From Vibrio sp. SCSIO 43137 (GTDB taxonomy: Bacteria; Pseudomonadota; Gammaproteobacteria; Enterobacterales; Vibrionaceae), in NCBI RefSeq assembly GCF_028201475.1, contig NZ_CP116383.1:186001-250000 (forward strand): a stretch of DNA of 64,000 nt, written 5' to 3'. Positions within the stretch are counted from its first letter, which is position 1; each line of letters opens with the position of its first letter. Below the pieces are notes generated by a model. That model saw only the letters and a program-made list of their open reading frames with translations, was not told where the DNA came from and searched no databases. Shown piece after piece: positions 1-64,000 of this stretch. The translations under genes were made by a program, and so were the position numbers.

Positions 1-1
1 T

Positions 2-541
2 TCTCTCAACTATGTTGGCTGCTCCGAAATCGGTGATGGAGAAAAGAGGCTCAATTGGCATATTTTAACTAATGAGCCAGTTAATAGTGCAGAAGATGCA
101 TTAAAAATTATTGGTTACTACGAAAAACGCTGGTTGATTGAGGAGTATCACAAGGTCTGGAAAACTGAAGGGACAGGAGTTGAAGAGCTTCGGTTACAAA
201 GTAAAGATAACTTAGATAGGTTAGCAACAATTTATGCGTTTTTAGCAGTAAGAATTTTCCAATTGAAATTTGCCAATGAGCAAATCGAAGACGTTAGTTG
301 TGAGAAAATCTTGTCCTCAAGAGCATGGAAGTTGCTTTGGCTGAAAAGAGTAAAGACACCACTTCCAAAGGAGGTTCCAACAGCAAAATGGGCTTATGAA
401 CACCTCGCAAGACTTGGCGGTTGGAAAGACAGCAAAAGAAATGGAAGAGCGTCAGTTAAGACGCTCTGGGAAGGATGGCTCAAACTACAAGCCATCCTTG
501 AAGGCTACGAACTCGCTCTGTCTCTTGAGCAGGACTTGTGA
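2..541 (+). CDS. IS4-family (IS50/Tn5-like) transposase, 3' part
   Basis: C-terminal part of a cut-and-paste DDE transposase; the reading frame is already open at base 2, so the gene begins before the window. The Y-(2)-R-(3)-E-(6)-K signature of the IS4 family is intact (YEKRWLIEEYHKVWK, codons near 119-163) and supplies the third catalytic acidic residue. The rest follows the Tn5 transposase C-terminus closely (DNL-R start of helix, WAY..LARLGG..DSKR.G.AS...LWEGW..LQ). The TGA stop lies inside the terminal inverted repeat at 534-552, as is usual for compact IS elements. This half looks intact; activity depends on the unseen 5' part. Confidence 0.93.
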   Translation, partial: SLNYVGCSEIGDGEKRLNWHILTNEPVNSAEDALKIIGYYEKRWLIEEYHKVWKTEGTGVEELRLQSKDNLDRLATIYAFLAVRIFQLKFANEQIEDVSCEKILSSRAWKLLWLKRVKTPLPKEVPTAKWAYEHLARLGGWKDSKRNGRASVKTLWEGWLKLQAILEGYELALSLEQDL

Positions 542-552
542 TCAAGAGACAG
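534..552 (-). repeat. Right terminal inverted repeat of the IS50-like element
   Basis: Read inward from base 552 the end is CTGTCTCTTGATCACAAGT, 19 bp. The first 14 bases equal the Tn5/IS50 inside end and the last 6 equal the Tn5 outside end, so it is a natural hybrid of the two. It contains one GATC (540-543), the site type through which Dam methylation controls the Tn5 inside end. The transposase stop codon is at 539-541. The left end and target duplication are outside the window. Confidence 0.85.
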
Positions 553-565
553 CCGCCTATGGCGG
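553..565. other. Short hairpin abutting the IS end
   Basis: CCGCC-TAT-GGCGG is a perfect 5-bp inverted repeat starting at the first base after the IS end. It sits 23 bp past the mrcA stop in the mrcA direction. It may be the stem of the mrcA terminator whose T-tract was separated by the IS insertion. That reading is inference. Confidence 0.4.
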
Positions 566-588
566 TGGTGATAGTAGATGTCAGCTTA

Positions 589-3207
589 TCAGAATAGTGA
601 CTCTTCACTGCCTTCCTCACCATCAGATGAGAACAGGTCAAGTTCGCCTTTAGTCACCTCTTCACTAAACTCTGTCGGCTGAGTTCCCTGAACAAAGTAT
701 TCGAACATCGAGGTTGCATCTGATTTACGGGTCAGCAAACCGGATTCCCGATCGATACGCACCCTGACAATTTCCGGTGGCAGTGCTTTACTCTGTTGCG
801 GCACACCTTCCATTGCTACTTTCATAAAGTCTACCCATGCCGGCTGAGCGGTTTTGGCGCCTGCTTCTCCGCCTACAGATTGCTCGTCATTGCTCAGGTT
901 GCTGTTTTTGCTGGTTCTGCCCAGTTTACGGTCATGGCTGTCAAACCCGACCCATGCGGTGGCAACAATACCCGGCCCATAGCCGTTATACCACGCATCT
1001 TTAGAGTCATTGGTGGTACCTGTTTTACCGCCGATATCGCGGCGTTTTAGTTTCTGCGCTCTCCAGCCGGTACCGTTCCAGCCTGTTCCGGCACGCCAGT
1101 TTCCGCCCCCCCATACGTTGCTGTACAGCATTTCACGGACTAAAAAGGCATTCTGCTCAGATATAACCTGAGGGGCATACTGGCTCTCTTCTTCAACATC
1201 CACTTCAGTCAAAGCCGCCACTTCGCTCTGGAAGCTGACCTCTTCCGGTTGTTCGTCTGTTGCTTGTTCTTCTGCTGGTGTTGCCTGTGAAATCAGTGCC
1301 GGTAGTTTCTCTCCGCAATCTGAATTACAGACAACTTTTGGCTCTGCCTGATATTCAAGATCACCGTATGGGCCTTCTACCCGCTCAATATAGAAAGGTT
1401 CTACGTAGTAACCACCGTTGGCAAACACCGAGTAGCCTTGCGCCATTTTCACTGGTGTCAGGCTTCCCGCGCCAAGGGCAATGGTTTCAGAGCGCGGCAG
1501 TTTATCTTTTTCAAAACCAAATCGGGTCAGATAATCGCGGGTGTCATCAAGGCCGACTTCACGAAGCACCCGAACTGCCATTACGTTTTTAGACTGAGCC
1601 AATCCAAGACGTAGTCTGGCAGGGCCGACATAAGTTGGTGGCGAGTTTTTCGGTCTCCATGCAGTGCCGCCGGCTTCATCCCACTGGTTGATAGGAGCAT
1701 CGTTCACTAAACTGGCGAGCGTCATTCCTTTATCGATTGCTGCAGAGTAGATAAAGGGCTTAATGCCTGAGCCTACTTGTCTCAGGGACTGAGTCGCGCG
1801 GTTAAACTTATTGTGGACAAAGTTAAAGCCGCCCACCAAGGACAACACGGCCCCATTTTCCGGATTCAGGGCGACAAAAGCGGTATTCGCATTCGGTACC
1901 TGACTCAGCTTCCAGCTGTATTCAAACTGTGGCTCACCTTCGGCATTGTCTTCTAGTTGTGTGATAGTCAGGGGACGAACCCAGATCTGCTCTCCCGGAG
2001 TTAAGATATCACTTGCTGCTTGTGGTGCCGGGCCCTGTTTATCGTCAGTAATAAACTTTCTTGCCCATTTCATTCCGTCCCATGTCAGTTCAGCATAACC
2101 ACGGCCTTTAATATAGACCTGTGCTGCCTTCTCTTTGATTCTGGTCACAATGGCCGGACGCAGCTTTCCATATGTTGGTTGCTGACGAAGATGTTTTTTC
2201 AGTCCTGCTTCAGCCAGAACAGGCTCTCCCTCTTTCCATACTTCGGCTTCTGCTCCGCGGTAGCCGTGTCTTTCATCGTAGGCCAGCAGGTTGTTAATAG
2301 CCGCTTCATTAGCTGCTTTCTGTAGCTTAGAATCCAGCGTAGTTACAATACGCATACCGGAGGTATAAGCTTCTTCGCCATAGCGCTCTAACATCCATGC
2401 CCGCGCGATTTCAGCAACATAAGGGGCATTCAGTTCAATTTCTGCACCATAGTAGTTGCCGGTCAGTTGTTCACTTTTTGCCAGCTCATACTCTTCCTGA
2501 GTGATGTACTCTTCCGCCAGCATCCTGCCAAGAACAACATTACGGCGGTTAGTTGCACGCTCAATAGAGTAGATAGGGTTCATTGTTGACGGCGCTTTCG
2601 GCATGCCTGCCAGTGTTGCCAGTTCACTAAGGGAAAGTTCATTCAGCTCTTTACCAAAATAGACCTGAGCCGCTGCACCAAAGCCATATGAGCGGTAGCC
2701 AAGGAAGATCTTGTTGACGTACAGTTCCATGATCTCTTGTTTTGTCAGCAACTGCTCGATATGAATGGCGATAAACATCTCTTTGATCTTTCGCATAATC
2801 TTCTTTTCATTAGATAAAAAGAAGTTTCTCGCCAACTGCTGAGTAATGGTACTGGCACCTTGCTTAGCTGAACCGGACATAGCGACTACCGCCACAGCAC
2901 GAGCGATACCGATAGGGTCGATTCCGTAGTGGTCGTAGTAACGGCTGTCTTCTGTAGCAATTAGTGCATCAATCAGATCCTGAGGGATTTCGTCAAAGGT
3001 GACCGGTACCCGGCGCTTTTCACCAAACTGAGAAATTAACTTGCCATCACGGCTATACACCTGCATTGGTGTTTGGAGTTGTACATCTTTTAATGTTGCA
3101 ACATCTGGAAGCTGAGGCTTTAGGTAGTAATAAAAGCCAATAATTGTGCCCACTCCAAGAATGATGCAAATCAATGATAGTAATGCCAAATGCTTTATGA
3201 ACTTCAC
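589..3207 (-). CDS. mrcA: Penicillin-binding protein 1A (bifunctional transglycosylase/transpeptidase)
   Basis: Class A PBP that polymerises and cross-links peptidoglycan at the periplasmic face of the inner membrane. 872 aa, near the family norm of about 850. One N-terminal membrane anchor (about residues 5-29); glycosyltransferase domain with ATEDSRYYDHYGID (catalytic Glu near 86); then an OB-like insert; transpeptidase with SxxK in GSGIKPF (about 482), SKN (about 538) and KTGTT (about 728). A long acidic C-terminal tail ends in EEGSEESLF. Divergent from pilM, as in many gammaproteobacteria. The IS50-like element ends 36 bp past its stop, so its original downstream context has been displaced. 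Confidence 0.97.
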   Translation of the reverse strand: MKFIKHLALLSLICIILGVGTIIGFYYYLKPQLPDVATLKDVQLQTPMQVYSRDGKLISQFGEKRRVPVTFDEIPQDLIDALIATEDSRYYDHYGIDPIGIARAVAVVAMSGSAKQGASTITQQLARNFFLSNEKKIMRKIKEMFIAIHIEQLLTKQEIMELYVNKIFLGYRSYGFGAAAQVYFGKELNELSLSELATLAGMPKAPSTMNPIYSIERATNRRNVVLGRMLAEEYITQEEYELAKSEQLTGNYYGAEIELNAPYVAEIARAWMLERYGEEAYTSGMRIVTTLDSKLQKAANEAAINNLLAYDERHGYRGAEAEVWKEGEPVLAEAGLKKHLRQQPTYGKLRPAIVTRIKEKAAQVYIKGRGYAELTWDGMKWARKFITDDKQGPAPQAASDILTPGEQIWVRPLTITQLEDNAEGEPQFEYSWKLSQVPNANTAFVALNPENGAVLSLVGGFNFVHNKFNRATQSLRQVGSGIKPFIYSAAIDKGMTLASLVNDAPINQWDEAGGTAWRPKNSPPTYVGPARLRLGLAQSKNVMAVRVLREVGLDDTRDYLTRFGFEKDKLPRSETIALGAGSLTPVKMAQGYSVFANGGYYVEPFYIERVEGPYGDLEYQAEPKVVCNSDCGEKLPALISQATPAEEQATDEQPEEVSFQSEVAALTEVDVEEESQYAPQVISEQNAFLVREMLYSNVWGGGNWRAGTGWNGTGWRAQKLKRRDIGGKTGTTNDSKDAWYNGYGPGIVATAWVGFDSHDRKLGRTSKNSNLSNDEQSVGGEAGAKTAQPAWVDFMKVAMEGVPQQSKALPPEIVRVRIDRESGLLTRKSDATSMFEYFVQGTQPTEFSEEVTKGELDLFSSDGEEGSEESLF

Positions 3208-3262
3208 CGGATAATCCCTGATTGCCTGAGGTCGTCTGACTGCGAACTCTATACATTAACGT

Positions 3263-3280
3263 GCAATATTAACATATTGC
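3263..3280. promoter_or_regulatory. Perfect dyad in the mrcA-pilM divergent promoter region
   Basis: GCAATAT-taac-ATATTGC, 7-bp arms with a 4-bp spacer. It sits 56 bp upstream of mrcA and 65 bp upstream of pilM, so it could serve as an operator for either. No known regulator consensus was recognised. Confidence 0.4.
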
Positions 3281-3344
3281 GTCATTTTTCGTCTGTATAA
3301 CTTTTACTCTGAATATCATCTTAATTAACGACAGGAGCCCGCAG

Positions 3345-3962
3345 ATGTTTAGATCCCTGATGACAGGAATTGATATCGGACGCGATTCCATTCGTGCAGC
3401 AGTGATTTATTACCGTAAAAGAGAAACTGTTTTGCTGCACTGTTACCAGGTGAATAGCTCCCTGCCTCTGATATCCTGCGATAACAGAGTCAATCTGCCG
3501 GAAATTTCATCCGCTCTTCAGTCATTGAAAAAGCAGTTACCTGTTATGGCAAGGCAAGTAGCAATGAGTATTGCTGATAACTTGGTTATTCGACAGCTGA
3601 TAGAGGTTGACTCTGGTCTCACTCGGCTGGAAGAGGAGCCAGTAATTATGTATCAGTTTTCCCTGAACTCACCACTTCCTATAGATGAGCTTAGCATCGA
3701 TTATGTAAAAATTGAGCCAGAAGAGGGAATAAAGGCCTTATCCGGCAAAGTGTTAGTTTTTGCCGTGCGCAAAAATGAACTAGAAGTACGCCGCCAGTTA
3801 ATGAAATCAGCAGGGTTAAAACTGGTTTATCTGAACCGCTGCGAGATATCAGAAGTTACCGGAGAATCTGATAGCGGGATAAATACGGACAAGGCATTTG
3901 AGCCGGCCATCAGTCTTGCTTGTCAGGCTGCCAGATGGAGGCAGGAAAAGTATGTTATCTAG
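3345..3962 (+). CDS. pilM: Type IV pilus assembly protein PilM, short form
   Basis: Cytoplasmic actin-like protein that binds the N-terminal peptide of PilN in the inner-membrane alignment complex of type IV pili. The N-terminus has the expected GIDIGRDSIRAAVI phosphate-binding strand-turn, and the C-terminus (FEPAISLACQAARW) matches the usual end of PilM. At 205 aa it is far below the usual 330-350 aa, and shorter than the HofM/ComA forms of about 260 aa. The region after SAGLKLVYLNRCEIS that normally forms the second actin-like half is nearly absent. No frameshift is visible and the stop overlaps the pilN start by 11 bp, so this looks like reduction, not decay. Confidence 0.85.
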   Translation: MFRSLMTGIDIGRDSIRAAVIYYRKRETVLLHCYQVNSSLPLISCDNRVNLPEISSALQSLKKQLPVMARQVAMSIADNLVIRQLIEVDSGLTRLEEEPVIMYQFSLNSPLPIDELSIDYVKIEPEEGIKALSGKVLVFAVRKNELEVRRQLMKSAGLKLVYLNRCEISEVTGESDSGINTDKAFEPAISLACQAARWRQEKYVI

Positions 3963-4527
3963 TATTAACCTGATGTCTTGGAGAGCTAACTTGCTACTTG
4001 AGAGAAGGAAGCGCTTACTTACCTTGGTGGTTTTGTCTCTTTTACTCTCTCTTCTGATATTACTTGTTATCGGGCGTTACCTATCCGGCCAGATTGAGAT
4101 ACAGCTATCCAGGTTAACTCAGTTGGACGGTTATATTTCTCTTCAGCAGAACAAGATGGAGTTAGCAGAGCAAGCAAACAACCGGTTTCAGGAGGGTAGA
4201 AAACAGCAGTTATTTCTGCAAGCTAAGCTGGCGGAACGAAACGCCACCACTTTTCTTATGAATTTATTAACTGAATGGCTACCTCAAGGTGTCCGCCTGA
4301 CAAAAGTGTCGAGAAATATGAACAGGGTTGAGATAACCGGCCTAGCCGCCAATAGCTTGCAGATAGAGCATATGGTGAATCAGCTCCGCTTATCTGAGCA
4401 TGCTGAAGGTATCTCAGTTCACTCCATAGAGTCTGCTTCAGAAACGTCTCAACAGTTTGTTATTTCCTTGTCTCTGCAGTTTCCTGCTTTGAATGGAGGG
4501 AGTTATGTGGCAAAGCCAACAGATTGA
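3952..4527 (+). CDS. pilN: Type IV pilus assembly protein PilN
   Basis: Bitopic inner-membrane protein that pairs with PilO and docks PilM through its N-terminal INLxxWR peptide, present here as INLMSWR at residues 5-11. One transmembrane helix (about residues 23-43, TLVVLSLLLSLLILLVIGR) is followed by a periplasmic coiled coil and a ferredoxin-like domain. I start at ATG 3952, not the upstream in-frame ATG 3898, because it puts the INL motif at the very N-terminus and has GGCAGGAAAAG just upstream. 191 aa, normal for the family. Overlaps pilM by 11 bp and pilO by 23 bp, suggesting translational coupling. Confidence 0.9.
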   Translation: MLSSINLMSWRANLLLERRKRLLTLVVLSLLLSLLILLVIGRYLSGQIEIQLSRLTQLDGYISLQQNKMELAEQANNRFQEGRKQQLFLQAKLAERNATTFLMNLLTEWLPQGVRLTKVSRNMNRVEITGLAANSLQIEHMVNQLRLSEHAEGISVHSIESASETSQQFVISLSLQFPALNGGSYVAKPTD

Positions 4528-5089
4528 TTTTCTCGATAACAAGCTTGCCTGCTCAGCTAGCAACCGATGTATCAGTGCATTGATTGCCGGAGTGTTAGGT
4601 TTGCTTGTTGGTGGTTATTTATTGCTTTTACCTAAATACGCAGAGCTGGGAAAGCTGAAAGCTCAGGAAAAAAAGAGTAAAGAGCGCATTCTTTATCAGG
4701 CTGCCACTGTACTCAGCCAAAAAAATTCCGTTGAGCAAGAAAAGGTAAACCAGTGGCTGGTCAATCACAGGGATTTATTACTAGCTGATACAGAGCTTGC
4801 CACTGTTCTTACCTCAGTCAATCAGCTAGCGACGCAAAATCGCCTTAAGGTGAATAAACTCTACTGGCAAGAGAAACAAGCCGGTCAGCCTTTCGTTTTT
4901 ATACCGTTAAAACTTAAGTTAACCGGCAGCTATCAGAGTATCGGCTACTTCTCTGAACAACTTAGCCGTAATTCTCCGTTAGTTAATCTCTATAAAACAG
5001 AGTGGACGATAAGTGGTGAAACCGAAGGTTTACTGAGTTTTCATGCCGAAGGTTATGGCTATTTTAGCCAGATGCAGGATTCACCATGA
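4505..5089 (+). CDS. pilO: Type IV pilus assembly protein PilO
   Basis: Inner-membrane partner of PilN; the heterodimer links the cytoplasmic PilM ring to the secretin through PilP. 194 aa with one TM helix (about residues 22-44, ALIAGVLGLLVGGYLLLLP), a coiled coil and a C-terminal ferredoxin-like domain. Start chosen at ATG 4505 because GGAGGG sits 5-10 bp upstream; the in-frame ATG at 4493 would lie on that ribosome site. The stop shares ATGA with pilP. Confidence 0.87.
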   Translation: MWQSQQIDFLDNKLACSASNRCISALIAGVLGLLVGGYLLLLPKYAELGKLKAQEKKSKERILYQAATVLSQKNSVEQEKVNQWLVNHRDLLLADTELATVLTSVNQLATQNRLKVNKLYWQEKQAGQPFVFIPLKLKLTGSYQSIGYFSEQLSRNSPLVNLYKTEWTISGETEGLLSFHAEGYGYFSQMQDSP

Positions 5090-5619
5090 AAATCGCCAGC
5101 AATATATTCACTGCTGCTTTGCTCGCCGGTTGTCAGGCAAATCAGGGGTCTCTTGAGCAGTGGTATCAGGATAACGTGCTTATAAAAAGTACGAATCCTG
5201 AAACTGAACTTGCTGCCGAGAACAGAACGGCCACTCCTCCTGTTATTCCCTTTAATAGCTCTGAATCCGTCCGGCTGTTCTTTTCTTCTCCAAAACCACA
5301 AAAGGCTTCGGATAATAACGACCGGACATGTAAAACCAATAACAATCCAAACTTTGTACAGCTGGAGTCTGAGAGACTTACTGCCTCACTTCACTACCGT
5401 GGTTACTTATCGGGGGAACAAGGCCTCTGGGCATTAATTGAGCCGCAACATGGAAACTATTATCGGATAAAACAAGGGGCTCAGCTTGAGGGAGAAAAGT
5501 ATCTTCTGAAGGAAATAAAAGGACAGAGCCTGCTATTGCAAGGTGAGGTGTCTGATAATTTTAATTGTGTTCATTCTGTGGTGGTAACACTGGATTTGAA
5601 ACCGGGGAGAAGCCAATGA
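5086..5619 (+). CDS. pilP: Type IV pilus lipoprotein PilP
   Basis: Lipoprotein that bridges PilN/PilO to the N-domains of the PilQ secretin. The N-terminus carries a lipobox (LLAG-C, acylated Cys16) after a very short signal. A low-complexity linker follows, then the beta-sandwich with LHYRGYLSGEQGLWALIEPQHG, in which RGYL and the WALIE strand are typical. 177 aa. ATGA overlaps on both sides (pilO stop, pilQ start) fit one translationally coupled operon. Confidence 0.88.
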   Translation: MKIASNIFTAALLAGCQANQGSLEQWYQDNVLIKSTNPETELAAENRTATPPVIPFNSSESVRLFFSSPKPQKASDNNDRTCKTNNNPNFVQLESERLTASLHYRGYLSGEQGLWALIEPQHGNYYRIKQGAQLEGEKYLLKEIKGQSLLLQGEVSDNFNCVHSVVVTLDLKPGRSQ

Positions 5620-6956
5620 GGGCTAATATCTGTCAGCGTTTAGTTTTAATGGTTCTGCTGATTTTGAGCTTTGCTGTTAAAGCAGAGCAAGGTGCACAAC
5701 TTTCAGAGCCTGATAAGCGAATTTCAATGTATTTTCAGGATGTGCCTGTAACAGAAGCCCTGCAACAATTGGCACTGTTGAACAGTACCAATCTGGTTAT
5801 CTCTGATAGTGTCAGTGGGCATGTGTCCGTTAAGCTACAAGACGTTCCCTGGCAACAGGCGTTTGACGCTATCCTCAGCCTGAAAGCTCTGCAGGCTGAA
5901 AAGCAGGGAGATATTTTGCTGGTGGCGCCGGAAAATGAACTACGTGCTCAGGAGAAGCTCAGGCTAGAGTCACTGGAGCAGGCTATCTTGCTGGAACCGC
6001 TGACTATGGACAGTTTTACTATCAAGCATACTAGTGCAGAAAATCTTGCAAGTGTTATTGATGGAGAGAAAGGGGTTTCATTGCTCTCTTCGAGAGGGAG
6101 CGTAACGGTAGACAGCAGAACCAATACTTTGCTGATAAAAGATATTGCTGAAAATATTGCCGCTATCCAAAAAATGATTAAAACCTTAGACAGGCCGGTA
6201 AAGCAGGTGCAGATTGAAGCGCGAATTGTTTCAATGAATGAGGGACAACTTGATGAGTTGGGTGTGCGCTGGGGGGTTAGCTCTGACAGAGGCGATATCA
6301 AAGCTGGCGGAACCATAGAAGGAGTTAGTTTAGAGGATGCTGACTTGTCAGACAGGCTAAATGTCAGCTTTGCGGCAACATCCGTTAAAGCGGCCAGTGC
6401 AGCATTTCAGCTTGCTACTTTAGGGCAGGGTGTTTTGCTGGATCTAGAGTTGTCGGCACTGCAGGCTGAATCCAAAGCCGAGATAATTTCCAGCCCGCGG
6501 CTGATTACCACTAACAAAACACCAGCTTATATAGAACAAGGTACAGAGATCCCTTATCTGGAGCCTGGAGCTAACGATGCAACGTCAATATCCTTCAAAA
6601 AAGCGGTATTGAGTTTGGAAGTCACGCCACAAATTATCGAAAATAATCAGCTAATATTGGATCTTTTAATCTCGCAGGACAGGCCGGGAGAGGTAGTAAA
6701 GAGCGGCACAGGAGAGGCCGTTGCCATTGATACCCAGAGAGTAAAAACACAAGTCAGGTTGAACAATGAACAAACCTTAGTGCTTGGAGGAGTGCTGCAT
6801 TACAGCAATATAAGACAGACAGATAAAGTACCCTTGTTAGGGGATATTCCCGCAATAGGTCATTTATTTAAAACAAAATACGAAAAAATAACAAAGAGAG
6901 AGCTACTGATATTTGTTACGCCAAAGGTGATTATATCTGGTGGCAATGTTGAATAA
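5616..6956 (+). CDS. pilQ: Type IV pilus / competence secretin PilQ
   Basis: Outer-membrane secretin channel for the pilus fibre and, in Vibrio, for DNA uptake. I start at ATG 5616 (overlaps the pilP stop as ATGA, GGGGAG 8 bp upstream); an in-frame ATG 51 bp earlier lacks the signal-peptide layout. Signal peptide ends near VKA-EQ. Then STN/N0 (ISMYFQDVPVTEALQQLA), N1 and the secretin core with the VPLLGDIPAIGHLFK signature and ELLIFVTPKVI. 446 aa, without the N-terminal AMIN repeats of Pseudomonas PilQ; the size matches Haemophilus ComE. Confidence 0.93.
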   Translation: MRANICQRLVLMVLLILSFAVKAEQGAQLSEPDKRISMYFQDVPVTEALQQLALLNSTNLVISDSVSGHVSVKLQDVPWQQAFDAILSLKALQAEKQGDILLVAPENELRAQEKLRLESLEQAILLEPLTMDSFTIKHTSAENLASVIDGEKGVSLLSSRGSVTVDSRTNTLLIKDIAENIAAIQKMIKTLDRPVKQVQIEARIVSMNEGQLDELGVRWGVSSDRGDIKAGGTIEGVSLEDADLSDRLNVSFAATSVKAASAAFQLATLGQGVLLDLELSALQAESKAEIISSPRLITTNKTPAYIEQGTEIPYLEPGANDATSISFKKAVLSLEVTPQIIENNQLILDLLISQDRPGEVVKSGTGEAVAIDTQRVKTQVRLNNEQTLVLGGVLHYSNIRQTDKVPLLGDIPAIGHLFKTKYEKITKRELLIFVTPKVIISGGNVE

Positions 6957-7182
6957 TCTTTTTCTTATCAATCTGTTAGTGGTGGCATCTTCTTTCCTTT
7001 AGTCAGGTTACTGTAATTCAATTCAAAATAAAGTTGCATTAATGGCATCATATCTAGATAATTTCGGGTCTTATCACGACTTAACTGTGAGGAAAAGGCG
7101 TCACTTGAATAGTTCATGCTGTTTGATAGCAACTATCTTTGTGGCGATGTCATTGAATTAACGTTGTAAATTACTGCTTAAC

Positions 7183-7701
7183 ATGGCCGAGAAACGAAAT
7201 ATTTTTCTTGTTGGTCCTATGGGTGCCGGCAAAAGTACAATTGGTAGACATCTGGCGCAGCAACTGCACATGGAGTTCTTAGATTCTGATACTGTAATCG
7301 AAGAGCGTACCGGAGCAGATATTGCGTGGGTATTTGATGTTGAAGGTGAAGACGGTTTCCGCAAACGCGAAGAGACCGTAATTAATGACCTGACAGAACA
7401 ACAAGGTATTGTTCTTGCCACCGGAGGCGGTTCGGTAAAAAGTAAAGATAACCGAAATCGTCTGTCTGCTCGTGGCATTGTTGTTTATCTTGAAACAACT
7501 ATTGAAAAACAATTGGCACGTACTAACAGAGATAAAAAACGTCCTCTTCTGCAAACAGATGATCCAAGAGAAGTTCTGGAGTCATTAGCAGGTGAACGTA
7601 ACTCTCTGTATGAAGAAGTTGCTGATTACACCATCCGCACTGATGATCAGAGTGCAAAAGTAGTCGCGAATCAAATCATAAAAATGCTGGAAGAGAGATA
7701 G
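7183..7701 (+). CDS. aroK: Shikimate kinase I
   Basis: Phosphorylates shikimate with ATP, the fifth step of chorismate synthesis. P-loop GPMGAGKST at residues 11-19, shikimate-binding [21 protein letters not shown] with the substrate-binding Arg, and the glycine-rich ATGGGSV loop; lid RDKKRPLL. 172 aa is typical. It starts 226 bp after pilQ, a gap long enough for its own promoter, and is followed 33 bp later by aroB as in enterobacteria and vibrios. Confidence 0.97.
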
Positions 7702-7734
7702 TACACTCTCTTTCATTTATCGGAGAGCAAGACC

Positions 7735-8820
7735 ATGGAACAGATCACTGTCGATCTTGGTGAACGTAGCTACCCTATTTCAATTGGCGCCGGGTTATTT
7801 AATGACTCGGCGTACTTTTCTTTTCTGAACGGAAAAAAGAAAGTCGTCATTATCAGTAATGTGACTGTCGCACCTCTTTATGCAGATAAAATTGTACAGC
7901 GCCTAGAGCAACAAGGTTGTGAAACCTCTGTATTAGAGCTGCCTGATGGCGAGAAATACAAAAGCCTGGAAACATTTGAAACGGTAATGAGTTTCCTTCT
8001 GCAAGGTAACTATGCCCGTGATGTTGTATTGGTTGCTTTAGGCGGAGGAGTGATCGGCGATCTGGTTGGTTTTGCTGCTTCCTGCTATCAGCGAGGTGTG
8101 GAGTTTGTGCAACTGCCTACAACCTTGTTATCACAGGTGGACTCTTCTGTTGGCGGAAAAACAGCGGTTAACCATCCGTTGGGCAAAAATATGATTGGTG
8201 CGTTTTATCAGCCCCAGTCCGTTATTATTGATACCAGTTGCCTAGCTACTCTTCCTGAAAGAGAGTTTGCAGCCGGTATTGCAGAGGTCATTAAGTACGG
8301 CATTATTTATGATGCAGACTTTTTTGACTGGCTTGAAGATAACCTCGATGCTCTTTACCAGCTGGATGAGCAGGCACTTACTTACGCTATAGCGCGTTGC
8401 TGTCAGATCAAAGCTGAAGTGGTTGAACAGGATGAGAAAGAGTCGGGTATTCGTGCCCTGCTTAATCTGGGGCATACATTCGGTCATGCTATCGAGGCAG
8501 AACTGGGTTACGGAAATTGGTTACATGGTGAGGCGGTGTCTGCCGGCACGGTAATGGCGGCAAAAACGGCACAACTTCAGGGATTGCTCACAGAACAACA
8601 ACTTGAACGTATCATCGCTATACTAAAACAGGCTAAGTTACCTGTTCATACTCCCGATTCCATGTCATTTGATGATTTTATGAAACATATGATGCGGGAT
8701 AAAAAAGTGTTGTCAGGACAGCTTCGTCTGGTATTGCCGACCAGTATTGGTAGTGCCAGTGTGGTGGCTGACGTACCACAAGATATTATCAGACAAGCAA
8801 TTGATTGTTACCGAAACTAG
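7735..8820 (+). CDS. aroB: 3-dehydroquinate synthase
   Basis: NAD- and metal-dependent cyclisation of DAHP to 3-dehydroquinate, second step of the shikimate pathway. Contains [12 protein letters not shown], the nucleotide-binding [16 protein letters not shown], the [25 protein letters not shown] core split across the active site, and metal ligands in [17 protein letters not shown] and LHGEAVS. 361 aa, standard length. GGAGAG lies 10 bp before the ATG. Co-oriented with aroK and damX. Confidence 0.97.
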
Positions 8821-8855
8821 TCGTTGCTGGTCAAATTAAAGTATAGGATTTTCTG

Positions 8856-10448
8856 ATGAGTCTGGCTCATGAGCTGCGAGTACTGGATTTAGAGTCTCAA
8901 ATTGATCTTCTGGATCGGTTAAGGTTACTGACCCGCTTCGGGTCTAACCTGACCAATATTTCCGGTATAAAAGGCTCTGGAAAATCGTGGATAGCCCAGC
9001 GATATCTGGAAGCCTGGTCTCAGGACAAAAATCAGTCCCTGCTTATGTGCCACCCCAGCCAGACCGATGAGCAGAGACGAGCAACCATTCTTAAGCAGCT
9101 TGTTTCAAGCCCTCTGTTTAATGAACAAGACACCATTGTTAACAGTTTCAATCGTCTTATCGAGGATCAGCCCTGCGATATAGTGATTGTTATTGATGAC
9201 GCTCAGTTGCTGAGTGAAAGCTTACTGGCTGAACTCTGGAGTCTGGTGCTGGAAGCGCAGAGTAATCCCGCATGGAATATCAATGTAGTGCTTTTCACAC
9301 AGGGTGACAGACTAGACCCGATTCTTTCCCGTTTAAGTTACGGGCAGGAAACCAAGCCTCTGGCACTGGAAATCGAAGCGCTTTCTGAGAAAGAAGTTGA
9401 GATGTTTGTTGAACTTCTGGTGGTGAAGTATCTGCCGGAAGATGCCCGTAAAAGAGTACGTAATCAGGCATTAAAGGCACCACCGTTACCGGGAGCGCTA
9501 ATGGCTTTAGGAGAACAAAAAGTGGAAAAGAGAATTATCATTCGCTCTATTATTGGTTCACCCGTTAAGATTGCCATACTTGCGCTGGCTCTGCTTTTAT
9601 TGATTGCCGGCGGTTATCTCTGGCTATTTTCACAGCCGGGCCCTGAGCGTCAGGATTTGATTACTTCTTCACAAGATAGCACTCAACAAGAGAGTGCTTC
9701 ACCTGAGCAGACTGTCATTCCTGCAACCACGACGGAAGAAACTGTTGCAGCAGAATCTGGCGCTGACCAACAAGCGTCAACAACCAGCTCTTCAGCGCCA
9801 CAAGGCGGGCAGGATAGCTTGGTGGATAACAGCGGCTTACCTCCGGAAATACCAGATAATATGGCCTCAGTTGGTCAGTCCGACGACGGACAGCGCGTAG
9901 TGGTACCTTCCACCGTGGTTGATGCTCTGCTGGAAGGAAAGCAGGCTGATACACAAATTATTGACAGCGCAATTGAAGATGCCACACAGAAAGCTCTAGC
10001 CGAAGAGAACGAGCCTGCTACTTCTGTTGCCGAAACGGCTAATGCCGATAATATTGAGCCGGTTGCCCCGACAATTGAACAGGAGCCGTTGACTGACGGT
10101 GAGCCGGAGGTTGAACGCTCAGAAGCAGCTCCTCCGTTGGTGACATTCTCATTTGCTAAGCAAGAGCTGTTGGCTATCTCTGACCGTAACTATACTCTGC
10201 AACTGGCTGCTTTGTTATCTCTTGAAGAGGTGCAGAGCTTTATCAATACTCACAGCTTGCAGGACAGAGTGCGCATTTACCCGACACTGCGTAACAATAC
10301 TCAGTGGTACATTGTGACCTATAAAGATTTCTCGACTATTCAGGCTGCCCGTAATGCAAGGGAAGAGCTTCCTGAATCTGTGCAGCAGCTTGATCCTTGG
10401 GCAAAATCCATGTTGCAGGTGCACAGGGAGATAGAGCGTGCAAATTAA
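8856..10448 (+). CDS. damX: Cell-division protein DamX (AAA ATPase-like plus SPOR domain)
   Basis: Inner-membrane septal-ring protein. The cytoplasmic N-terminus looks like an ExeA/AAA ATPase with Walker A GIKGSGKSW (about residues 38-46) and Walker B IVIVIDDAQL. One TM helix follows (about residues 233-253), then a long acidic Ser/Thr/Glu-rich periplasmic linker and a C-terminal SPOR domain (about 445-525; YTLQLAALLSLEEVQSFI...WYIVTYKDFST) that binds denuded glycan at the septum. 530 aa, longer than the E. coli protein, mainly in the linker. Between aroB and dam as in E. coli. Confidence 0.93.
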   Translation: MSLAHELRVLDLESQIDLLDRLRLLTRFGSNLTNISGIKGSGKSWIAQRYLEAWSQDKNQSLLMCHPSQTDEQRRATILKQLVSSPLFNEQDTIVNSFNRLIEDQPCDIVIVIDDAQLLSESLLAELWSLVLEAQSNPAWNINVVLFTQGDRLDPILSRLSYGQETKPLALEIEALSEKEVEMFVELLVVKYLPEDARKRVRNQALKAPPLPGALMALGEQKVEKRIIIRSIIGSPVKIAILALALLLLIAGGYLWLFSQPGPERQDLITSSQDSTQQESASPEQTVIPATTTEETVAAESGADQQASTTSSSAPQGGQDSLVDNSGLPPEIPDNMASVGQSDDGQRVVVPSTVVDALLEGKQADTQIIDSAIEDATQKALAEENEPATSVAETANADNIEPVAPTIEQEPLTDGEPEVERSEAAPPLVTFSFAKQELLAISDRNYTLQLAALLSLEEVQSFINTHSLQDRVRIYPTLRNNTQWYIVTYKDFSTIQAARNAREELPESVQQLDPWAKSMLQVHREIERAN

Positions 10449-10516
10449 CGCTGAGCTTCGCGTAAAAATATGTTACATTCCGCACCTCTTTTTTCTGTCG
10501 GTGGTTTGAGTTGTAG

Positions 10517-11380
10517 ATGAAAAAGCAGCGTGCCTTTCTAAAATGGGCTGGTGGCAAATATGGTCTGGTAGACGATATACAGCGCCATCTGCCACCTGCA
10601 AGAAAACTGATAGAACCCTTTGTCGGTGCTGGTTCGGTATTTCTGAATACCGATTATGACGAGTATCTGCTGGCGGATATCAATAAAGATCTGATCAACC
10701 TGTATAACCTGCTGAAAAAAGAGCCGGAAAAACTGATCAGCGAATCAAAAAGGCTGTTTCAGCCTGAGTGCAACAGAAAAGAGTTTTATCTGGATATTCG
10801 TGCTCAGTTCAACAGTAGCGAAGATGTCTGGTTCCGTTCCGTCGCCTTCCTCTATATGAACCGTTTTGGTTTTAACGGTTTGTGCCGCTACAACAAAAAA
10901 GGTGGCTTTAATGTCCCTTTTGGTTCTTATAAGAAGCCTTACTTTCCTGAAAAAGAGATGCTTTTCTTTGCCGAGAAAGCACAGAAAGCCACTTTTGTCT
11001 GCGAGTCATATACAGAGACATTTTCCCGAGCCAGAAAAGGCAGCGTGATCTATTGTGATCCGCCATATGCACCTCTTTCCAATACGGCAAACTTTACCTC
11101 TTACGCTGGTGGCGGCTTTACTCTGGATGATCAGGCGACTCTGGCTGAGATTTCTGAAAAGACGGCAAAATCACGCGGAATACCTGTGCTGATTTCCAAT
11201 CATGATACTGCCCATACCCGCCGCCTGTATAAAGGTGCCAGCCTGGACACCATTCAGGTTAAACGCACCATAAGCCGTAATGGCTCAGGGCGAAATAAAG
11301 TGGATGAACTGTTTGCCCTGTTTAGCGCAGAAGAAGAAAACAGAGTAGAACCAGACCGGATTAAAATGAGTCTGGTGTAA
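10517..11380 (+). CDS. dam: DNA adenine methyltransferase Dam (GATC)
   Basis: Methylates adenine-N6 in GATC and guides mismatch repair and replication timing. SAM-binding FLKWAGGKYGLVDDI at the N-terminus and FVGAGSVFLN; catalytic DPPYAPLS (about residues 184-191). 287 aa against 278 in E. coli; a C-terminal tail of about 10 residues is extra. The MutL encoded in this window lacks the endonuclease motif, consistent with Dam-directed, MutH-dependent repair. Confidence 0.97.
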   Translation: MKKQRAFLKWAGGKYGLVDDIQRHLPPARKLIEPFVGAGSVFLNTDYDEYLLADINKDLINLYNLLKKEPEKLISESKRLFQPECNRKEFYLDIRAQFNSSEDVWFRSVAFLYMNRFGFNGLCRYNKKGGFNVPFGSYKKPYFPEKEMLFFAEKAQKATFVCESYTETFSRARKGSVIYCDPPYAPLSNTANFTSYAGGGFTLDDQATLAEISEKTAKSRGIPVLISNHDTAHTRRLYKGASLDTIQVKRTISRNGSGRNKVDELFALFSAEEENRVEPDRIKMSLV

Positions 11381-11452
11381 CTAACCTAAGTTTACTTAAC
11401 CAATTCTTTGAGTCACCTTTTTACTAAAAGGTCTCCCCCAATCAGATCCGGT

Positions 11453-11497
11453 AAAAATAATAGCCGTTAAAAAATAGTCGTTGAAAAAATAGCCGGG
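11453..11497. repeat. Short tandem repeat between dam and rpe
   Basis: Three imperfect copies of an A-rich unit carrying ATAGCCG or ATAGTCG, spaced 14 and 15 bp. The 200-bp gap also has a 7-bp inverted repeat ACCTTTT/AAAAGGT near 11416-11433. No gene is seen here. Confidence 0.6.
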
Positions 11498-11580
11498 AAA
11501 GGTCAACAGCCCCTAGGATCTCTGAGGCTCATTCGGTAGAATTGCGCACATATTTTGCCCGTCACCATAAGAGACCTGAT

Positions 11581-12255
11581 ATGAAAGACTTTTTGATAGC
11601 GCCTTCCATTTTATCTGCAGATTTTGCCCGCCTTGGTGAAGATGTTGAGCGCGTAATTACTGCCGGAGCCGATGTTGTTCACTTTGATGTAATGGACAAC
11701 CACTTTGTTCCTAACCTCTCCTTTGGTGCTCCAATCTGTAAGGCTCTGCGTGACTACGGCATTACTGCGCCGATTGATGTTCATCTAATGGTGAAGCCTG
11801 TAGACAGAATCATTCCTGATTTTGCTAAAGCTGGCGCAACCATGATTACCATCCATGCAGAAGCTACCGATCATCTGGATCGCAGCCTTCAACTAATTAA
11901 AGAGTGTGGCTGTCAGGCTGGCTTGGTACTTAACCCGGCGACACCTCTGCATTATCTGGATTATGTCATGGATAAGCTGGATATGATTCTGCTTATGTCC
12001 GTTAATCCGGGCTTTGGTGGTCAGTCGTTTATTCCTTCATCTCTGGATAAGCTGCGTGATATCAAAAAGCGTATTGAGGCATCCGGCCGTGACATTCGTC
12101 TGGAGATTGATGGCGGCGTAAAAGTGGATAATATCCGTGAAATAGCCGAAGCTGGTGCCGATATGTTTGTTGCAGGTTCAGCAATCTTTGGTCAGCCAGA
12201 TTACAAAGCGGTCATTGACCAGATGAGAGAAGAGCTGGCTAAAGTAAATAAGTAG
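11581..12255 (+). CDS. rpe: Ribulose-phosphate 3-epimerase
   Basis: Interconverts ribulose-5-phosphate and xylulose-5-phosphate in the pentose phosphate pathway. TIM barrel with [17 protein letters not shown], metal/catalytic [34 protein letters not shown] and EIDGGV; all catalytic His and Asp residues are present. Start set at ATG 11581 because [15 protein letters not shown] is the family N-terminus; the upstream in-frame ATG 11542 would add 13 odd residues. 224 aa. Confidence 0.96.
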
Positions 12256-12270
12256 TCAGAAAGTTAACGA

Positions 12271-12293
12271 TAAAGGGCGGGTATCGCCCTTAT
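12271..12293 (+). terminator. Hairpin after rpe
   Basis: AAGGGCG-ggtat-CGCCCTT, a 7-bp stem 16 bp after the rpe stop. The following sequence is not T-rich, so termination would be weak. It abuts the inverted-repeat element. Confidence 0.4.
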
Positions 12294-12296
12294 ACC

Positions 12297-12561
12297 TATA
12301 CCCAAGTGACCTCAAGATGCAGGGTTCAGAGCTGCATCAAGGTGTTCAGTTCAAGGAAGATAACTGTAGGAATGGCACTCCCTTTCAAAGTTATCTGACA
12401 CAGAAATGGATGCCTTGATGCGCTCCCGAAGGGCGAGTTATATTGGCTCCTGCTCTGTGTTACTGATTCTTACCGTAGAATGACTATGGCTTCAAATCAG
12501 TGCCTTAATCAGAAGCCAATATATTCTCGCTGAAAAAGCATCTTGAGGTTACTTGGGTATA
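12297..12561. mobile_element. Miniature inverted-repeat element (MITE-like), about 265 bp
   Basis: The ends are 24-bp inverted repeats (12297-12320 and 12538-12561) with one mismatch, each carrying ACCCAAGT then CTCAAGATGC. A second internal inverted pair (GCATCAAGG / CCTTGATGC) lets the unit fold back on itself. No coding capacity. A shorter relative lies at 19309-19366. The right end stops 10 bp before the gph ribosome site, so gph must be expressed across or out of the element. Confidence 0.8.
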
Positions 12562-12582
12562 CAACTTCTTAAGGAGAAAGAA

Positions 12583-13269
12583 GTGCAGGCAGAAAAAATA
12601 AAGCTAATCGCGTTTGATTTAGACGGAACACTGCTTAACAGTGTCCCTGATCTTACTTTAGGTGTCGATGCAGCGGTACAGGCGCTTGGTTATCCATCGA
12701 TCACGGAAGAGCAAGTAAGCCACTGGGTCGGCAATGGCGTTGAAGTGCTTCTATCCCGTGCTATCAGCAGAAACATAGAAGTTAAACAAAATTTAGACCC
12801 GCAAGAGCTGCAAAAAGGCAGAGATGTTTTCAATCAGGCTTATGCCAATAGCGGTCATAAGCTTAGCCATCTCTATCCGACGGTAGAAGATTCTCTTCAG
12901 CAGTTAGTGAAAGCAGGTTACAAGCTGGCCTTAGTCACCAATAAACCTTCTGAGTTTGTTCCTGAGATCCTTGAGCAGCAACAGATAGCACACCTGTTTG
13001 ATGATGTGATTGGCGGTGAAGATTTTCCAAAGCGTAAACCCGATCCTATCGCCCTTAACTGGTTACTGGAGAAGTACGGCCTTAGCAGTGATGAAATGCT
13101 GATGGTAGGGGATTCAAAAAATGATATTCAGGCAGCAAAGAATGCCGGTTGTCCTTCATTTGCATTAACCTACGGCTACAACCATGGCGAGCCAATTTCA
13201 GATTCTCAGCCAGATATTATAGCTGATGAGCTTGCTGAGATATTAACTCTGCTGTCAGTGGGCAAGTAA
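12583..13269 (+). CDS. gph: Phosphoglycolate phosphatase
   Basis: HAD-superfamily hydrolase that removes 2-phosphoglycolate formed during DNA repair. Motif I FDLDGTLLNS, motif II LVTNK, motif III/IV KPDP...MVGDSKNDI are all intact. Start placed at GTG 12583 with AAGGAG at 12571-12576; the in-frame TTG at 12553 lies inside the inverted-repeat element and can be dismissed. 228 aa. Normally cotranscribed dam-rpe-gph-trpS; here the element splits rpe from gph. Confidence 0.93.
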   Translation: MQAEKIKLIAFDLDGTLLNSVPDLTLGVDAAVQALGYPSITEEQVSHWVGNGVEVLLSRAISRNIEVKQNLDPQELQKGRDVFNQAYANSGHKLSHLYPTVEDSLQQLVKAGYKLALVTNKPSEFVPEILEQQQIAHLFDDVIGGEDFPKRKPDPIALNWLLEKYGLSSDEMLMVGDSKNDIQAAKNAGCPSFALTYGYNHGEPISDSQPDIIADELAEILTLLSVGK

Positions 13270-13384
13270 TTCAGTTAAAGCTCTTATAAGCTCTGGAAAA
13301 ATACTTGTTAATAAGTACACTGGTAGACTTGCTGAAAAGCAGAAATTATTAAATAAAATCAGAAGTAATTAAGGAATCATAATC

Positions 13385-14389
13385 ATGAGCAAACCTATTG
13401 TATTGAGTGGTGTTCAACCATCAGGTGAACTAAGTATTGGTAACTACTTAGGTGCTCTGCGTCAGTGGCAACAGATGCAGGACGATTATGATTGCCAGTA
13501 CTGTGTTGTTGATCTGCACGCAATTACCGTTCGTCAGGATCCAAAAGCCCTTTATGAAGCAACACTGGATGCTCTTTCTATCTGCTTAGCAGTAGGACTG
13601 ACACCAGAAAAGAGCACGCTTTTTGTTCAGTCTCATGTACCTGAGCATGCTCAGTTAGGCTGGGTTCTGAACTGTTACACCCAAATGGGTGAACTGAACC
13701 GTATGACTCAGTTCAAAGACAAAGCACAGCGCTATGCCAATGATATTAACGTCGGTTTGTATGATTACCCTGTATTAATGGCTGCAGATATTCTGGCCTA
13801 TCAGGCGGAGCAGGTACCGGTAGGCAGTGATCAGAAGCAGCACCTTGAGCTGGCTCGTGATATCGCTACCCGCTTTAATAATCTTTATGGTGAAACCTTT
13901 GTGGTTCCTGAACCTTATATTCCGACGGTAGGTGCCAGAGTAATGAGTCTTCAGGATGCAACCAAGAAGATGTCTAAATCAGATGATAATCGCAAGAACG
14001 TGATTACTCTTCTTGAAGATCCTAAATCTATCACCAAGAAGATTAAAAGTGCGGTGACTGACCCTGAAGATCCACCACGTGTTGCTTATGATATTGAAAA
14101 CAAACCGGGTATTGCCAACCTGATGGGATTAATGTCTGCTGCAACGGGTAAGACATTTGCCGATATCGAAGCTGAGTATCAGGGCAAAATGTACGGACAC
14201 CTGAAGGTAGACGTGGCAGAAGCCGTAGTCGCAATGCTGGAACCTGTTCAGGCTGAGTACAAACGTATCCGTAGTGACAGAGCTTTCCTTGATTCAGTAA
14301 TGAAAACCGGAGCAGAGAAAGCGTCAGCAAGAGCCGCCGTTACTCTTGAGAAGGTGTACAAAGCCGTAGGTTTTGTTCCTCGCGTATAG
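13385..14389 (+). CDS. trpS: Tryptophanyl-tRNA synthetase
   Basis: Class I aminoacyl-tRNA synthetase charging tRNA-Trp. Rossmann fold with [17 protein letters not shown] (HIGH-like signature, GNY) and KMSKS at KKMSKSDDN. 334 aa, standard. AAGGAATC precedes the ATG and a strong terminator follows, making it the end of the aroK-trpS cluster. Confidence 0.97.
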
Positions 14390-14412
14390 TTCTGAACGAA
14401 TCTAAATCAAAT

Positions 14413-14447
14413 AAAAACCCGTTAAGTATCTGCTTAACGGGTTTTTA
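14413..14447 (+). terminator. Rho-independent terminator after trpS
   Basis: AAAAACCCGTTAAG / CTTAACGGGTTTTT, 14-bp arms around a 6-nt loop, ending in a T-run. Confidence 0.9.
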
Positions 14448-14545
14448 ATATTTCAGAAGTTGCGAAAGCCGGCTTTACTTTTTTCTTGCCTTTCATTTTC
14501 TCTATTGCACAATACCGCACTCTTATATTGACGTTGTTGAGAGCT

Positions 14546-15124
14546 ATGCTGCTTATTATCGATAATTATGATTCGTTCACCTATAACCTCTACCAGTACT
14601 TTTGTGAATTGGGTGCAGAGGTAAAGGTTGTGCGTAATGATGAAATTGATATTGAGGGTATAGAGGCTCTTAATCCCAGTCATATTGTTATCTCCCCCGG
14701 CCCTTGCACACCAAATGAGGCAGGAATTTCACTGGCGGTGATCGAGCATTTTGCCGGAAAGAAACCTTTGCTGGGAGTCTGTTTAGGTCATCAGGCCATT
14801 GCGCAGGCGTTTGGCGGAGAGGTTGTGCGGGCCAGAAAGGTGATGCACGGTAAAACATCGCCGATCAAACATAACGGTAAAAGTGTTTTTCAGGGACTTG
14901 CTAATCCGCTTACCGTTACCCGATATCACTCACTGGTGGTAAAAAACGAGACTCTGCCTGAGCAGTTTGAAATCACCGCATGGACAACTCATCAGGATGG
15001 TTCAATGGATGAGATTATGGGCTATCAGCACCGGACTCTTGCTATTGATGCGGTACAGTTTCATCCTGAATCTATTAAGACTCAGCAGGGGCATGAGTTA
15101 CTGGCGAACTTCCTTAAGCGCTAA
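14546..15124 (+). CDS. pabA: Aminodeoxychorismate/anthranilate synthase glutamine amidotransferase subunit
   Basis: Class I glutamine amidotransferase supplying ammonia to PabB for 4-aminobenzoate (folate) and possibly to Trp[15 protein letters not shown] start, oxyanion loop [11 protein letters not shown], nucleophile [10 protein letters not shown] and the His-Glu pair in VQFHPESI are all present. Start set at ATG 14546 since [11 protein letters not shown] is the usual N-terminus; the ATG at 14486 would add 20 residues. 192 aa. Next to argD as in other vibrios; the trp operon is not nearby, which favours the folate role. Confidence 0.92.
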
Positions 15125-15496
15125 ATTTTTACTGAACTTTCCTTATAAATCCATTCGAAATCCCTTTACGTTCACATTTTTGCTATAAATTTTCACTATG
15201 AAAATTTATGCGCAATCAATTCATTTACATATTAACAAAAGCCAGTAAATTGCTGAATTAGCACTTCTATGCAGAAAATATTACGGCATAAGAGTAAATA
15301 ACAGTGACAAATGTGTGAATAAATGGTCAATAATGAGGGTTTGTTACTGTAGCAGTATGGTAAAAAAACACGGTTCAGCTATTGAAATGGTTAATAAATT
15401 GTTAATACAATGCCGTGGTAGAATAAAATACCGACAGATCAACTGAATTGCAGAATTTAACATTCTGATCTGATGAAGGAATGGAGTAAGAAAGAT
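15125..15496. promoter_or_regulatory. pabA-argD intergenic region (372 bp) with a perfect AT-rich dyad
   Basis: No gene is seen in this AT-rich stretch. The most striking part is a 10-bp perfect inverted repeat at 15185-15194 and 15200-15209 (ATAAATTTTC / GAAAATTTAT, 5-nt spacer). It should carry the argD/ast promoter and its control sites. I found no convincing ARG box or sigma-54 site. Confidence 0.5.
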
Positions 15497-16702
15497 ATGG
15501 AAAAGAAGGTCGACCGTAGCTGGTTTGATGATGTAATGGTGCCTTGTTATAACCCGATGGAGTTAATTCCGGTAAAGGGTGAAGGTTCGCGTGTCTGGGA
15601 TCAGGAAGGCAAAGAGTATATTGACTTTGCCGGCGGTATCGCTGTGAGTTGCCTTGGTCACTGCCATCCGGCAATGGTGAATGCCATTACTGAACAGGCA
15701 AATAAACTCTGGCATCTGAGTAATGTGATGACCAACGAACCGGCACTTCGTCTGGCTAAAAAACTGACGGATATTTCGTTTGCTGACAAAGTGTTTTTCG
15801 CAAACTCAGGAGCAGAAGCTAACGAAGCTGCGTTAAAACTGGCTCGTCGTGTTGCTGCTGATCGCTTTGGTGATGAGAAGTCAGAAATTATCGCCTTTAA
15901 ACAAGGCTTCCATGGTCGTACTTTCTTTACCGTTACCGTTGGTGGTCAGGCTGCTTATTCAGATGGCTTCGGTCCGAAACCGGGCGACGTTACCCATCTG
16001 GAATACAACAATGTTGAGATGCTGAAACAACATATCTCAGATAAAACTTGTGCGGTAATGATGGAGCCCCTTCAGGGTGAGGGCGGCATTGTTTCCCCGA
16101 CTCTTGAGTTTGTTCAGACTGTTCGTGAACTGTGTGATAAGCATAACGCGCTACTTATTTTTGATGAAGTACAGACGGGTAATGGTCGTACCGGTAGCTT
16201 CTATGCCTATGAAGATCTGGGTGTTACTCCTGATATTCTGAGCACGGCTAAATCTCTGGGTGGCGGTATTCCGATTGGCGCAATGCTAACCACTGACGAG
16301 TTTGCCCCGCATCTTAAGATCGGAACCCACGGTTCTACCTATGGTGGCAACCCTCTTGCCTGTGCTGTGGCTGAAGCCGTTGTGGATATTGTCAGCAAGC
16401 CGGAAACCCTTGAAGGTGTGAAGAAGCGTGAAGCTATCATCCGTGATGGTCTAGCTAAAATTAATGATAAGTACGGCATCTTCAGTGAGATTCGCGGAAA
16501 AGGTCTGCTGGTTGGTGCGGTACTGAATGAAGAGTGGCAGGGCAGGGCACGTGATGTTCTTGTTGCTGCAGGTAAAGAAGGATTAATGGTTCTGGTTGCC
16601 GGAGCAAGCATTGTCCGTTTCACCCCATCTCTGGTTATTAGTGAAGAAGAGCTGCTGGAAGGCCTTTCCAGACTCGATAAAGCAATCGCGGGGCTGCTAT
16701 AA
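15497..16702 (+). CDS. argD: Acetylornithine / succinylornithine aminotransferase
   Basis: PLP-dependent class III aminotransferase. In this family one enzyme often serves both arginine synthesis (N-acetylornithine) and the arginine succinyltransferase pathway (N-succinylornithine, AstC). Contains [58 protein letters not shown] and the PLP lysine in STAKSLGGG. Start at ATG 15497 with GGAG 10 bp upstream. 401 aa. Directly upstream of astA and astD, which supports the catabolic role. Confidence 0.93.
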
Positions 16703-16718
16703 CGATCAGTGAATAAGT

Positions 16719-16743
16719 CAGGCCAGACGGAGCTTCTGGCCTG
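16719..16743 (+). other. Strong hairpin between argD and astA
   Basis: CAGGCCAGA-cggagct-TCTGGCCTG, a 9-bp perfect GC-rich stem 16 bp after the argD stop, with no T-run after it. It could reduce read-through into astA or protect the upstream mRNA end. Confidence 0.6.
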
Positions 16744-16796
16744 CTTATCTGCAAGACTCGTCCCCTATTATCTACCGACAGCAAAAGGAGTTTAAA

Positions 16797-17816
16797 ATGC
16801 TGGTTGTTAGACCTATTAAAAAAACAGATTATGAAGCCCTTAGGGTATGTGCAGAGGAATCAGGACATGGTTTTACCTCTCTGCCGGTGAATGAAGAGCT
16901 TCTGACTAACCGAATCGACAACTCTGTTGCCAGTTTCGCAAAACAAAATGTTACCGAACCGACTGATGAAGGCTACCTGATGGTGGGTGTTGACTCAGAA
17001 ACCGGTGAAATTGGTGGTACCACGGCGATTGAAGCTTCAATTGGCTGGGATGCGCCTTTCTATACTTACCATATCAGTAAAATCGTACACTCCTCGCCTA
17101 AGCTTGGCGTCAACAATGTGGTAAAACTGCTGACCTTTGGCAACAACTACACGGGCTGTTCAGAGGTTTGTACTCTGTTCCTGAGACCTTCATTCCGTGG
17201 CGGTCTTAACGGCCGGTTGATGTCTAAGTGTCGTTTCCTGATGATGGCAGAACATCCTGAGCGTTTCTCAAAGACCATCTTTGCTGAGATGCGTGGTGTT
17301 TCCGATGAGAACGGTAACTCTCCGTTCTGGCAGTGGCTACAGGAACATTTCTTCTCTATTGATTTTACTCTGGCTGATTATCTGGTCGGTATTGGTAAAA
17401 AAGGCTTTGTTGCTGACTTAATGCCGCGTCTGCCAATCTATATCAACCTATTGAGCAAAGAAGCTCAGGAAGTGATTGGTAAGGTGCATGAGAATACGGT
17501 TCCGGCGTTGAAACTTCTGGAAAATGAAGGTTTTGTATGCCGCGATTACGTTGATATTTTCGATGCGGGCCCGACAGTTGAATGTGATATGCGCAATATT
17601 GAGTCAGTACGCCACTCTTTCAGAGCTAAGGTAAAAGTATCTGAGCACTCCAGCTCTCATGACTATCTGATGATCAACACCTCTTTCGAGAACTTCCGTG
17701 GAGTCGCGGCGAAAGGTGCTTATGATGCTGAGACAGAAACTGTGATTCTGGCGGAAGATGTTGCAGCGGCACTGGAAGTCGGTGACGGCGACTATGTTCG
17801 TATGCTCAATCAGTAA
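16797..17816 (+). CDS. astA: Arginine N-succinyltransferase
   Basis: First enzyme of the arginine succinyltransferase (AST) pathway: L-arginine + succinyl-CoA to N2-succinylarginine. AstA family (GNAT-like fold), 339 aa, typical. Recognisable stretches are MLVVRPI, SIGWDAPFYTYHISKIVHSSP, LCTLFLRP-type core (EVCTLFLRPSFRGG) and FAEMRGVSDENGNSPFW. AAAAGGAG sits 7 bp before the ATG. Follows argD by 94 bp and precedes astD by 27 bp. Confidence 0.95.
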   Translation: MLVVRPIKKTDYEALRVCAEESGHGFTSLPVNEELLTNRIDNSVASFAKQNVTEPTDEGYLMVGVDSETGEIGGTTAIEASIGWDAPFYTYHISKIVHSSPKLGVNNVVKLLTFGNNYTGCSEVCTLFLRPSFRGGLNGRLMSKCRFLMMAEHPERFSKTIFAEMRGVSDENGNSPFWQWLQEHFFSIDFTLADYLVGIGKKGFVADLMPRLPIYINLLSKEAQEVIGKVHENTVPALKLLENEGFVCRDYVDIFDAGPTVECDMRNIESVRHSFRAKVKVSEHSSSHDYLMINTSFENFRGVAAKGAYDAETETVILAEDVAAALEVGDGDYVRMLNQ

Positions 17817-17843
17817 CTCTCTATTATTAATAAGGACAGAATT

Positions 17844-19301
17844 ATGACTCAGTGGATTTCTGGTCAGTGGGTTGCCGGACAGGGTGAGGCGATGGCCTCT
17901 TCGAGCCCGTACAATGGAGAAGTGATCTGGCAGGGCGACAGTGCTACTCCGGCGCAGGTTGAACAGGCAGTAAAGGCGGCACGCAGTGCCTTTGTTCAGT
18001 GGAAAAAACTGAGCTTTGAACAGCGTGAAAAGTTTGTACTGGCCTTTGCCGAAGAGGTAAAAGCCAACAGTGAAGAGATCGCACAGATTATCGCTAAAGA
18101 AACGGGCAAACCTATCTGGGAAACCCGTACTGAAGCCGGTGCGGTAGCGGGCAAAATTGCTATCTCTATTCGTGCTTATCACGACAGAACAGGACAAAAC
18201 CAGCGTGAAGCTGCCGGTAATCAGATCGTGTTAAGACATCGTCCTCTGGGTGTAATGGCCGTTTTCGGGCCATATAACTTCCCGGCTCATCTGCCAAACG
18301 GTCATATAGTACCAGCTCTTCTGGCGGGTAATACGGTTGTGCTTAAGCCTTCAGAACAAACTCCGGCAACATCAGAGTTAATTATGAAGCTGTGGCAGAA
18401 AGTTGGTTTGCCAAACGGCGTGATCAATCTGGTTCAGGGTGCAAGGGAAACCGGTGTCGCTTTGGCTGAGTCAAAAGGTATCGATGGCCTGCTGTTTACC
18501 GGCAGTGCCAATACTGGCCATATCCTGCATAAGCAGTTTGCCGGACAGCCTGACAAAATGCTGGCTCTTGAGATGGGCGGAAACAACCCTATGGTTATTT
18601 CTGAGCAGTTTGGTGACCTGGATGCAACTGTGTATACCATTATTCAGTCTGCCTTTATCAGTGCCGGTCAGCGCTGTACCTGTGCCAGACGCCTGTACGT
18701 GCCTGAAGGCGAGAAAGGTGATGCACTGCTTGCTAAGTTGGCAGAAGCGACAGGTAAGATTGTTGTTGATCAGCCTTTTGCTGAGCCACAACCGTTTATG
18801 GGACCTCAGATCTCAGAACAAGCCGCTAAGTTTATCATTGATGCGCAAGCGAACTTGCAGTCATTAGGCGGTAAATCTCTGCTGGAAGCGGTTAATTCCA
18901 AGGCTGCTTTTGTTACGCCGGGTATTATTGACGTAACTGCTATCAGCGAGCTGCCGGATGAAGAGTACTTCGGGCCTCTGCTGCAGGTTGTCCGTTACAC
19001 AGGACTGGAGCAAGCAGTTGAGCTGGCAAATGATACTCGTTTTGGTCTGTCGGCCGGGCTGGTTTCCACTGATGATAACGAATGGGATTACTTCGTTGAT
19101 CATATTCGTGCGGGCATTGTAAACCGTAATCGCCAGTTAACCGGCGCAAGCGGAGATGCACCATTTGGCGGACCGGGAGCTTCCGGTAACCTGCGACCAA
19201 GTGCTTACTATGCAGCCGATTACTGCGCTTACCCTATGGCATCAATGGAAGGGAGTGAAACTCTGCTTCCTGCATCATTAAGCCCGGGCGTTAAGCTGTA
19301 A
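17844..19301 (+). CDS. astD: N-succinylglutamate 5-semialdehyde dehydrogenase
   Basis: NAD-dependent aldehyde dehydrogenase, fourth AST step, giving N-succinylglutamate. ALDH landmarks: [23 protein letters not shown] with the catalytic Asn, [18 protein letters not shown] (general-base Glu) and [11 protein letters not shown] with the nucleophilic Cys. 485 aa, as expected. astB and astE, which complete the pathway, are not in the window; a DUF1338 gene follows instead. Confidence 0.95.
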
Positions 19302-19308
19302 AGCTATG

Positions 19309-19366
19309 TCTGGGTGATCTCCAGATGCAGATTCAGAGCTGCATCAAGGTGTTACTCGGGCATACA
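19309..19366. repeat. Short, internally deleted copy of the inverted-repeat element
   Basis: Matches the left end of the 12297-12561 element (CAGATGCAG, then CAGAGCTGCATCAAGGTG) joined to the last bases of its right end (GTTACTCGGGCATA). About 58 bp against 265, so most of the interior is missing. It lies 7 bp after the astD stop. Confidence 0.65.
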
Positions 19367-19483
19367 CATTCAGGTTTGGATTAAGTCGTACCATATTTCC
19401 GGATTGTAACCACGATAGCTGAAGCTAATGCAGATACAGTCCGGCAATAAACCTGTCATCAAATACAAGTTAAAGGAATGACT

Positions 19484-20275
19484 ATGTCTCCGACACTTCT
19501 GTTTCAAAAACTGTGGAACGACTATATTCAACGTTTGTGCCCTGAAGCTGAACGGGTACATCAGCTACTTGAAGAGGGCGAGCCCTTAATTAATGATCAT
19601 ATTGCTTTAAGGACGTTTTCTCTTGCTCCGCTGGGAATCGATACTCTGGCTAAGCCTTTTATTGAGCTTGGTTATAAAGAGTGTGGTGATTACCTGTTTG
19701 AGAGTAAGAAACTAACGGCTAAGCACTATGAGCATGCTGATCCGAATCAGCCTAAGGTGTTTATCAGTCAGCTTGAAGTGGGGCTTTGTTCGCCAGAGCT
19801 ACAATCTATCGTAGCAAAACTGGTTGAACAGGTTGATGCGGATAAACTCTCATCAAGTGACTTCCTTCACGGCGGCAGGCTATGGGATATCAGCTATCAG
19901 GATTATCTGACCTTGTCTGAAGAGAGTGAGTACGCCGCATGGCTTTCTGCCCACGGCTACGGTGCTAACCACTTTACCGTAAGTGTCAATCAACTGGATA
20001 AGTTCGAATCAGTGAAATCAGTTAATGATCACTTAAGGGAAGCGGGTTTCTCTATCAATGAATCGGGCGGAGAGGTAAAAGGTTCTGCAGAGGTGCTGTT
20101 AGAGCAGTCTTCAACCATGGCTGACCGGGTTGAGGTTAACTTTGCCGGAGAACAACAAGTTGTACCGGGTGGGTTTTACGAGTTTGCCCTTCGATACCCA
20201 ATGGCCGATGGTGACCTCTATCAGGGTTTTGTTGCTGCTTCAGCAGATAAAATCTTTGAAAGTACCGACAACTAA
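19484..20275 (+). CDS. DUF1338 family protein, probable 2-oxoacid dioxygenase/decarboxylase (HglS/YdcJ-like)
   Basis: Member of the DUF1338 family, whose studied members are Fe(II) enzymes converting 2-oxoadipate to 2-hydroxyglutarate. The proposed metal triad is visible: His in NDHIALRTF (about residue 37), His in GANHFTVSVN (about 165) and Glu in GGFYEFALRYP. 263 aa, shorter than HglS (about 460). Start at ATG 19484 because AAAGGA is 6 bp away; ATG 19478 would be too close. It follows the ast genes, so a substrate in amino-acid breakdown is likely, but which one is unknown. Confidence 0.8.
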   Translation: MSPTLLFQKLWNDYIQRLCPEAERVHQLLEEGEPLINDHIALRTFSLAPLGIDTLAKPFIELGYKECGDYLFESKKLTAKHYEHADPNQPKVFISQLEVGLCSPELQSIVAKLVEQVDADKLSSSDFLHGGRLWDISYQDYLTLSEESEYAAWLSAHGYGANHFTVSVNQLDKFESVKSVNDHLREAGFSINESGGEVKGSAEVLLEQSSTMADRVEVNFAGEQQVVPGGFYEFALRYPMADGDLYQGFVAASADKIFESTDN

Positions 20276-20292
20276 AAACGTTATTTAAATGA

Positions 20293-20325
20293 ATGCCTTC
20301 AGAAATTTTTCTGAAGGCGTTTCTA
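20293..20325. terminator. Terminator between the DUF1338 gene and epmB
   Basis: GCCTTCAGAAA / TTTCTGAAGGC stem between two converging genes, followed on the plus strand by GTTTCTATT. It may serve both genes. Confidence 0.75.
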
Positions 20326-21366
20326 TTATTCCAGACCTAGATCCAGCGGGGTTTTACTTGGCCGGCCACCAATTTCACGGGTGAGCTTAGGCACCATATA
20401 TCCGGATACCCTAGTCATCATCTCTGTAATTATCTGCTTTGCCTTTTTATCACTGACATAAAAATGAGCCGCACCTTGCACCTTATCCAGTACATGCAGG
20501 TAATATGGCTGAACACCGCAATCAAACAGGGTTTCGTTCAGGGCTATTTGTGCCTCTACAGAATCATTAACCCCTTTTAACAGCACTGACTGGTTAAGTA
20601 AGGTCACTCCGGCCTGCTTCAATTTAGCAAATGCATCCGCCAGTGAATGGTCAATTTCATTTACATGATTAATATGGGATACGAGTATCACCTTCAGCGG
20701 ACTATTTTTCAGAACCATGCATAGTTCATCAGTTATCCTCGATGGTATTACTACCGGCAACCGGGAGTGTATTCTCAGCCTTTTAATATGGGGGATATTG
20801 CCTATTTGCTCCAGCAACCACTCCATCTCATGATCTTTGGCCATCAAAGGATCGCCTCCGGATAGAATCACCTCATTGAGCTCTGTATGTTCTGCAATAT
20901 AATCAATACTCTGCTGCCACGCCTGTTTATTTCCTTTGCTTTCGCTGTAAGGATAGTGACGACGAAAACAGTAGCGGCAGTTAACGGCACAGCCACTTTT
21001 CAGAATTAACAGGGCACGGTTTTTATATTTGTGCAGTAGTCCGGGCTGATCTGAGCCTTGCTCTTCCAATGGATCGGAGCTGAATCCGGGCTGGAACTCC
21101 AGCTCTTCATCAAGAGGAAGCACTTGTCTGAGTAGCGGGTCATTAATGTTCCCTAGTTCCATCCGGCTGATAAAACTGGCAGGAACCCGCTGAGCAAACT
21201 GCTTTCTGGCGTTAAAGGTGCAGAGTCCGTTTTTGTCTTTTGGCCACTGAGCCGGAGGGATTTTCAGAGTATTCAGCAATTTTTCAGGATCACTGATCCC
21301 ATTCGCTAATTCATTGATCCAGTTTTGCTCAACAGAGGCGGCTTTTCGGGTTATGATATGCGGCAT
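20326..21366 (-). CDS. epmB: EF-P (R)-beta-lysine generating 2,3-aminomutase
   Basis: Radical-SAM, PLP-dependent enzyme converting lysine to (R)-beta-lysine for EF-P modification. Radical-SAM cluster motif CAVNCRYCFRRHYPYSE (CxxxCxxC, near residue 120), glycine-rich EVILSGGDPL, C-terminal PLP-lysine region in LDKVQGAAHF. 346 aa; lacks the extra C-terminal domain of clostridial lysine aminomutases, as EpmB does. Divergent from efp with only 34 bp between start codons. Confidence 0.95.
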   Translation of the reverse strand: MPHIITRKAASVEQNWINELANGISDPEKLLNTLKIPPAQWPKDKNGLCTFNARKQFAQRVPASFISRMELGNINDPLLRQVLPLDEELEFQPGFSSDPLEEQGSDQPGLLHKYKNRALLILKSGCAVNCRYCFRRHYPYSESKGNKQAWQQSIDYIAEHTELNEVILSGGDPLMAKDHEMEWLLEQIGNIPHIKRLRIHSRLPVVIPSRITDELCMVLKNSPLKVILVSHINHVNEIDHSLADAFAKLKQAGVTLLNQSVLLKGVNDSVEAQIALNETLFDCGVQPYYLHVLDKVQGAAHFYVSDKKAKQIITEMMTRVSGYMVPKLTREIGGRPSKTPLDLGLE

Positions 21367-21400
21367 TAAAATTTAACTCGAATAATAGTAAGAGGACAAA

Positions 21401-21967
21401 ATGGCTACAGTTAGCACTAATGAATTCAAAGGCGGCCTGAAATTGATGCTTGATAATGAGCCGTGCGTAATTCTTGAAAACGAATACGTTAAGCCGGGTA
21501 AAGGTCAGGCATTTAACCGCGTAAAAATTCGTAAACTACTTTCTGGTAAAGTGCTAGAGAAAACATTTAAGTCTGGTGAAACGTGCGAAGTTGCAGACGT
21601 TATGGATATCGATCTAGATTATCTATACTCAGACGGCGAATTCTACCACTTTATGAACTCAGAAACATTCGAACAAATTGCTGCAGATGCAAAAGCAGTC
21701 GGTGACAATGCTAAGTGGCTGGTAGAAAACAACACTTGTATGATTACCCTTTGGAATGGCAACCCTATTACAGTAACTCCGCCAAACTTTGTTGAGCTTG
21801 AAGTGACTGAGACAGATCCTGGCCTTAAAGGTGATACTCAGGGTACAGGTGGTAAGCCGGCAACTCTGACGACTGGTGCTGTTGTTCGTGTACCTCTGTT
21901 TATTCAGATTGGTGAAGTGATTAAGGTTGATACCCGTTCAGCTGAATATGTTGGTCGCGTAAAATAA
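21401..21967 (+). CDS. efp: Translation elongation factor P
   Basis: Rescues ribosomes stalled on polyproline. 188 aa, three OB-like domains. The modified lysine is Lys34 in [11 protein letters not shown], the context recognised by EpmA, whose gene is also in this window. AAGAGGA precedes the ATG. Because only 34 bp separate it from epmB, its promoter must overlap the 5' part of epmB. Codons are strongly biased, as in highly expressed genes. Confidence 0.98.
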
Positions 21968-21987
21968 CTTAATCTCGTTCAGATACA

Positions 21988-22022
21988 GAAACGGGGCAGA
22001 TAAGAATCTGCCCCGTTTTTTT
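21988..22022 (+). terminator. Rho-independent terminator after efp
   Basis: AACGGGGCAGAT / ATCTGCCCCGTT with a 4-nt loop and a run of T. It lies 13 bp from the converging frdD stop and could also stop frd transcripts. Confidence 0.92.
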
Positions 22023-22034
22023 ATCGTTCTAACT

Positions 22035-22397
22035 TCAGATCATAATAATAAAAATGATCGATAAAGCCGATACTAAAGCAGCACTGAAATAACAGGCAAT
22101 CTTACCAACCACACCTGCATGGATCTTAAGGTCATGCATACCGTGATGAACACGGTGCATAGCATGCCACATAGGCAGTGCCAGCGTGCCGATAATAAAT
22201 AAGGCACCGATAAAGCTGGTGGCGAACTCTGAAACGCGCTCATAGCTCATCGCTTCCGCATCAATAATACCTAAAGGTGCAAGGATACCCAGCACCAGTA
22301 CCGTCACCGGCGTTATCATGGCAAACCAGCTGCCGCCGGCACCAAACAGACCCCACCATACCGGCTCGTCTGAACGTTTTGGATGTTTATCTACCAC
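22035..22397 (-). CDS. frdD: Fumarate reductase membrane anchor subunit D
   Basis: One of two hydrophobic anchors of menaquinol:fumarate reductase. [17 protein letters not shown] is the family N-terminus; three TM helices follow (about residues 20-45, 60-85, 98-120). Start at GTG 22397 with AAGGAG 6 bp before; a TTG 18 bp further up is in frame but lies on the ribosome site. 120 aa. The frdC stop is 10 bp away. Confidence 0.93.
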
Positions 22398-22407
22398 AAT
22401 AAGCTCC

Positions 22408-22791
22408 TTATACAATGATGAGTACGATTAGTGAAATCGCCGCTACTGCCGCCCACTGGCTCAGCACGATGACTTTCTTATCCACCAGTTTGCCCTTAAG
22501 GCGAACCGGTACCACTTGCGGCATCATGCCAAAGAAGGTGTGGGCATGGAAAAGACTGCCCAGCAGCGCCACGATGTTTATCGCCACCACAATAGGGTTG
22601 GCCATAAACTCAAGCCAGCTCTGCCAACTCTCCGGTCCCTTCACCAGACTGCCCAGACCGATAGTCAGAAACAGGGTGAACAGTATCAGCGGCAGTACTG
22701 TCGCTTCTCTTATCATATACAGGCGGTAGAAACTGCTTTTCTGCCACCAGGTCGCCTTCATGGTGCGAACATACGGTTTTCGATTACTCAT
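22408..22791 (-). CDS. frdC: Fumarate reductase membrane anchor subunit C
   Basis: Anchor subunit that with FrdD binds menaquinol. N-terminal [31 protein letters not shown], then three TM helices including [13 protein letters not shown]; the Glu in MIREATV corresponds to the quinone-site Glu29 of E. coli FrdC. 127 aa, near the 131 of E. coli. Six bp after frdB. Confidence 0.95.
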
Positions 22792-22797
22792 CCTTCT

Positions 22798-23532
22798 CTA
22801 CTCCTGTGGGGTTAGCATGGCTATCATAAAGTCTTTCGACGATTCGATTTTGCCCTGATTGACAGCGGCAGCCGGGTCTACGTTCTTCGGACACACTTCT
22901 GAGCAGAAGCCAACGAAGGTACAACCCCATACGCCGTTTTCGCCGTTCAGAAGCTCCATACGCTCATCTTTCCCGTTATCACGGCTGTCCAGATTGTAAC
23001 GGTGCGCTAAGGTGATGGCCGCAGGCCCTAAGAATTCCGGATTCAAACCAAACTGAGGACAGGCGGCGTAGCACAAACCACAGTTGATGCAGGCGGCAAA
23101 CTGCTTGTACTTGGCAAGCTGCTCAGGCGTCTGCTGGTTCGGGCCGTCTTCTGGTTTACGGTCGTTGCCAAGGATGTAAGGCTTAAGTGCTTCCAGACGT
23201 TCGATAAACGGCGTCATGTCCACAATCAGGTCTTTCTCAATCGGGAAGTTGGCCAGCGGCTCAATCAGCATGCCGTCCGGATAGTCGCGAAGGAAAGTCT
23301 TACACGCCAGCTTCGGATAGTTGTTTACCATCATGCCGCACGAGCCACAGATGGCCATACGGCAAGACCAGCGGTAAGTCAGGTCTTTATCCAGATGGTC
23401 TTTGATGTAACCTAACGCATCTAACAGAGACATGGTGTCATCAAACGGCACCTCAAAAGTCTGTTTGTACGGCTCGGCATCTTTGGCCGGGTCGTAACGC
23501 AGAATGTCGATTTTCTGAATTCTTGTAGACAT
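22798..23532 (-). CDS. frdB: Fumarate reductase iron-sulfur subunit
   Basis: Electron-transfer subunit between FrdA and the membrane quinones. Plant-type [2Fe-2S] motif [13 protein letters not shown] and two bacterial-ferredoxin motifs [12 protein letters not shown] and [12 protein letters not shown] for the [4Fe-4S] and [3Fe-4S] clusters. 244 aa. Its ATG shares one base with the frdA stop (TAATG), and GAGGAG lies upstream inside frdA. Confidence 0.97.
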
Positions 23533-25355
23533 TATTTCTGCTCCTCTTGCTGTGCGGCTTTTGCCTTAGCTTCCGCTTCTTCTTTCGCTGCTGCCTCTTC
23601 CGCCGCCGCACCGTACAGACGCGCTTTCGGCTGAGACTTAGTGATGGTCACATCGCTGTAGTCAATCACAGGAGAGGCATCTTGCCGGAAGAAGGCTTGT
23701 GAGTGTTTCAGGTAGTTGACATCATCACGCTCTGTGCAGCCTTCGTCTAAACGCTGGTGCGCACCACGGGATTCACGGCGAAGGATAGCCGAGTGTGCCA
23801 TGGCTTCCGCCACTTCCAGACCGTAGCCCACTTCAATGGCGTACAGCAGGTCTGTGTTAAACACCTTGCCTTTGTCTTTGATGCTGATGTTTTTATAACG
23901 GGCTTTTAGCTCTGTCAGCTTGGCAATGGTCTCTTCCAGCAAATCTTCACGTCGGTAGATACCACAACCCGATTCCATGGTGGCGCCCATTTCCGTGCGG
24001 ATGGTGGCCCAGTTTTCATCACCTTGCTGGTTCATTAGCGATTGGATACGCGCTTCGACGGCTTCCACTTGTGTAGCGATAGACTCATCGTTCCAGCCCT
24101 TAAACTCAGCGGCGCGTTTCACGGCATGCTCACCCGCTACGCGGCCAAACACCACAAATTCTGCCAGTGAGTTAGAGCCTAAGCGGTTTGCCCCATGCAG
24201 ACCAGACGAAGCACACTCACCCACGGCAAACAGGCCTTTAATGGTGGTTTCACAGTTCGGGTCGGTCTCAATGCCCCCCATGGTGTAGTGCACCGTCGGG
24301 CGGATTGGGATTGGCTCTTTGGCCGGGTCAACGTTCACATAGGCTTTCGCCAGCTCACAGATAAACGGCAGACGCTCCTGTAAGTACTCTTCGCCTAAGT
24401 GAGTCAGGTCAAGGTGCACCACATCCCCTAATGGGTGTTTGATGGTGTTGCCTTTTTGCTGCTCATGCCAGAACGCCTGAGACACTTTGTCCCGTGGACC
24501 CAGCTCCATGTATTTGTTCTTTGGCTGGCCAACCGGGGTTTCCGGTCCCATGCCGTAATCCTGCAGGTAACGGTAGCCGTCTTTGTTGACGATGATACCG
24601 CCTTCACCACGACAGCCTTCGGTCATCAGGATACCGGTACCCGGCAGACCCGTCGGGTGATACTGAACAAACTCCATATCACGCAGCGCCACGCCGTGAC
24701 GATAAGCCATCGCCATACCATCACCGGTCACGATACCGCCGTTGGTGTTGGTGTTATACACACGGCCTGCACCACCGGTTGCCAGTACCACAGACTTAGC
24801 TTTGATGGTCACCAGCTCGCCTTCCGACATATGAATGGCCACCAGACCCTGTACTTCGCCTTCGTCCACCAGCAGGTCAACAACAAAGTACTCGTCAAAG
24901 CGTTTGATTTGCTCATACTTAATCGACGTCTGGAACAAAGTATGCAGCATATGGAAGCCGGTCTTATCAGCAGCAAACCAGGTACGCTCGACCTTCATAC
25001 CGCCGAAGCGACGTACGTTCACATCGCCGTTCTCTTTACGGCTCCACGGGCAGCCCCACTGCTCCATCTGAATCATTTCGCGGGTGGCATTTTCAACGAA
25101 GTACTCCACGACGTTCTGCTCACACAGCCAGTCGCCGCCACCAACGGTGTCGTTAAAGTGGTTATCCAGACTGTCTTCTTCTTTGATGATCGCCGCCGAC
25201 CCGCCTTCAGCGGCCACGGTGTGGGAGCGCATCGGGTAGACTTTGGAAATCAGGGCAACTTCCAACTCAGGGTTGGCTTCTGCCGCGGCGATTGCAGTCC
25301 GTAGACCGGCACCGCCGGCACCGATGACTGCGATATCTGTGGTTATGGTTTTCAC
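23532..25355 (-). CDS. frdA: Fumarate reductase flavoprotein subunit
   Basis: Catalytic subunit of the anaerobic respiratory fumarate reductase. N-terminal FAD-binding [20 protein letters not shown], the covalent-FAD histidine in [10 protein letters not shown], and active-site stretches [11 protein letters not shown] and HYTMGGI. Start placed at GTG 25355 (GGAG 6 bp upstream, gives [15 protein letters not shown]); the longer frame to 25412 would add 19 residues before the fold. 607 aa. The C-terminus is Ala/Glu/Lys-rich ([18 protein letters not shown]), longer than in E. coli. Confidence 0.97.
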
Positions 25356-25376
25356 AGCATTCTCCAGTTGTAGGAG

Positions 25377-25428
25377 CAATTCAATGCGGGATGGGCTCAA
25401 TGTCTTAAGCACATCCCTGCATGAATTG
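25377..25428 (-). promoter_or_regulatory. Inverted-repeat hairpin in the frdA leader
   Basis: On the frd strand, CAATTCA..GGGATG pairs with CATCCC..TGAATTG around a small internal loop and an 18-nt top loop. The hairpin ends about 22 bp before the GTG, next to the GGAG. It could affect frdA translation or mRNA stability. Confidence 0.5.
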
Positions 25429-25553
25429 CATTAGGTTGTTATTATTAAAATTGCACACATCAGATTAGTGTACGGTACGAGGGTCAGGAAAAAATTGATA
25501 TTGATGGATTTTTGCCGTAGAAATGTAGCCCGCTAGTCAGGATTTGTTTAATG

Positions 25554-25569
25554 TGTGACAAGTATCACT
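25554..25569. promoter_or_regulatory. CRP-like site between frdA and epmA
   Basis: TGTGA-CAAGTA-TCACT matches the CRP consensus TGTGA-N6-TCACA at 9 of 10 positions. It is centred 72 bp before epmA and about 205 bp before frdA. Either promoter could use it. Confidence 0.55.
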
Positions 25570-25632
25570 GAGTAGTGTTTAGTGAACTTAAACCGTTATA
25601 AATATAGATATTTACCATTAATTTGAATCAAT

Positions 25633-26607
25633 ATGACAATAGAAAATTGGCAGCCCAGTGCCTCGATTCAGCAGCTTAAACAGCGTGCTGAACTTCTGGC
25701 GAAAATACGTCGCTTTTTTGAAGAAAAAGGGGTTTTAGAAGTTGAAACTCCGGCGATGAGTCACGCGACCGTAACCGATGTTCATCTGCATACTTTTCAG
25801 ACCCATTTTGTTGGCCCGGGTTTTTCCGACGGGCAGCCCCTTTATATGATGACAAGCCCTGAATTTCATATGAAAAGGCTACTTGCTGCAGGTAGCGGTT
25901 CTATTTATCAGATCGGTAAGGCGTTTCGCAATGAAGAGAACGGACGTCATCATAATCCTGAGTTTTCAATGCTGGAGTGGTACAGAACCGACTTTGATCA
26001 TCATGATCTGATGGACGAGATGGATGAGCTGTTACAGCTTATTCTGGAGAGCGGGAAAGCCGTTCGCACAACTTATCAGCAAGCCTTTTTAAGTGTACTG
26101 GAAGTTTGCCCTCTTGAAGCGTCAATGGAAGAGCTTAAGCACGTTGCCGGCAAACTAGGGCTGTCTGATATCGCGAATAAAGAGCAGGACAGAGATACCC
26201 TGCTACAGTTGCTTTTCAGCGTCGGAGTCGAGCCCCGGATAGGGCAACAGTCACCGGCATTTGTCTACGACTTCCCTGCATCACAGGCGGCACTTGCGAA
26301 AATTAATCATAACGATTCCCGCGTTGCAGATCGGTTTGAGGTGTATTTTAAAGGCATTGAACTGGCGAACGGATTTCATGAGCTGGATGACGCTGATGAA
26401 CAACTGGCGCGTTTCGTTGAAGACAATCAACATAGATTGAAAATGGGGCTGGAGATGCAGCCTATTGATTACAATCTGATTGAGGCTTTGAAAGCGGGTT
26501 TACCTGCCTGCGCTGGTGTAGCCTTAGGTATCGACAGGCTGGTTATGCTGGCTCTGGATTGTAACCATATTGATCAGGTAACTGCGTTTCCTTTCCCCAG
26601 AGCATGA
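25633..26607 (+). CDS. epmA: EF-P--(R)-beta-lysine ligase
   Basis: Class II lysyl-tRNA-synthetase-like enzyme that attaches (R)-beta-lysine to Lys34 of EF-P; it lacks the anticodon-binding domain. Motif 2 [21 protein letters not shown] and motif 3 [14 protein letters not shown] are intact. 324 aa, standard. Divergent from frdABCD as in E. coli, where the gene neighbours frdA. Confidence 0.96.
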
Positions 26608-26611
26608 TATG

Positions 26612-26640
26612 AGAGAGGGGGGCTCTCCCCCCCCCTTTAT
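26612..26640 (+). terminator. Terminator after epmA
   Basis: GAGAGGGGGG-ctct-CCCCCC-type stem with a long C-tract, then CTTTATAAAT. Unusually G/C-homopolymeric. It lies between epmA and the converging transporter gene. Confidence 0.6.
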
Positions 26641-26657
26641 AAATCCGGTTTAGATTC

Positions 26658-27563
26658 TTAACTGACAATTAGGCCTGTCCCTATCACGGCAAGCAATGCG
26701 CCTATCCATGCAAACTTATCCGGCCGCTGCTTGGTATAAAACCATAATATCGGAAGTACCATAATAGGCGTTGTCGAAGAGAGCAGGGCAACCATACCGA
26801 CATTGCCGTCCCTTAATGCGTAGAGTATTAAGGTCATGCCTACCGCCATAGCAAGAAAACCGTTTAGGGCGGTAATAGAAAGAATGCGTAATGTAATAGG
26901 TTTAACGGGTTTCGCCAGCCTGTTTCCGCTTAACCTGAAAGTGCCGTGAGCCAGAAAGGCGGTGATCATTCTGATTGCGGATGCTGCAATCGGGTCAACT
27001 GAAGTCTGCATAACAGGTTTAGCGATGATGCCGCCAAGAGCCTGACACAAAGCCGCGGTAAGCCCTAATCCGATTCCAATCCAGATATTGCCACGCAGTG
27101 TTTCCCAGTCGTGGTTGTTCTGTTTTTTGTTAGCGAAAAAGATTGCGGCGAGGACGCCGGAGAAGACCAGAACTGCGCCCGCCAGCTCTTGCCCTTGCAT
27201 GGTTTCGCTAAACAGGAAGTATCCCAGAACTGCTGAGAATACGGCATGGCAGGAAAATAGCAGCCCTGCCTGTCTTGGTCCCATTCTGTTCATACAGGCA
27301 AACAGGGCGGTATCACCGATAAAGATACCGATAAGGCCGGATAGCATCATTGGCGCAATATGATCACCGGAAACACTAAGCCAGCCACCGGATATAAACG
27401 CCATGCTGGTCAGCATAATAGCTGTACAGCCCATTCGCCATCTACTGTAAGCAAAGGTGCCAAGGTGGCGGGCAGGTGTAACGGATATCAGGCTGGAGAT
27501 CGCCCACAAAAAGGCTGCTGCAAGGGCAAGCCACTCATAAGACATAGTAAAAGTGATTATCAT
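26658..27563 (-). CDS. EamA/DMT-family transporter
   Basis: Inner-membrane permease of the drug/metabolite transporter superfamily with two EamA repeats and about ten TM helices. Glycine-rich GIFIGDTALFACMNRMGPRQAG and VGMVALLSSTTPIMVLPILWF are typical. Substrate unknown. 301 aa from ATG 27563; ATG 27545 (MSYEWLALAAAF) is equally possible, and neither has a clear ribosome site. Stands alone between epmA (converging) and the phosphodiesterase gene. Confidence 0.85.
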   Translation of the reverse strand: MIITFTMSYEWLALAAAFLWAISSLISVTPARHLGTFAYSRWRMGCTAIMLTSMAFISGGWLSVSGDHIAPMMLSGLIGIFIGDTALFACMNRMGPRQAGLLFSCHAVFSAVLGYFLFSETMQGQELAGAVLVFSGVLAAIFFANKKQNNHDWETLRGNIWIGIGLGLTAALCQALGGIIAKPVMQTSVDPIAASAIRMITAFLAHGTFRLSGNRLAKPVKPITLRILSITALNGFLAMAVGMTLILYALRDGNVGMVALLSSTTPIMVLPILWFYTKQRPDKFAWIGALLAVIGTGLIVS

Positions 27564-27618
27564 TTAACAATCTGTTTACTATGCCTTAAAGTGCTTAAAA
27601 TGCGTATTGTTTTATGCG

Positions 27619-28329
27619 CTACCAGACAAAATTATTTGGTTGTGGGTAGGTCTCGATAGCTTGTTTAGGGCAGTCACAGAAAATACCGTCAACACCAATG
27701 GACTCCATCCATTCCCAGTCTTGTGGCTCATTTACCGTATATACGTAAACTTTCAGGCCGCGGGCTTTGGCATCCTGAACGTACTCTTCTGTCACCATAT
27801 CAAGGTAGAGGTTGATACTGGTGGCATTCAGTTTTTCTGCAAAGGCCGCCAGCTCCAGCTCAATAGAAGAGGTTAACGCGCCTAGTAACAGTTCTGGTTT
27901 TAGTGCTTTAGCTTGTTTTAGCCACAAGTGATTAAAAGAGGAGACAATGATCTGCTCATTGGTGAAGTTACATTGCTGTTCTGCGTAGCTAAGGTGCTCC
28001 ATCAGCAGCTCAATATTGTCGATACCTTTAATCTCGATATTTAATGCGCACTGTCCTGATACGAGATCCAGTACTTGCCTGAGGGTCGGTATTTTTTCCC
28101 CGCATCCGGCATCCAGCTCATTGAGGGCAGAACGGCTATGTGCTCTTAGCAGGCCTTTGCCATTGGTTGTTCTCTGTAGCCAGCGATCGTGTATTACCCA
28201 GAGTTCACCATCATGTTCCTGAATATCCAGCTCAATGGCTTTGCTGCCACAATCAAGGGCAGCCTGAAAAGCGGCCAGAGTATTCTCAGGGTGTGTAGAG
28301 CGGGCACCGCGGTGAGCGATAATTAACAT
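27619..28329 (-). CDS. Glycerophosphodiester phosphodiesterase
   Basis: Hydrolyses glycerophosphodiesters to glycerol-3-phosphate and an alcohol. GDPD TIM barrel with IAHRGARSTHPENTLAAF, the Glu and Asp pair in AIELDIQ, catalytic His in VIHD and NIEIKG. 236 aa, no signal peptide, so a cytoplasmic UgpQ-type enzyme. AAAGGA lies 8 bp before the ATG. No ugp transport genes are next to it. Confidence 0.9.
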   Translation of the reverse strand: MLIIAHRGARSTHPENTLAAFQAALDCGSKAIELDIQEHDGELWVIHDRWLQRTTNGKGLLRAHSRSALNELDAGCGEKIPTLRQVLDLVSGQCALNIEIKGIDNIELLMEHLSYAEQQCNFTNEQIIVSSFNHLWLKQAKALKPELLLGALTSSIELELAAFAEKLNATSINLYLDMVTEEYVQDAKARGLKVYVYTVNEPQDWEWMESIGVDGIFCDCPKQAIETYPQPNNFVW

Positions 28330-28364
28330 AAAATATCCTTTCGATTTAAGAGCAACAAACCATA

Positions 28365-28398
28365 GCTAAAAGCCTCCATTCCGGAGGCTTATTTTTAT
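28365..28398 (-). terminator. Terminator after the DASS symporter gene
   Basis: AAGCCTCC-ggaat-GGAGGCTT followed by TTAG on the minus strand. The T-rich tract on the other side makes it symmetrical. It separates the symporter gene from the phosphodiesterase gene. Confidence 0.75.
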
Positions 28399-28417
28399 AA
28401 CTTCCTGACGGCATATC

Positions 28418-29836
28418 TTAAGTGATAATCAGGGTAGTTGCATAGACAATTAATAGCCCGACTACACCAATAATTATCCCGGTTTTTGCCATATCTTTAC
28501 TCTCGATTAAGCCTGTTGAGTAGGCCAGAGAGTTTGGTGGTGTGGAAACCGGTAGAATCATACCAAGGGAAGCCGAGAATGCGACGACCACTAGCAAGCC
28601 TTGTATTCCGCCAATGCTGGACAGGGTTTCCATTGATGCACCAATGGCTGCGGCTATCGGCATCAAAAGGTTAGCCGTTGCAGTGTTAGACATAAAGTTA
28701 GCCATTAGCCAGCAGACCAGAGATAAGGTGATAACTACGGCAAACGGTGACAGAGACTCATAATCTATTGCATGCGCCAACGCTTTTGCCAGCCCGGTTT
28801 TATCAAGTCCGATACCAATGGCGATACCACCAGCAACCAGCCATAAAACATCCCAGTTGATCTGCTTAAGTTCTTCTTTGCCCATAATGCCGGTTAGAGT
28901 AAACACCGCCAACGGGATGATGGATACCACATAGGTATTCATTCCATGCAGTTTGGTGGTCATCCATAGCAGAATGGTGCCGGCAAAAGTGGCGTAAACC
29001 ACAATGGCCCTCCAGCTTTTACGGAAAGAACCTTCCAGTTTCAGCACCATCTCATCCTGAGAAGAAGGGAATAGTTTCTGCAGCAGAAACCAGGCCAGCG
29101 TTAACTGAATAATGACAAATGGCAGCCCCATCATCATCCATGTCAGAAAGTCGATACTATTTTCACCGGTCAGATATTGTAGAGCGATGGCGTTTGGCGG
29201 AGTACCAATAGGGGTTGCAATACCACCAGTGTTAGCGGCAATAGGAATACAGAGCACTAGGGCTTTTATCCCTAAATCCCCTTTTGGGGCAGAAGCCACG
29301 ATAGGCCCCAGCAGTGCCAGCATCATTACTGTTGTGGCTGTGTTGGACATAAACATTGAGAACACCGCGGTAATCAGCATCAGCCCCAGCATAATAAATT
29401 TGGGTTGTTTACCAAATGGCTTTAACAGCACTCTGGCCAGGTTGTTGTCGAGCTCATATTTAGAAGCCGCGATCGCCAGGGCAAAACCGCCCATAAACAG
29501 AATAATAATGGGAGAAGAGAAGGCGCTGAAGATATCTTTATAGTTCATCAGCTCACCGAGATCATGGCCTGAAGGGGGCGTTCTGAACAGGTGCAGGCCT
29601 TTGTTAGAGATCATCACCAACTCAAGGGCAATAATCAGAATCGAGGTGGCAAAAACCGGTACGGGTTCAAGTACCCACAAAAGTGCTGCCAGAAGGAAGA
29701 TTGCCAGCAGTCGGTGTTGAATAAGGGTCAGGTTATCAATTGGGATGCTGTCGATGGGCATCATTAATACAAGGGAGGGGATAGCGAAGCAAATAAGGAG
29801 TTTTATCAGCGTTCCCGGATCGATCTTCTTCTTCAT
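28418..29836 (-). CDS. DASS/SLC13 family sodium:anion symporter
   Basis: Na+-coupled carrier for dicarboxylates or sulfate, about 11-12 TM helices. Both Ser-Asn-Thr substrate/Na+ motifs of the VcINDY type are present (MSNTATTVMMLALLGP and MSNTATANLLMPIA), as is GGIATPIGTPPNAIALQYL. Start at ATG 29836 (MKKKIDPG, GAGG 10 bp upstream); the longer frame to 29905 adds residues without a family match. 472 aa. Exact substrate not decidable from sequence. Confidence 0.9.
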   Translation of the reverse strand: MKKKIDPGTLIKLLICFAIPSLVLMMPIDSIPIDNLTLIQHRLLAIFLLAALLWVLEPVPVFATSILIIALELVMISNKGLHLFRTPPSGHDLGELMNYKDIFSAFSSPIIILFMGGFALAIAASKYELDNNLARVLLKPFGKQPKFIMLGLMLITAVFSMFMSNTATTVMMLALLGPIVASAPKGDLGIKALVLCIPIAANTGGIATPIGTPPNAIALQYLTGENSIDFLTWMMMGLPFVIIQLTLAWFLLQKLFPSSQDEMVLKLEGSFRKSWRAIVVYATFAGTILLWMTTKLHGMNTYVVSIIPLAVFTLTGIMGKEELKQINWDVLWLVAGGIAIGIGLDKTGLAKALAHAIDYESLSPFAVVITLSLVCWLMANFMSNTATANLLMPIAAAIGASMETLSSIGGIQGLLVVVAFSASLGMILPVSTPPNSLAYSTGLIESKDMAKTGIIIGVVGLLIVYATTLIIT

Positions 29837-30082
29837 CGTACGCAAACCTCGATATAGAGACCATATAACAGCACGGGCATCCGGTTCATCCCTGATATGC
29901 CACACAGACTGCTATGGATTAAGTTTAAAAATTAGCTGTAACCTAGCATAAAGTAAGCATATTTTGCTTACCAAGATCAGCTTGGTGTTTTGAAGAAGTA
30001 GGTTGTTTTTTTTGCCACTCTTTGTGATTGGTCAAAAAATAGCAAACCAGTTGAATAGAATAGCAAGTGCGGGACAGGGGAA
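29837..30082. other. Gap between the DASS symporter gene and the psd terminator
   Basis: About 246 bp, AT-rich. It should hold the symporter promoter. I see no other feature. Confidence 0.4.
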
Positions 30083-30114
30083 GAAAAAAGGGCAGACGGA
30101 TGTTCCGACTGCCC
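30083..30114 (-). terminator. Terminator after psd
   Basis: On the minus strand GGGCAGT / ACTGCCC-like arms (GGGCAG-tcggaacatccgtCTGCCC) followed by TTTTTTC, 20 bp after the psd stop. Confidence 0.85.
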
Positions 30115-30134
30115 GGTAATGAATACGATAATGA

Positions 30135-31004
30135 TTAGTCAGCAATATGAGCGTATGCGGTACCTAACTCTGTCTTCTGGTTAAGAGCCATAGAAGAGTC
30201 GAAACGGATTTTATCTTTTGCAAACAGGTTAATTACTGTGGAGCCTAACTTAAAGCGGCCCATTTCATCCCCTTTTTTGAACACCACTGCACGGTCGCCT
30301 TCAGCTGGATAATCCCAGCTGTATACGCTGCTGCCTCTTGGCGGAGTGACGGTTCCTGCCCATGTCAGCTCAATACTGCCCACAATAGTCGCACCGACCA
30401 GAACTTGCGCCATTGGGCCAAACTCAGTATCGAAAATACAGACAACCCTTTCGTTGCTGGCAAATAAGTTAGGGATATTGTCAGCGGTCAGTGGATTTAC
30501 TGAATAAAGTTCACCCGGAACATAGATCATCTGACGAAGGGTTCCGTCACACGGCATATGTACACGATGGTAATCACTTGGTGACAGATACAGAGTGGCA
30601 AAGTCGCCTTCTGCAAACTCTTGATACAGTTCTGCATCACCACCTAGCAGTTCCTGAGCAGAGTAAGTATGGCCTTTAGCCTGAATCAACTGGCCGTTTT
30701 CAATTTTGCCGAACTGGCTTACACATGCGTCTGCAGGGTGAGTAATTACCGATGCATCACCTGAAATAGATCTCGCACCCTCTTTCAATTCACGGACAAA
30801 AAAGTCGTTAAAGGTTTTAAAGTGCGCAGGATCAGAGTGCAGTGCCTCATCCATATTGATTTTGTATTGTTTTATAAACAGACGAATGATAGCGGTAGTA
30901 AAACTACCAAGCTTGGCTTCGGCAAGCAGACCTACCAAACGGGTGATGGCATGTTTAGGTGCCCAAATCTGAAACCAGACTTTAATTTTATCGGATAACT
31001 TCAT
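30135..31004 (-). CDS. psd: Phosphatidylserine decarboxylase proenzyme
   Basis: Makes phosphatidylethanolamine at the inner membrane. The self-cleaving LGST motif is present ([10 protein letters not shown] near the C-terminus); cleavage at Gly-Ser creates the pyruvoyl group. HRVHMP and the Asp/His region [12 protein letters not shown] fit the family. Start taken at ATG 31004 ([10 protein letters not shown]); the frame is open to a TTG at 31028. 289 aa. Downstream of rsgA by 85 bp, as in E. coli. Confidence 0.94.
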
Positions 31005-31089
31005 AGTAATAATGTTTATTCTTTTCAAGTGGCGTGATAGTACTTAATCCCGCTCCTGATGTCAGTATGTTTAGTTGTGACTGAACAAG

Positions 31090-32145
31090 TTAAAGATCAG
31101 CCTTCTTATTTCTGGAATATTGCCTGTTTGCTTTGTTCTCGTTCATGCTTTCGATGATGCGGTGATAACTGTGAAAACGGGTGGCAGAAATTTCCCCATT
31201 TTCTACGGCTTCACGCAGGACGCAGCCCGGGTCATCTAAATGTTTGCAGTCCCTGAATTTGCAACCACCGAGATGATTACGGAACTCAACAAAGGCTTCA
31301 GTGACTTCATCTTGCTCAAGATGCCACAAGCCAAACTCACGGATCCCCGGTGAATCAATTAAGTCTCCCCCGGTTGAGAAGTGATATAAACGGGCGGCAG
31401 TCGTCGTATGCTGACCTAATCCCGAATTCTCAGACACGGCGCCTTCTTCTGCGTCAACTTCAGGAAGAAGAGCATTAACTAAGCTGGATTTTCCTACGCC
31501 GGACTGGCCAACAAAGATATTTACTTTATCTTTTAGCTCTGCCTCGAGGGCTTCAACGCCTTCTCCGGACTCTTTACTAACAAACAATACCTTGTAGCCA
31601 ATAGCTTCATAGATTGAAAGTTGTTGTTTGTATTCAGCCTGTTGTGTTTCATCCAGTAGATCGATCTTATTCAGTACGATTAATGGAGCAATTTGCAGTG
31701 TTTCTGAAGCAATCAGGTAGCGATCGATGATATTCAGTGACAACTCAGGTAGTACTGAAGAAACAATAACCATCTGCTCAACATTAGCGGCAACAGGCTT
31801 CAGACCATCATAATAATCAGGTCGTGTTAATACTGAGACTCTTGGTTCTACGGCTTCGACAACACCTGAAATACCTGCCATGGACTCAAGCCCGGCACGC
31901 CAGATAACCCTGTCTCCGGATACCAGACTCTCAATGCCCCGGCGTAGATTGCAGCGGTGTATGATGCCGGTCTCTATGTCTTCAACATCTGCATGTTGGC
32001 CAAAGCGGGTGATCACCAGACCATTTTTACTGCTGCCCAGCATCTCTTCTTCCCACTGAAGAGTGTCTTCCTGTTGTAGTCGCTTACTCTGATTTCTGCG
32101 GACTCTGCGTACCTGACCTTTGGTTAACTTTTTCTTTTTTGCCAC
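31090..32145 (-). CDS. rsgA: Small ribosomal subunit biogenesis GTPase RsgA
   Basis: Circularly permuted GTPase checking 30S maturation. Order G4 (NKIDLL), G1 ([16 protein letters not shown]), G3 (DSPGIREFG) confirms the permutation. An N-terminal OB fold precedes it, and the C-terminal zinc knuckle is visible in [23 protein letters not shown] start ([11 protein letters not shown]). 351 aa. Divergent from orn, as in other gammaproteobacteria. Confidence 0.96.
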
Positions 32146-32288
32146 TGTATCTGTTTGCCTTGTCTGGGGCGGATTTATAGTCTAGCCAACATTTCAGGGA
32201 AAATCATGAAACGTTAACGCAACCTATGGTTGTTTCCTGTTAGGGCAGGTATCATACCTGTTTTAAAGACAAAATAGGCAATTCATCG

Positions 32289-32834
32289 ATGTCATTCAGT
32301 GATCAAAACTTAATTTGGGTCGATCTTGAGATGACAGGGTTAGACCCTGAAGAACACAAGATCATTGAAATTGCTACGATTGTGACGGACAGTGAGCTGA
32401 ATATTCTTGCCGAAGGGCCGACTATTGCAATTCATCAGCCTGAGCAAGAGTTAGATAAAATGGATGAATGGTGCACAACCACTCATACAGGTAGTGGTTT
32501 GGTTAAGCGGGTTCGCGAAAGCAAAATCAGTGAACAACAAGCTATTGAGCAGACCATTAAGTTTCTGGAGCAATGGGTGCCTAAAGGCGCTTCTCCGATT
32601 TGCGGAAACAGTATTGGTCAGGATCGCCGTTTTCTGTATAAGCATATGCCTGAACTTGAAGAGTACTTTCACTATCGCTACATCGATGTCAGTACTCTTA
32701 AAGAACTGACTCGTCGCTGGAAGCCGGAAGTCCTGAAAGGGTTTAAGAAATCAGGTAGCCATTTGGCTCTTGATGATATCCGGGAGTCTATCGCTGAACT
32801 TCAGTATTACCGTGAAAATATCATTTCAATTTAG
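32289..32834 (+). CDS. orn: Oligoribonuclease
   Basis: 3'-5' exonuclease that degrades di- and short oligonucleotides, including pGpG from c-di-GMP turnover. DEDDh exonuclease: [18 protein letters not shown] (Exo I), [11 protein letters not shown] (Exo II) and [11 protein letters not shown] (Exo III). 181 aa. Immediately upstream of the tRNA cluster. Confidence 0.97.
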
Positions 32835-32920
32835 AGCGGGCAGCCTTGTCGTCCTGATGTAAATAGATTTTGATTCTTTTTTCATCAGGTGACAAAAAAA
32901 TGCTAATTTTTTGCAAGAAG

Positions 32921-32951
32921 GACTTGCATCACAAAAAAATGCTCTTATAAT
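32921..32951 (+). promoter_or_regulatory. tRNA cluster promoter
   Basis: Perfect -10 TATAAT at 32946-32951, followed by the GC-rich discriminator TCGCAGCCC typical of stable-RNA promoters. The best -35 is TTGCAA at 32921-32926 with 19-bp spacing. The first tRNA starts 35 bp past the -10. Confidence 0.7.
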
Positions 32952-32985
32952 TCGCAGCCCTAAACGACGAAAGACGTTTTAGATT

Positions 32986-33061
32986 GCGACACTAGCTCAG
33001 TTGGTAGAGCGCAACCTTGCCAAGGTTGAGGTCACGAGTTCGAACCTCGTGTGTCGCTCCA
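32986..33061 (+). tRNA. tRNA-Gly(GCC), copy 1
   Basis: 76 nt with encoded CCA. Acceptor GCGACAC / GTGTCGC, anticodon loop TTGCCAA giving GCC, T-arm GAGTTCGAACCTC. First gene of a Gly/fMet array. Confidence 0.98.
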
Positions 33062-33104
33062 GATTTTATAGTTCTCACGGTACTTAACGGTGACACAATT
33101 CGGA

Positions 33105-33181
<77 letters not shown>

Positions 33182-33198
33182 ATTTCAAGGTGTTGTGA

Positions 33199-33272
33199 TT
33201 CGCTAGCTCGTCGGGCTCAGCCATTCATAAAACCTAGCGAAGGTCATCAGTTCAAAACTAGCCTCGCAACCA
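33199..33272 (+). pseudogene. Degenerate fMet-like tRNA copy 1
   Basis: Shares TAGCTCGTCGGGCTCA and the 3' GCAACCA with tRNA-fMet, but has an insertion of about 18 nt in the anticodon loop and a replaced 5' half. The insertion creates an 8-bp perfect inverted repeat TTCGCTAG (33199-33206) / CTAGCGAA (33234-33241). It cannot form a normal cloverleaf. Confidence 0.75.
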
Positions 33273-33307
33273 AACTCAGATTGTTTGATTCAACATCAGA
33301 TGATTAT

Positions 33308-33383
33308 GCGACACTAGCTCAGTTGGTAGAGCGCAACCTTGCCAAGGTTGAGGTCACGAGTTCGAACCTCGTGTGTCGCTCCA
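33308..33383 (+). tRNA. tRNA-Gly(GCC), copy 2
   Basis: Identical to copy 1, 76 nt with encoded CCA; 322 bp downstream of it. Confidence 0.98.
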
Positions 33384-33443
33384 AATTTTATCTTATCCTA
33401 AGATAAACAGTTCTCACGGTACTTAACGGTGACACAATTCGGA

Positions 33444-33520
<77 letters not shown>

Positions 33521-33537
33521 ATTTTAAGGTGTTGTGA

Positions 33538-33610
33538 TTCGCTAGCTCGTCGGGCTCAGCCATTCATAAAACCTAGCGAAGGTCATCGTTTCAAACAGGC
33601 CCCGCAACCA
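33538..33610 (+). pseudogene. Degenerate fMet-like tRNA copy 2
   Basis: Same rearranged structure as copy 1 with the TTCGCTAG / CTAGCGAA hairpin preserved. It differs in the T-arm region (CATCGTTTCAAACAGGCC), so the copies have drifted slightly. Confidence 0.75.
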
Positions 33611-33645
33611 AATTCAGATTGTTTGATTCAATATCAGATGATCAT

Positions 33646-33721
33646 GCGACACTAGCTCAGTTGGTAGAGCGCAACCTTGCCAAGGTTGAGGTCACGAGTT
33701 CGAACCTCGTGTGTCGCTCCA
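33646..33721 (+). tRNA. tRNA-Gly(GCC), copy 3
   Basis: Identical to copies 1 and 2; exactly 338 bp after copy 2. Confidence 0.98.
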
Positions 33722-33780
33722 AATTTTATCTTTCCTAAGATAAACAGTTCTCACGGTACTTAACGGTGACACAACTCGGA

Positions 33781-33857
<77 letters not shown>

Positions 33858-33874
33858 ATTTTAAGGTGTTGTGA

Positions 33875-33948
33875 TTCGCTAGCTCGTCGGGCTCAGCCAT
33901 TCATAAAACCTAGCGAAGGTCATCGTTTCAAACAGGCCCCCGCAACCA
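33875..33948 (+). pseudogene. Degenerate fMet-like tRNA copy 3
   Basis: Third rearranged copy, almost the same as copy 2; the hairpin and the CCGCAACCA end are kept. Confidence 0.75.
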
Positions 33949-33983
33949 AATTCAAATTGTTTGATTCAACATCAGATGATTAT

Positions 33984-34059
33984 GCGACACTAGCTCAGTT
34001 GGTAGAGCGCAACCTTGCCAAGGTTGAGGTCACGAGTTCGAACCTCGTGTGTCGCTCCA
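33984..34059 (+). tRNA. tRNA-Gly(GCC), copy 4
   Basis: Identical to the other Gly copies; 338 bp after copy 3. It is not followed by an fMet gene. Confidence 0.98.
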
Positions 34060-34093
34060 AATTTTAATCATTTAGTTACTTTTAGATGATTAT

Positions 34094-34183
34094 GCGATAT
34101 CTGCTCAATAAATTGAGCGCAACCTTGCCAAGGTTGAGGTCACGCTTTTTGTTCAAGAGAAGGGAACCTCGTGTGTCGCTCCA
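34094..34183 (+). pseudogene. Degenerate tRNA-Gly copy
   Basis: Keeps the tRNA-Gly anticodon stem-loop (GCAACCTTGCCAAGGTTG) and 3' end (AACCTCGTGTGTCGCTCCA). The acceptor 5' strand is mutated (GCGATAT), the D-arm is changed, and about 14 nt are inserted in the T-arm region. Not expected to be a working tRNA. Confidence 0.85.
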
Positions 34184-34753
34184 TTTTCTTTTTCGTTAAT
34201 AAGATAATGGAAAAATTTCAGGCTGATATTAGCCTCCAAGATTACTTGATTAAGTAATGCCGCTCTTTTTAATGCTGTGAAGCATTATCCCCAAAATTTC
34301 AGAATAAATAGCCGCTAGTCAGGCTAGCTTTTCCACCGTAGCGCTATAGGCATTCCGGTGTTTCCAGCTGATCATAATTCATTTAACCAACAGACTTATC
34401 CACAAATTCTTATCTGTGGATAAAGTGGTGAATAAAAGAGTATTGCTACAAATTCCTTCTTCTTCCTAAAAGATCCTTTATTAGATCCATTGGTTATTAA
34501 ATCAGAAGTTATTTTCTTAATTCTATGATTTTAATGGGTATTTTGTGATTTTACTTACTGCTCACACAAAAAATGGAAGATCAAAAGCAGCTTGTTTATT
34601 GATCTTTGTCATTTGTTGTATTTGTGTTTAACTTTTTTCAAATTAAGGCTTTTATTAATTGGCTTGAAGTTTTTCCACATTTTTTATTTTGCGGAGAGTG
34701 TCAAATAAAAAGAAACTTTGAATGATAAAGTTACAGGCTAGTAATCCGTATGT
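34184..34753. other. 570-bp gene-free region with a DnaA-box cluster (datA-like)
   Basis: No gene is seen. Perfect DnaA boxes TTATCCACA lie at 34396-34404 (plus) and 34415-34423 (minus), 10 bp apart and inverted. TTTTCCACA at 34671-34679 fits the relaxed consensus. Near matches are at 34285-34293 (TTATCCCCA), 34329-34337 (TTTTCCACC) and 34623-34631 (minus, TTAAACACA). In E. coli the DnaA-titrating locus datA lies in the same place, between the glyVXY tRNA genes and queG. Confidence 0.65.
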
Positions 34754-35881
34754 TTATGCGTCTCTTGGCAGGCCCTTCTGCACTAAACGGATCAGGCGTT
34801 GAGTTTTATTGTTGCTAAAAGGAGTCTGCTTCTTTTGTTGCTCCAGAGCCCAGACAAGGTGTTCATCCAGTATATCGTTAACACCTAGCTTGTCTTCCAG
34901 AGCTTCAATTATTTTGTGAGAAAAAGGTGCGTTGCCCATTGTAATAGCTATATTTCTCAGCCACTGAATATGGCCGATTCTGCGGATGGCAGAGCCTTCT
35001 AGTTTTTTCAGGAACTCATCTTCAGTCCAACTGAATAAATCTATTAATTCTGTTGTGCTAAATACTTTTTTTCTATGAAAGTCTGTTTGTGTCGTCAGCT
35101 CAGAGTAACGGTTCCATGGACATACAAGCTGACAATCGTCGCAACCATATATTCTGTTTCCTATCGCTTTTCTGTATTCCGTAGGAATAACGCCATCAAA
35201 CTCAATTGTCAGGTAGGAGATACACTTTCTTGCATCGACAACGCCTTCTGAAACAATGGCGTTAGTCGGGCAGGAGGTGATGCAGGCGCTGCATTTTCCA
35301 CACTCATTTGCTGTCGGTTGATCCACCGGAAGCGGAATATCAACCAGTAGCTCGCCCAGAAAAAACCAGGAACCGGCATTTCTATTTATGATCAAAGAAT
35401 GTTTGCCGATCCAGCCAAGTCCGGCTTCCTGAGCCAGAGGTCTTTCAAGAATTGGAGCGGAATCGACAAACGGCCGGTAACCTAACTGACCACATTCTTG
35501 TTCGATCTTTTGCCCCAACTTTTTAAGCTGATTTCTTAGCAGCTTATGATAATCCCGGCCTAAGGCATACCGGCTGATGTAGGCTTGGTTTGTGTCACTT
35601 AGATTTGAGGAAAACTGAGCCTCCGGAGGAAGATAATCTAAGCGGACACTGATAACCCTCAGCGTTCCCGGTAGTAATTCTGCCGGCCTTGAACGCATTG
35701 TGCCGTGCCGCGCCATCCATTCCATCTCACCATGGAAGCCGTTATCAAGCCACTCCTGCAGCGCGGGTTCATATTCTGAAAGGTCGACATCACAAATCCC
35801 TACCTGCTGGAAACCAAGTTCTGTTCCCCAGAGTTTTATTTTTTCAGCAAGTTGTTGGTAGTTCATCATGGTTTGTTTCAT
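34754..35881 (-). CDS. queG: Epoxyqueuosine reductase
   Basis: Cobalamin-dependent last step of queuosine tRNA modification. Two [4Fe-4S] motifs, CGKCSACITSCPTNAI and CDDCQLVCPWN, follow a cobalamin-binding N-terminal domain (DSAPILERPLAQEAGLGWIGKHSLIIN). The C-terminus has HEAT-like helices (IRRIGHIQWLRNIAITMGNA). 375 aa. Divergent from tsaE. Confidence 0.95.
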   Translation of the reverse strand: MKQTMMNYQQLAEKIKLWGTELGFQQVGICDVDLSEYEPALQEWLDNGFHGEMEWMARHGTMRSRPAELLPGTLRVISVRLDYLPPEAQFSSNLSDTNQAYISRYALGRDYHKLLRNQLKKLGQKIEQECGQLGYRPFVDSAPILERPLAQEAGLGWIGKHSLIINRNAGSWFFLGELLVDIPLPVDQPTANECGKCSACITSCPTNAIVSEGVVDARKCISYLTIEFDGVIPTEYRKAIGNRIYGCDDCQLVCPWNRYSELTTQTDFHRKKVFSTTELIDLFSWTEDEFLKKLEGSAIRRIGHIQWLRNIAITMGNAPFSHKIIEALEDKLGVNDILDEHLVWALEQQKKQTPFSNNKTQRLIRLVQKGLPRDA

Positions 35882-36065
35882 CTCAGAGATAGGCTGTTAA
35901 TTTTATCTGATTTAACGGGCTGGATCGAACAAAGATATAGCTTTGAAGGTCGATTAAAGAAGGAAACTTATTCAATAGGGTCTTGTCTCTCAAATCTATT
36001 AAGGTTTACTATTCTCACTCTTTTGATTTTTATATAGTCAGCCAGTAGAGAAAACAGTTAGAAAA

Positions 36066-36530
36066 ATGAAGACACAGCAAATTACTCTAAAAGACGAGCA
36101 GGAAACTATCGCTCTTGGTTCACGCATTGCGGCATTGTGCTCAAAGCAGACGACTATATATCTGCATGGTGATTTAGGCGCAGGTAAGACGACGTTCAGC
36201 AGAGGTTTTATCCGTGCACTAGGTCATAACGGAAACGTCAAAAGCCCGACTTACACATTGGTTGAACCGTATCAACTGGCTGACTGGCAAGTGTATCACT
36301 TTGATTTGTATCGTCTGGCTGATCCGGAAGAGCTGGAGTTTATGGGTATCAGAGATTATTTTACCGATGATGCTATTTGTCTGGTTGAATGGCCGGAGAA
36401 AGGGGAAGGTTTACTGCCAGAGTCTGACTTTGATATAGAGCTGAAATACGATAATGATCAGCGTATTGCCTGTATCACTGCCAATAATGACTACGGCTGT
36501 AATTTGCTGGAAAAAATGGAGTTATCTTGA
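36066..36530 (+). CDS. tsaE: tRNA threonylcarbamoyladenosine biosynthesis ATPase TsaE
   Basis: P-loop ATPase needed with TsaB, TsaC and TsaD for t6A37 in ANN-decoding tRNAs. Walker [27 protein letters not shown] and HFDLYRL are diagnostic. 154 aa. The stop overlaps the amiB TTG start. There is no nnr gene between queG and tsaE, unlike E. coli. Confidence 0.96.
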
Positions 36531-38242
36531 TTTACAGGCAATTTAGAGCATTTAGCGTACTCTTTTTAATCCTGATTTTTGTTCCGTTCTCCGGTGTATT
36601 TGCTAATACCCTGGAGAGCCTGAGGGTATGGCCTTCACCCGATGAGACCCGGGTTGTTATCGATCTGAAGTCTGAGGTTGAATACAGCTATTTCACGCTG
36701 TCCAGCCCGTATCGTCTGGTGGTCGATCTTAAGAAAACCACGCTACATACTAAATTGCCTATTCTGGTAAAAAACAGCAAAGTTCTGAGTAAAGTCCGCA
36801 AAAGCTCACCTCCGGAAAAAGGTACTTACCGGCTTGTGTTTGAAATGAAAAACAAAGCCACTCCTAAGCTGTTTAAACTAAAGCCGACACCGGGAGGAGA
36901 GTATGGTCATCGTCTGGTGATCGATATACCTCATGGCGCCGTTGCTCAGCCTGCTAAAAAGCCCGCGACAAGTTCCAAGCCTGTTGTCAGTAAGGATGCT
37001 TCACAGTTGTCCGGTACTGCAGATATTATTGTTGCGATTGATGCCGGACATGGTGGTGAGGATCCCGGCTCTATCGGCCCTACCCGTAAATATGAGAAGC
37101 ACGCAACCCTGAGTATTTCTCAGAAAATTGCTCAACAGATCAACAGTATCCCGGGAATGAAAGCAGTGATGACCCGCAGGGGGGACTACTTTGTTAATCT
37201 GAACAAGCGCTCTTCTATTGCCCGGAAAAACAAAGCTCACCTGTTAATGTCAGTTCATGCAGACAGCTTCCGCTCTCCTCAGCCCCGGGGTGGCTCAGTT
37301 TTTGTACTCAATATGCGAAGGGCGAACTCTGAAATTGCCCGCTGGGTGGAAAAACAGGAAGCACAATCTGAGCTGTTAGGCGGAGCCGGTGAGGTGTTGT
37401 CTAAAACAAATGCCGATAAAAATGTTAGCCAGACCTTACTTGACCTGCAGTTTAGCCACTCTCAGAAAGAGGGCTATAAGGTGGCAACCCAGATTTTAAA
37501 AGAGATGGGCAAAGTCACCCGGCTACATAAAAAAGATCCGGTTCATGCCAGTCTGGCGGTGCTAAAGTCTCCGGATATTCCATCTGTACTGGTTGAAACG
37601 GGGTTCCTTTCAAATCCGACCGAAGAGAAATTACTGTTTCAGCGTTCTCATCAGGATAAGCTAGCCAGAGCACTAACCAAGGCCATTGTTCAGTATTTTG
37701 AAGCCAACCCGCCTGACGGTACTCTGTTTGCCCAGCGCAGAAATGCTAAAAAGCATAAAGTGCAGCGTGGTGAGTCTCTGTCGGTTATTGCCAAGAGATA
37801 TGGTGTATCGACTCAATCGCTGACCAGTGTCAACAAGCTGAAAAGCAGTAGCTTAGCCATTGGTCAGATTTTGGTAATTCCTGCTAACCGGGCACCTATT
37901 GTTGTTACCAAAGCAAAGAACCCTGTTGAGACCAAGGTAATTACTCATGTGGTGTCTGCCGGAGAGTATCTAGGTAAGATTGCCAGCAAATACAAAGTAA
38001 CTGTGGCCAGCATTAAAGCGCAGAACAAGCTTAAACGAGAAACTCTATGGGTCGGCCAGAAGCTTAAGATTACTGTAAAGCTAAAGGATCTTCCTATCCG
38101 CAGGCATAAAGTGCGTAAAGGGGAGTTTCTCAGCAAGATTGCCGGTAAGTATGGTGTTACCGTAAACGGCATTCGTGTTGCTAATAAGCTACGTTCAGAT
38201 CAACTGGCGGTCGGGCAAATCCTGATAATTCCAAACCGATGA
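36527..38242 (+). CDS. amiB: N-acetylmuramoyl-L-alanine amidase AmiB with three LysM repeats
   Basis: Periplasmic zinc amidase that splits septal peptidoglycan. Starts at TTG 36527 (TTGA overlap with tsaE, TGGAG 5 bp upstream), giving a clean signal peptide ending in SGVFA-NT. Then an AMIN domain (about residues 27-130) and Amidase_3 (about 168-390) with zinc ligands in [12 protein letters not shown], the Glu in [19 protein letters not shown] and catalytic Glu in [10 protein letters not shown]. Three LysM repeats follow (about 407-450, 473-520, 527-570), against one or two in many relatives. 571 aa. The stop overlaps mutL as ATGA. Confidence 0.95.
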
Positions 38243-40203
38243 CAATTAAAATACTGCCGGCAAGGCTGGCAAACCAGATAGCGGCTGGTGAAGTAGTAGA
38301 AAGGCCGGCTTCAGTGGTGAAAGAGCTGGTCGAAAATAGTCTCGACTCTGGTGCTACCCGGATAGATATTGATATCGAAAAGGGCGGTAGCAAGCTTATT
38401 CGCGTGCGGGATAATGGAAAGGGAATCGTCAAAGAGGAACTTCCGCTGGCTCTGAGCCGCCATGCGACCTCTAAAATACATACTTTAGATGATCTTGAAG
38501 CCATTATGAGCCTCGGCTTCAGGGGAGAAGCGTTAGCCAGTATTAGTTCTGTATCCCGCCTTACCATGACTTCGCGCACAACCACTCAGGAACAGGCGTG
38601 GGCAGCTTACAGTGAAGGAAGAGAGATGGAAGTGCAGTTAAAGCCTTCCGCCCATCCTGTTGGTACTACCGTTGAAGTTCTGGATCTGTTTTTTAATACT
38701 CCGGCCCGCCGCAAATTTCTGCGCACAGAGAAAACCGAGTTTACTCATATTGATGAGTTGCTGAAACGTATTGCCCTGAGCCGATTTGATGTCACCATTA
38801 ATCTGCGTCACAACGGAAAAGCGATACGCCAGTACCGGGCGGCTAAAAATCAGCATCAGGTAGAAAAAAGGCTGGCAGCCGTGTGTGGGCCAGCATTCGT
38901 TAAAAATATGCTGGTGATCAGTCTGGAGCATAACGGGCTGAAATTACATGGCTGGATTACTTCTCCTCAGGGAGCTCGCCAGCAGAGTGATCTGCAATAC
39001 TGCTATGTCAACGGCCGGATGATGCGCGATAAGCTGATTAATCATGCTATCCGCCAAAGTTATGAAACGAGTCTGAAACCGGAACAGTTTGCCGCCTACG
39101 TGCTGTTTATTGAGCTGGATCCACATCAGGTTGATGTGAATGTTCACCCGGCAAAACATGAAGTTCGTTTTCATCAGTCTCGTCTGGTACATGACTTTAT
39201 CTATCAAGCCTTGGCTGACGCACTAGCACAGAGTCACTATATTGATTCGCCACAAAAGACAGAATCTGCATTCAGTAGTGAGAGTGTACAACCATCTTCG
39301 CCTCTTCAGCCGCAAAACCAGTTTATTGCTACCGCTTCAGAGCGGGAGGAAAAAGCAATCGCCAGCATTCCTGCCTATCCGGGAAGAAGTGATTATGTAT
39401 CTGAGCCAGCTAAGCCGTACAGCACACAGGCAGATGACACAAGCCACAGAACCAGTGACTGGCAGTCACAAAAAGCGCCAGCCAGTAGTCAAAAGAACCG
39501 TAATGACAGACCTGTCAGCGCACCAGCTAAGCAAGAGCTAAAGGCCTATAAGCAGCTACTATCTACGCCTGAAGGGCTCTCTCTGGATGAGTATCAGCGA
39601 GCTCCTGACATTGCTGCAGAACCAGAGCATCAAGAAGCGGTGATCACTAAGCTGGGTAAATCTTTGGCAGTCGTTGCAGATAAGTATTTGCTGATGCAGT
39701 CCGGTGATGGTGTGGTTCTTGTTTCGCTGGAAAGAGCAGAGTGGTACAGAGTATTGGGCCAGTTGCAAACCAAGACTCAGCCTCTGACCATGCAGCCCTT
39801 GCTGGTTCCTTTGTCGATTAAGTTAGAGCGTGAAACCGTCAAGGAGCTTGAGCCTTATTCTGCTTTGCTGGAAAAATTTGCTATCGGAATAAAGCCTAAA
39901 AACACCGCTGGCATAATGGTGATGGGAGTTCCTCAGCCTCTTCGTCAGTATAATTTGCAGCAATTTATCCCGGAACTTATTACTTATCTGACTTCACAGA
40001 CAGGTGAAATCAGTGAAATAATGCTGGCTAACTGGTTGGCGACTGAGATCACCAGAGTGAAAAGTAGCTACACTTTGTCTGAAGGCATTCAGATTGTGAC
40101 CGAGCTGGAGCAGTTATGGCAGGGAGTGTTGCCTTTATCCGATGGTCTGTTTGTTCAGGCTGTCAACTTTGATTCAACAATTGCCAAATTCAATATTGGC
40201 TAA
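38239..40203 (+). CDS. mutL: DNA mismatch repair protein MutL
   Basis: Couples MutS to MutH and UvrD. GHKL ATPase N-terminus: [26 protein letters not shown] (motif I, Glu and Asn), [21 protein letters not shown] Ser/Gln-rich linker (about 335-460) precedes the dimerisation domain. The DQHAxxExxxxE endonuclease motif is not seen, as expected where strand choice uses Dam and MutH. 654 aa, linker a little longer than in E. coli (615). Confidence 0.97.
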
Positions 40204-40211
40204 GCTAAACA

Positions 40212-41144
40212 ATGAAGAATGAATTACCGCTTGCGCTGTTTTTAATGGGGCCGACCGCTTCAGGAAAAACAGCATTGGCGATTGAACTAACAAAAAAATA
40301 CCCGGTAGAAGTGATCAGTGTTGACTCGGCATTGATCTATAAGGGCATGGATATTGGTACCGCTAAGCCTGATGCAGAAGAGCTAGCATTAGCTCCTCAT
40401 AGGCTGATTGATATTCTCGATCCTTCAGAGGCCTATTCGGCGGCTGATTTCAGGGCTGATGCCCTGAAAGAGATGGATGATATTGTTGCTAATGGCAAGA
40501 TTCCTCTGTTAGTCGGGGGAACTATGCTCTATTACAAAGCTCTATTAGAAGGACTGTCGCCACTTCCTGCGGCAGATCCTGAAGTAAGAAAACAGATTGA
40601 ATCTGAAGCTGAGCAGTACGGTTGGGAAGCGTTACACGATCAATTAAGAGATCTTGATCCCGTCTCTGCACAGAGAATTCATCCAAATGATCCTCAAAGA
40701 TTGTCTCGGGCATTGGAAGTTTATCGAATTTCAGGTAAAACATTGACTGAGTTAACTCAGGTAAAAGGTGATGCACTACCATACCGGGTTAAACAGTTTG
40801 CAATAGCGCCTAAGGAAAGGGCGGAACTGCATCGCAGGATCGAACTAAGGTTCGATAAAATGATCGATGCCGGATTTGAAGATGAGATGAAAGCACTCTA
40901 TTCTCGTAAAGAGCTTCATCCAGACTTACCTTCTATCCGTTGCGTTGGTTACCGGCAGATGTGGGATTATTTAGATGGGAAGTGCAGTTTAGAGGAAGCG
41001 AAATTTCGTGGAATTTGTGCAACCCGTCAATTGGCCAAGCGACAAATTACCTGGTTACGCAGTTGGGATAATTTAACTTGGTTAGATAGCGAAAACATTG
41101 AGCAGTCGTTGAAGATCATGTCCGATGCAATAGCATCAAATTGA
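40212..41144 (+). CDS. miaA: tRNA dimethylallyltransferase
   Basis: Adds the isopentenyl group to A37 of UNN-decoding tRNAs. P-loop [52 protein letters not shown] and the C-terminal [13 protein letters not shown] are all typical. 310 aa. Eight bp after mutL, in the conserved order miaA-hfq-hflX. Confidence 0.97.
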
Positions 41145-41315
41145 TTTTGCTGTGTATAATGTGATCGTTTTTGCGTGAAAGTCTTAAGTTAATGATCTAT
41201 AGATTATAACTAAGGCTGATTTGATTCATTTAGCTCGAATGCAAAAGCAGCACAATCATATTGCCGAGCAACTTAAGCTAAATAATTACAACTACAAACA
41301 AATAAGGAAAATAAA

Positions 41316-41582
41316 ATGGCTAAGGGGCAATCTTTACAAGACCCGTTCTTAAACGCGCTACGTCGCGAACGTGTGCCAGTTTCAATCTATCTAGTGAATG
41401 GTATTAAACTTCAAGGACAGATCGAGTCTTTCGATCAGTTTGTAATCCTGCTGAAAAATACCGTAAACCAAATGGTTTATAAGCATGCGATTTCCACAGT
41501 AGTTCCTGCCCGTGCAGTAACTCATCACAGCAACACAGAGCGTCCTCACGGAGAACGCCATCAAGAGAAAACTGAAGATTAA
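41316..41582 (+). CDS. hfq: RNA-binding protein Hfq
   Basis: Sm-like hexameric chaperone for small RNAs. 88 aa. Sm1 with [37 protein letters not shown] and Sm2 with [14 protein letters not shown], both fully conserved. A polar tail rich in His/Glu/Arg follows. AAGGAAAAT lies before the ATG; the 171-bp gap to miaA should contain its own promoter. Confidence 0.99.
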
Positions 41583-41611
41583 TAGTTATAAAGTAAATAG
41601 GGGTTGATTGC

Positions 41612-42901
41612 TTGTTTGACCGTTATGAAGCCGGTGAACAGGCTGTTCTTGTTCATATTAACTTCACACAAGACGGAGAGTGGGAAGATCTCAGCGAATG
41701 CGAAATGCTGGTCTCTTCAGCCGGAGTCAATACGCTGCAGGTAATTACCGGCAGCCGACAGGCTCCCCACCCGAAGTACTATGTTGGAGAGGGTAAAGCT
41801 CAGGAGATAGCGCAGGCTGTCCAGTTAACTGGTGCTGAAATTGTGATATTTAATCACGCCCTCTCTCCTGCCCAAGAGCGAAATCTGGAGCATTTGTGTA
41901 AGTGCAGAGTGTTGGACCGGACCGGACTGATACTCGATATCTTTGCTCAACGAGCACGAACACATGAAGGAAAGCTGCAGGTAGAACTGGCACAGCTTCG
42001 CCACCTTTCAACACGACTTATTCGTGGCTGGACTCACTTAGAGAGACAAAAAGGTGGTATAGGCTTAAGAGGGCCGGGTGAAACACAGCTGGAAACCGAT
42101 AGACGACTATTGCGTGACCGTATCAAAGCGATTTTGCGTCGTTTAGAGAAGGTTGCGAAACAGCGAGAGCAGGGAAGACGAGCCAGAAGTCGTGCTGAAA
42201 TTCCGACGATTTCATTGGTAGGGTACACCAACGCAGGAAAGTCTACGTTGTTCAACAGAATTACCGAAGCGGGCGTCTATGCAGCAGATCAGCTGTTTGC
42301 AACCTTAGATCCAACGCTTCGAAAAATAGAATTGAACGATGTTGGGCCAGCTATTTTAGCTGATACGGTTGGTTTTATCCGACATCTCCCCCATGATCTA
42401 GTTGCAGCCTTTAAAGCAACGCTACAGGAAACACAGGAGGCGGATATTCTGCTTCATGTTGTTGACGCCAGCGATGACAGGTTCCGGGAAAATATTCATG
42501 CTGTTCATGAAGTACTGGAAGAGATTGATGCAAATGAAATCCCTTCACTGGTGGTAATGAACAAAATTGATAATCTGGACGGTCAGAATCCGCGTATTGA
42601 GAGAGACGAAGAAGGTGTTCCTCAGACGGTTTGGGTTTCTGCAATGGAAGGTAAAGGCATCGATTTGTTGTTTCAGGCGCTGACAGAGCGTCTGGCCAGC
42701 CAGATGGTTCAATATCAGCTACGTATACCGCCACAATATCAGGGACGTTTACGTAGTACATTCTTCAAAATGAAAAGTATTCAAAAGGAAGAATATGAAT
42801 CAGATGGTAACTTATTGATCGATATCCGAATGCAACAGGTAGATTGGTCTAGACTTGAAAAAAGAGAAGGGGCAGTTCTGGGTGACTTTATTGTTCACTG
42901 A
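41612..42901 (+). CDS. hflX: Ribosome-associated GTPase HflX
   Basis: GTPase that splits stalled ribosomes, notably under heat stress. N-terminal glycine-rich HflX domain (HPKYYVGEGKAQEI), coiled linker, then G1 GYTNAGKSTLFNRI, G3 DTVGFI, G4 NKID. Starts at TTG 41612: the family begins MFDRYxAGEQAVLVHI, and GGGG is 8 bp upstream. 429 aa. Between hfq and hflK as usual. Confidence 0.95.
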   Translation: MFDRYEAGEQAVLVHINFTQDGEWEDLSECEMLVSSAGVNTLQVITGSRQAPHPKYYVGEGKAQEIAQAVQLTGAEIVIFNHALSPAQERNLEHLCKCRVLDRTGLILDIFAQRARTHEGKLQVELAQLRHLSTRLIRGWTHLERQKGGIGLRGPGETQLETDRRLLRDRIKAILRRLEKVAKQREQGRRARSRAEIPTISLVGYTNAGKSTLFNRITEAGVYAADQLFATLDPTLRKIELNDVGPAILADTVGFIRHLPHDLVAAFKATLQETQEADILLHVVDASDDRFRENIHAVHEVLEEIDANEIPSLVVMNKIDNLDGQNPRIERDEEGVPQTVWVSAMEGKGIDLLFQALTERLASQMVQYQLRIPPQYQGRLRSTFFKMKSIQKEEYESDGNLLIDIRMQQVDWSRLEKREGAVLGDFIVH

Positions 42902-42946
42902 AGAACTGCTGAAGTATAACGTCATATCAAATGATGGAGCTTTCTA

Positions 42947-44146
42947 ATGGCGTGGAATGAGCCTGGTAACAATAACGGCGATAAAAATGGCCGCGATAAT
43001 GACCCTTGGGGTAATAACGATCGCGGTAACCGGAATTCCGGTGGCCGAGATCAAGGACCGCCAGACTTGGACGAAGTGTTTAATAAACTAAGTCAAAAGC
43101 TGGGTGGCAAGTTTGGTAAGAAAGGTGGTATGCCTTCCGTAGGTGGCGGTGGTGGTGCAATCGGCTTTGGTCTGATTGCTATCGTAGCTGTAGCTTTCTG
43201 GATTTTTGCGGGTTTCTATACCATAGGTGAAGCAGAAAGAGGGGTAGTTTTACGTCTGGGTAAGTACGATCGTATCGTTGATCCTGGTCTGAACTGGCGC
43301 CCTTATTTCATCGATGATGTTACTCCGGTCAATGTACAGGCAATCCGTGCATTACGTGCGTCCGGCACCATGCTGACCAAAGATGAGAACGTAGTAACCG
43401 TTGAAATGGGCGTTCAGTACCGTGTTTCTGACCCATACAAATATCTGTACCGTGTAACCAATGCCGATGACAGCCTGCGTCAGGCTACAGACTCAGCGTT
43501 ACGTGCGGTAATTGGTGACTCTTTGATGGATAGCATCCTGACAAGTGGTCGTCAGCAAATTCGTCAAAGTACTCAGGAAACCCTTAACCGTATTATCGAT
43601 AACTACGATATGGGTCTGATTATTGTCGACGTAAACTTCCAGTCTGCGCGTCCGCCGGAGCAGGTTAAAGATGCATTCGATGATGCTATCGCTGCCCGAG
43701 AGGATGAGGAGCGTTTTATTCGTGAAGCGGAAGCTTATAAGAATGAAATTCTGCCTAAGGCGACAGGTCGTGCAGAGCGTCTGAAGAAGGAAGCACAGGG
43801 TTATACTGAACGTATCGTAAACGAAGCGTTAGGTCAGGTAGCTCAGTTTGAAAAGCTACTTCCTGAATATCAGGCTGCACCTGAAGTAACACGTGACCGT
43901 CTGTATCTGGATACTATGCAGGAAGTTTACACTGCGACATCCAAAGTACTGATTGATTCTGAGTCCAGCGGTAACCTGCTTTACCTTCCGATTGACAAGT
44001 TAGGTCAGTCTTCAGGTGAAACGGCTACTAAGCGTAAAGCTCAGTCGACATCGGCTTATGATGATATCGAGCTTGAGTCTCAGAGAACCGATACTCAGAC
44101 AACGACACCATCACGTACTAACAGCACACGTCAAGGGAGATACTAA
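42947..44146 (+). CDS. hflK: FtsH protease modulator subunit HflK
   Basis: SPFH-domain protein that with HflC forms a cage around FtsH and limits its proteolysis. Gly/Asn-rich cytoplasmic N-terminus (GNNNGDKNGRDNDPWG), one TM helix (about 64-88), then the periplasmic SPFH/band-7 domain (GEAERGVVLRLGKY, AIAAREDEERFIREAEAY). A Ser/Thr-rich tail ends it. 399 aa. Two bp separate it from hflC. Confidence 0.97.
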   Translation: MAWNEPGNNNGDKNGRDNDPWGNNDRGNRNSGGRDQGPPDLDEVFNKLSQKLGGKFGKKGGMPSVGGGGGAIGFGLIAIVAVAFWIFAGFYTIGEAERGVVLRLGKYDRIVDPGLNWRPYFIDDVTPVNVQAIRALRASGTMLTKDENVVTVEMGVQYRVSDPYKYLYRVTNADDSLRQATDSALRAVIGDSLMDSILTSGRQQIRQSTQETLNRIIDNYDMGLIIVDVNFQSARPPEQVKDAFDDAIAAREDEERFIREAEAYKNEILPKATGRAERLKKEAQGYTERIVNEALGQVAQFEKLLPEYQAAPEVTRDRLYLDTMQEVYTATSKVLIDSESSGNLLYLPIDKLGQSSGETATKRKAQSTSAYDDIELESQRTDTQTTTPSRTNSTRQGRY

Positions 44147-44148
44147 TA

Positions 44149-45117
44149 ATGCGTAGGTTAACCATCCCTGTAATTTTTGCTGCGCTGGCAATCATGCTGA
44201 TGTCTGTGTTTGTGATTCCTGAGGGCGAGCGCGGTATTGTTATCCGCTTTGGCCGGGTTTTAAAAGATACTAATGAAATGTCCCGCATTTATGAGCCGGG
44301 TCTGCATTTCAAAGTGCCGCTATTTGACCGTGTAAAAACGCTTAATGCGCTGATTCAGACAATGGACGGACGTGCTGACCGATTCGTAACCTCTGAGAAA
44401 AAAGACGTTATTATCGATTCGTATGTGAAATGGCGTATTGAAGACTTTGGTCAGTATTACCTTGCTACTGGTGGCGGTGACACACTGACGGCTCAGGCAC
44501 TGCTGGAAAGAAAAGTAACAGATGTGCTTCGTTCTGAAATCGGTTCCCGCGAGATCAAGCAGATCGTTTCCGGACCTAGAACCGGTGCTATCGTACTCGA
44601 AGATGCTGGTGTTTCTGAGGTATCTAAAGAGGTTCTGGAGATTGAAGGCGAGCGTGATGTCATCATGTCTGAAGTACTGAGCGGTACCCGCGAAAGTGCT
44701 ATGAATGACCTTGGTGTTCAGGTAGTCGACTTCAGAATGAAGAAGATCAACCTGCCGGATGAGATCAGTGAATCTATCTATAAGCGTATGCGTGCTGAGC
44801 GTGAGACGGTTGCCCGTAAGCACCGTTCTCAGGGTCGTGAGAAAGCGGAAGTTATCCGCGCTCAGGCAGAGCTGGAAGTGGCAACTGTGCTTGCAGAAGC
44901 CGATAAAACAGCCCGTGTAACACGAGGTGAGGCTGACGCGAAAGCGGCAGGCATTTACTCTAATGCTTATAACAAAGATCCTGAATTCTTCAGCTTCTTA
45001 CGTTCACTAAGAGCGTATGAGAAATCCTTTAGTGAGAAGAGCGATATCCTTGTTCTTGATCCTAAGAGTGATTTCTTCAAATACATGAATGATGCTAAAG
45101 GTGCGGTAGCAAACTAA
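44149..45117 (+). CDS. hflC: FtsH protease modulator subunit HflC
   Basis: Partner of HflK. N-terminal TM helix (residues 5-22), SPFH domain starting IPEGERGIVIRFGRV, coiled coil with RMRAERETVARKHRSQGREKAEVIRAQA and AYEKSF near the end. 322 aa, typical. Followed by a strong terminator that closes the hfq-hflC cluster. Confidence 0.97.
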   Translation: MRRLTIPVIFAALAIMLMSVFVIPEGERGIVIRFGRVLKDTNEMSRIYEPGLHFKVPLFDRVKTLNALIQTMDGRADRFVTSEKKDVIIDSYVKWRIEDFGQYYLATGGGDTLTAQALLERKVTDVLRSEIGSREIKQIVSGPRTGAIVLEDAGVSEVSKEVLEIEGERDVIMSEVLSGTRESAMNDLGVQVVDFRMKKINLPDEISESIYKRMRAERETVARKHRSQGREKAEVIRAQAELEVATVLAEADKTARVTRGEADAKAAGIYSNAYNKDPEFFSFLRSLRAYEKSFSEKSDILVLDPKSDFFKYMNDAKGAVAN

Positions 45118-45146
45118 CTTGCCCTATTAGCAGACGATAAGATCAC

Positions 45147-45174
45147 AGAGGCTCCTGAAGGAGCCTCTTTTTTT
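45147..45174 (+). terminator. Rho-independent terminator after hflC
   Basis: AGAGGCTCC-tgaa-GGAGCCTCT followed by seven T. Confidence 0.95.
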
Positions 45175-45190
45175 GCCTGAACTTGCTGAG

Positions 45191-45376
45191 TCAGGAAACC
45201 ATAAAGGTTATAACGGCACCTGCCACCACCAGACAACCGCCTATTCTTCGTAACTGATTATTGGGGTGCCTGCTCATCTCTGCCACCATTTTTCGCCATC
45301 CGTCAGGGGCAATCAAAGGCCCTATACCTTCAGCAATAAGTAGTAGTCCTATCGCCAGCCAAATCGAATTAGTCAT
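45191..45376 (-). CDS. DUF2065 (YjeT-like) small membrane protein
   Basis: 61-aa membrane protein of the YjeT family, function unknown. Two TM helices (about residues 4-23 and 44-60) joined by a basic loop (WRKMVAEMSRHPNNQLRRIGG). The family is usually found between hflC and purA, as here, although on the minus strand. Possible link to HflKC/FtsH is only positional. Confidence 0.85.
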   Translation of the reverse strand: MTNSIWLAIGLLLIAEGIGPLIAPDGWRKMVAEMSRHPNNQLRRIGGCLVVAGAVITFMVS

Positions 45377-45490
45377 TTATAATGCTCTCAGCTTTGTGTG
45401 ATCTCAGTCGAAAGGCAAACGAGTGCCATTTTTTCAAACTTGCTTGATGTCACATTTCTAATAAAATTAACAAGTTACTAAATTATGACA

Positions 45491-45506
45491 TTTTTTGCGC
45501 AAAAAA
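45491..45506. promoter_or_regulatory. 16-bp perfect palindrome upstream of purA
   Basis: TTTTTTGCGCAAAAAA, 64 bp before the purA ATG. It shares a GC core with PurR boxes but does not match that consensus. A likely operator or DNA-bending element. Confidence 0.4.
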
Positions 45507-45548
45507 TACCTGCAAGCTGTCAAGTTAGGTGCTAGAATCCATTTTTAA

Positions 45549-46868
<1,320 letters not shown>

Positions 46869-46886
46869 TTGATTTGATTTATTGTG

Positions 46887-46918
46887 AAAACCGACCCATG
46901 TGGTCGGTTTTTGTTTTT
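46887..46918 (+). terminator. Rho-independent terminator after purA
   Basis: AAAACCGACC / GGTCGGTTTT with a 5-nt loop, followed by TGTTTTT. Confidence 0.93.
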
Positions 46919-46950
46919 CTGCGGTATACTGTACGTTATTGAAGCAATCT

Positions 46951-46964
46951 GGCAAAATTTTGCC
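46951..46964. promoter_or_regulatory. 14-bp perfect palindrome upstream of the motX promoter
   Basis: GGCAAAATTTTGCC, 20 bp upstream of the sigma-28 -35 element. It could bind a regulator of motX. Confidence 0.4.
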
Positions 46965-46984
46965 GAGCAATGTCAGCAATACAT

Positions 46985-47011
46985 TAAAGTAAGGCGAAAC
47001 ATTGCCGATAA
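46985..47011 (+). promoter_or_regulatory. Sigma-28 (FliA) promoter of motX
   Basis: TAAAGTAA at 46985-46992 and GCCGATAA at 47004-47011 with 11-bp spacing. This is the FliA consensus TAAAGTTT-N11-GCCGATAA with two changes in the -35 and none in the -10. The motX ATG is 30 bp downstream. Confidence 0.9.
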
Positions 47012-47041
47012 AGAAGCACGGTATGCAGAAAGAGCGCAGGT

Positions 47042-47680
47042 ATGAAGCTAAGGATCATAGCCGCTTCTCTCTTATTGGCCTTGTCCCCCCTGTCTAAAGC
47101 AAAAGCTGAGACCGCAGATATCGGGGCGCCGGTGCCAATATACACAGAAGCTGAGCTGATTAAGTTAATTGAAGATAATAAGCACCTTGAACGCGTAAAA
47201 GCGGACAAGTGTCAGTTAGTCGAAGATATTGTTGCCCGCGCAACACGTATCAGCCTGCCTGCGTATGAATTTCTTTATGGTGACATGCTTTCATGGGGCG
47301 TGTGTGTTGAGCAGGATGTAGAACTTGGCCTGTATTACATCGAAAATGCCGCACAACAAGGTTTGCCATCCGCTCTTGAGCAGCTAGGCCGCTATTACTC
47401 CCGTGGTACGCTGGTACAGCAGGATAAAGAGAGAGCCATTCCATACCTTCGTGAAGCCGCAGCTATGGGTAATGTAAAGGCGCGTATTCACCTTGCAGAG
47501 CTGTTACTGAGAGATTACGGCAGCCCGCTGGATTATGAAGATGCTTATCGCTGGCTATACAACTCTGTAACTTCAGATAAACGTGTTCATAAGCGTATTG
47601 CTGTGCTGCGCGACGGCCTTGCGACCAGAATGCCGGAGAACATTATTGCCAGAGCGAAACGTCGCGATGTGTTCTGGTAA
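47042..47680 (+). CDS. motX: Sodium-type polar flagellar motor protein MotX
   Basis: Periplasmic T-ring component that with MotY attaches PomA/PomB stators to the Na+-driven polar flagellar motor. 212 aa with a signal peptide (cleavage near AKA-ET) and Sel1-type repeats (about residues 75-180: FLYGDMLSWGVCVEQDVELGLYYIENAAQQGLPSALEQLGRYYSRG). Two cysteines, C59 and C89 by approximate count, could form the known structural disulfide. The flagellar sigma-28 promoter just upstream supports the call. Confidence 0.92.
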   Translation: MKLRIIAASLLLALSPLSKAKAETADIGAPVPIYTEAELIKLIEDNKHLERVKADKCQLVEDIVARATRISLPAYEFLYGDMLSWGVCVEQDVELGLYYIENAAQQGLPSALEQLGRYYSRGTLVQQDKERAIPYLREAAAMGNVKARIHLAELLLRDYGSPLDYEDAYRWLYNSVTSDKRVHKRIAVLRDGLATRMPENIIARAKRRDVFW

Positions 47681-47711
47681 AAAATGAATTAATCTCTGAC
47701 TTCATAGCCGA

Positions 47712-47743
47712 TGCGCCCTGAATGATTTCAGGGCGTTTTAGTT
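47712..47743 (+). terminator. Terminator after motX
   Basis: CGCCCTGAA / TTCAGGGCG with a 4-nt loop, then TTTTAGTTT. Confidence 0.88.
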
Positions 47744-47832
47744 TCAGAGAGAATTATTAAGCATTTCTGTAGCTTATACAGAATCTTCTATATACTTATT
47801 ACTATAACCCTCCCTTTAAAGCAGGTTTGCTT

Positions 47833-50310
47833 ATGTCAGAAAAAACACCCGTAGATCAATTTGCCGCACGTGAAGCTGATAACTATGAAAATCCGATTCC
47901 GAGCAGAGAATTTATTCTGGATTATCTGGCGGAAGCGAATGTGCCAATGAACCGCAACGATCTGTTTGCCGTATTAGGGCTGTCAGGTGAAGATCAGTAT
48001 GAAGGACTGCGCCGCCGGTTAAGAGCCATGGAGCGGGACGGACAACTGGTATTTACCCGTCGCCAGTGCTACGCCTTACCCGATAAGCTTGAGATGATTA
48101 AAGGCTATATTATCGGTCACAAAGATGGTCACGGCTGGGTTCGTCCGGAAGGCAGTGTCGGTAAAGATAAAGATGTCCTGCTTCCTCATCACCAGATGCG
48201 AACAATTATTCATGGTGACTACGTATTAGTTCAACCGACCGGAAAAGATAAGCGGGGCCGTAAAGAGGGCAGGCTGGTCAGGGTTCTGGAAGAGCGAAAA
48301 ACCCAGATTGTCGGCCGTTTCTTTATGGATCAGGGTTATGCCTATGTAGTACCAGACGACTCCCGCATCAGTCAGGATATATTGATTCCTGAAAACGAGA
48401 AGCTGGGTGCCCGTATGGGCAACGTGGTGGTGATTGAGATTACCGATCGCGGCAGCCGTGCCCGTGGAATGACAGGTAAAGTGGTTGAAGTGCTGGGAGA
48501 GAACATGGCTCCCGGTATGGAAACGCAAATTGCAATCCGTACTCACCAGATCCCAAATGAGTGGCCGCCAGAGGTAGAAGAACAGATTAAAAACCTCGGA
48601 GATGAGGTTCCTGAACAAGCAAAAGAAGGAAGAGTGGATTTAAGAGATCTTCCGTTAGTCACTATTGACGGAGAAGATGCCCGCGATTTTGACGATGCTG
48701 TCTATTGTGAGAAGAAAAGCAGCGGCGGCTGGCGTCTGTGGGTGGCGATTGCCGATGTGAGCTACTACGTTCGTCCGGATACCGCACTGGATAAAGAGGC
48801 CATTAACCGTGGTAACTCGGTTTATTTCCCGTCTCAGGTTGTACCTATGCTGCCGGAAGTGCTTTCTAATGGTCTCTGCTCACTTAACCCGCAGGTTGAT
48901 CGTTTGTGTATGGTGTGTGAGATGACGGTCTCTGCCACTGGCAAACTATCAGGTTACAAACATTACGAAGCGGTGATGAACTCTCATGCCCGTTTAACCT
49001 ATACCAAGGTTGATGCAATGCTAAATGGCGATGAGGAGCTGAGAGAGCGTTATTCTGCCATTGTTCCTCACGTGGAAGAGCTGCACAACATGTATAAAGT
49101 GTTGAAAAAGGCCAGAGACCACCGCGGTGCCATTGAGTTTGAGACGGTAGAGACTAAGTTTATTTTCAACGCAGATCGTAAGATCGACCGTATTGAACCT
49201 GTGATCAGGAATGATGCTCATAAGCTGATTGAAGAGTGTATGATTCTGGCTAATATCGCGTCTGCTTCACTAGTTGAAAAGCTGAAAGAACCGGCTCTGT
49301 TCCGTATCCATGAATCGCCGGGAGAAGAGAGACTTACCGGCTTTAAAGACTTCCTGAGTGAACTGGGCTTAAGCTTGCAAGGCGGGCTGGAACCGTCACC
49401 GACGGATTATGCTGACCTGATGAAAATGATCAGTGAACGCCCCGATAAAGAGCTTATCCAGACCATGCTGCTGCGCTCAATGAAGCAGGCGGTTTACAAT
49501 GCCGATAATGCCGGTCACTTCGGTCTGGCGTTAAAGAGATATGCTCACTTTACTTCGCCTATACGCCGTTATCCTGACTTACTTCTTCACCGGGCAATCA
49601 AATATCTGATCGCTAAAAATGAAGGTCGTAACAAAGATCGCTGGACACCAACCGGTGGTTATCACTACGCCTTTGATGATATGGATTTCTATGGTGAGCA
49701 GTGCTCGATGACAGAGCGCCGCGCCGACGATGCAACCCGCGAAGTGTCAGACTGGCTGAAGTGCGAATATATGCAGGATCATGTCGGCGAAGAGCTTGAA
49801 GGTGTTATTGCCAATGTTACTGGTTTTGGCTTCTTTGTCCGTTTGTCGGAGCTTCATATTGATGGTCTGGTGCATATCTCAACACTGGCTAATGACTATT
49901 ACCAGTATGATGCCATCGGCCAAAAGCTGATTGGTGAAAGTTCCGGTCAGATCTACCGCCTTGGCGACTGTGTAAAAGTGAAAGTACTCTCCGTTAACCT
50001 CGATGATCGGCAAATTGACTTTGAAATTATCGAAACAAGTCGTAAGCTACGCGGCAAAGGAAAAACGGCGAAGAAGCGAGCTGCATCTGCTGAGAAAAAA
50101 GCGATGTCGAAAAAGAAAGCCGCTGCGAAATCGCAAAGAGCGGGTCGCCCTGCTAAAGCTCTGGTTGAGCCGACTAAAAGGCCTGACGGGACATCTGATG
50201 AGCAGGAAGGGAAACGAACCCGTAAGAAAACCAAGGCAGAGAAAGCCCGTAAGAAAAAGTCCAGAGCGAAAAAGAGTAAAGCTCATGGAAAGAAAAAAGC
50301 ATCTAAATAG
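47833..50310 (+). CDS. rnr: Ribonuclease R
   Basis: Processive 3'-5' exoribonuclease that degrades structured RNA and works in trans-translation. N-terminal winged helix, two cold-shock domains, RNB catalytic core ([17 protein letters not shown] with the metal-binding Asp set, [27 protein letters not shown]), S1 domain (about 645-730), then a very basic Lys/Arg/Ala tail (about 735-825). Start at ATG 47833; the TTG two codons earlier is less likely. 825 aa. Followed 9 bp later by rlmB as in E. coli. Confidence 0.97.
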
Positions 50311-50319
50311 AGTTGAATA

Positions 50320-51057
50320 ATGAGTAACGAATTTATTTACGGAATACACGCAGTAAAAGCTGTACTTGAAAAAGATCCGGCCCGTTTTATAGAAGCTTTT
50401 GTGCTGAAAGGCCGTCAGGACGATCGTCTGATGCCTCTGCTGAATCAATTGCAGAATTTTGGGGTTTCTATCCAGCAGATGGGTCGAAAGGCACTGGATG
50501 ATAAAGCCAGAGGCGCCAATCATCAGGGCATTATTGCCAAAGTAAAACCGGCTAAAACCTTAAATGAAAATGATCTGGATACCATTCTGACTCAGAGCGA
50601 GCAACCGCTGTTTCTGATACTGGATGGTGTAACGGACCCTCATAACCTTGGTGCCTGTCTGCGAAATGCCGATGCAGCAGGTGTTGCAGCCGTTATTGTA
50701 CCGAAAGATAAGTCGGCTCCACTTAGTGCGACAGTGAGCAAAGTTGCCTGCGGTGCAGCGGAAACCGTGCCGCTAATTCGTGTGACCAATCTGGCTCGTA
50801 CTATGCGTATGATGCAGGAGCAGGGAGTATGGATTGTGGGTACTGCCGGTGAGGCAACTCACGATATCTATCAGGCTAAACTGAAGGGCTCATTGGCTAT
50901 TGTGATGGGTGCTGAAGGGGACGGCATGCGCCGTCTTACCCGTGAAACCTGTGATGATCTGATTAAGATTCCTATGGCAGGAAGTGTCTCCAGCCTGAAC
51001 GTTTCAGTAGCCAGTGGCATCTGTCTGTTTGAGGCCGTTCGTCAACGTAACCTGTAA
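50320..51057 (+). CDS. rlmB: 23S rRNA (guanosine-2'-O-)-methyltransferase RlmB
   Basis: SPOUT methyltransferase for Gm2251. N-terminal substrate-binding domain ([13 protein letters not shown]), then knot motifs [36 protein letters not shown] and [22 protein letters not shown]. 245 aa. Ends in a terminator. Confidence 0.97.
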
Positions 51058-51085
51058 GCGCTATCCCTGATTTCTCTTCTTAATT

Positions 51086-51112
51086 CACTCTGCCCGTAAG
51101 GGCAGAGTTTGT
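51086..51112 (+). terminator. Terminator after rlmB
   Basis: CTCTGCCC-gtaa-GGGCAGAG followed by TTTGTC, a short T-tract. Confidence 0.8.
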
Positions 51113-51217
51113 CTGCGGTTTTATCTGTCTGAATCAGGCAAAAATCGCTTGCTACCAGCGCTGAATTTCTATACTATTTGCCGTCCTTAATTCTCGGTCA
51201 TTTACTTTAGTTCCTTG

Positions 51218-51249
51218 CTTCCCCTGGACGACCGAGCCATTCGTGGAAG
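51218..51249 (+). promoter_or_regulatory. rpsF leader hairpin, possible S6:S18 autoregulatory site
   Basis: CTTCC and GGAAG can form an outer stem enclosing ACGA-CCGAGCCAT-TCGT. The unpaired CCG recalls the known S6:S18-binding leader motif in bacterial rpsF operons. The match is by eye and uncertain in detail. It lies 25 bp before the rpsF start. Confidence 0.4.
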
Positions 51250-51273
51250 CTACTAATCCGTAAGGAGCAAACA

Positions 51274-51672
51274 ATGCGTCATTACGAAATCGTATTCATG
51301 GTGCACCCTGATCAAAGCGAGCAAGTTGCTGGCATGATCGAGCGTTACACTGGTTCTATCACAGAAGCTGGCGGTACTGTACACCGTCTGGAAGACTGGG
51401 GTCGTCGTCAAATGGCTTACCCAATCAACAAGCTTCACAAAGCACACTACGTTCTTATGAACGTTGAAGCTGACCAAGCTGTGATTGATGAGCTAGAGAC
51501 TGCTTTCCGTTTTAACGATGCAGTTCTTCGTAACATGATCATGCGTACTAAAACTGCTGTAACTGAACAATCTATTATGCTTAAGCAGAAAGAAGAGCGT
51601 GCAGAGCGTGCTCCTCGTCGTGAAGAGCGTTCAGAAGCTAAGCCTGAAGCTAAGCCAGAAGCAGCTGAGTAA
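51274..51672 (+). CDS. rpsF: 30S ribosomal protein S6
   Basis: Central-domain 30S protein that pairs with S18. [18 protein letters not shown] start and [20 protein letters not shown] are conserved. The tail is Glu/Ala/Arg/Pro-rich with KPEA repeats, a possible target of RimK glutamylation. 132 aa. AAGGAG precedes the ATG. Highly biased codons. Confidence 0.98.
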
Positions 51673-51737
51673 TTTATCTGACTTTTGTCATTTAAACGAC
51701 TCACCAACTTAACTCAAATTTGAAGATTAGGAGATAG

Positions 51738-51968
<231 letters not shown>

Positions 51969-52000
51969 TCGCACGTTTTATTAAGAGAGAGGATTAAACA

Positions 52001-52453
52001 ATGCAAGTTATTCTACTTGATAAAATCGGTAACCTGGGTGGTCTTGGTGACACTGTAAACGTTAAATCTGGTTACGCTCGTAACTTCCTTATCCCTCAGA
52101 ATAAGGCAGTAATGGCTACTAAAGCTAACGTTGAAATGTTCGAAGCTCGTCGTGCTGAACTAGAAGCTAAAGTTGCTGAGCAACTGTCTGCTGCACAAGC
52201 TCGTGCAGAGAAAGTTGAAGCTCTTGAAGCTATCGTTATCGCTTCTAAAGCTGGTGACGAAGGTAAACTATTCGGTTCTATCGGTACTCGTGACATCGCT
52301 GACGCAGTAACTGCTGCTGGCGTTGAAGTTGCTAAGAGCGAAGTTCGCCTGCCTGAAGGTGCTCTACGTAACACTGGTGAGTTTGAAATCAGCATCCAGC
52401 TTCACTCTGAAGTATTTGCTACTATCAAACTAGAAGTTGTTGCTGCTGAGTAA
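52001..52453 (+). CDS. rplI: 50S ribosomal protein L9
   Basis: 150 aa. N-terminal rRNA-binding domain [32 protein letters not shown], long central helix (about 40-75), C-terminal domain with [18 protein letters not shown] lies upstream. Closes the rpsF-rpsR-rplI operon. Confidence 0.98.
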
Positions 52454-52473
52454 TTCAGTATCAGAACGAAATT

Positions 52474-52506
52474 AAAAACACCAGCCGCTTGGCTGGTGTT
52501 TTTTTA
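52474..52506 (+). terminator. Rho-independent terminator after rplI
   Basis: AACACCAGCC-gctt-GGCTGGTGTT followed by five T. Confidence 0.95.
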
Positions 52507-52673
52507 TCTGCCCGATTATCCGCTTTTGAATCCATATCACTGATATTCCGTCTCTAGCCTTTTTTCAGATCTTACTTTTTATTTTTTCTCCTCTAATGTT
52601 TCGCTATGGTTCTGTTTTAATTGAAGCGAATGCCGTTATAATGTCCGGCTATAACGAGTAACAGAGTAGTCCC

Positions 52674-54068
52674 ATGGCCGAAGTGCAAAACAAATCAAAA
52701 AATGATGCTCAGATTGATGCTATCAAGGTTCCTCCGCATTCACTGGAAGCGGAGCAGTCAGTTATTGGTGGTTTGTTATTGGACAACGAGCGCTGGGATA
52801 CGGTTGCTGAAAAGGTGGTCGCCAAAGACTTTTACAGCCGGCCTCACCGCCATATTTTTGAAGCGGTAAAATCCATTCTGGAGAACAGTGAACCGCTGGA
52901 TTTGATTACTCTGTCAGAGTTTCTCGAGCAAAGAGAACAGCTTGAAGATGTTGGTGGCTTTGCTTATCTGGCGGATTTAGCTAAGAACACACCAACGGCT
53001 GCCAACATTAACGCTTATGCTGAAATTGTTGCAGAGCGGGCACTGGTCCGCAACCTGATTGGCGTTGCAAATGAAATTGCTGATGCCGGTTATGATCCTC
53101 AGGGCAGAACCTCGGAAGATCTTCTTGATCTGGCAGAAACAAAAGTTTTTGCCATTGCTGAAGAGCGAACCAGTGAAAATGAAGGCCCGCAAAGTGTTGA
53201 TTCGATTCTGGAGAAAACCCTTGAGCGGATTGAAATCCTGTATAAGTCGCCTCAGGATGGTGTAACAGGACTGGATACAGGCTTCTCTGATCTGAATAAG
53301 AAGACGGCCGGTTTGCAAGGCTCGGATCTGGTTATTGTTGCTGCCCGTCCTTCCATGGGTAAAACCACCTTTGCCATGAACTTGTGTGAAAATGCTGCCA
53401 TGGCGCAGGATAAGCCGGTGCTTATTTTCTCACTTGAGATGCCCTCGGAACAGCTGATGATGCGTATGCTGGCATCCTTGTCGCGGGTTGATCAAACCAA
53501 GATCCGTACCGGTCAGCTGGATGATGAAGACTGGGCCCGAATCTCTTCTACCATGGGTATTCTCATGGAGAAGAAGAACATGATGATAGACGACAGTTCC
53601 GGCCTTACTCCGACAGAATTGCGCTCAAGGGCAAGACGTGTGGCCCGTGAACACGGTGGTATCAGCATGATCATGGTCGACTACCTTCAGCTAATGAGGG
53701 TTCCGTCGCTGTCTGATAACCGTACGCTGGAAATTGCCGAGATATCCCGCTCCCTTAAAGCTCTGGCTAAAGAGTTGAATGTTCCGGTAGTGGCACTTTC
53801 TCAGCTTAACCGTTCATTGGAGCAACGGGCAGATAAACGACCAGTTAACTCAGATTTGCGTGAATCGGGATCGATCGAGCAGGATGCCGACCTTATTATG
53901 TTTATTTATCGTGATGAGGTTTATCACCCGGATAGCACGCTAAAAGGAATTGCAGAAATCATTATAGGTAAACAGCGTAACGGCCCGATCGGTTCAGTTC
54001 GCTTAACCTTCCAGGGGCAGTTCTCCCGTTTCGATAACTATGCGGGACCTGCATTTGACGACGAATAA
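52674..54068 (+). CDS. dnaB: Replicative DNA helicase DnaB
   Basis: Hexameric 5'-3' helicase. N-terminal primase-interacting domain (PPHSLEAEQSVIGGLLLDN), linker helix, RecA-like domain with Walker A ARPSMGKTTFAMNL, SLEMPSEQLMMRML, Walker B IMVDYLQLM and the arginine finger region. 464 aa, no intein. 10 bp before alr, the order seen in E. coli. Confidence 0.98.
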   Translation: MAEVQNKSKNDAQIDAIKVPPHSLEAEQSVIGGLLLDNERWDTVAEKVVAKDFYSRPHRHIFEAVKSILENSEPLDLITLSEFLEQREQLEDVGGFAYLADLAKNTPTAANINAYAEIVAERALVRNLIGVANEIADAGYDPQGRTSEDLLDLAETKVFAIAEERTSENEGPQSVDSILEKTLERIEILYKSPQDGVTGLDTGFSDLNKKTAGLQGSDLVIVAARPSMGKTTFAMNLCENAAMAQDKPVLIFSLEMPSEQLMMRMLASLSRVDQTKIRTGQLDDEDWARISSTMGILMEKKNMMIDDSSGLTPTELRSRARRVAREHGGISMIMVDYLQLMRVPSLSDNRTLEIAEISRSLKALAKELNVPVVALSQLNRSLEQRADKRPVNSDLRESGSIEQDADLIMFIYRDEVYHPDSTLKGIAEIIIGKQRNGPIGSVRLTFQGQFSRFDNYAGPAFDDE

Positions 54069-54077
54069 GGATATTCG

Positions 54078-55172
54078 ATGAGCAATATTAAAGCAGCAAC
54101 AGCCTGTATCGATCTCGATGCACTTAAGTCTAACTTTCATAAAATTGCCGCGCAGGCGCCTGACAGTAAGCTGATTGCCATTATTAAGGCTAATGCATAC
54201 GGGCACGGCATACTAAATATAGCTAACAGCATCAAATCTGCTGATGCCTTTGGTGTTGCGCGTATTGAAGAGGCGTTGCAATTAAAAGCGGCCGGAATAG
54301 TAAAGCCTGTTATCCTGCTGGAAGGTTTCTACTTTGCTGAAGACCTGCACATATTGTCGGCTAATAACCTGCATACCACAGTGCACAATATTGAACAGCT
54401 GGAAGCACTGGAAAAAGCCGAGCTGGATTCACCTGTTAAGGTATGGCTGAAGGTGGATACCGGAATGCACCGCCTTGGTATCAAGCCGGAAGAGTACCAG
54501 ATGTTTTTGCAGCGACTAAATCAATGTAAAAACGTGATTAAACCTGTCAATGTGATGAGTCACTTCGCCTGTGCTGATGACTTAGATAATCCGGTGACTC
54601 CCGATCAGATCGAACTGTTTTTATCCCTGACGAAAGAGTGTGAAGGTGAGCGCTCACTAGCTGCCTCGGCCGGTATTCTTGCCTGGCCGGAAAGCCGATT
54701 AGAGTGGAACCGCCCGGGAATTATCCTTTATGGTGTATCTCCGTTTAATGATAAGCCGGCCAAAGAACTGGGCTACTCTGCTGTGATGACCCTTAAATCT
54801 TGCCTGATCGCGGTAAGGGAAGTGAAAGCCGGTGAAAAGGTCGGATATGGCGGTGTCTGGACTTGTGAAAAAGATACCAAAGTTGGTGTGATTGCTGTCG
54901 GTTATGGCGATGGTTACCCGAGAATGGCGCCGAATGGTACGCCGGTCTGGGTAAATGGCAGAATAGTGCCACTGTCCGGCCGTGTTTCCATGGATATGTT
55001 GACAGTTGATCTCGGTATTGATGCTACAGATAAAGTCGGAGATGAGGCTATTCTGTGGGGTAAGGAGCTACCGGCAGAAGTCGTCGCCAGCCATATAGGC
55101 ACAATTGGTTATGAACTGGTAACTAAGCTGACATCCAGAGTGGAAATGAAATATCTCTCCCATAAGAGCTAA
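54078..55172 (+). CDS. alr: Alanine racemase
   Basis: PLP enzyme supplying D-alanine for peptidoglycan. PLP lysine in IAIIKANAYGHG (about residue 36), WLKVDTGMHRLG, and the second catalytic residue Tyr in KVGYGGVW. 364 aa. The N-terminus lacks a signal peptide, so this is the cytoplasmic biosynthetic form and not the periplasmic broad-spectrum racemase of some vibrios. Confidence 0.96.
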   Translation: MSNIKAATACIDLDALKSNFHKIAAQAPDSKLIAIIKANAYGHGILNIANSIKSADAFGVARIEEALQLKAAGIVKPVILLEGFYFAEDLHILSANNLHTTVHNIEQLEALEKAELDSPVKVWLKVDTGMHRLGIKPEEYQMFLQRLNQCKNVIKPVNVMSHFACADDLDNPVTPDQIELFLSLTKECEGERSLAASAGILAWPESRLEWNRPGIILYGVSPFNDKPAKELGYSAVMTLKSCLIAVREVKAGEKVGYGGVWTCEKDTKVGVIAVGYGDGYPRMAPNGTPVWVNGRIVPLSGRVSMDMLTVDLGIDATDKVGDEAILWGKELPAEVVASHIGTIGYELVTKLTSRVEMKYLSHKS

Positions 55173-55173
55173 A

Positions 55174-55212
55174 ACAAAAAACAGGAACCCAGTTGGGTTC
55201 CTGTTCTGTTTT
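55174..55212 (+). terminator. Terminator after alr
   Basis: ACAGGAACCC-agtt-GGGTTCCTGT, then TCTGTTTT. It faces the converging yjbQ gene. Confidence 0.9.
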
Positions 55213-55259
55213 CGGCCAAATAGAAAAAGTGCTGTGCAGTATACTTACCATTACGCAGT

Positions 55260-55679
55260 TTATTTACCATTAATTGTGGCGACAACTCTTCGTGAACCAC
55301 CGTGGTTTCTGTGCTCTCCCAGATAAATACCCTGCCATGTTCCTAATGCCAGCCTTCCTGCTGAAATTGGAATGGTCACACTGCTACCCAGAATAGAGGC
55401 TTTTATATGTGCCGGCATATCATCCTGTCCTTCGTAGGTGTGCAGGTAGTAGGGGGCGTTCTCAGGCACAAAGCGATTGAAATGACTCTCCATATCATTG
55501 CGCACGGTAGGATCGGCATTTTCATTTAAGGTTAAGCTGGCAGAAGTGTGTTGTATAAACAGATGGACGGTGCCGATAGAAAGGTTAGTTATTTCCGGAA
55601 TATGTTGTTCAATTTCATCAGAAATCAAATGAAAGCCCCGTTCTCTTGGCTTTAGCTGAATTATTTTTTGCGTCCACAT
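55260..55679 (-). CDS. yjbQ: YjbQ / UPF0047 family protein
   Basis: 139 aa, secondary thiamine-phosphate synthase family. LFIQHTSASLTLNENADPTVRNDME carries the His, Asn and Asp residues of the active site, and GTWQGIYLGEHRNHGGSRRV is the family C-terminus. Its main cellular role is not established. Single gene between alr and pgi. Confidence 0.88.
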   Translation of the reverse strand: MWTQKIIQLKPRERGFHLISDEIEQHIPEITNLSIGTVHLFIQHTSASLTLNENADPTVRNDMESHFNRFVPENAPYYLHTYEGQDDMPAHIKASILGSSVTIPISAGRLALGTWQGIYLGEHRNHGGSRRVVATINGK

Positions 55680-55956
55680 AATGATGTTTCTCTCGATTAA
55701 TTTGGCTTTAAGTCTATTAGATAGTATTGTTTACCAATCGTTATCGTTGATTCAGAGCTTACCTGATATAACTCAATAATAACTATTCTGAGTTAAGCCA
55801 TAATCTCAGACTGAAAATTTATAACAACGATTTGCCATTGTTCTATTGTGATAATAATGAGTTAAATCACGCTATTTTGCTAAATCGGGGGTTCACTAAG
55901 TCAAAAATAACCTAGGCTTAGTTGAATAAAACCTACTTAACATCGGGATAATCACC

Positions 55957-57609
55957 ATGTTGAAAAACATCAATCCAACACATACACAGGCTTGGAAAGC
56001 ACTGACGGCTCATTTTGAGTCAGCTCAGGATATGGATCTTAAAACGCTGTTTGCTAAAGATGAAGCACGTTTTGACAACTTCTCAACTCAGTTCGGCTCA
56101 GACATTTTAGTCGACTATTCAAAGAACTTAGTTGATCAAGAGACCATGACCAAGCTTTTTGCTCTGGCTGAAGAGACTGAACTAAAAGCTGCTATCGACG
56201 CTATGTTCAGCGGTGAAGCGATCAACAAGACTGAGGGACGTGCCGTTCTTCATACTGCTCTTCGTAACCGTAGCAACAAGCCGGTAATGGTAGACGGACA
56301 AGATGTGATGCCGGCAGTTAATGCGGTACTGGAAAAGATGAAGTCTTTCACTGATCGTGTTATCTCAGGTGACTGGAAAGGCTACACAGGTAAAGCCATC
56401 ACAGATGTGGTGAATATCGGCATCGGTGGTTCGGATCTTGGCCCATACATGGTGACAGAAGCATTAGCACCATATAAAAACCATCTGAACATGCATTTCG
56501 TTTCTAACGTTGATGGTACTCACATTGTAGAAACACTGAAGAAAGTGGATCCTGAAACTACTCTGTTCCTGATCGCTTCAAAAACCTTCACCACACAAGA
56601 GACCATGACCAACGCCCACTCAGCACGTGACTGGTTCCTTGCTCAGGCTGGTGATGAAGCTCATGTTGCTAAGCACTTTGCTGCCCTTTCTACCAATGCT
56701 AAGTCTGTTTCTGAGTTCGGCATCGACACTGATAACATGTTTGAGTTTTGGGACTGGGTTGGCGGCCGTTACTCTCTATGGTCTGCTATCGGTCTGTCTA
56801 TCGCTCTATGCGTAGGTTATGACAACTATATTGAGCTGCTAGCCGGTGCTCACGATATGGATAACCACTTTGTGGAGACTCCGTTTGAAGAAAATATTCC
56901 GGTCATTCTTGCATTGATCGGCCTTTGGTATAACAACTTCCACGGTGCTGAGTCTGAAGCGATTCTTCCTTATGACCAGTACATGCACCGTTTTGCGGCT
57001 TACTTCCAGCAAGGCAACATGGAATCAAATGGTAAGTATGTGGATCGCAACGGTGAAGAGGTTTCTTACCAGACTGGCCCTATCATCTGGGGTGAGCCGG
57101 GAACCAATGGTCAGCACGCTTTCTACCAATTGATCCATCAGGGAACTAAGTTGATCCCTTGTGACTTTATTGCTCCGGCACTTAGCCATAACCCGGCAGG
57201 TGACCACCATCAGAAACTGATGTCTAACTTCTTTGCCCAGACTGAAGCTCTGGCCTTTGGTAAGACAAAAGAGCAGGTAGAAGCTGAATTTGCTGCGGCA
57301 GGTAAGAGCGCTGAAGAAGTAAAAGATCTGGTGGCGTTTAAAGTGTTTGAAGGTAACCGCCCGACTAACTCAATTCTGGTTAAGAAGGTTACTCCGAGAG
57401 TACTTGGTAACCTGGTTGCAATGTATGAGCATAAGATCTTTGTTCAGGGCATTATCTGGAACATCTTCAGTTTTGATCAGTGGGGTGTAGAGCTTGGTAA
57501 GCAACTTGCGAACCAAATCCTGCCTGAACTGGCTGATGAGTCTCCGGTAGACACTCACGACAGCTCAACAAATGGTTTGATCAACGCATTTAAAGCGTTC
57601 AAAGCGTAA
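55957..57609 (+). CDS. pgi: Glucose-6-phosphate isomerase
   Basis: Interconverts glucose-6-phosphate and fructose-6-phosphate. Signatures [41 protein letters not shown] and GNRPTNSI, with the catalytic Glu in QGNMESNGK and Lys near the end. 550 aa. A 277-bp gap upstream should carry its promoter; I see nothing else in it. Confidence 0.98.
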
Positions 57610-57634
57610 TTGGTTTTTAACTAAACCAGAAATG

Positions 57635-57665
57635 AAAAAAGCTGATGGAAACATCAGCTTTTTTA
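57635..57665. terminator. Bidirectional terminator between pgi and the CheX-like gene
   Basis: AAAAAGCTGATG-gaaa-CATCAGCTTTTT, flanked by A- and T-runs and placed between converging genes. Confidence 0.93.
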
Positions 57666-57685
57666 GTCTTTGCGGGAGTGAAAAA

Positions 57686-58147
57686 TCACTCGAAGCAGAT
57701 TTCAATAAAGGCGTTACCCCACTCAGAGGTAAATGGCATGATAATAATGGCACCTTCACACTTGTGGCGAATGGTGTGGCCTTTACCGGATACAACAATT
57801 GGTGTTGCCATATCAAACTCAAAGCCGCTGTCAGACAAAATACGCTTAGCACCACCGGTAACCATATTGGTGATTTCACCAACCATATCGGTCACTTCTT
57901 CGTTAATGCCGTTTGGTCGCTCACCCAGCATGTTCTGCATAATCTCTAGTGCGAGACCTTCATCAAAGGTGATAGACATAGAGCCTTTAGATTGATCGCC
58001 AACCATACCAATCAATCCGGATACATCACCGCGAGCAATTTCATCTTTTTTAACTCTTGGCTTTTGAGGCTTCAGTTCTAGAGAAGCCATAGTTTTTAGA
58101 ACATTCATTAACGAAGCTAAAAACGGGTTTACAAATTCCGCGCGCAT
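57686..58147 (-). CDS. CheX-like CheC-family chemotaxis phosphatase
   Basis: 153 aa. The CheX/CheC/FliY phosphatase signature is visible in EEVTDMVGEITNMVTGGAK (Glu and Asn of ExxN near residue 91), and the N-terminus NPFLASLMNVLKTMASLEL is the CheX start. Such proteins dephosphorylate CheY-P or other receiver domains. No che genes are nearby, so the partner is unknown. 15 bp after zur on the same strand. Confidence 0.85.
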   Translation of the reverse strand: MRAEFVNPFLASLMNVLKTMASLELKPQKPRVKKDEIARGDVSGLIGMVGDQSKGSMSITFDEGLALEIMQNMLGERPNGINEEVTDMVGEITNMVTGGAKRILSDSGFEFDMATPIVVSGKGHTIRHKCEGAIIIMPFTSEWGNAFIEICFE

Positions 58148-58162
58148 AACACTCTTTCTATC

Positions 58163-58609
58163 TTAATTCTTCATGCTTGAAAGGCAGGACTTACAGGTTC
58201 CGTGCGTTTCAATGACATGATCTGTTATATGAAAACCGTGCTGTTCAGCATTACTAGCCAGCAAAGCCATCAGACTATCATCTTGTTGCTCAATGACGGA
58301 ACCGCACTGGTCACAAATAAGCAGTTGCGAGTAGTGCTTGTTTTGCCCGCACAGGCAGCAAGAGATAAAACTGTTATTTGATTCAACCTTATGGATGAAT
58401 CCTTGTTCTAGCAGAAAATCCAGAGCACGATAAATCGTAGGGGGCTTTGCCTGAGGTTCACTCTCTTTAAGTTGCTCAAGCAGATCGTAGGCACTGGATG
58501 CACCTTTGTTGCCGCAGATAAGTTCGAAAACTCGTTTACGTTGAGGAGTAAACCTCACTCCCCGAGATTCACAAATACCTGAGACATGTTCAAGTAGAGC
58601 CTGATCCAA
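58163..58609 (-). CDS. zur: Zinc uptake regulator Zur (Fur family)
   Basis: Zn-dependent repressor of zinc-import genes. Winged helix GVRFTPQRKRVFELICGNKGASSAYDLLEQL and PPTIYRALDFLLEQGFIHKVES; structural zinc cysteines in CDQCG and CKSC; sensor ligands in CCLCGQNKHYSQ and HVIETHG. 148 aa. The start is TTG 58609 with GGGGAT upstream, and no better start is seen. Divergent from dusA, whose gene is broken by the element described below. Confidence 0.9.
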   Translation of the reverse strand: MDQALLEHVSGICESRGVRFTPQRKRVFELICGNKGASSAYDLLEQLKESEPQAKPPTIYRALDFLLEQGFIHKVESNNSFISCCLCGQNKHYSQLLICDQCGSVIEQQDDSLMALLASNAEQHGFHITDHVIETHGTCKSCLSSMKN

Positions 58610-58887
58610 ATCGATCCCCCGAATACATGGACTAACTTAATAATACACTATTTATAACCAAACATTATAGCTTGATGTGATACATAACCCTAAGATAAAA
58701 CTCTATATCTGATCAAGTTAATCATGCAATTTATCTCATTTTGCTAAATGATTTCTCTACCGGGCAGGCAACTTTTCTACCTGATAGCAACAAGATCGAT
58801 TACAATGCGCGCCTGTAAAGCTGCCGGGATCCTGTTTCCGAAGCAGAAAGGTCGGTTTAATACTGTTTTATATCAAGGTTATCACTT
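58610..58887. other. zur-dusA intergenic region
   Basis: 278 bp, AT-rich near zur, with a more GC-rich stretch (58805-58850) before dusA that may be its leader. I see no gene and no clear Zur box. Confidence 0.4.
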
Positions 58888-58944
58888 ATGCACCCATCCT
58901 CCCGATTTTCCATAGCACCCATGCTCGATTGGACTCACTTTTAA
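58888..58944 (+). pseudogene. dusA: 5' fragment of dusA interrupted by an integrated element
   Basis: The first codons of tRNA-dihydrouridine synthase A (MHPSSRFSIAPMLDWT) are present in place, divergent from zur as in intact vibrio loci. After GGACT the expected DRHCR continuation is lost and the frame stops at 58942-58944. The break falls in the APMLDWTD segment, the known target of dusA-specific integrases. The remaining dusA should lie at the far junction, outside the window. Confidence 0.88.
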
Positions 58945-58987
58945 GCTATAACTAGGTGTACGTGTGAGTCATCCGTACTATGTGAGT
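58905..58987. mobile_element. Left attachment junction (attL) of a dusA-integrated element
   Basis: The core lies in the dusA 5' codons (about 58905-58938). Just inside are direct repeats GTAC-G-TGTGAGT (58958-58969) and GTAC-TA-TGTGAGT (58975-58987). GACTCAC at 58932-58938 is the inverse of GTGAGTC at 58964-58970. These look like recombinase or excision-factor binding sites. Confidence 0.7.
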
Positions 58988-59020
58988 ACTACTTTAAATT
59001 TTACATTCTCGCTACTGATG

Positions 59021-59557
59021 TTATTGATTTAATATTTTAGCAATTTCTTCTCCTCCCGAACCTAACTCTTGTTTAAAGTACTTGCTGTTGATTTTTTTTA
59101 TAGTTGTGGTTAAGACTAGGTTGTGGCTAATTTTGTAATTACTTGCTTGGTGCTTGGTTAAAGCTATTTCGATGTATTCATTCGATTTAATCGTCACTAA
59201 TTCTCTTATGGATTCATGTAGAAACCATTGATGAAAGTAGATAGTGTGAATATTTAAATCTTGCTGGGAAGTATTGTGGATTATCAAACTAACAGACTGA
59301 TCTGCATTTTTGCTAAATGTATGTGCTACCTCAGCTTTGCTTTTGTTGACTTGGAAGAAGCTAGATGTGATAAGCGCAATAGAAGCTACGGAGAGACTCA
59401 TTAAGCTAAATATGAAAGAGAAATCTAGCTTTTTTTCAGAATTATTAAAAAGATAAATAAAGTAGATACAAACTGCGATTATAAATCCAGTAGATAAATA
59501 GAAGTAAATTTGTGCGGCTAGATTGCTTCTTTTTAATGCTGAATGGCTTAATTTCAT
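59021..59557 (-). CDS. Two-TM membrane protein coupled to the phage repressor
   Basis: 178 aa, not recognised. Two TM helices (about residues 17-40 and 47-68) are followed by a soluble domain of about 105 residues with beta-rich stretches (SVSLIIHNTSQQDLNIHTIYFHQWF). Its ATG overlaps the repressor stop (TAATG), so it should be expressed in the lysogen together with the repressor. A role in exclusion of other phages or in lysogenic conversion is possible but only inferred from this coupling. Confidence 0.75.
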   Translation of the reverse strand: MKLSHSALKRSNLAAQIYFYLSTGFIIAVCIYFIYLFNNSEKKLDFSFIFSLMSLSVASIALITSSFFQVNKSKAEVAHTFSKNADQSVSLIIHNTSQQDLNIHTIYFHQWFLHESIRELVTIKSNEYIEIALTKHQASNYKISHNLVLTTTIKKINSKYFKQELGSGGEEIAKILNQ

Positions 59558-60162
59558 TACATTCTCTGCCCTGACCAAACAACCTCTCCAATAATCTCGA
59601 AGTCTGCGCTTTGCACATCATTCTTGCTTAGCTCCCATGGTTCATAAGCGTCATTATCACTAACAACTTTGATTCCATTTGGCAGAAATTGGAGGCGTTT
59701 AACCATTAAACGACCATCGTACCTAAAGACATAGACTCCGTCGGTAGAGAAACCATCAACTCGATTAACCATTACAATACTTTGATTTTTTAGAGTAGGC
59801 GTCATGCTGTCGCCTCTTACTGGCATCAAAAAAATATTATTTGGGTTATAACCTAAATCTTGGCGAAGAAACTTTTCACTAAAAACCATTGCTTGTGATT
59901 CTTCTTCTTTCTCCACCAATGCTCCATTACCTGCGCTTACTTCGATATCAAAAAATTTCAACTCTAAGTATCCGCGAGGCAAGACAGAGCCAGTCTCTGC
60001 GATCTCTTTTGCTTTCAGAAAAATATCATTTGGAATTTTGTCTCTTTTTTTCCAAGTTTGAATAGTTGAAGGTGATATGCCTAAAACTCTGGCTAACTCT
60101 GTGTTTTTGCTGGTTTTAGTTATTTTTTTTAACTCTTCAATTTTATCATTTACTTCAGACAT
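59557..60162 (-). CDS. S24-family phage repressor (CI/LexA-like)
   Basis: 201 aa. N-terminal helix-turn-helix (NTELARVLGISPSTIQTWKKRDKIP, about residues 20-44). C-terminal LexA/signal-peptidase-like domain with Ala-Gly cleavage site (SAGNGA, about 76-81), catalytic Ser in PVRGDSMTPTL (about 118) and Lys in LMVKRL (about 155). Expected to keep the element silent and self-cleave in the SOS response. Divergent from the PrtN-like gene across a 129-bp operator-rich gap. Confidence 0.92.
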   Translation of the reverse strand: MSEVNDKIEELKKITKTSKNTELARVLGISPSTIQTWKKRDKIPNDIFLKAKEIAETGSVLPRGYLELKFFDIEVSAGNGALVEKEEESQAMVFSEKFLRQDLGYNPNNIFLMPVRGDSMTPTLKNQSIVMVNRVDGFSTDGVYVFRYDGRLMVKRLQFLPNGIKVVSDNDAYEPWELSKNDVQSADFEIIGEVVWSGQRM

Positions 60163-60163
60163 A

Positions 60164-60292
60164 GAGGTTCACCTATGGGTCAAAGTGGGTCATTTGTGTT
60201 GCATTTGAATGTAAGTGGTTCTATAGTGGGTCAAAATCAGTTGAGACACACTTGAACCTCTTTTAATTGTTCAGAATCGCATAGGTGACCCA
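60164..60292. promoter_or_regulatory. Repressor operator region
   Basis: TGGGTCA occurs at 60176-60182, 60186-60192 and 60227-60233, and inverted (TGACCCA) at 60286-60292, where it touches the next start codon. An outer inverted pair GAGGTTCA (60164-60171) / TGAACCTC (60253-60260) is also present. This layout fits a lysis/lysogeny switch with several operator sites. Confidence 0.65.
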
Positions 60293-60549
60293 TGAATACA
60301 ACATTCGCACTAGTTGCACGATTTGAAAGCTCTACAGTAGAGCTAAAGCAAATCAGCCAAGAATTTCTTGGCATAACTCCAAAAACAGCAGAGCAGAAAG
60401 CGAAAGCCTGTGATCTGCCTTTTCCTACTTTCAAGCTTCGTGATTCCGAGCGTAGCCCTACGTTAGTGAAGCTAGAAGACTTAGGCGCTTATATCGATAA
60501 GCAGTACCAAGAAGCCCGTGAAGAGTGGGAAAGCGTGAATGTTCATTGA
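60292..60549 (+). CDS. PrtN-like (pyocin activator family) DNA-binding protein
   Basis: 85 aa. FALVARFESSTVELKQISQEFLGITPKTAEQKAKACDLPFPTFKLRDSERSPTLVKLEDLGAYID follows the PF11112 pattern, a small winged-helix-like domain related to phage Cox/excisionase proteins. First gene of the rightward early operon. Could act as a Cox-type regulator/excision factor or as an activator. AGGTGAC before the ATG overlaps the last operator site. Confidence 0.8.
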   Translation: MNTTFALVARFESSTVELKQISQEFLGITPKTAEQKAKACDLPFPTFKLRDSERSPTLVKLEDLGAYIDKQYQEAREEWESVNVH

Positions 60550-60559
60550 GGGGGAAATG

Positions 60560-60745
60560 ATGGATGTTGATTTCAATCCGGGTATATCAATTGAAGATTT
60601 GCCTATCACTTCACCTTGTCACGCTCCGTGTCCAGATATGGAAGGCATGAAAAATTTCGATGCCAGCCAAAACCAGCGTCGTTTGTATTTGCTGGATAAG
60701 CTACGTGAAAAGCATGGACTAAAAAAAGGAACTAATCATGAATAA
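60560..60745 (+). CDS. Small phage protein, unknown
   Basis: 61 aa from ATG 60560, with GAGGGG 5 bp upstream overlapping the previous stop; ATG 60557 is also in frame. Contains a CHAPCPD stretch with two cysteines and a basic C-terminal helix (RRLYLLDKLREKHGLKKG). No family recognised. Overlaps the next small gene by 8 bp. Confidence 0.6.
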   Translation: MDVDFNPGISIEDLPITSPCHAPCPDMEGMKNFDASQNQRRLYLLDKLREKHGLKKGTNHE

Positions 60746-60866
60746 GCCCGTTACCCGTTCGATAATAAGAGCTTACCCATATATGAAAATGTATGTTTGC
60801 AAGTTCCTGAAGTCAGGAACAGTAGAAGAATTAAGAAAAGAACTTAATCAGAACTGGGCTTCTTAA
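60738..60866 (+). CDS. Very small phage protein, unknown
   Basis: 42 aa (starts MNKPVTRSIIRAYPYMKMYV, ends LNQNWAS). AAAGGA sits 8 bp before the ATG, which overlaps the previous gene. Basic and probably helical. It overlaps the oppositely oriented gene at 60844-61230 tail to tail by 23 bp. No family recognised. Confidence 0.5.
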   Translation: MNKPVTRSIIRAYPYMKMYVCKFLKSGTVEELRKELNQNWAS

Positions 60867-61230
60867 ACATGCTTCTTATTTCACGTGTTTTTTCAGCCAT
60901 ATATTCTTCATCGTAATACTTTAATTCGTATTCAGGAACATGAAAAACAGCATCGTACCCGTTGATAGCCTCAGACTCTTTGTTGTAACAATCGAAGTCA
61001 ATCTCTTCGAGGTACTCACAGAGATTAACGAACTCATTCAGACCAATGGTTTTGAATGTTCGATAAGGTTTAAATTTAGCAATCTGTTCTTCAATATCAC
61101 CAACTGGAAGAATTGCAACGGTCATTACCTTTCCCAACCTTGGAGAGGGTGGCTGTTGTTGTATGTATTCTTCAATCTGCCAATCTTGTTGTGGCTCTTT
61201 ACCGTGGAGTTTATGTTTTTTCGATTTCAC
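60844..61230 (-). CDS. Hypothetical phage-element protein
   Basis: 128 aa, GTG start with GGGAG 8 bp upstream. Charged, soluble, no TM; basic N-terminus (MKSKKHKLHGKEP), acidic middle (CEYLEEIDFDCYNKESEA), tyrosine-rich YELKYYDEEYMAEKTREI. No family recognised. It runs against the early operon between two rightward gene groups, a usual place for an accessory (moron) gene. Confidence 0.6.
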   Translation of the reverse strand: MKSKKHKLHGKEPQQDWQIEEYIQQQPPSPRLGKVMTVAILPVGDIEEQIAKFKPYRTFKTIGLNEFVNLCEYLEEIDFDCYNKESEAINGYDAVFHVPEYELKYYDEEYMAEKTREIRSMFKKPSSD

Positions 61231-61316
61231 TATTTATGCTCCCTAACCAACTATAAAACAAAGACTAACAGAGTATCAGAAGTGTTAAATAATGTAAGAG
61301 AAATGGAGGTGACATT

Positions 61317-63199
61317 ATGAGTTCTTTTGCACGTTTTAGTAAAACTGAAGTTAGCCCATCGTTTTCTCAGTACATCACCAACATGACCGCGCATTTACCT
61401 AAAATCGTTAGGAAGGGATATCGATTTTAAGGTAAGCGCACGGCTACGCAGAGCCGGAGCAACAGAGCGCGGTTTGGCTCTGTTTGCCGGTGACGTAAAG
61501 CGATTTGCTGAAAAGCATACCCAATACATCATTGATAAGTATCCCTTCGCTCAAGTCTCGAATGATGCTATGCCAGATTATGACTTGAACCATGACATTC
61601 TGGTTAGTGATGAACGCTGCAAGGCGTTTGCTGAATATCTGACAGGAGAGTTTGAGCGCATCATTAATGCGATTGAACCTGAAGAGTCAGTTGAGGGCGA
61701 CCCGTGCGGGTTGGCTTACCTAAATACCTTATGGGATGCTTATTCTCAAATGGCTGAGAGACTACTCAGTAACTCTATTCAGCCGCCGGTTATGCAATTT
61801 AACGCAAAAGACCGTTGAAGATAGAATTTATGTGTTAGAAGGCGCGGTTAAACGCTGCTTTGATGTCACTTATCTTATCCGAAAGCTAAAGCGTCTGCGC
61901 AAGCAATACATTGAGTATTCACAAATCGTTGTGGGGAATGTTGGTAAGAAAAAGCATCAGCACATCTATGTCTCTGCTTACTCTTTTTCTGTGTTTAAAC
62001 GTCAAATGCGTGAGGCTCAAGAGTTCCTTGAATCCATGAGCGTGGTGAACACTGAAACCCTGACTGAATTTTGCCTTAAAGATGTGGCCGAGCGTACCAC
62101 CGCTAACCCTGCTAACCGCCGTGTCGAATGGTGGTTCGTACCCGTGGTGATGAGGAAAGAGCATAGATATGGGCTTTGATGGTGTTTTCCTGACTTGGAC
62201 ACTGCCAAGTAAATATCATCGCCAGTCCAGAAAGTGGAATGGCTGCACAGTGAAAGAGGCTCACAGAAACCTTATGGAGCAATGGAAGCTGGCACGGGCG
62301 CATTTAAAAAGCATGAGATCAAGTGGTTTGGGTTACGGTGGCCGAGCCACATAAAGACGGCACCTCATGCTCACATGTTCCTGTATGTGCTGCCTGAACA
62401 AAAGAAGCACTCATTAGAATCTGTGAGCAGATTGCCACTGCCGAAGATAAAGGCGAGCTGTACAACAAGCACGGCCAGTTAGATATCTCTCCGCGCTTTA
62501 AAGCCAAGCTTTGCGACCCTGCCAAAGGCGGCGCAACGGCTTACATCATCAAATACATTTCCAAGAACATTAACGGCGCCTACATGCCAGAGGCAAACGC
62601 CGATGATTTAGCGTTATCGGTTCGCGCTTGGGCGTCTATCTGGGGTTAAGCAATTTTCAGTCAGGCTCACCAACCGTAGGGTGGCGTCAGCTTCGCCGCG
62701 CTTCTGAGTTTGATGTGGCTTTTGATGAAGAGCTGGCGAGCTTCGGAGCCATGCGGATAACTCCCGTTGGAAGGGTTTTTGTGAGTTGGCCGGTAAAGCA
62801 AAACTGGCCTATCAGGAAAAGCTGAACAAATACGATGAAGACCAAAAAGGTTATTGGTATCCAATGGCTGGATAAGGTCATTGAAACCGCCGCTGAAACT
62901 TACGCTTTAGTGAAGAAATCAGAGGTGGGGCGCTTTAAAGAGTCGCGGAGCGGCTCACCTTGGAGCACTGAAAATAAGTGTAACCAGACCCCAGAAATCA
63001 ATATTTCCAGTTTGGAAAAAGCATTGATGGACGTGACCGGATGGAGCGTTAAAGGGGTTCAATGTCTGCTTGCACCACTACAACGAGGGGCGCGAGTCCC
63101 GATAGATAAATACACCACCATTAAGCTGTCCAATGGTCGGCTTTTGGTGACCTAAACAACGCCAACGATGTGAATCAGGGGCAACCTATTAACTTCTAA
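61317..63199 (+). pseudogene. Decayed rolling-circle replication endonuclease (P2 gpA type)
   Basis: Remains of a gpA-family HUH replication initiator that would nick and religate its origin. Pieces in different frames line up in order: N-terminus from ATG 61317 (GGAGGTGA before it) to 61430, then about 61413-61818, 61790-62179, 62169-62354 and more to the stop at 63197-63199. The HUH pair (His-Ala-His, 62366-62374) and the twin-tyrosine YIIKY (62542-62556) are both encoded but in different frames. At least six frameshifts are needed. A full product would be about 625 aa. Confidence 0.85.
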
Positions 63200-63221
63200 C
63201 GTCGAGAGACAGGGGAACACC

Positions 63222-63542
63222 ATGCAACAATTTAATATTGATGAACTTAAACACGATTTAGCAGCAATGGACGCGGGCGACGAGCTCACCAACAGCGTGT
63301 TAAGTCAGATTGAGAGCTTAAAAGGAATGGATAAAGGCAAGCTGATGCAAAAGGCGATGGGGGCTGCAATGAGCGGTAACCTGTCGCTGGAAGCCTTTGG
63401 CCTGCCAACCAACCTGTTTGAGCAGCTTGAAACTCTCACCAAAATAAACAACGTAGCCCGCAGTAAATACCGCGCAACGGTGAATGCCCGCATTCATGAG
63501 CTGGAAAGCATCGAAGAAGCCGAGGTGGTGGAAAATGTCTAA
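63222..63542 (+). CDS. Hypothetical phage-element protein
   Basis: 106 aa, all-helical in appearance, acidic C-terminus (ELESIEEAEVVENV). AGGGGAACACC lies before the ATG. Overlaps the next gene by 8 bp. Frame intact, in contrast to the replication gene just upstream. No family recognised. Confidence 0.65.
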   Translation: MQQFNIDELKHDLAAMDAGDELTNSVLSQIESLKGMDKGKLMQKAMGAAMSGNLSLEAFGLPTNLFEQLETLTKINNVARSKYRATVNARIHELESIEEAEVVENV

Positions 63543-64000
63543 GTACACTAACCCCGTTCGGGGGCAAGTGCCTTGTCCTGTTTGCACTAAAACCGCCACG
63601 GTTCATCAGGTCGGTGAAGGTAAGCTTATCGCTGAAGGTGAGCCCCTAAAAAACGGGCGCAACCTTGGTTTGCTTTATTACCGCTGTCCAGACTGCGGTA
63701 ACAGCTCCATCAGCAAAAGCGTTAATCAGTACATTGAAACCGCCCTTAACGTTGAAATCTCGGTTGAAGATGAAAATCCAACCGTTAGCGAAGCGTTAGA
63801 AGGTTCGGTTGAAAGTGCTGCGTTAACCGAAACTGTGATTGAGCATGAAGCCAGTGCTGACAAGGTTGGAAGCGTTGAACCAACCGAAAGCCAAAAAGAG
63901 GATAAACCGGCTAGAACGGGACTCTCTCCGCTGGTTAAACGTGTCTTTATCGGGTTGGTCATACTGCTTGCATTGATTTGGGCAGCTCGCCGCCTGTTGC
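63535..64000 (+). CDS. Zinc-ribbon protein with C-terminal membrane segment, 3' truncated by window end
   Basis: At least 155 aa, open to the window end. Zinc-ribbon cysteine pairs CPVC (about residues 14-17) and CPDC (about 52-55), an acidic linker rich in Glu/Ser/Val, then a TM helix (about 134-153, VFIGLVILLALIWAARRLL). No family recognised. It follows the previous gene with an 8-bp overlap, so they are probably one unit. It could be a structural or membrane-associated protein of the element. Confidence 0.65.
   Translation, partial: MSKYTNPVRGQVPCPVCTKTATVHQVGEGKLIAEGEPLKNGRNLGLLYYRCPDCGNSSISKSVNQYIETALNVEISVEDENPTVSEALEGSVESAALTETVIEHEASADKVGSVEPTESQKEDKPARTGLSPLVKRVFIGLVILLALIWAARRLL

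Follow-up and report, generated by a model that had tools for sequence, protein, structure and literature searches.

The genome analysed here comprises two contigs (4.94 Mb), and the window is a 64,000-bp stretch of the first of them (C1, positions 186001–250000). The second contig, C2, has a gene for an RctB-type initiator (633.6 bits to PDB 5ubf), for which NCBIfam profiles gave no match, and carries at its other end a pair of genes that are presumably ParA/ParB-like; both fit Vibrionaceae. Within the window, orn (32289–32834, + strand; NF003765, 301.1 bits) is followed by an array of four tRNA-Gly(GCC) and three tRNA-Met(CAT) genes identified by ARAGORN (32986–34059, + strand), an intergenic region toward which this array is transcribed, and queG on the opposite strand (34754–35881, − strand; TIGR00276, 488.6 bits). 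Beyond queG lies tsaE (36066–36530), and the gap between these two genes contains no open reading frame of at least 80 amino acids. The order in Escherichia coli MG1655 is orn-glyV-glyX-glyY-(datA)-queG-nnr-tsaE, and an earlier sequence-only reading had proposed a datA counterpart at this place; the neighbours on which it relied, orn, tRNA-Gly genes and queG, do flank the region on both sides as in MG1655.

The element studied here is close to the origin, taking dnaA as a proxy for oriC and all contigs as circular. It lies 220.6 kb from dnaA in this genome and 168–460 kb (median 294 kb), or 12–28% of the replichore, across 39 of 48 genomes (one with dnaA and queG on separate contigs and eight more were excluded); by the same measure, E. 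coli datA lies 510.6 kb from dnaA.

By eye, the stretch 32986–34190 resolves into repeat units of about 338 bp containing the Gly and Met tRNA genes; each Met gene appears to be followed by degenerate remnants of tRNAs, and a tRNA-Gly near 34092–34185 likewise looks degenerate. Between the array and the boxes described below is a hairpin, AATGCTGTGAAGCATT (34271–34286, + strand), present as a single copy in the window and with no T-run 3′ of it; it could possibly act as an attenuator. An RNA element at the locus was considered and rejected, as an Rfam search of 32900–35000 at E values up to 1 returned tRNAs only.

DnaA boxes between the tRNA array and queG

Two perfect TTATCCACA boxes face each other across a 10-bp gap, box A at 34396–34404 (+) and box B at 34415–34423 (−), exactly as the earlier reading had described. 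Each has a weaker predicted neighbour in its own orientation: TAACCAACA at 34384–34392 (+), 12 bp before box A, and box W, TTATTCACC, at 34427–34435 (−), 12 bp after box B, which mirrors the left weak box. Further toward queG are a weak reverse box T, TTAAACACA, at 34623–34631 (−), and box C, TTTTCCACA, at 34671–34679 (+), which has the same direction as box A and is the single relaxed-consensus match to TTWTNCACA already noted. Sites with one mismatch to TTWTNCACA between 34186 and 34753 lie at 34285 (+), 34329 (+), 34427 (−), 34623 (−) and 34634 (+); near matches are thus present as proposed, numbering five rather than three.

We compared these counts with doublet-preserving shuffles of 34186–34753. 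The two perfect boxes stand against a mean of 0.0048 and the three TTWTNCACA matches against 0.083, and in neither case did any of 5000 shuffles reach the observed number; the eight sites with at most one mismatch compare with 2.04, a count reached in 0 of 400 shuffles. TTWTNCACA shows no excess over the window as a whole (9 matches vs 6.73 expected), so the signal is local. The 4.94-Mb genome contains 41 copies of TTATCCACA, and two copies within 30 bp are found only here and at C1:1964025. The latter pair (C1:1964025–1964047; L169 2526–2548) is inverted with a 5-bp gap, as in the DARS core, and lies just after a permease-like open reading frame, with no recognisable third box.

Conservation of the boxes across Vibrionaceae

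Non-conservation of the boxes in relatives had been named in advance as an observation that would count against the proposal. QueG matches were found in 192 Vibrionaceae genomes, from which 109 loci were examined and 108 rows counted; L131 (g2, from a 2.6-Mb genome), in which no box pair was recognisable, was excluded from the row counts, and a duplicate of the window (L023) is among the rows. The alignment comprises 107 rows, L076 being omitted from it alone for its 1451-bp gap. All but one of the 108 rows (107) have a facing pair of + and − boxes at +18 or +19, each box having at most one mismatch and the pair being sought from +9 to +40 relative to box A. Facing pairs at other offsets also occur, the commonest at +12 in 15 rows. 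Box A is an exact TTATCCACA in 103 rows and differs by one base in four more. Box T (TGTGNNTAR, +195 to +269) was found in 103/108 rows and box C (TT[TA]T[CT]CACA, +240 to +319, + strand) in 97/108, and of the 99 rows with both T and TTTTCCACA, 94 have them 48 bp apart and the remaining 5 have them 47 bp apart, where anything from 1 to 199 bp was allowed. The alignment as a whole displays conserved blocks at the sites with sequence drift in between, such that box spacing is kept though the spacer sequence drifts.

We then scored every offset from box A for matches to TTATCCACA over 107 Vibrionaceae rows. Besides A, B and C, peaks appear at −12(+) (mean 5.93 of 9 matches, z = 7.4), at +31(−), which is box W (mean 5.88 of 9, z = 7.3), and at −48(−) from C; because B and C were used in choosing the anchor, the peaks at +19(−) and C are not independent, while those at −12, +31 and −48 are. 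Lesser peaks were seen at +1(−) (z = 4.2) and at −71(+) from C (z = 3.8).

Three loci deviate. L098 retains only a changed pair plus a C-like box, L131 is the locus lacking a recognisable pair, and L116 is the one row without the facing pair at +18/+19, with B, T and C all missing from their expected positions. The last of these (genome G011) represents a divergent genus and carries box A without B and a TAATCCACA at +162, which is the distance between boxes 2 and 3 in E. coli; its layout is possibly an intermediate. In genus g10, four of five loci (L120–L123) have an extra DnaA box, strong or close to consensus, at 178 bp from A.

A predicted IHF-type site between the box groups

The sequence-only reading had found no clear IHF site. 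We identified a predicted one, AATCATAGAATTA, at 34518–34530 (−), with one mismatch to WATCAANNNNTTR, which is likely the counterpart of the IHF-binding site (IBS) of datA; in the window it lies 122 bp from box A, with T at about 227 bp and C at 275 bp. Among the 99 of 108 rows with the strict box motif, the strict core YAANNNNTTG occurs between +105 and +170 in 67, compared with 8.5 ± 2.6 expected from first-order Markov resampling of each row (largest count 17 in 200 runs), and 65 of these sites sit at +120 to +129 from box A. The opposite orientation yields a strict core in 8/99 rows. The strict core is absent from 32/99 rows, the window among them. With a relaxed core, the site is found in 88/108 rows, 120–125 bp from box A in 86 of the 88; the distance from it to box T is 103–108 bp in 76 and 94 bp, about one helical turn shorter, in 7. 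The Vibrionaceae consensus of the site is TAANNNNTTGTTT, compared with TAANNNNTTGATW. A single IHF-type site between A and C is thus found family-wide, and weakly in this genome, where the predicted site has one mismatch; profile matches over cut-off for both ihfA and ihfB are present.

This regularity bears on the view that the element only titrates DnaA, serving as a high-affinity sink near the origin with no stimulation of ATP hydrolysis. Two perfect and several weak boxes in such a place would bind DnaA, and E. coli datA itself first looked like a sink (PMC3937223), but a plain sink has no need of the rigid T–C spacing seen in all 99 rows with both boxes, or of an IHF-type site at a constant position, and we consider titration alone unlikely.

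Comparison with the queG region of other families

Outside Vibrionaceae we examined 89 loci from 21 families, covering no more than 1200 bp beyond queG on its downstream side, and less where a tRNA or contig end intervened. By design this search would miss a datA located elsewhere; L230 (f18, partial queG) was left out, and several families gave no queG. E. coli's own family was recognised by QueG identity (f19, 78–90%). A core of weak box, 3 bp and TTATCCACA lies downstream of queG in 21 of the 89 loci, and ACAGNNTTATNCACA is found in 18/18 f19, 2/2 f11 and 1/1 f5 loci and downstream of queG in none of the other 68. The sequence ACAGASTTATCCACA around box A is common to the window and these same f19 (18/18), f11 (2/2) and f5 (1/1) loci.

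In the offset scan of 19 f19 rows, MG1655 included, peaks fall at −12(+) (mean 5.95 of 9, z = 4.9), 0, +161(+), +173(−) and −67(+), which we read from their positions as datA boxes 7, 2, 3, 4 and 1, respectively, the numbering being our own assignment; a lesser peak lies at −10(+) (z = 3.6). An IHF core was found by regular expression at +65/66 in 10 of the 19 rows, MG1655 among them, elsewhere in 2, and was missed in 7. The f11 and f5 loci (L155–L157) resemble E. coli's family in layout, with a second TTATCCACA at +161 to +165; a strict IHF core was sought in them and none was found. For E. coli, the available portions of the relevant papers report that datA boxes 7, 2 and 3 are essential and face the same direction, with one IBS between boxes 2 and 3 (PMC5742627), and that spacing is important for function (PMC4585315, PMC5742627), with the requirements for boxes 2, 3 and 7, direction, a single IBS and spacing also treated in PMC10950094 and PMC10380432. 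On sequence grounds, the weak box at 34384–34392 is likely the counterpart of datA box 7, box A would correspond to box 2, and box C would be the positional counterpart of box 3.

The mirrored half of the Vibrio element recalls a different class of site. In E. coli DARS1 and DARS2, a + box faces a − box with another − box 12 bp on; here A faces B as box I faces box II, and W at +31 repeats the 12-bp spacing of boxes II and III. The cluster might therefore be DARS-like or a hybrid, with the inverted A/B/W boxes promoting ADP release from DnaA, perhaps in alternation with a datA mode. The facing gap, however, is 9–10 bp in 107/108 rows, whereas both E. coli DARS sites and the DARS2 homologue of this genome have 5 bp, a difference of about half a helical turn, and the element occupies the place of datA rather than that of DARS1 or DARS2. 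On the gap we rejected membership in the DARS class, and a DARS-like function seems quite improbable. The DARS2 homologue lies in the rppH–mutH gap (C1 about 2736679–2737024; L170 1180–1525), with the layout of the E. coli core: + box, 5 bp, − box, 3 bp, − box.

A role in transcription control appears marginally less probable again. Bound DnaA might block or attenuate read-through from the tRNA array or shield queG from antisense transcription: the tRNA genes point at the element in all 103 Vibrionaceae rows that have any in the stretch (5 rows have none), the hairpin between array and boxes keeps its core, ATGCTGNGAAGCAT, in 86/108 rows, and substitution of datA box 2 in E. coli is reported to increase read-through RNA (PMC10950094). 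A roadblock would nonetheless need one or two boxes, whereas the element keeps a fixed arrangement that spans about 285 bp and includes an IHF-type site. Chance clustering is refuted by the shuffles, none of 5000 reaching the box counts, and by retention of the pair in 107/108 rows, and we give it practically no weight.

Hda in Vibrionaceae

Hda is central to the main route of DnaA-ATP inactivation in E. coli. Searching with one row per genome, we found the Hda profile (TIGR03420, NCBIfam) over its cut-off in only 1 of 197 Vibrionaceae genomes (G004), compared with 238 of 295 genomes in a sample of the order; 48 genomes of that sample had no match, and the 20 of them listed were all Vibrionaceae. 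When E. coli Hda was used as the query against 29 genomes, 28 gave only a 27–31% match in a long frame fitting DnaA, whereas G004 had an additional 58% match adjoining yfgD, as in E. coli. From these searches, Hda looks ancestral and lost in most Vibrionaceae. With Hda under cut-off in 196 of 197 genomes, the element may carry more of the DnaA-ATP inactivation load in this family.

We looked for, and dropped, a clean anticorrelation between Hda and the element. The Hda-positive G004 keeps a diverged element, in which ACAGAGTTATACACA is accompanied by TGATCCACA in inverted orientation at +19 and by TTATTCACA at +280; the strict motif failed there, and neither box T nor an IHF core was found at the usual places. 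As the element is retained, there is no clean trade-off with Hda.

Discussion

Taken together, the data favour reading the region as an enlarged datA, equivalent in Vibrionaceae to the E. coli locus, that would act on DnaA-ATP; to this reading we assign a probability of about 0.7. Its layout consists of a weak-plus-strong tandem pair, a mirrored strong-plus-weak pair 10 bp away, an IHF-type site at about 122 bp, and T(−) and C(+) 48 bp apart. We regard the family-wide DnaA-box site as real, and it is very probably the datA counterpart, with a new architecture. The core, the position, the order and direction of the boxes and the proximity to the origin support the earlier proposal of a datA counterpart; the spacing is not that of E. 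coli, and the mirrored half is not E. coli-like. Several observations weigh against the datA reading: the spacing differs from that of E. coli, where spacing matters; the inverted A/B boxes, reminiscent of the DARS core, are not part of E. coli datA; the family IHF consensus differs and the strict core is missing in 32/99 rows; and L116, L098 and L131 deviate in their boxes.

We infer that DnaA and IHF bind the element and that ATP is hydrolysed there. The DnaA of this genome is 84% identical to that of E. coli, with 92 of 94 residues of domain IV identical and Lys178, Arg285 and Arg334 kept. By analogy with E. coli datA, each strong box would be the starting point for head-to-tail loading of ATP-DnaA onto the weak box beside it, and IHF would bend the middle and bring the T/C module against the A/B cluster. 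This contact would trigger ATP hydrolysis, yielding inactive ADP-DnaA shortly after replication of this ori-proximal site. Transcription reading through from the tRNA array may then dislodge IHF before the next initiation, as read-through from the tRNA genes at E. coli datA is reported to do (PMC10950094).

A broader proposal, which we hold tentatively and with well under even confidence, is that most Vibrionaceae have lost Hda and that, with RIDA missing, the enlarged, mirrored datA is their principal DnaA-ATP off-switch, its palindromic arrangement being a second working design for a site of DnaA-ATP hydrolysis. Our literature search returned no account of a datA on Vibrionaceae Chr1 or of a lack of Hda there; such a search confuses datA with “data”, and prior notice is possible. 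A 2018 review of the control of V. cholerae Chr1 covers DnaA, IHF, Dam/SeqA, DARS-like sites and ParA1, and in its accessible portion Hda and RIDA do not occur and datA appears only as a comparison for RctB titration (PMC6090056). In the excerpts available from other papers, Hda is tabulated for alpha-, beta- and gamma-proteobacteria with no exception given (PMC3290774), and V. cholerae is listed among DARS2 sequences in the legend of Figure 8 (PMC8682772).

The restraint of Chr1 initiation in Vibrionaceae is only partly known, and a conserved datA counterpart provides a mapped 300-bp target. If Hda is truly missing, Vibrionaceae would test whether a DNA site alone can carry the DnaA-ATP switch, and the natural difference in spacing between the two families would show the geometry needed for DDAH.

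Among known systems, crtS, through which Chr1 of V. cholerae enhances the replication of Chr2, is likewise a non-coding replication-control site on Chr1 of Vibrionaceae; it acts on RctB and Chr2 (PMC3937223), whereas the element here carries a cluster of near-consensus DnaA boxes. DARS1 and DARS2 share the facing-box core and occupy different loci, this genome having its own DARS2 homologue. E. coli datA is the nearest in kind. Both are ori-proximal intergenic sites downstream of co-directional tRNA genes, with orn, tRNA-Gly genes and queG as neighbours; both have tandem weak and strong boxes 3 bp apart in the same direction (by sequence, not affinity) and an IHF-type site between box 2 and a third box of that direction, the −12 box, A and C all being + here, with order and direction as in E. 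coli. In contrast, the distance from A to C is 275 bp compared with 162 bp between boxes 2 and 3, and that from A to the IHF-type site is 122 bp compared with 65 bp. The Vibrio element adds the mirrored strong and weak boxes, of which inverted box B was not seen in E. coli's family, and a further reverse box, T, located 48 bp before C; its IHF-type site is weaker in consensus, and the positions of E. coli boxes 1 and 4 are not kept. Because its spacing departs from the E. coli type, we file the element as a datA variant rather than as an E. coli-type datA.
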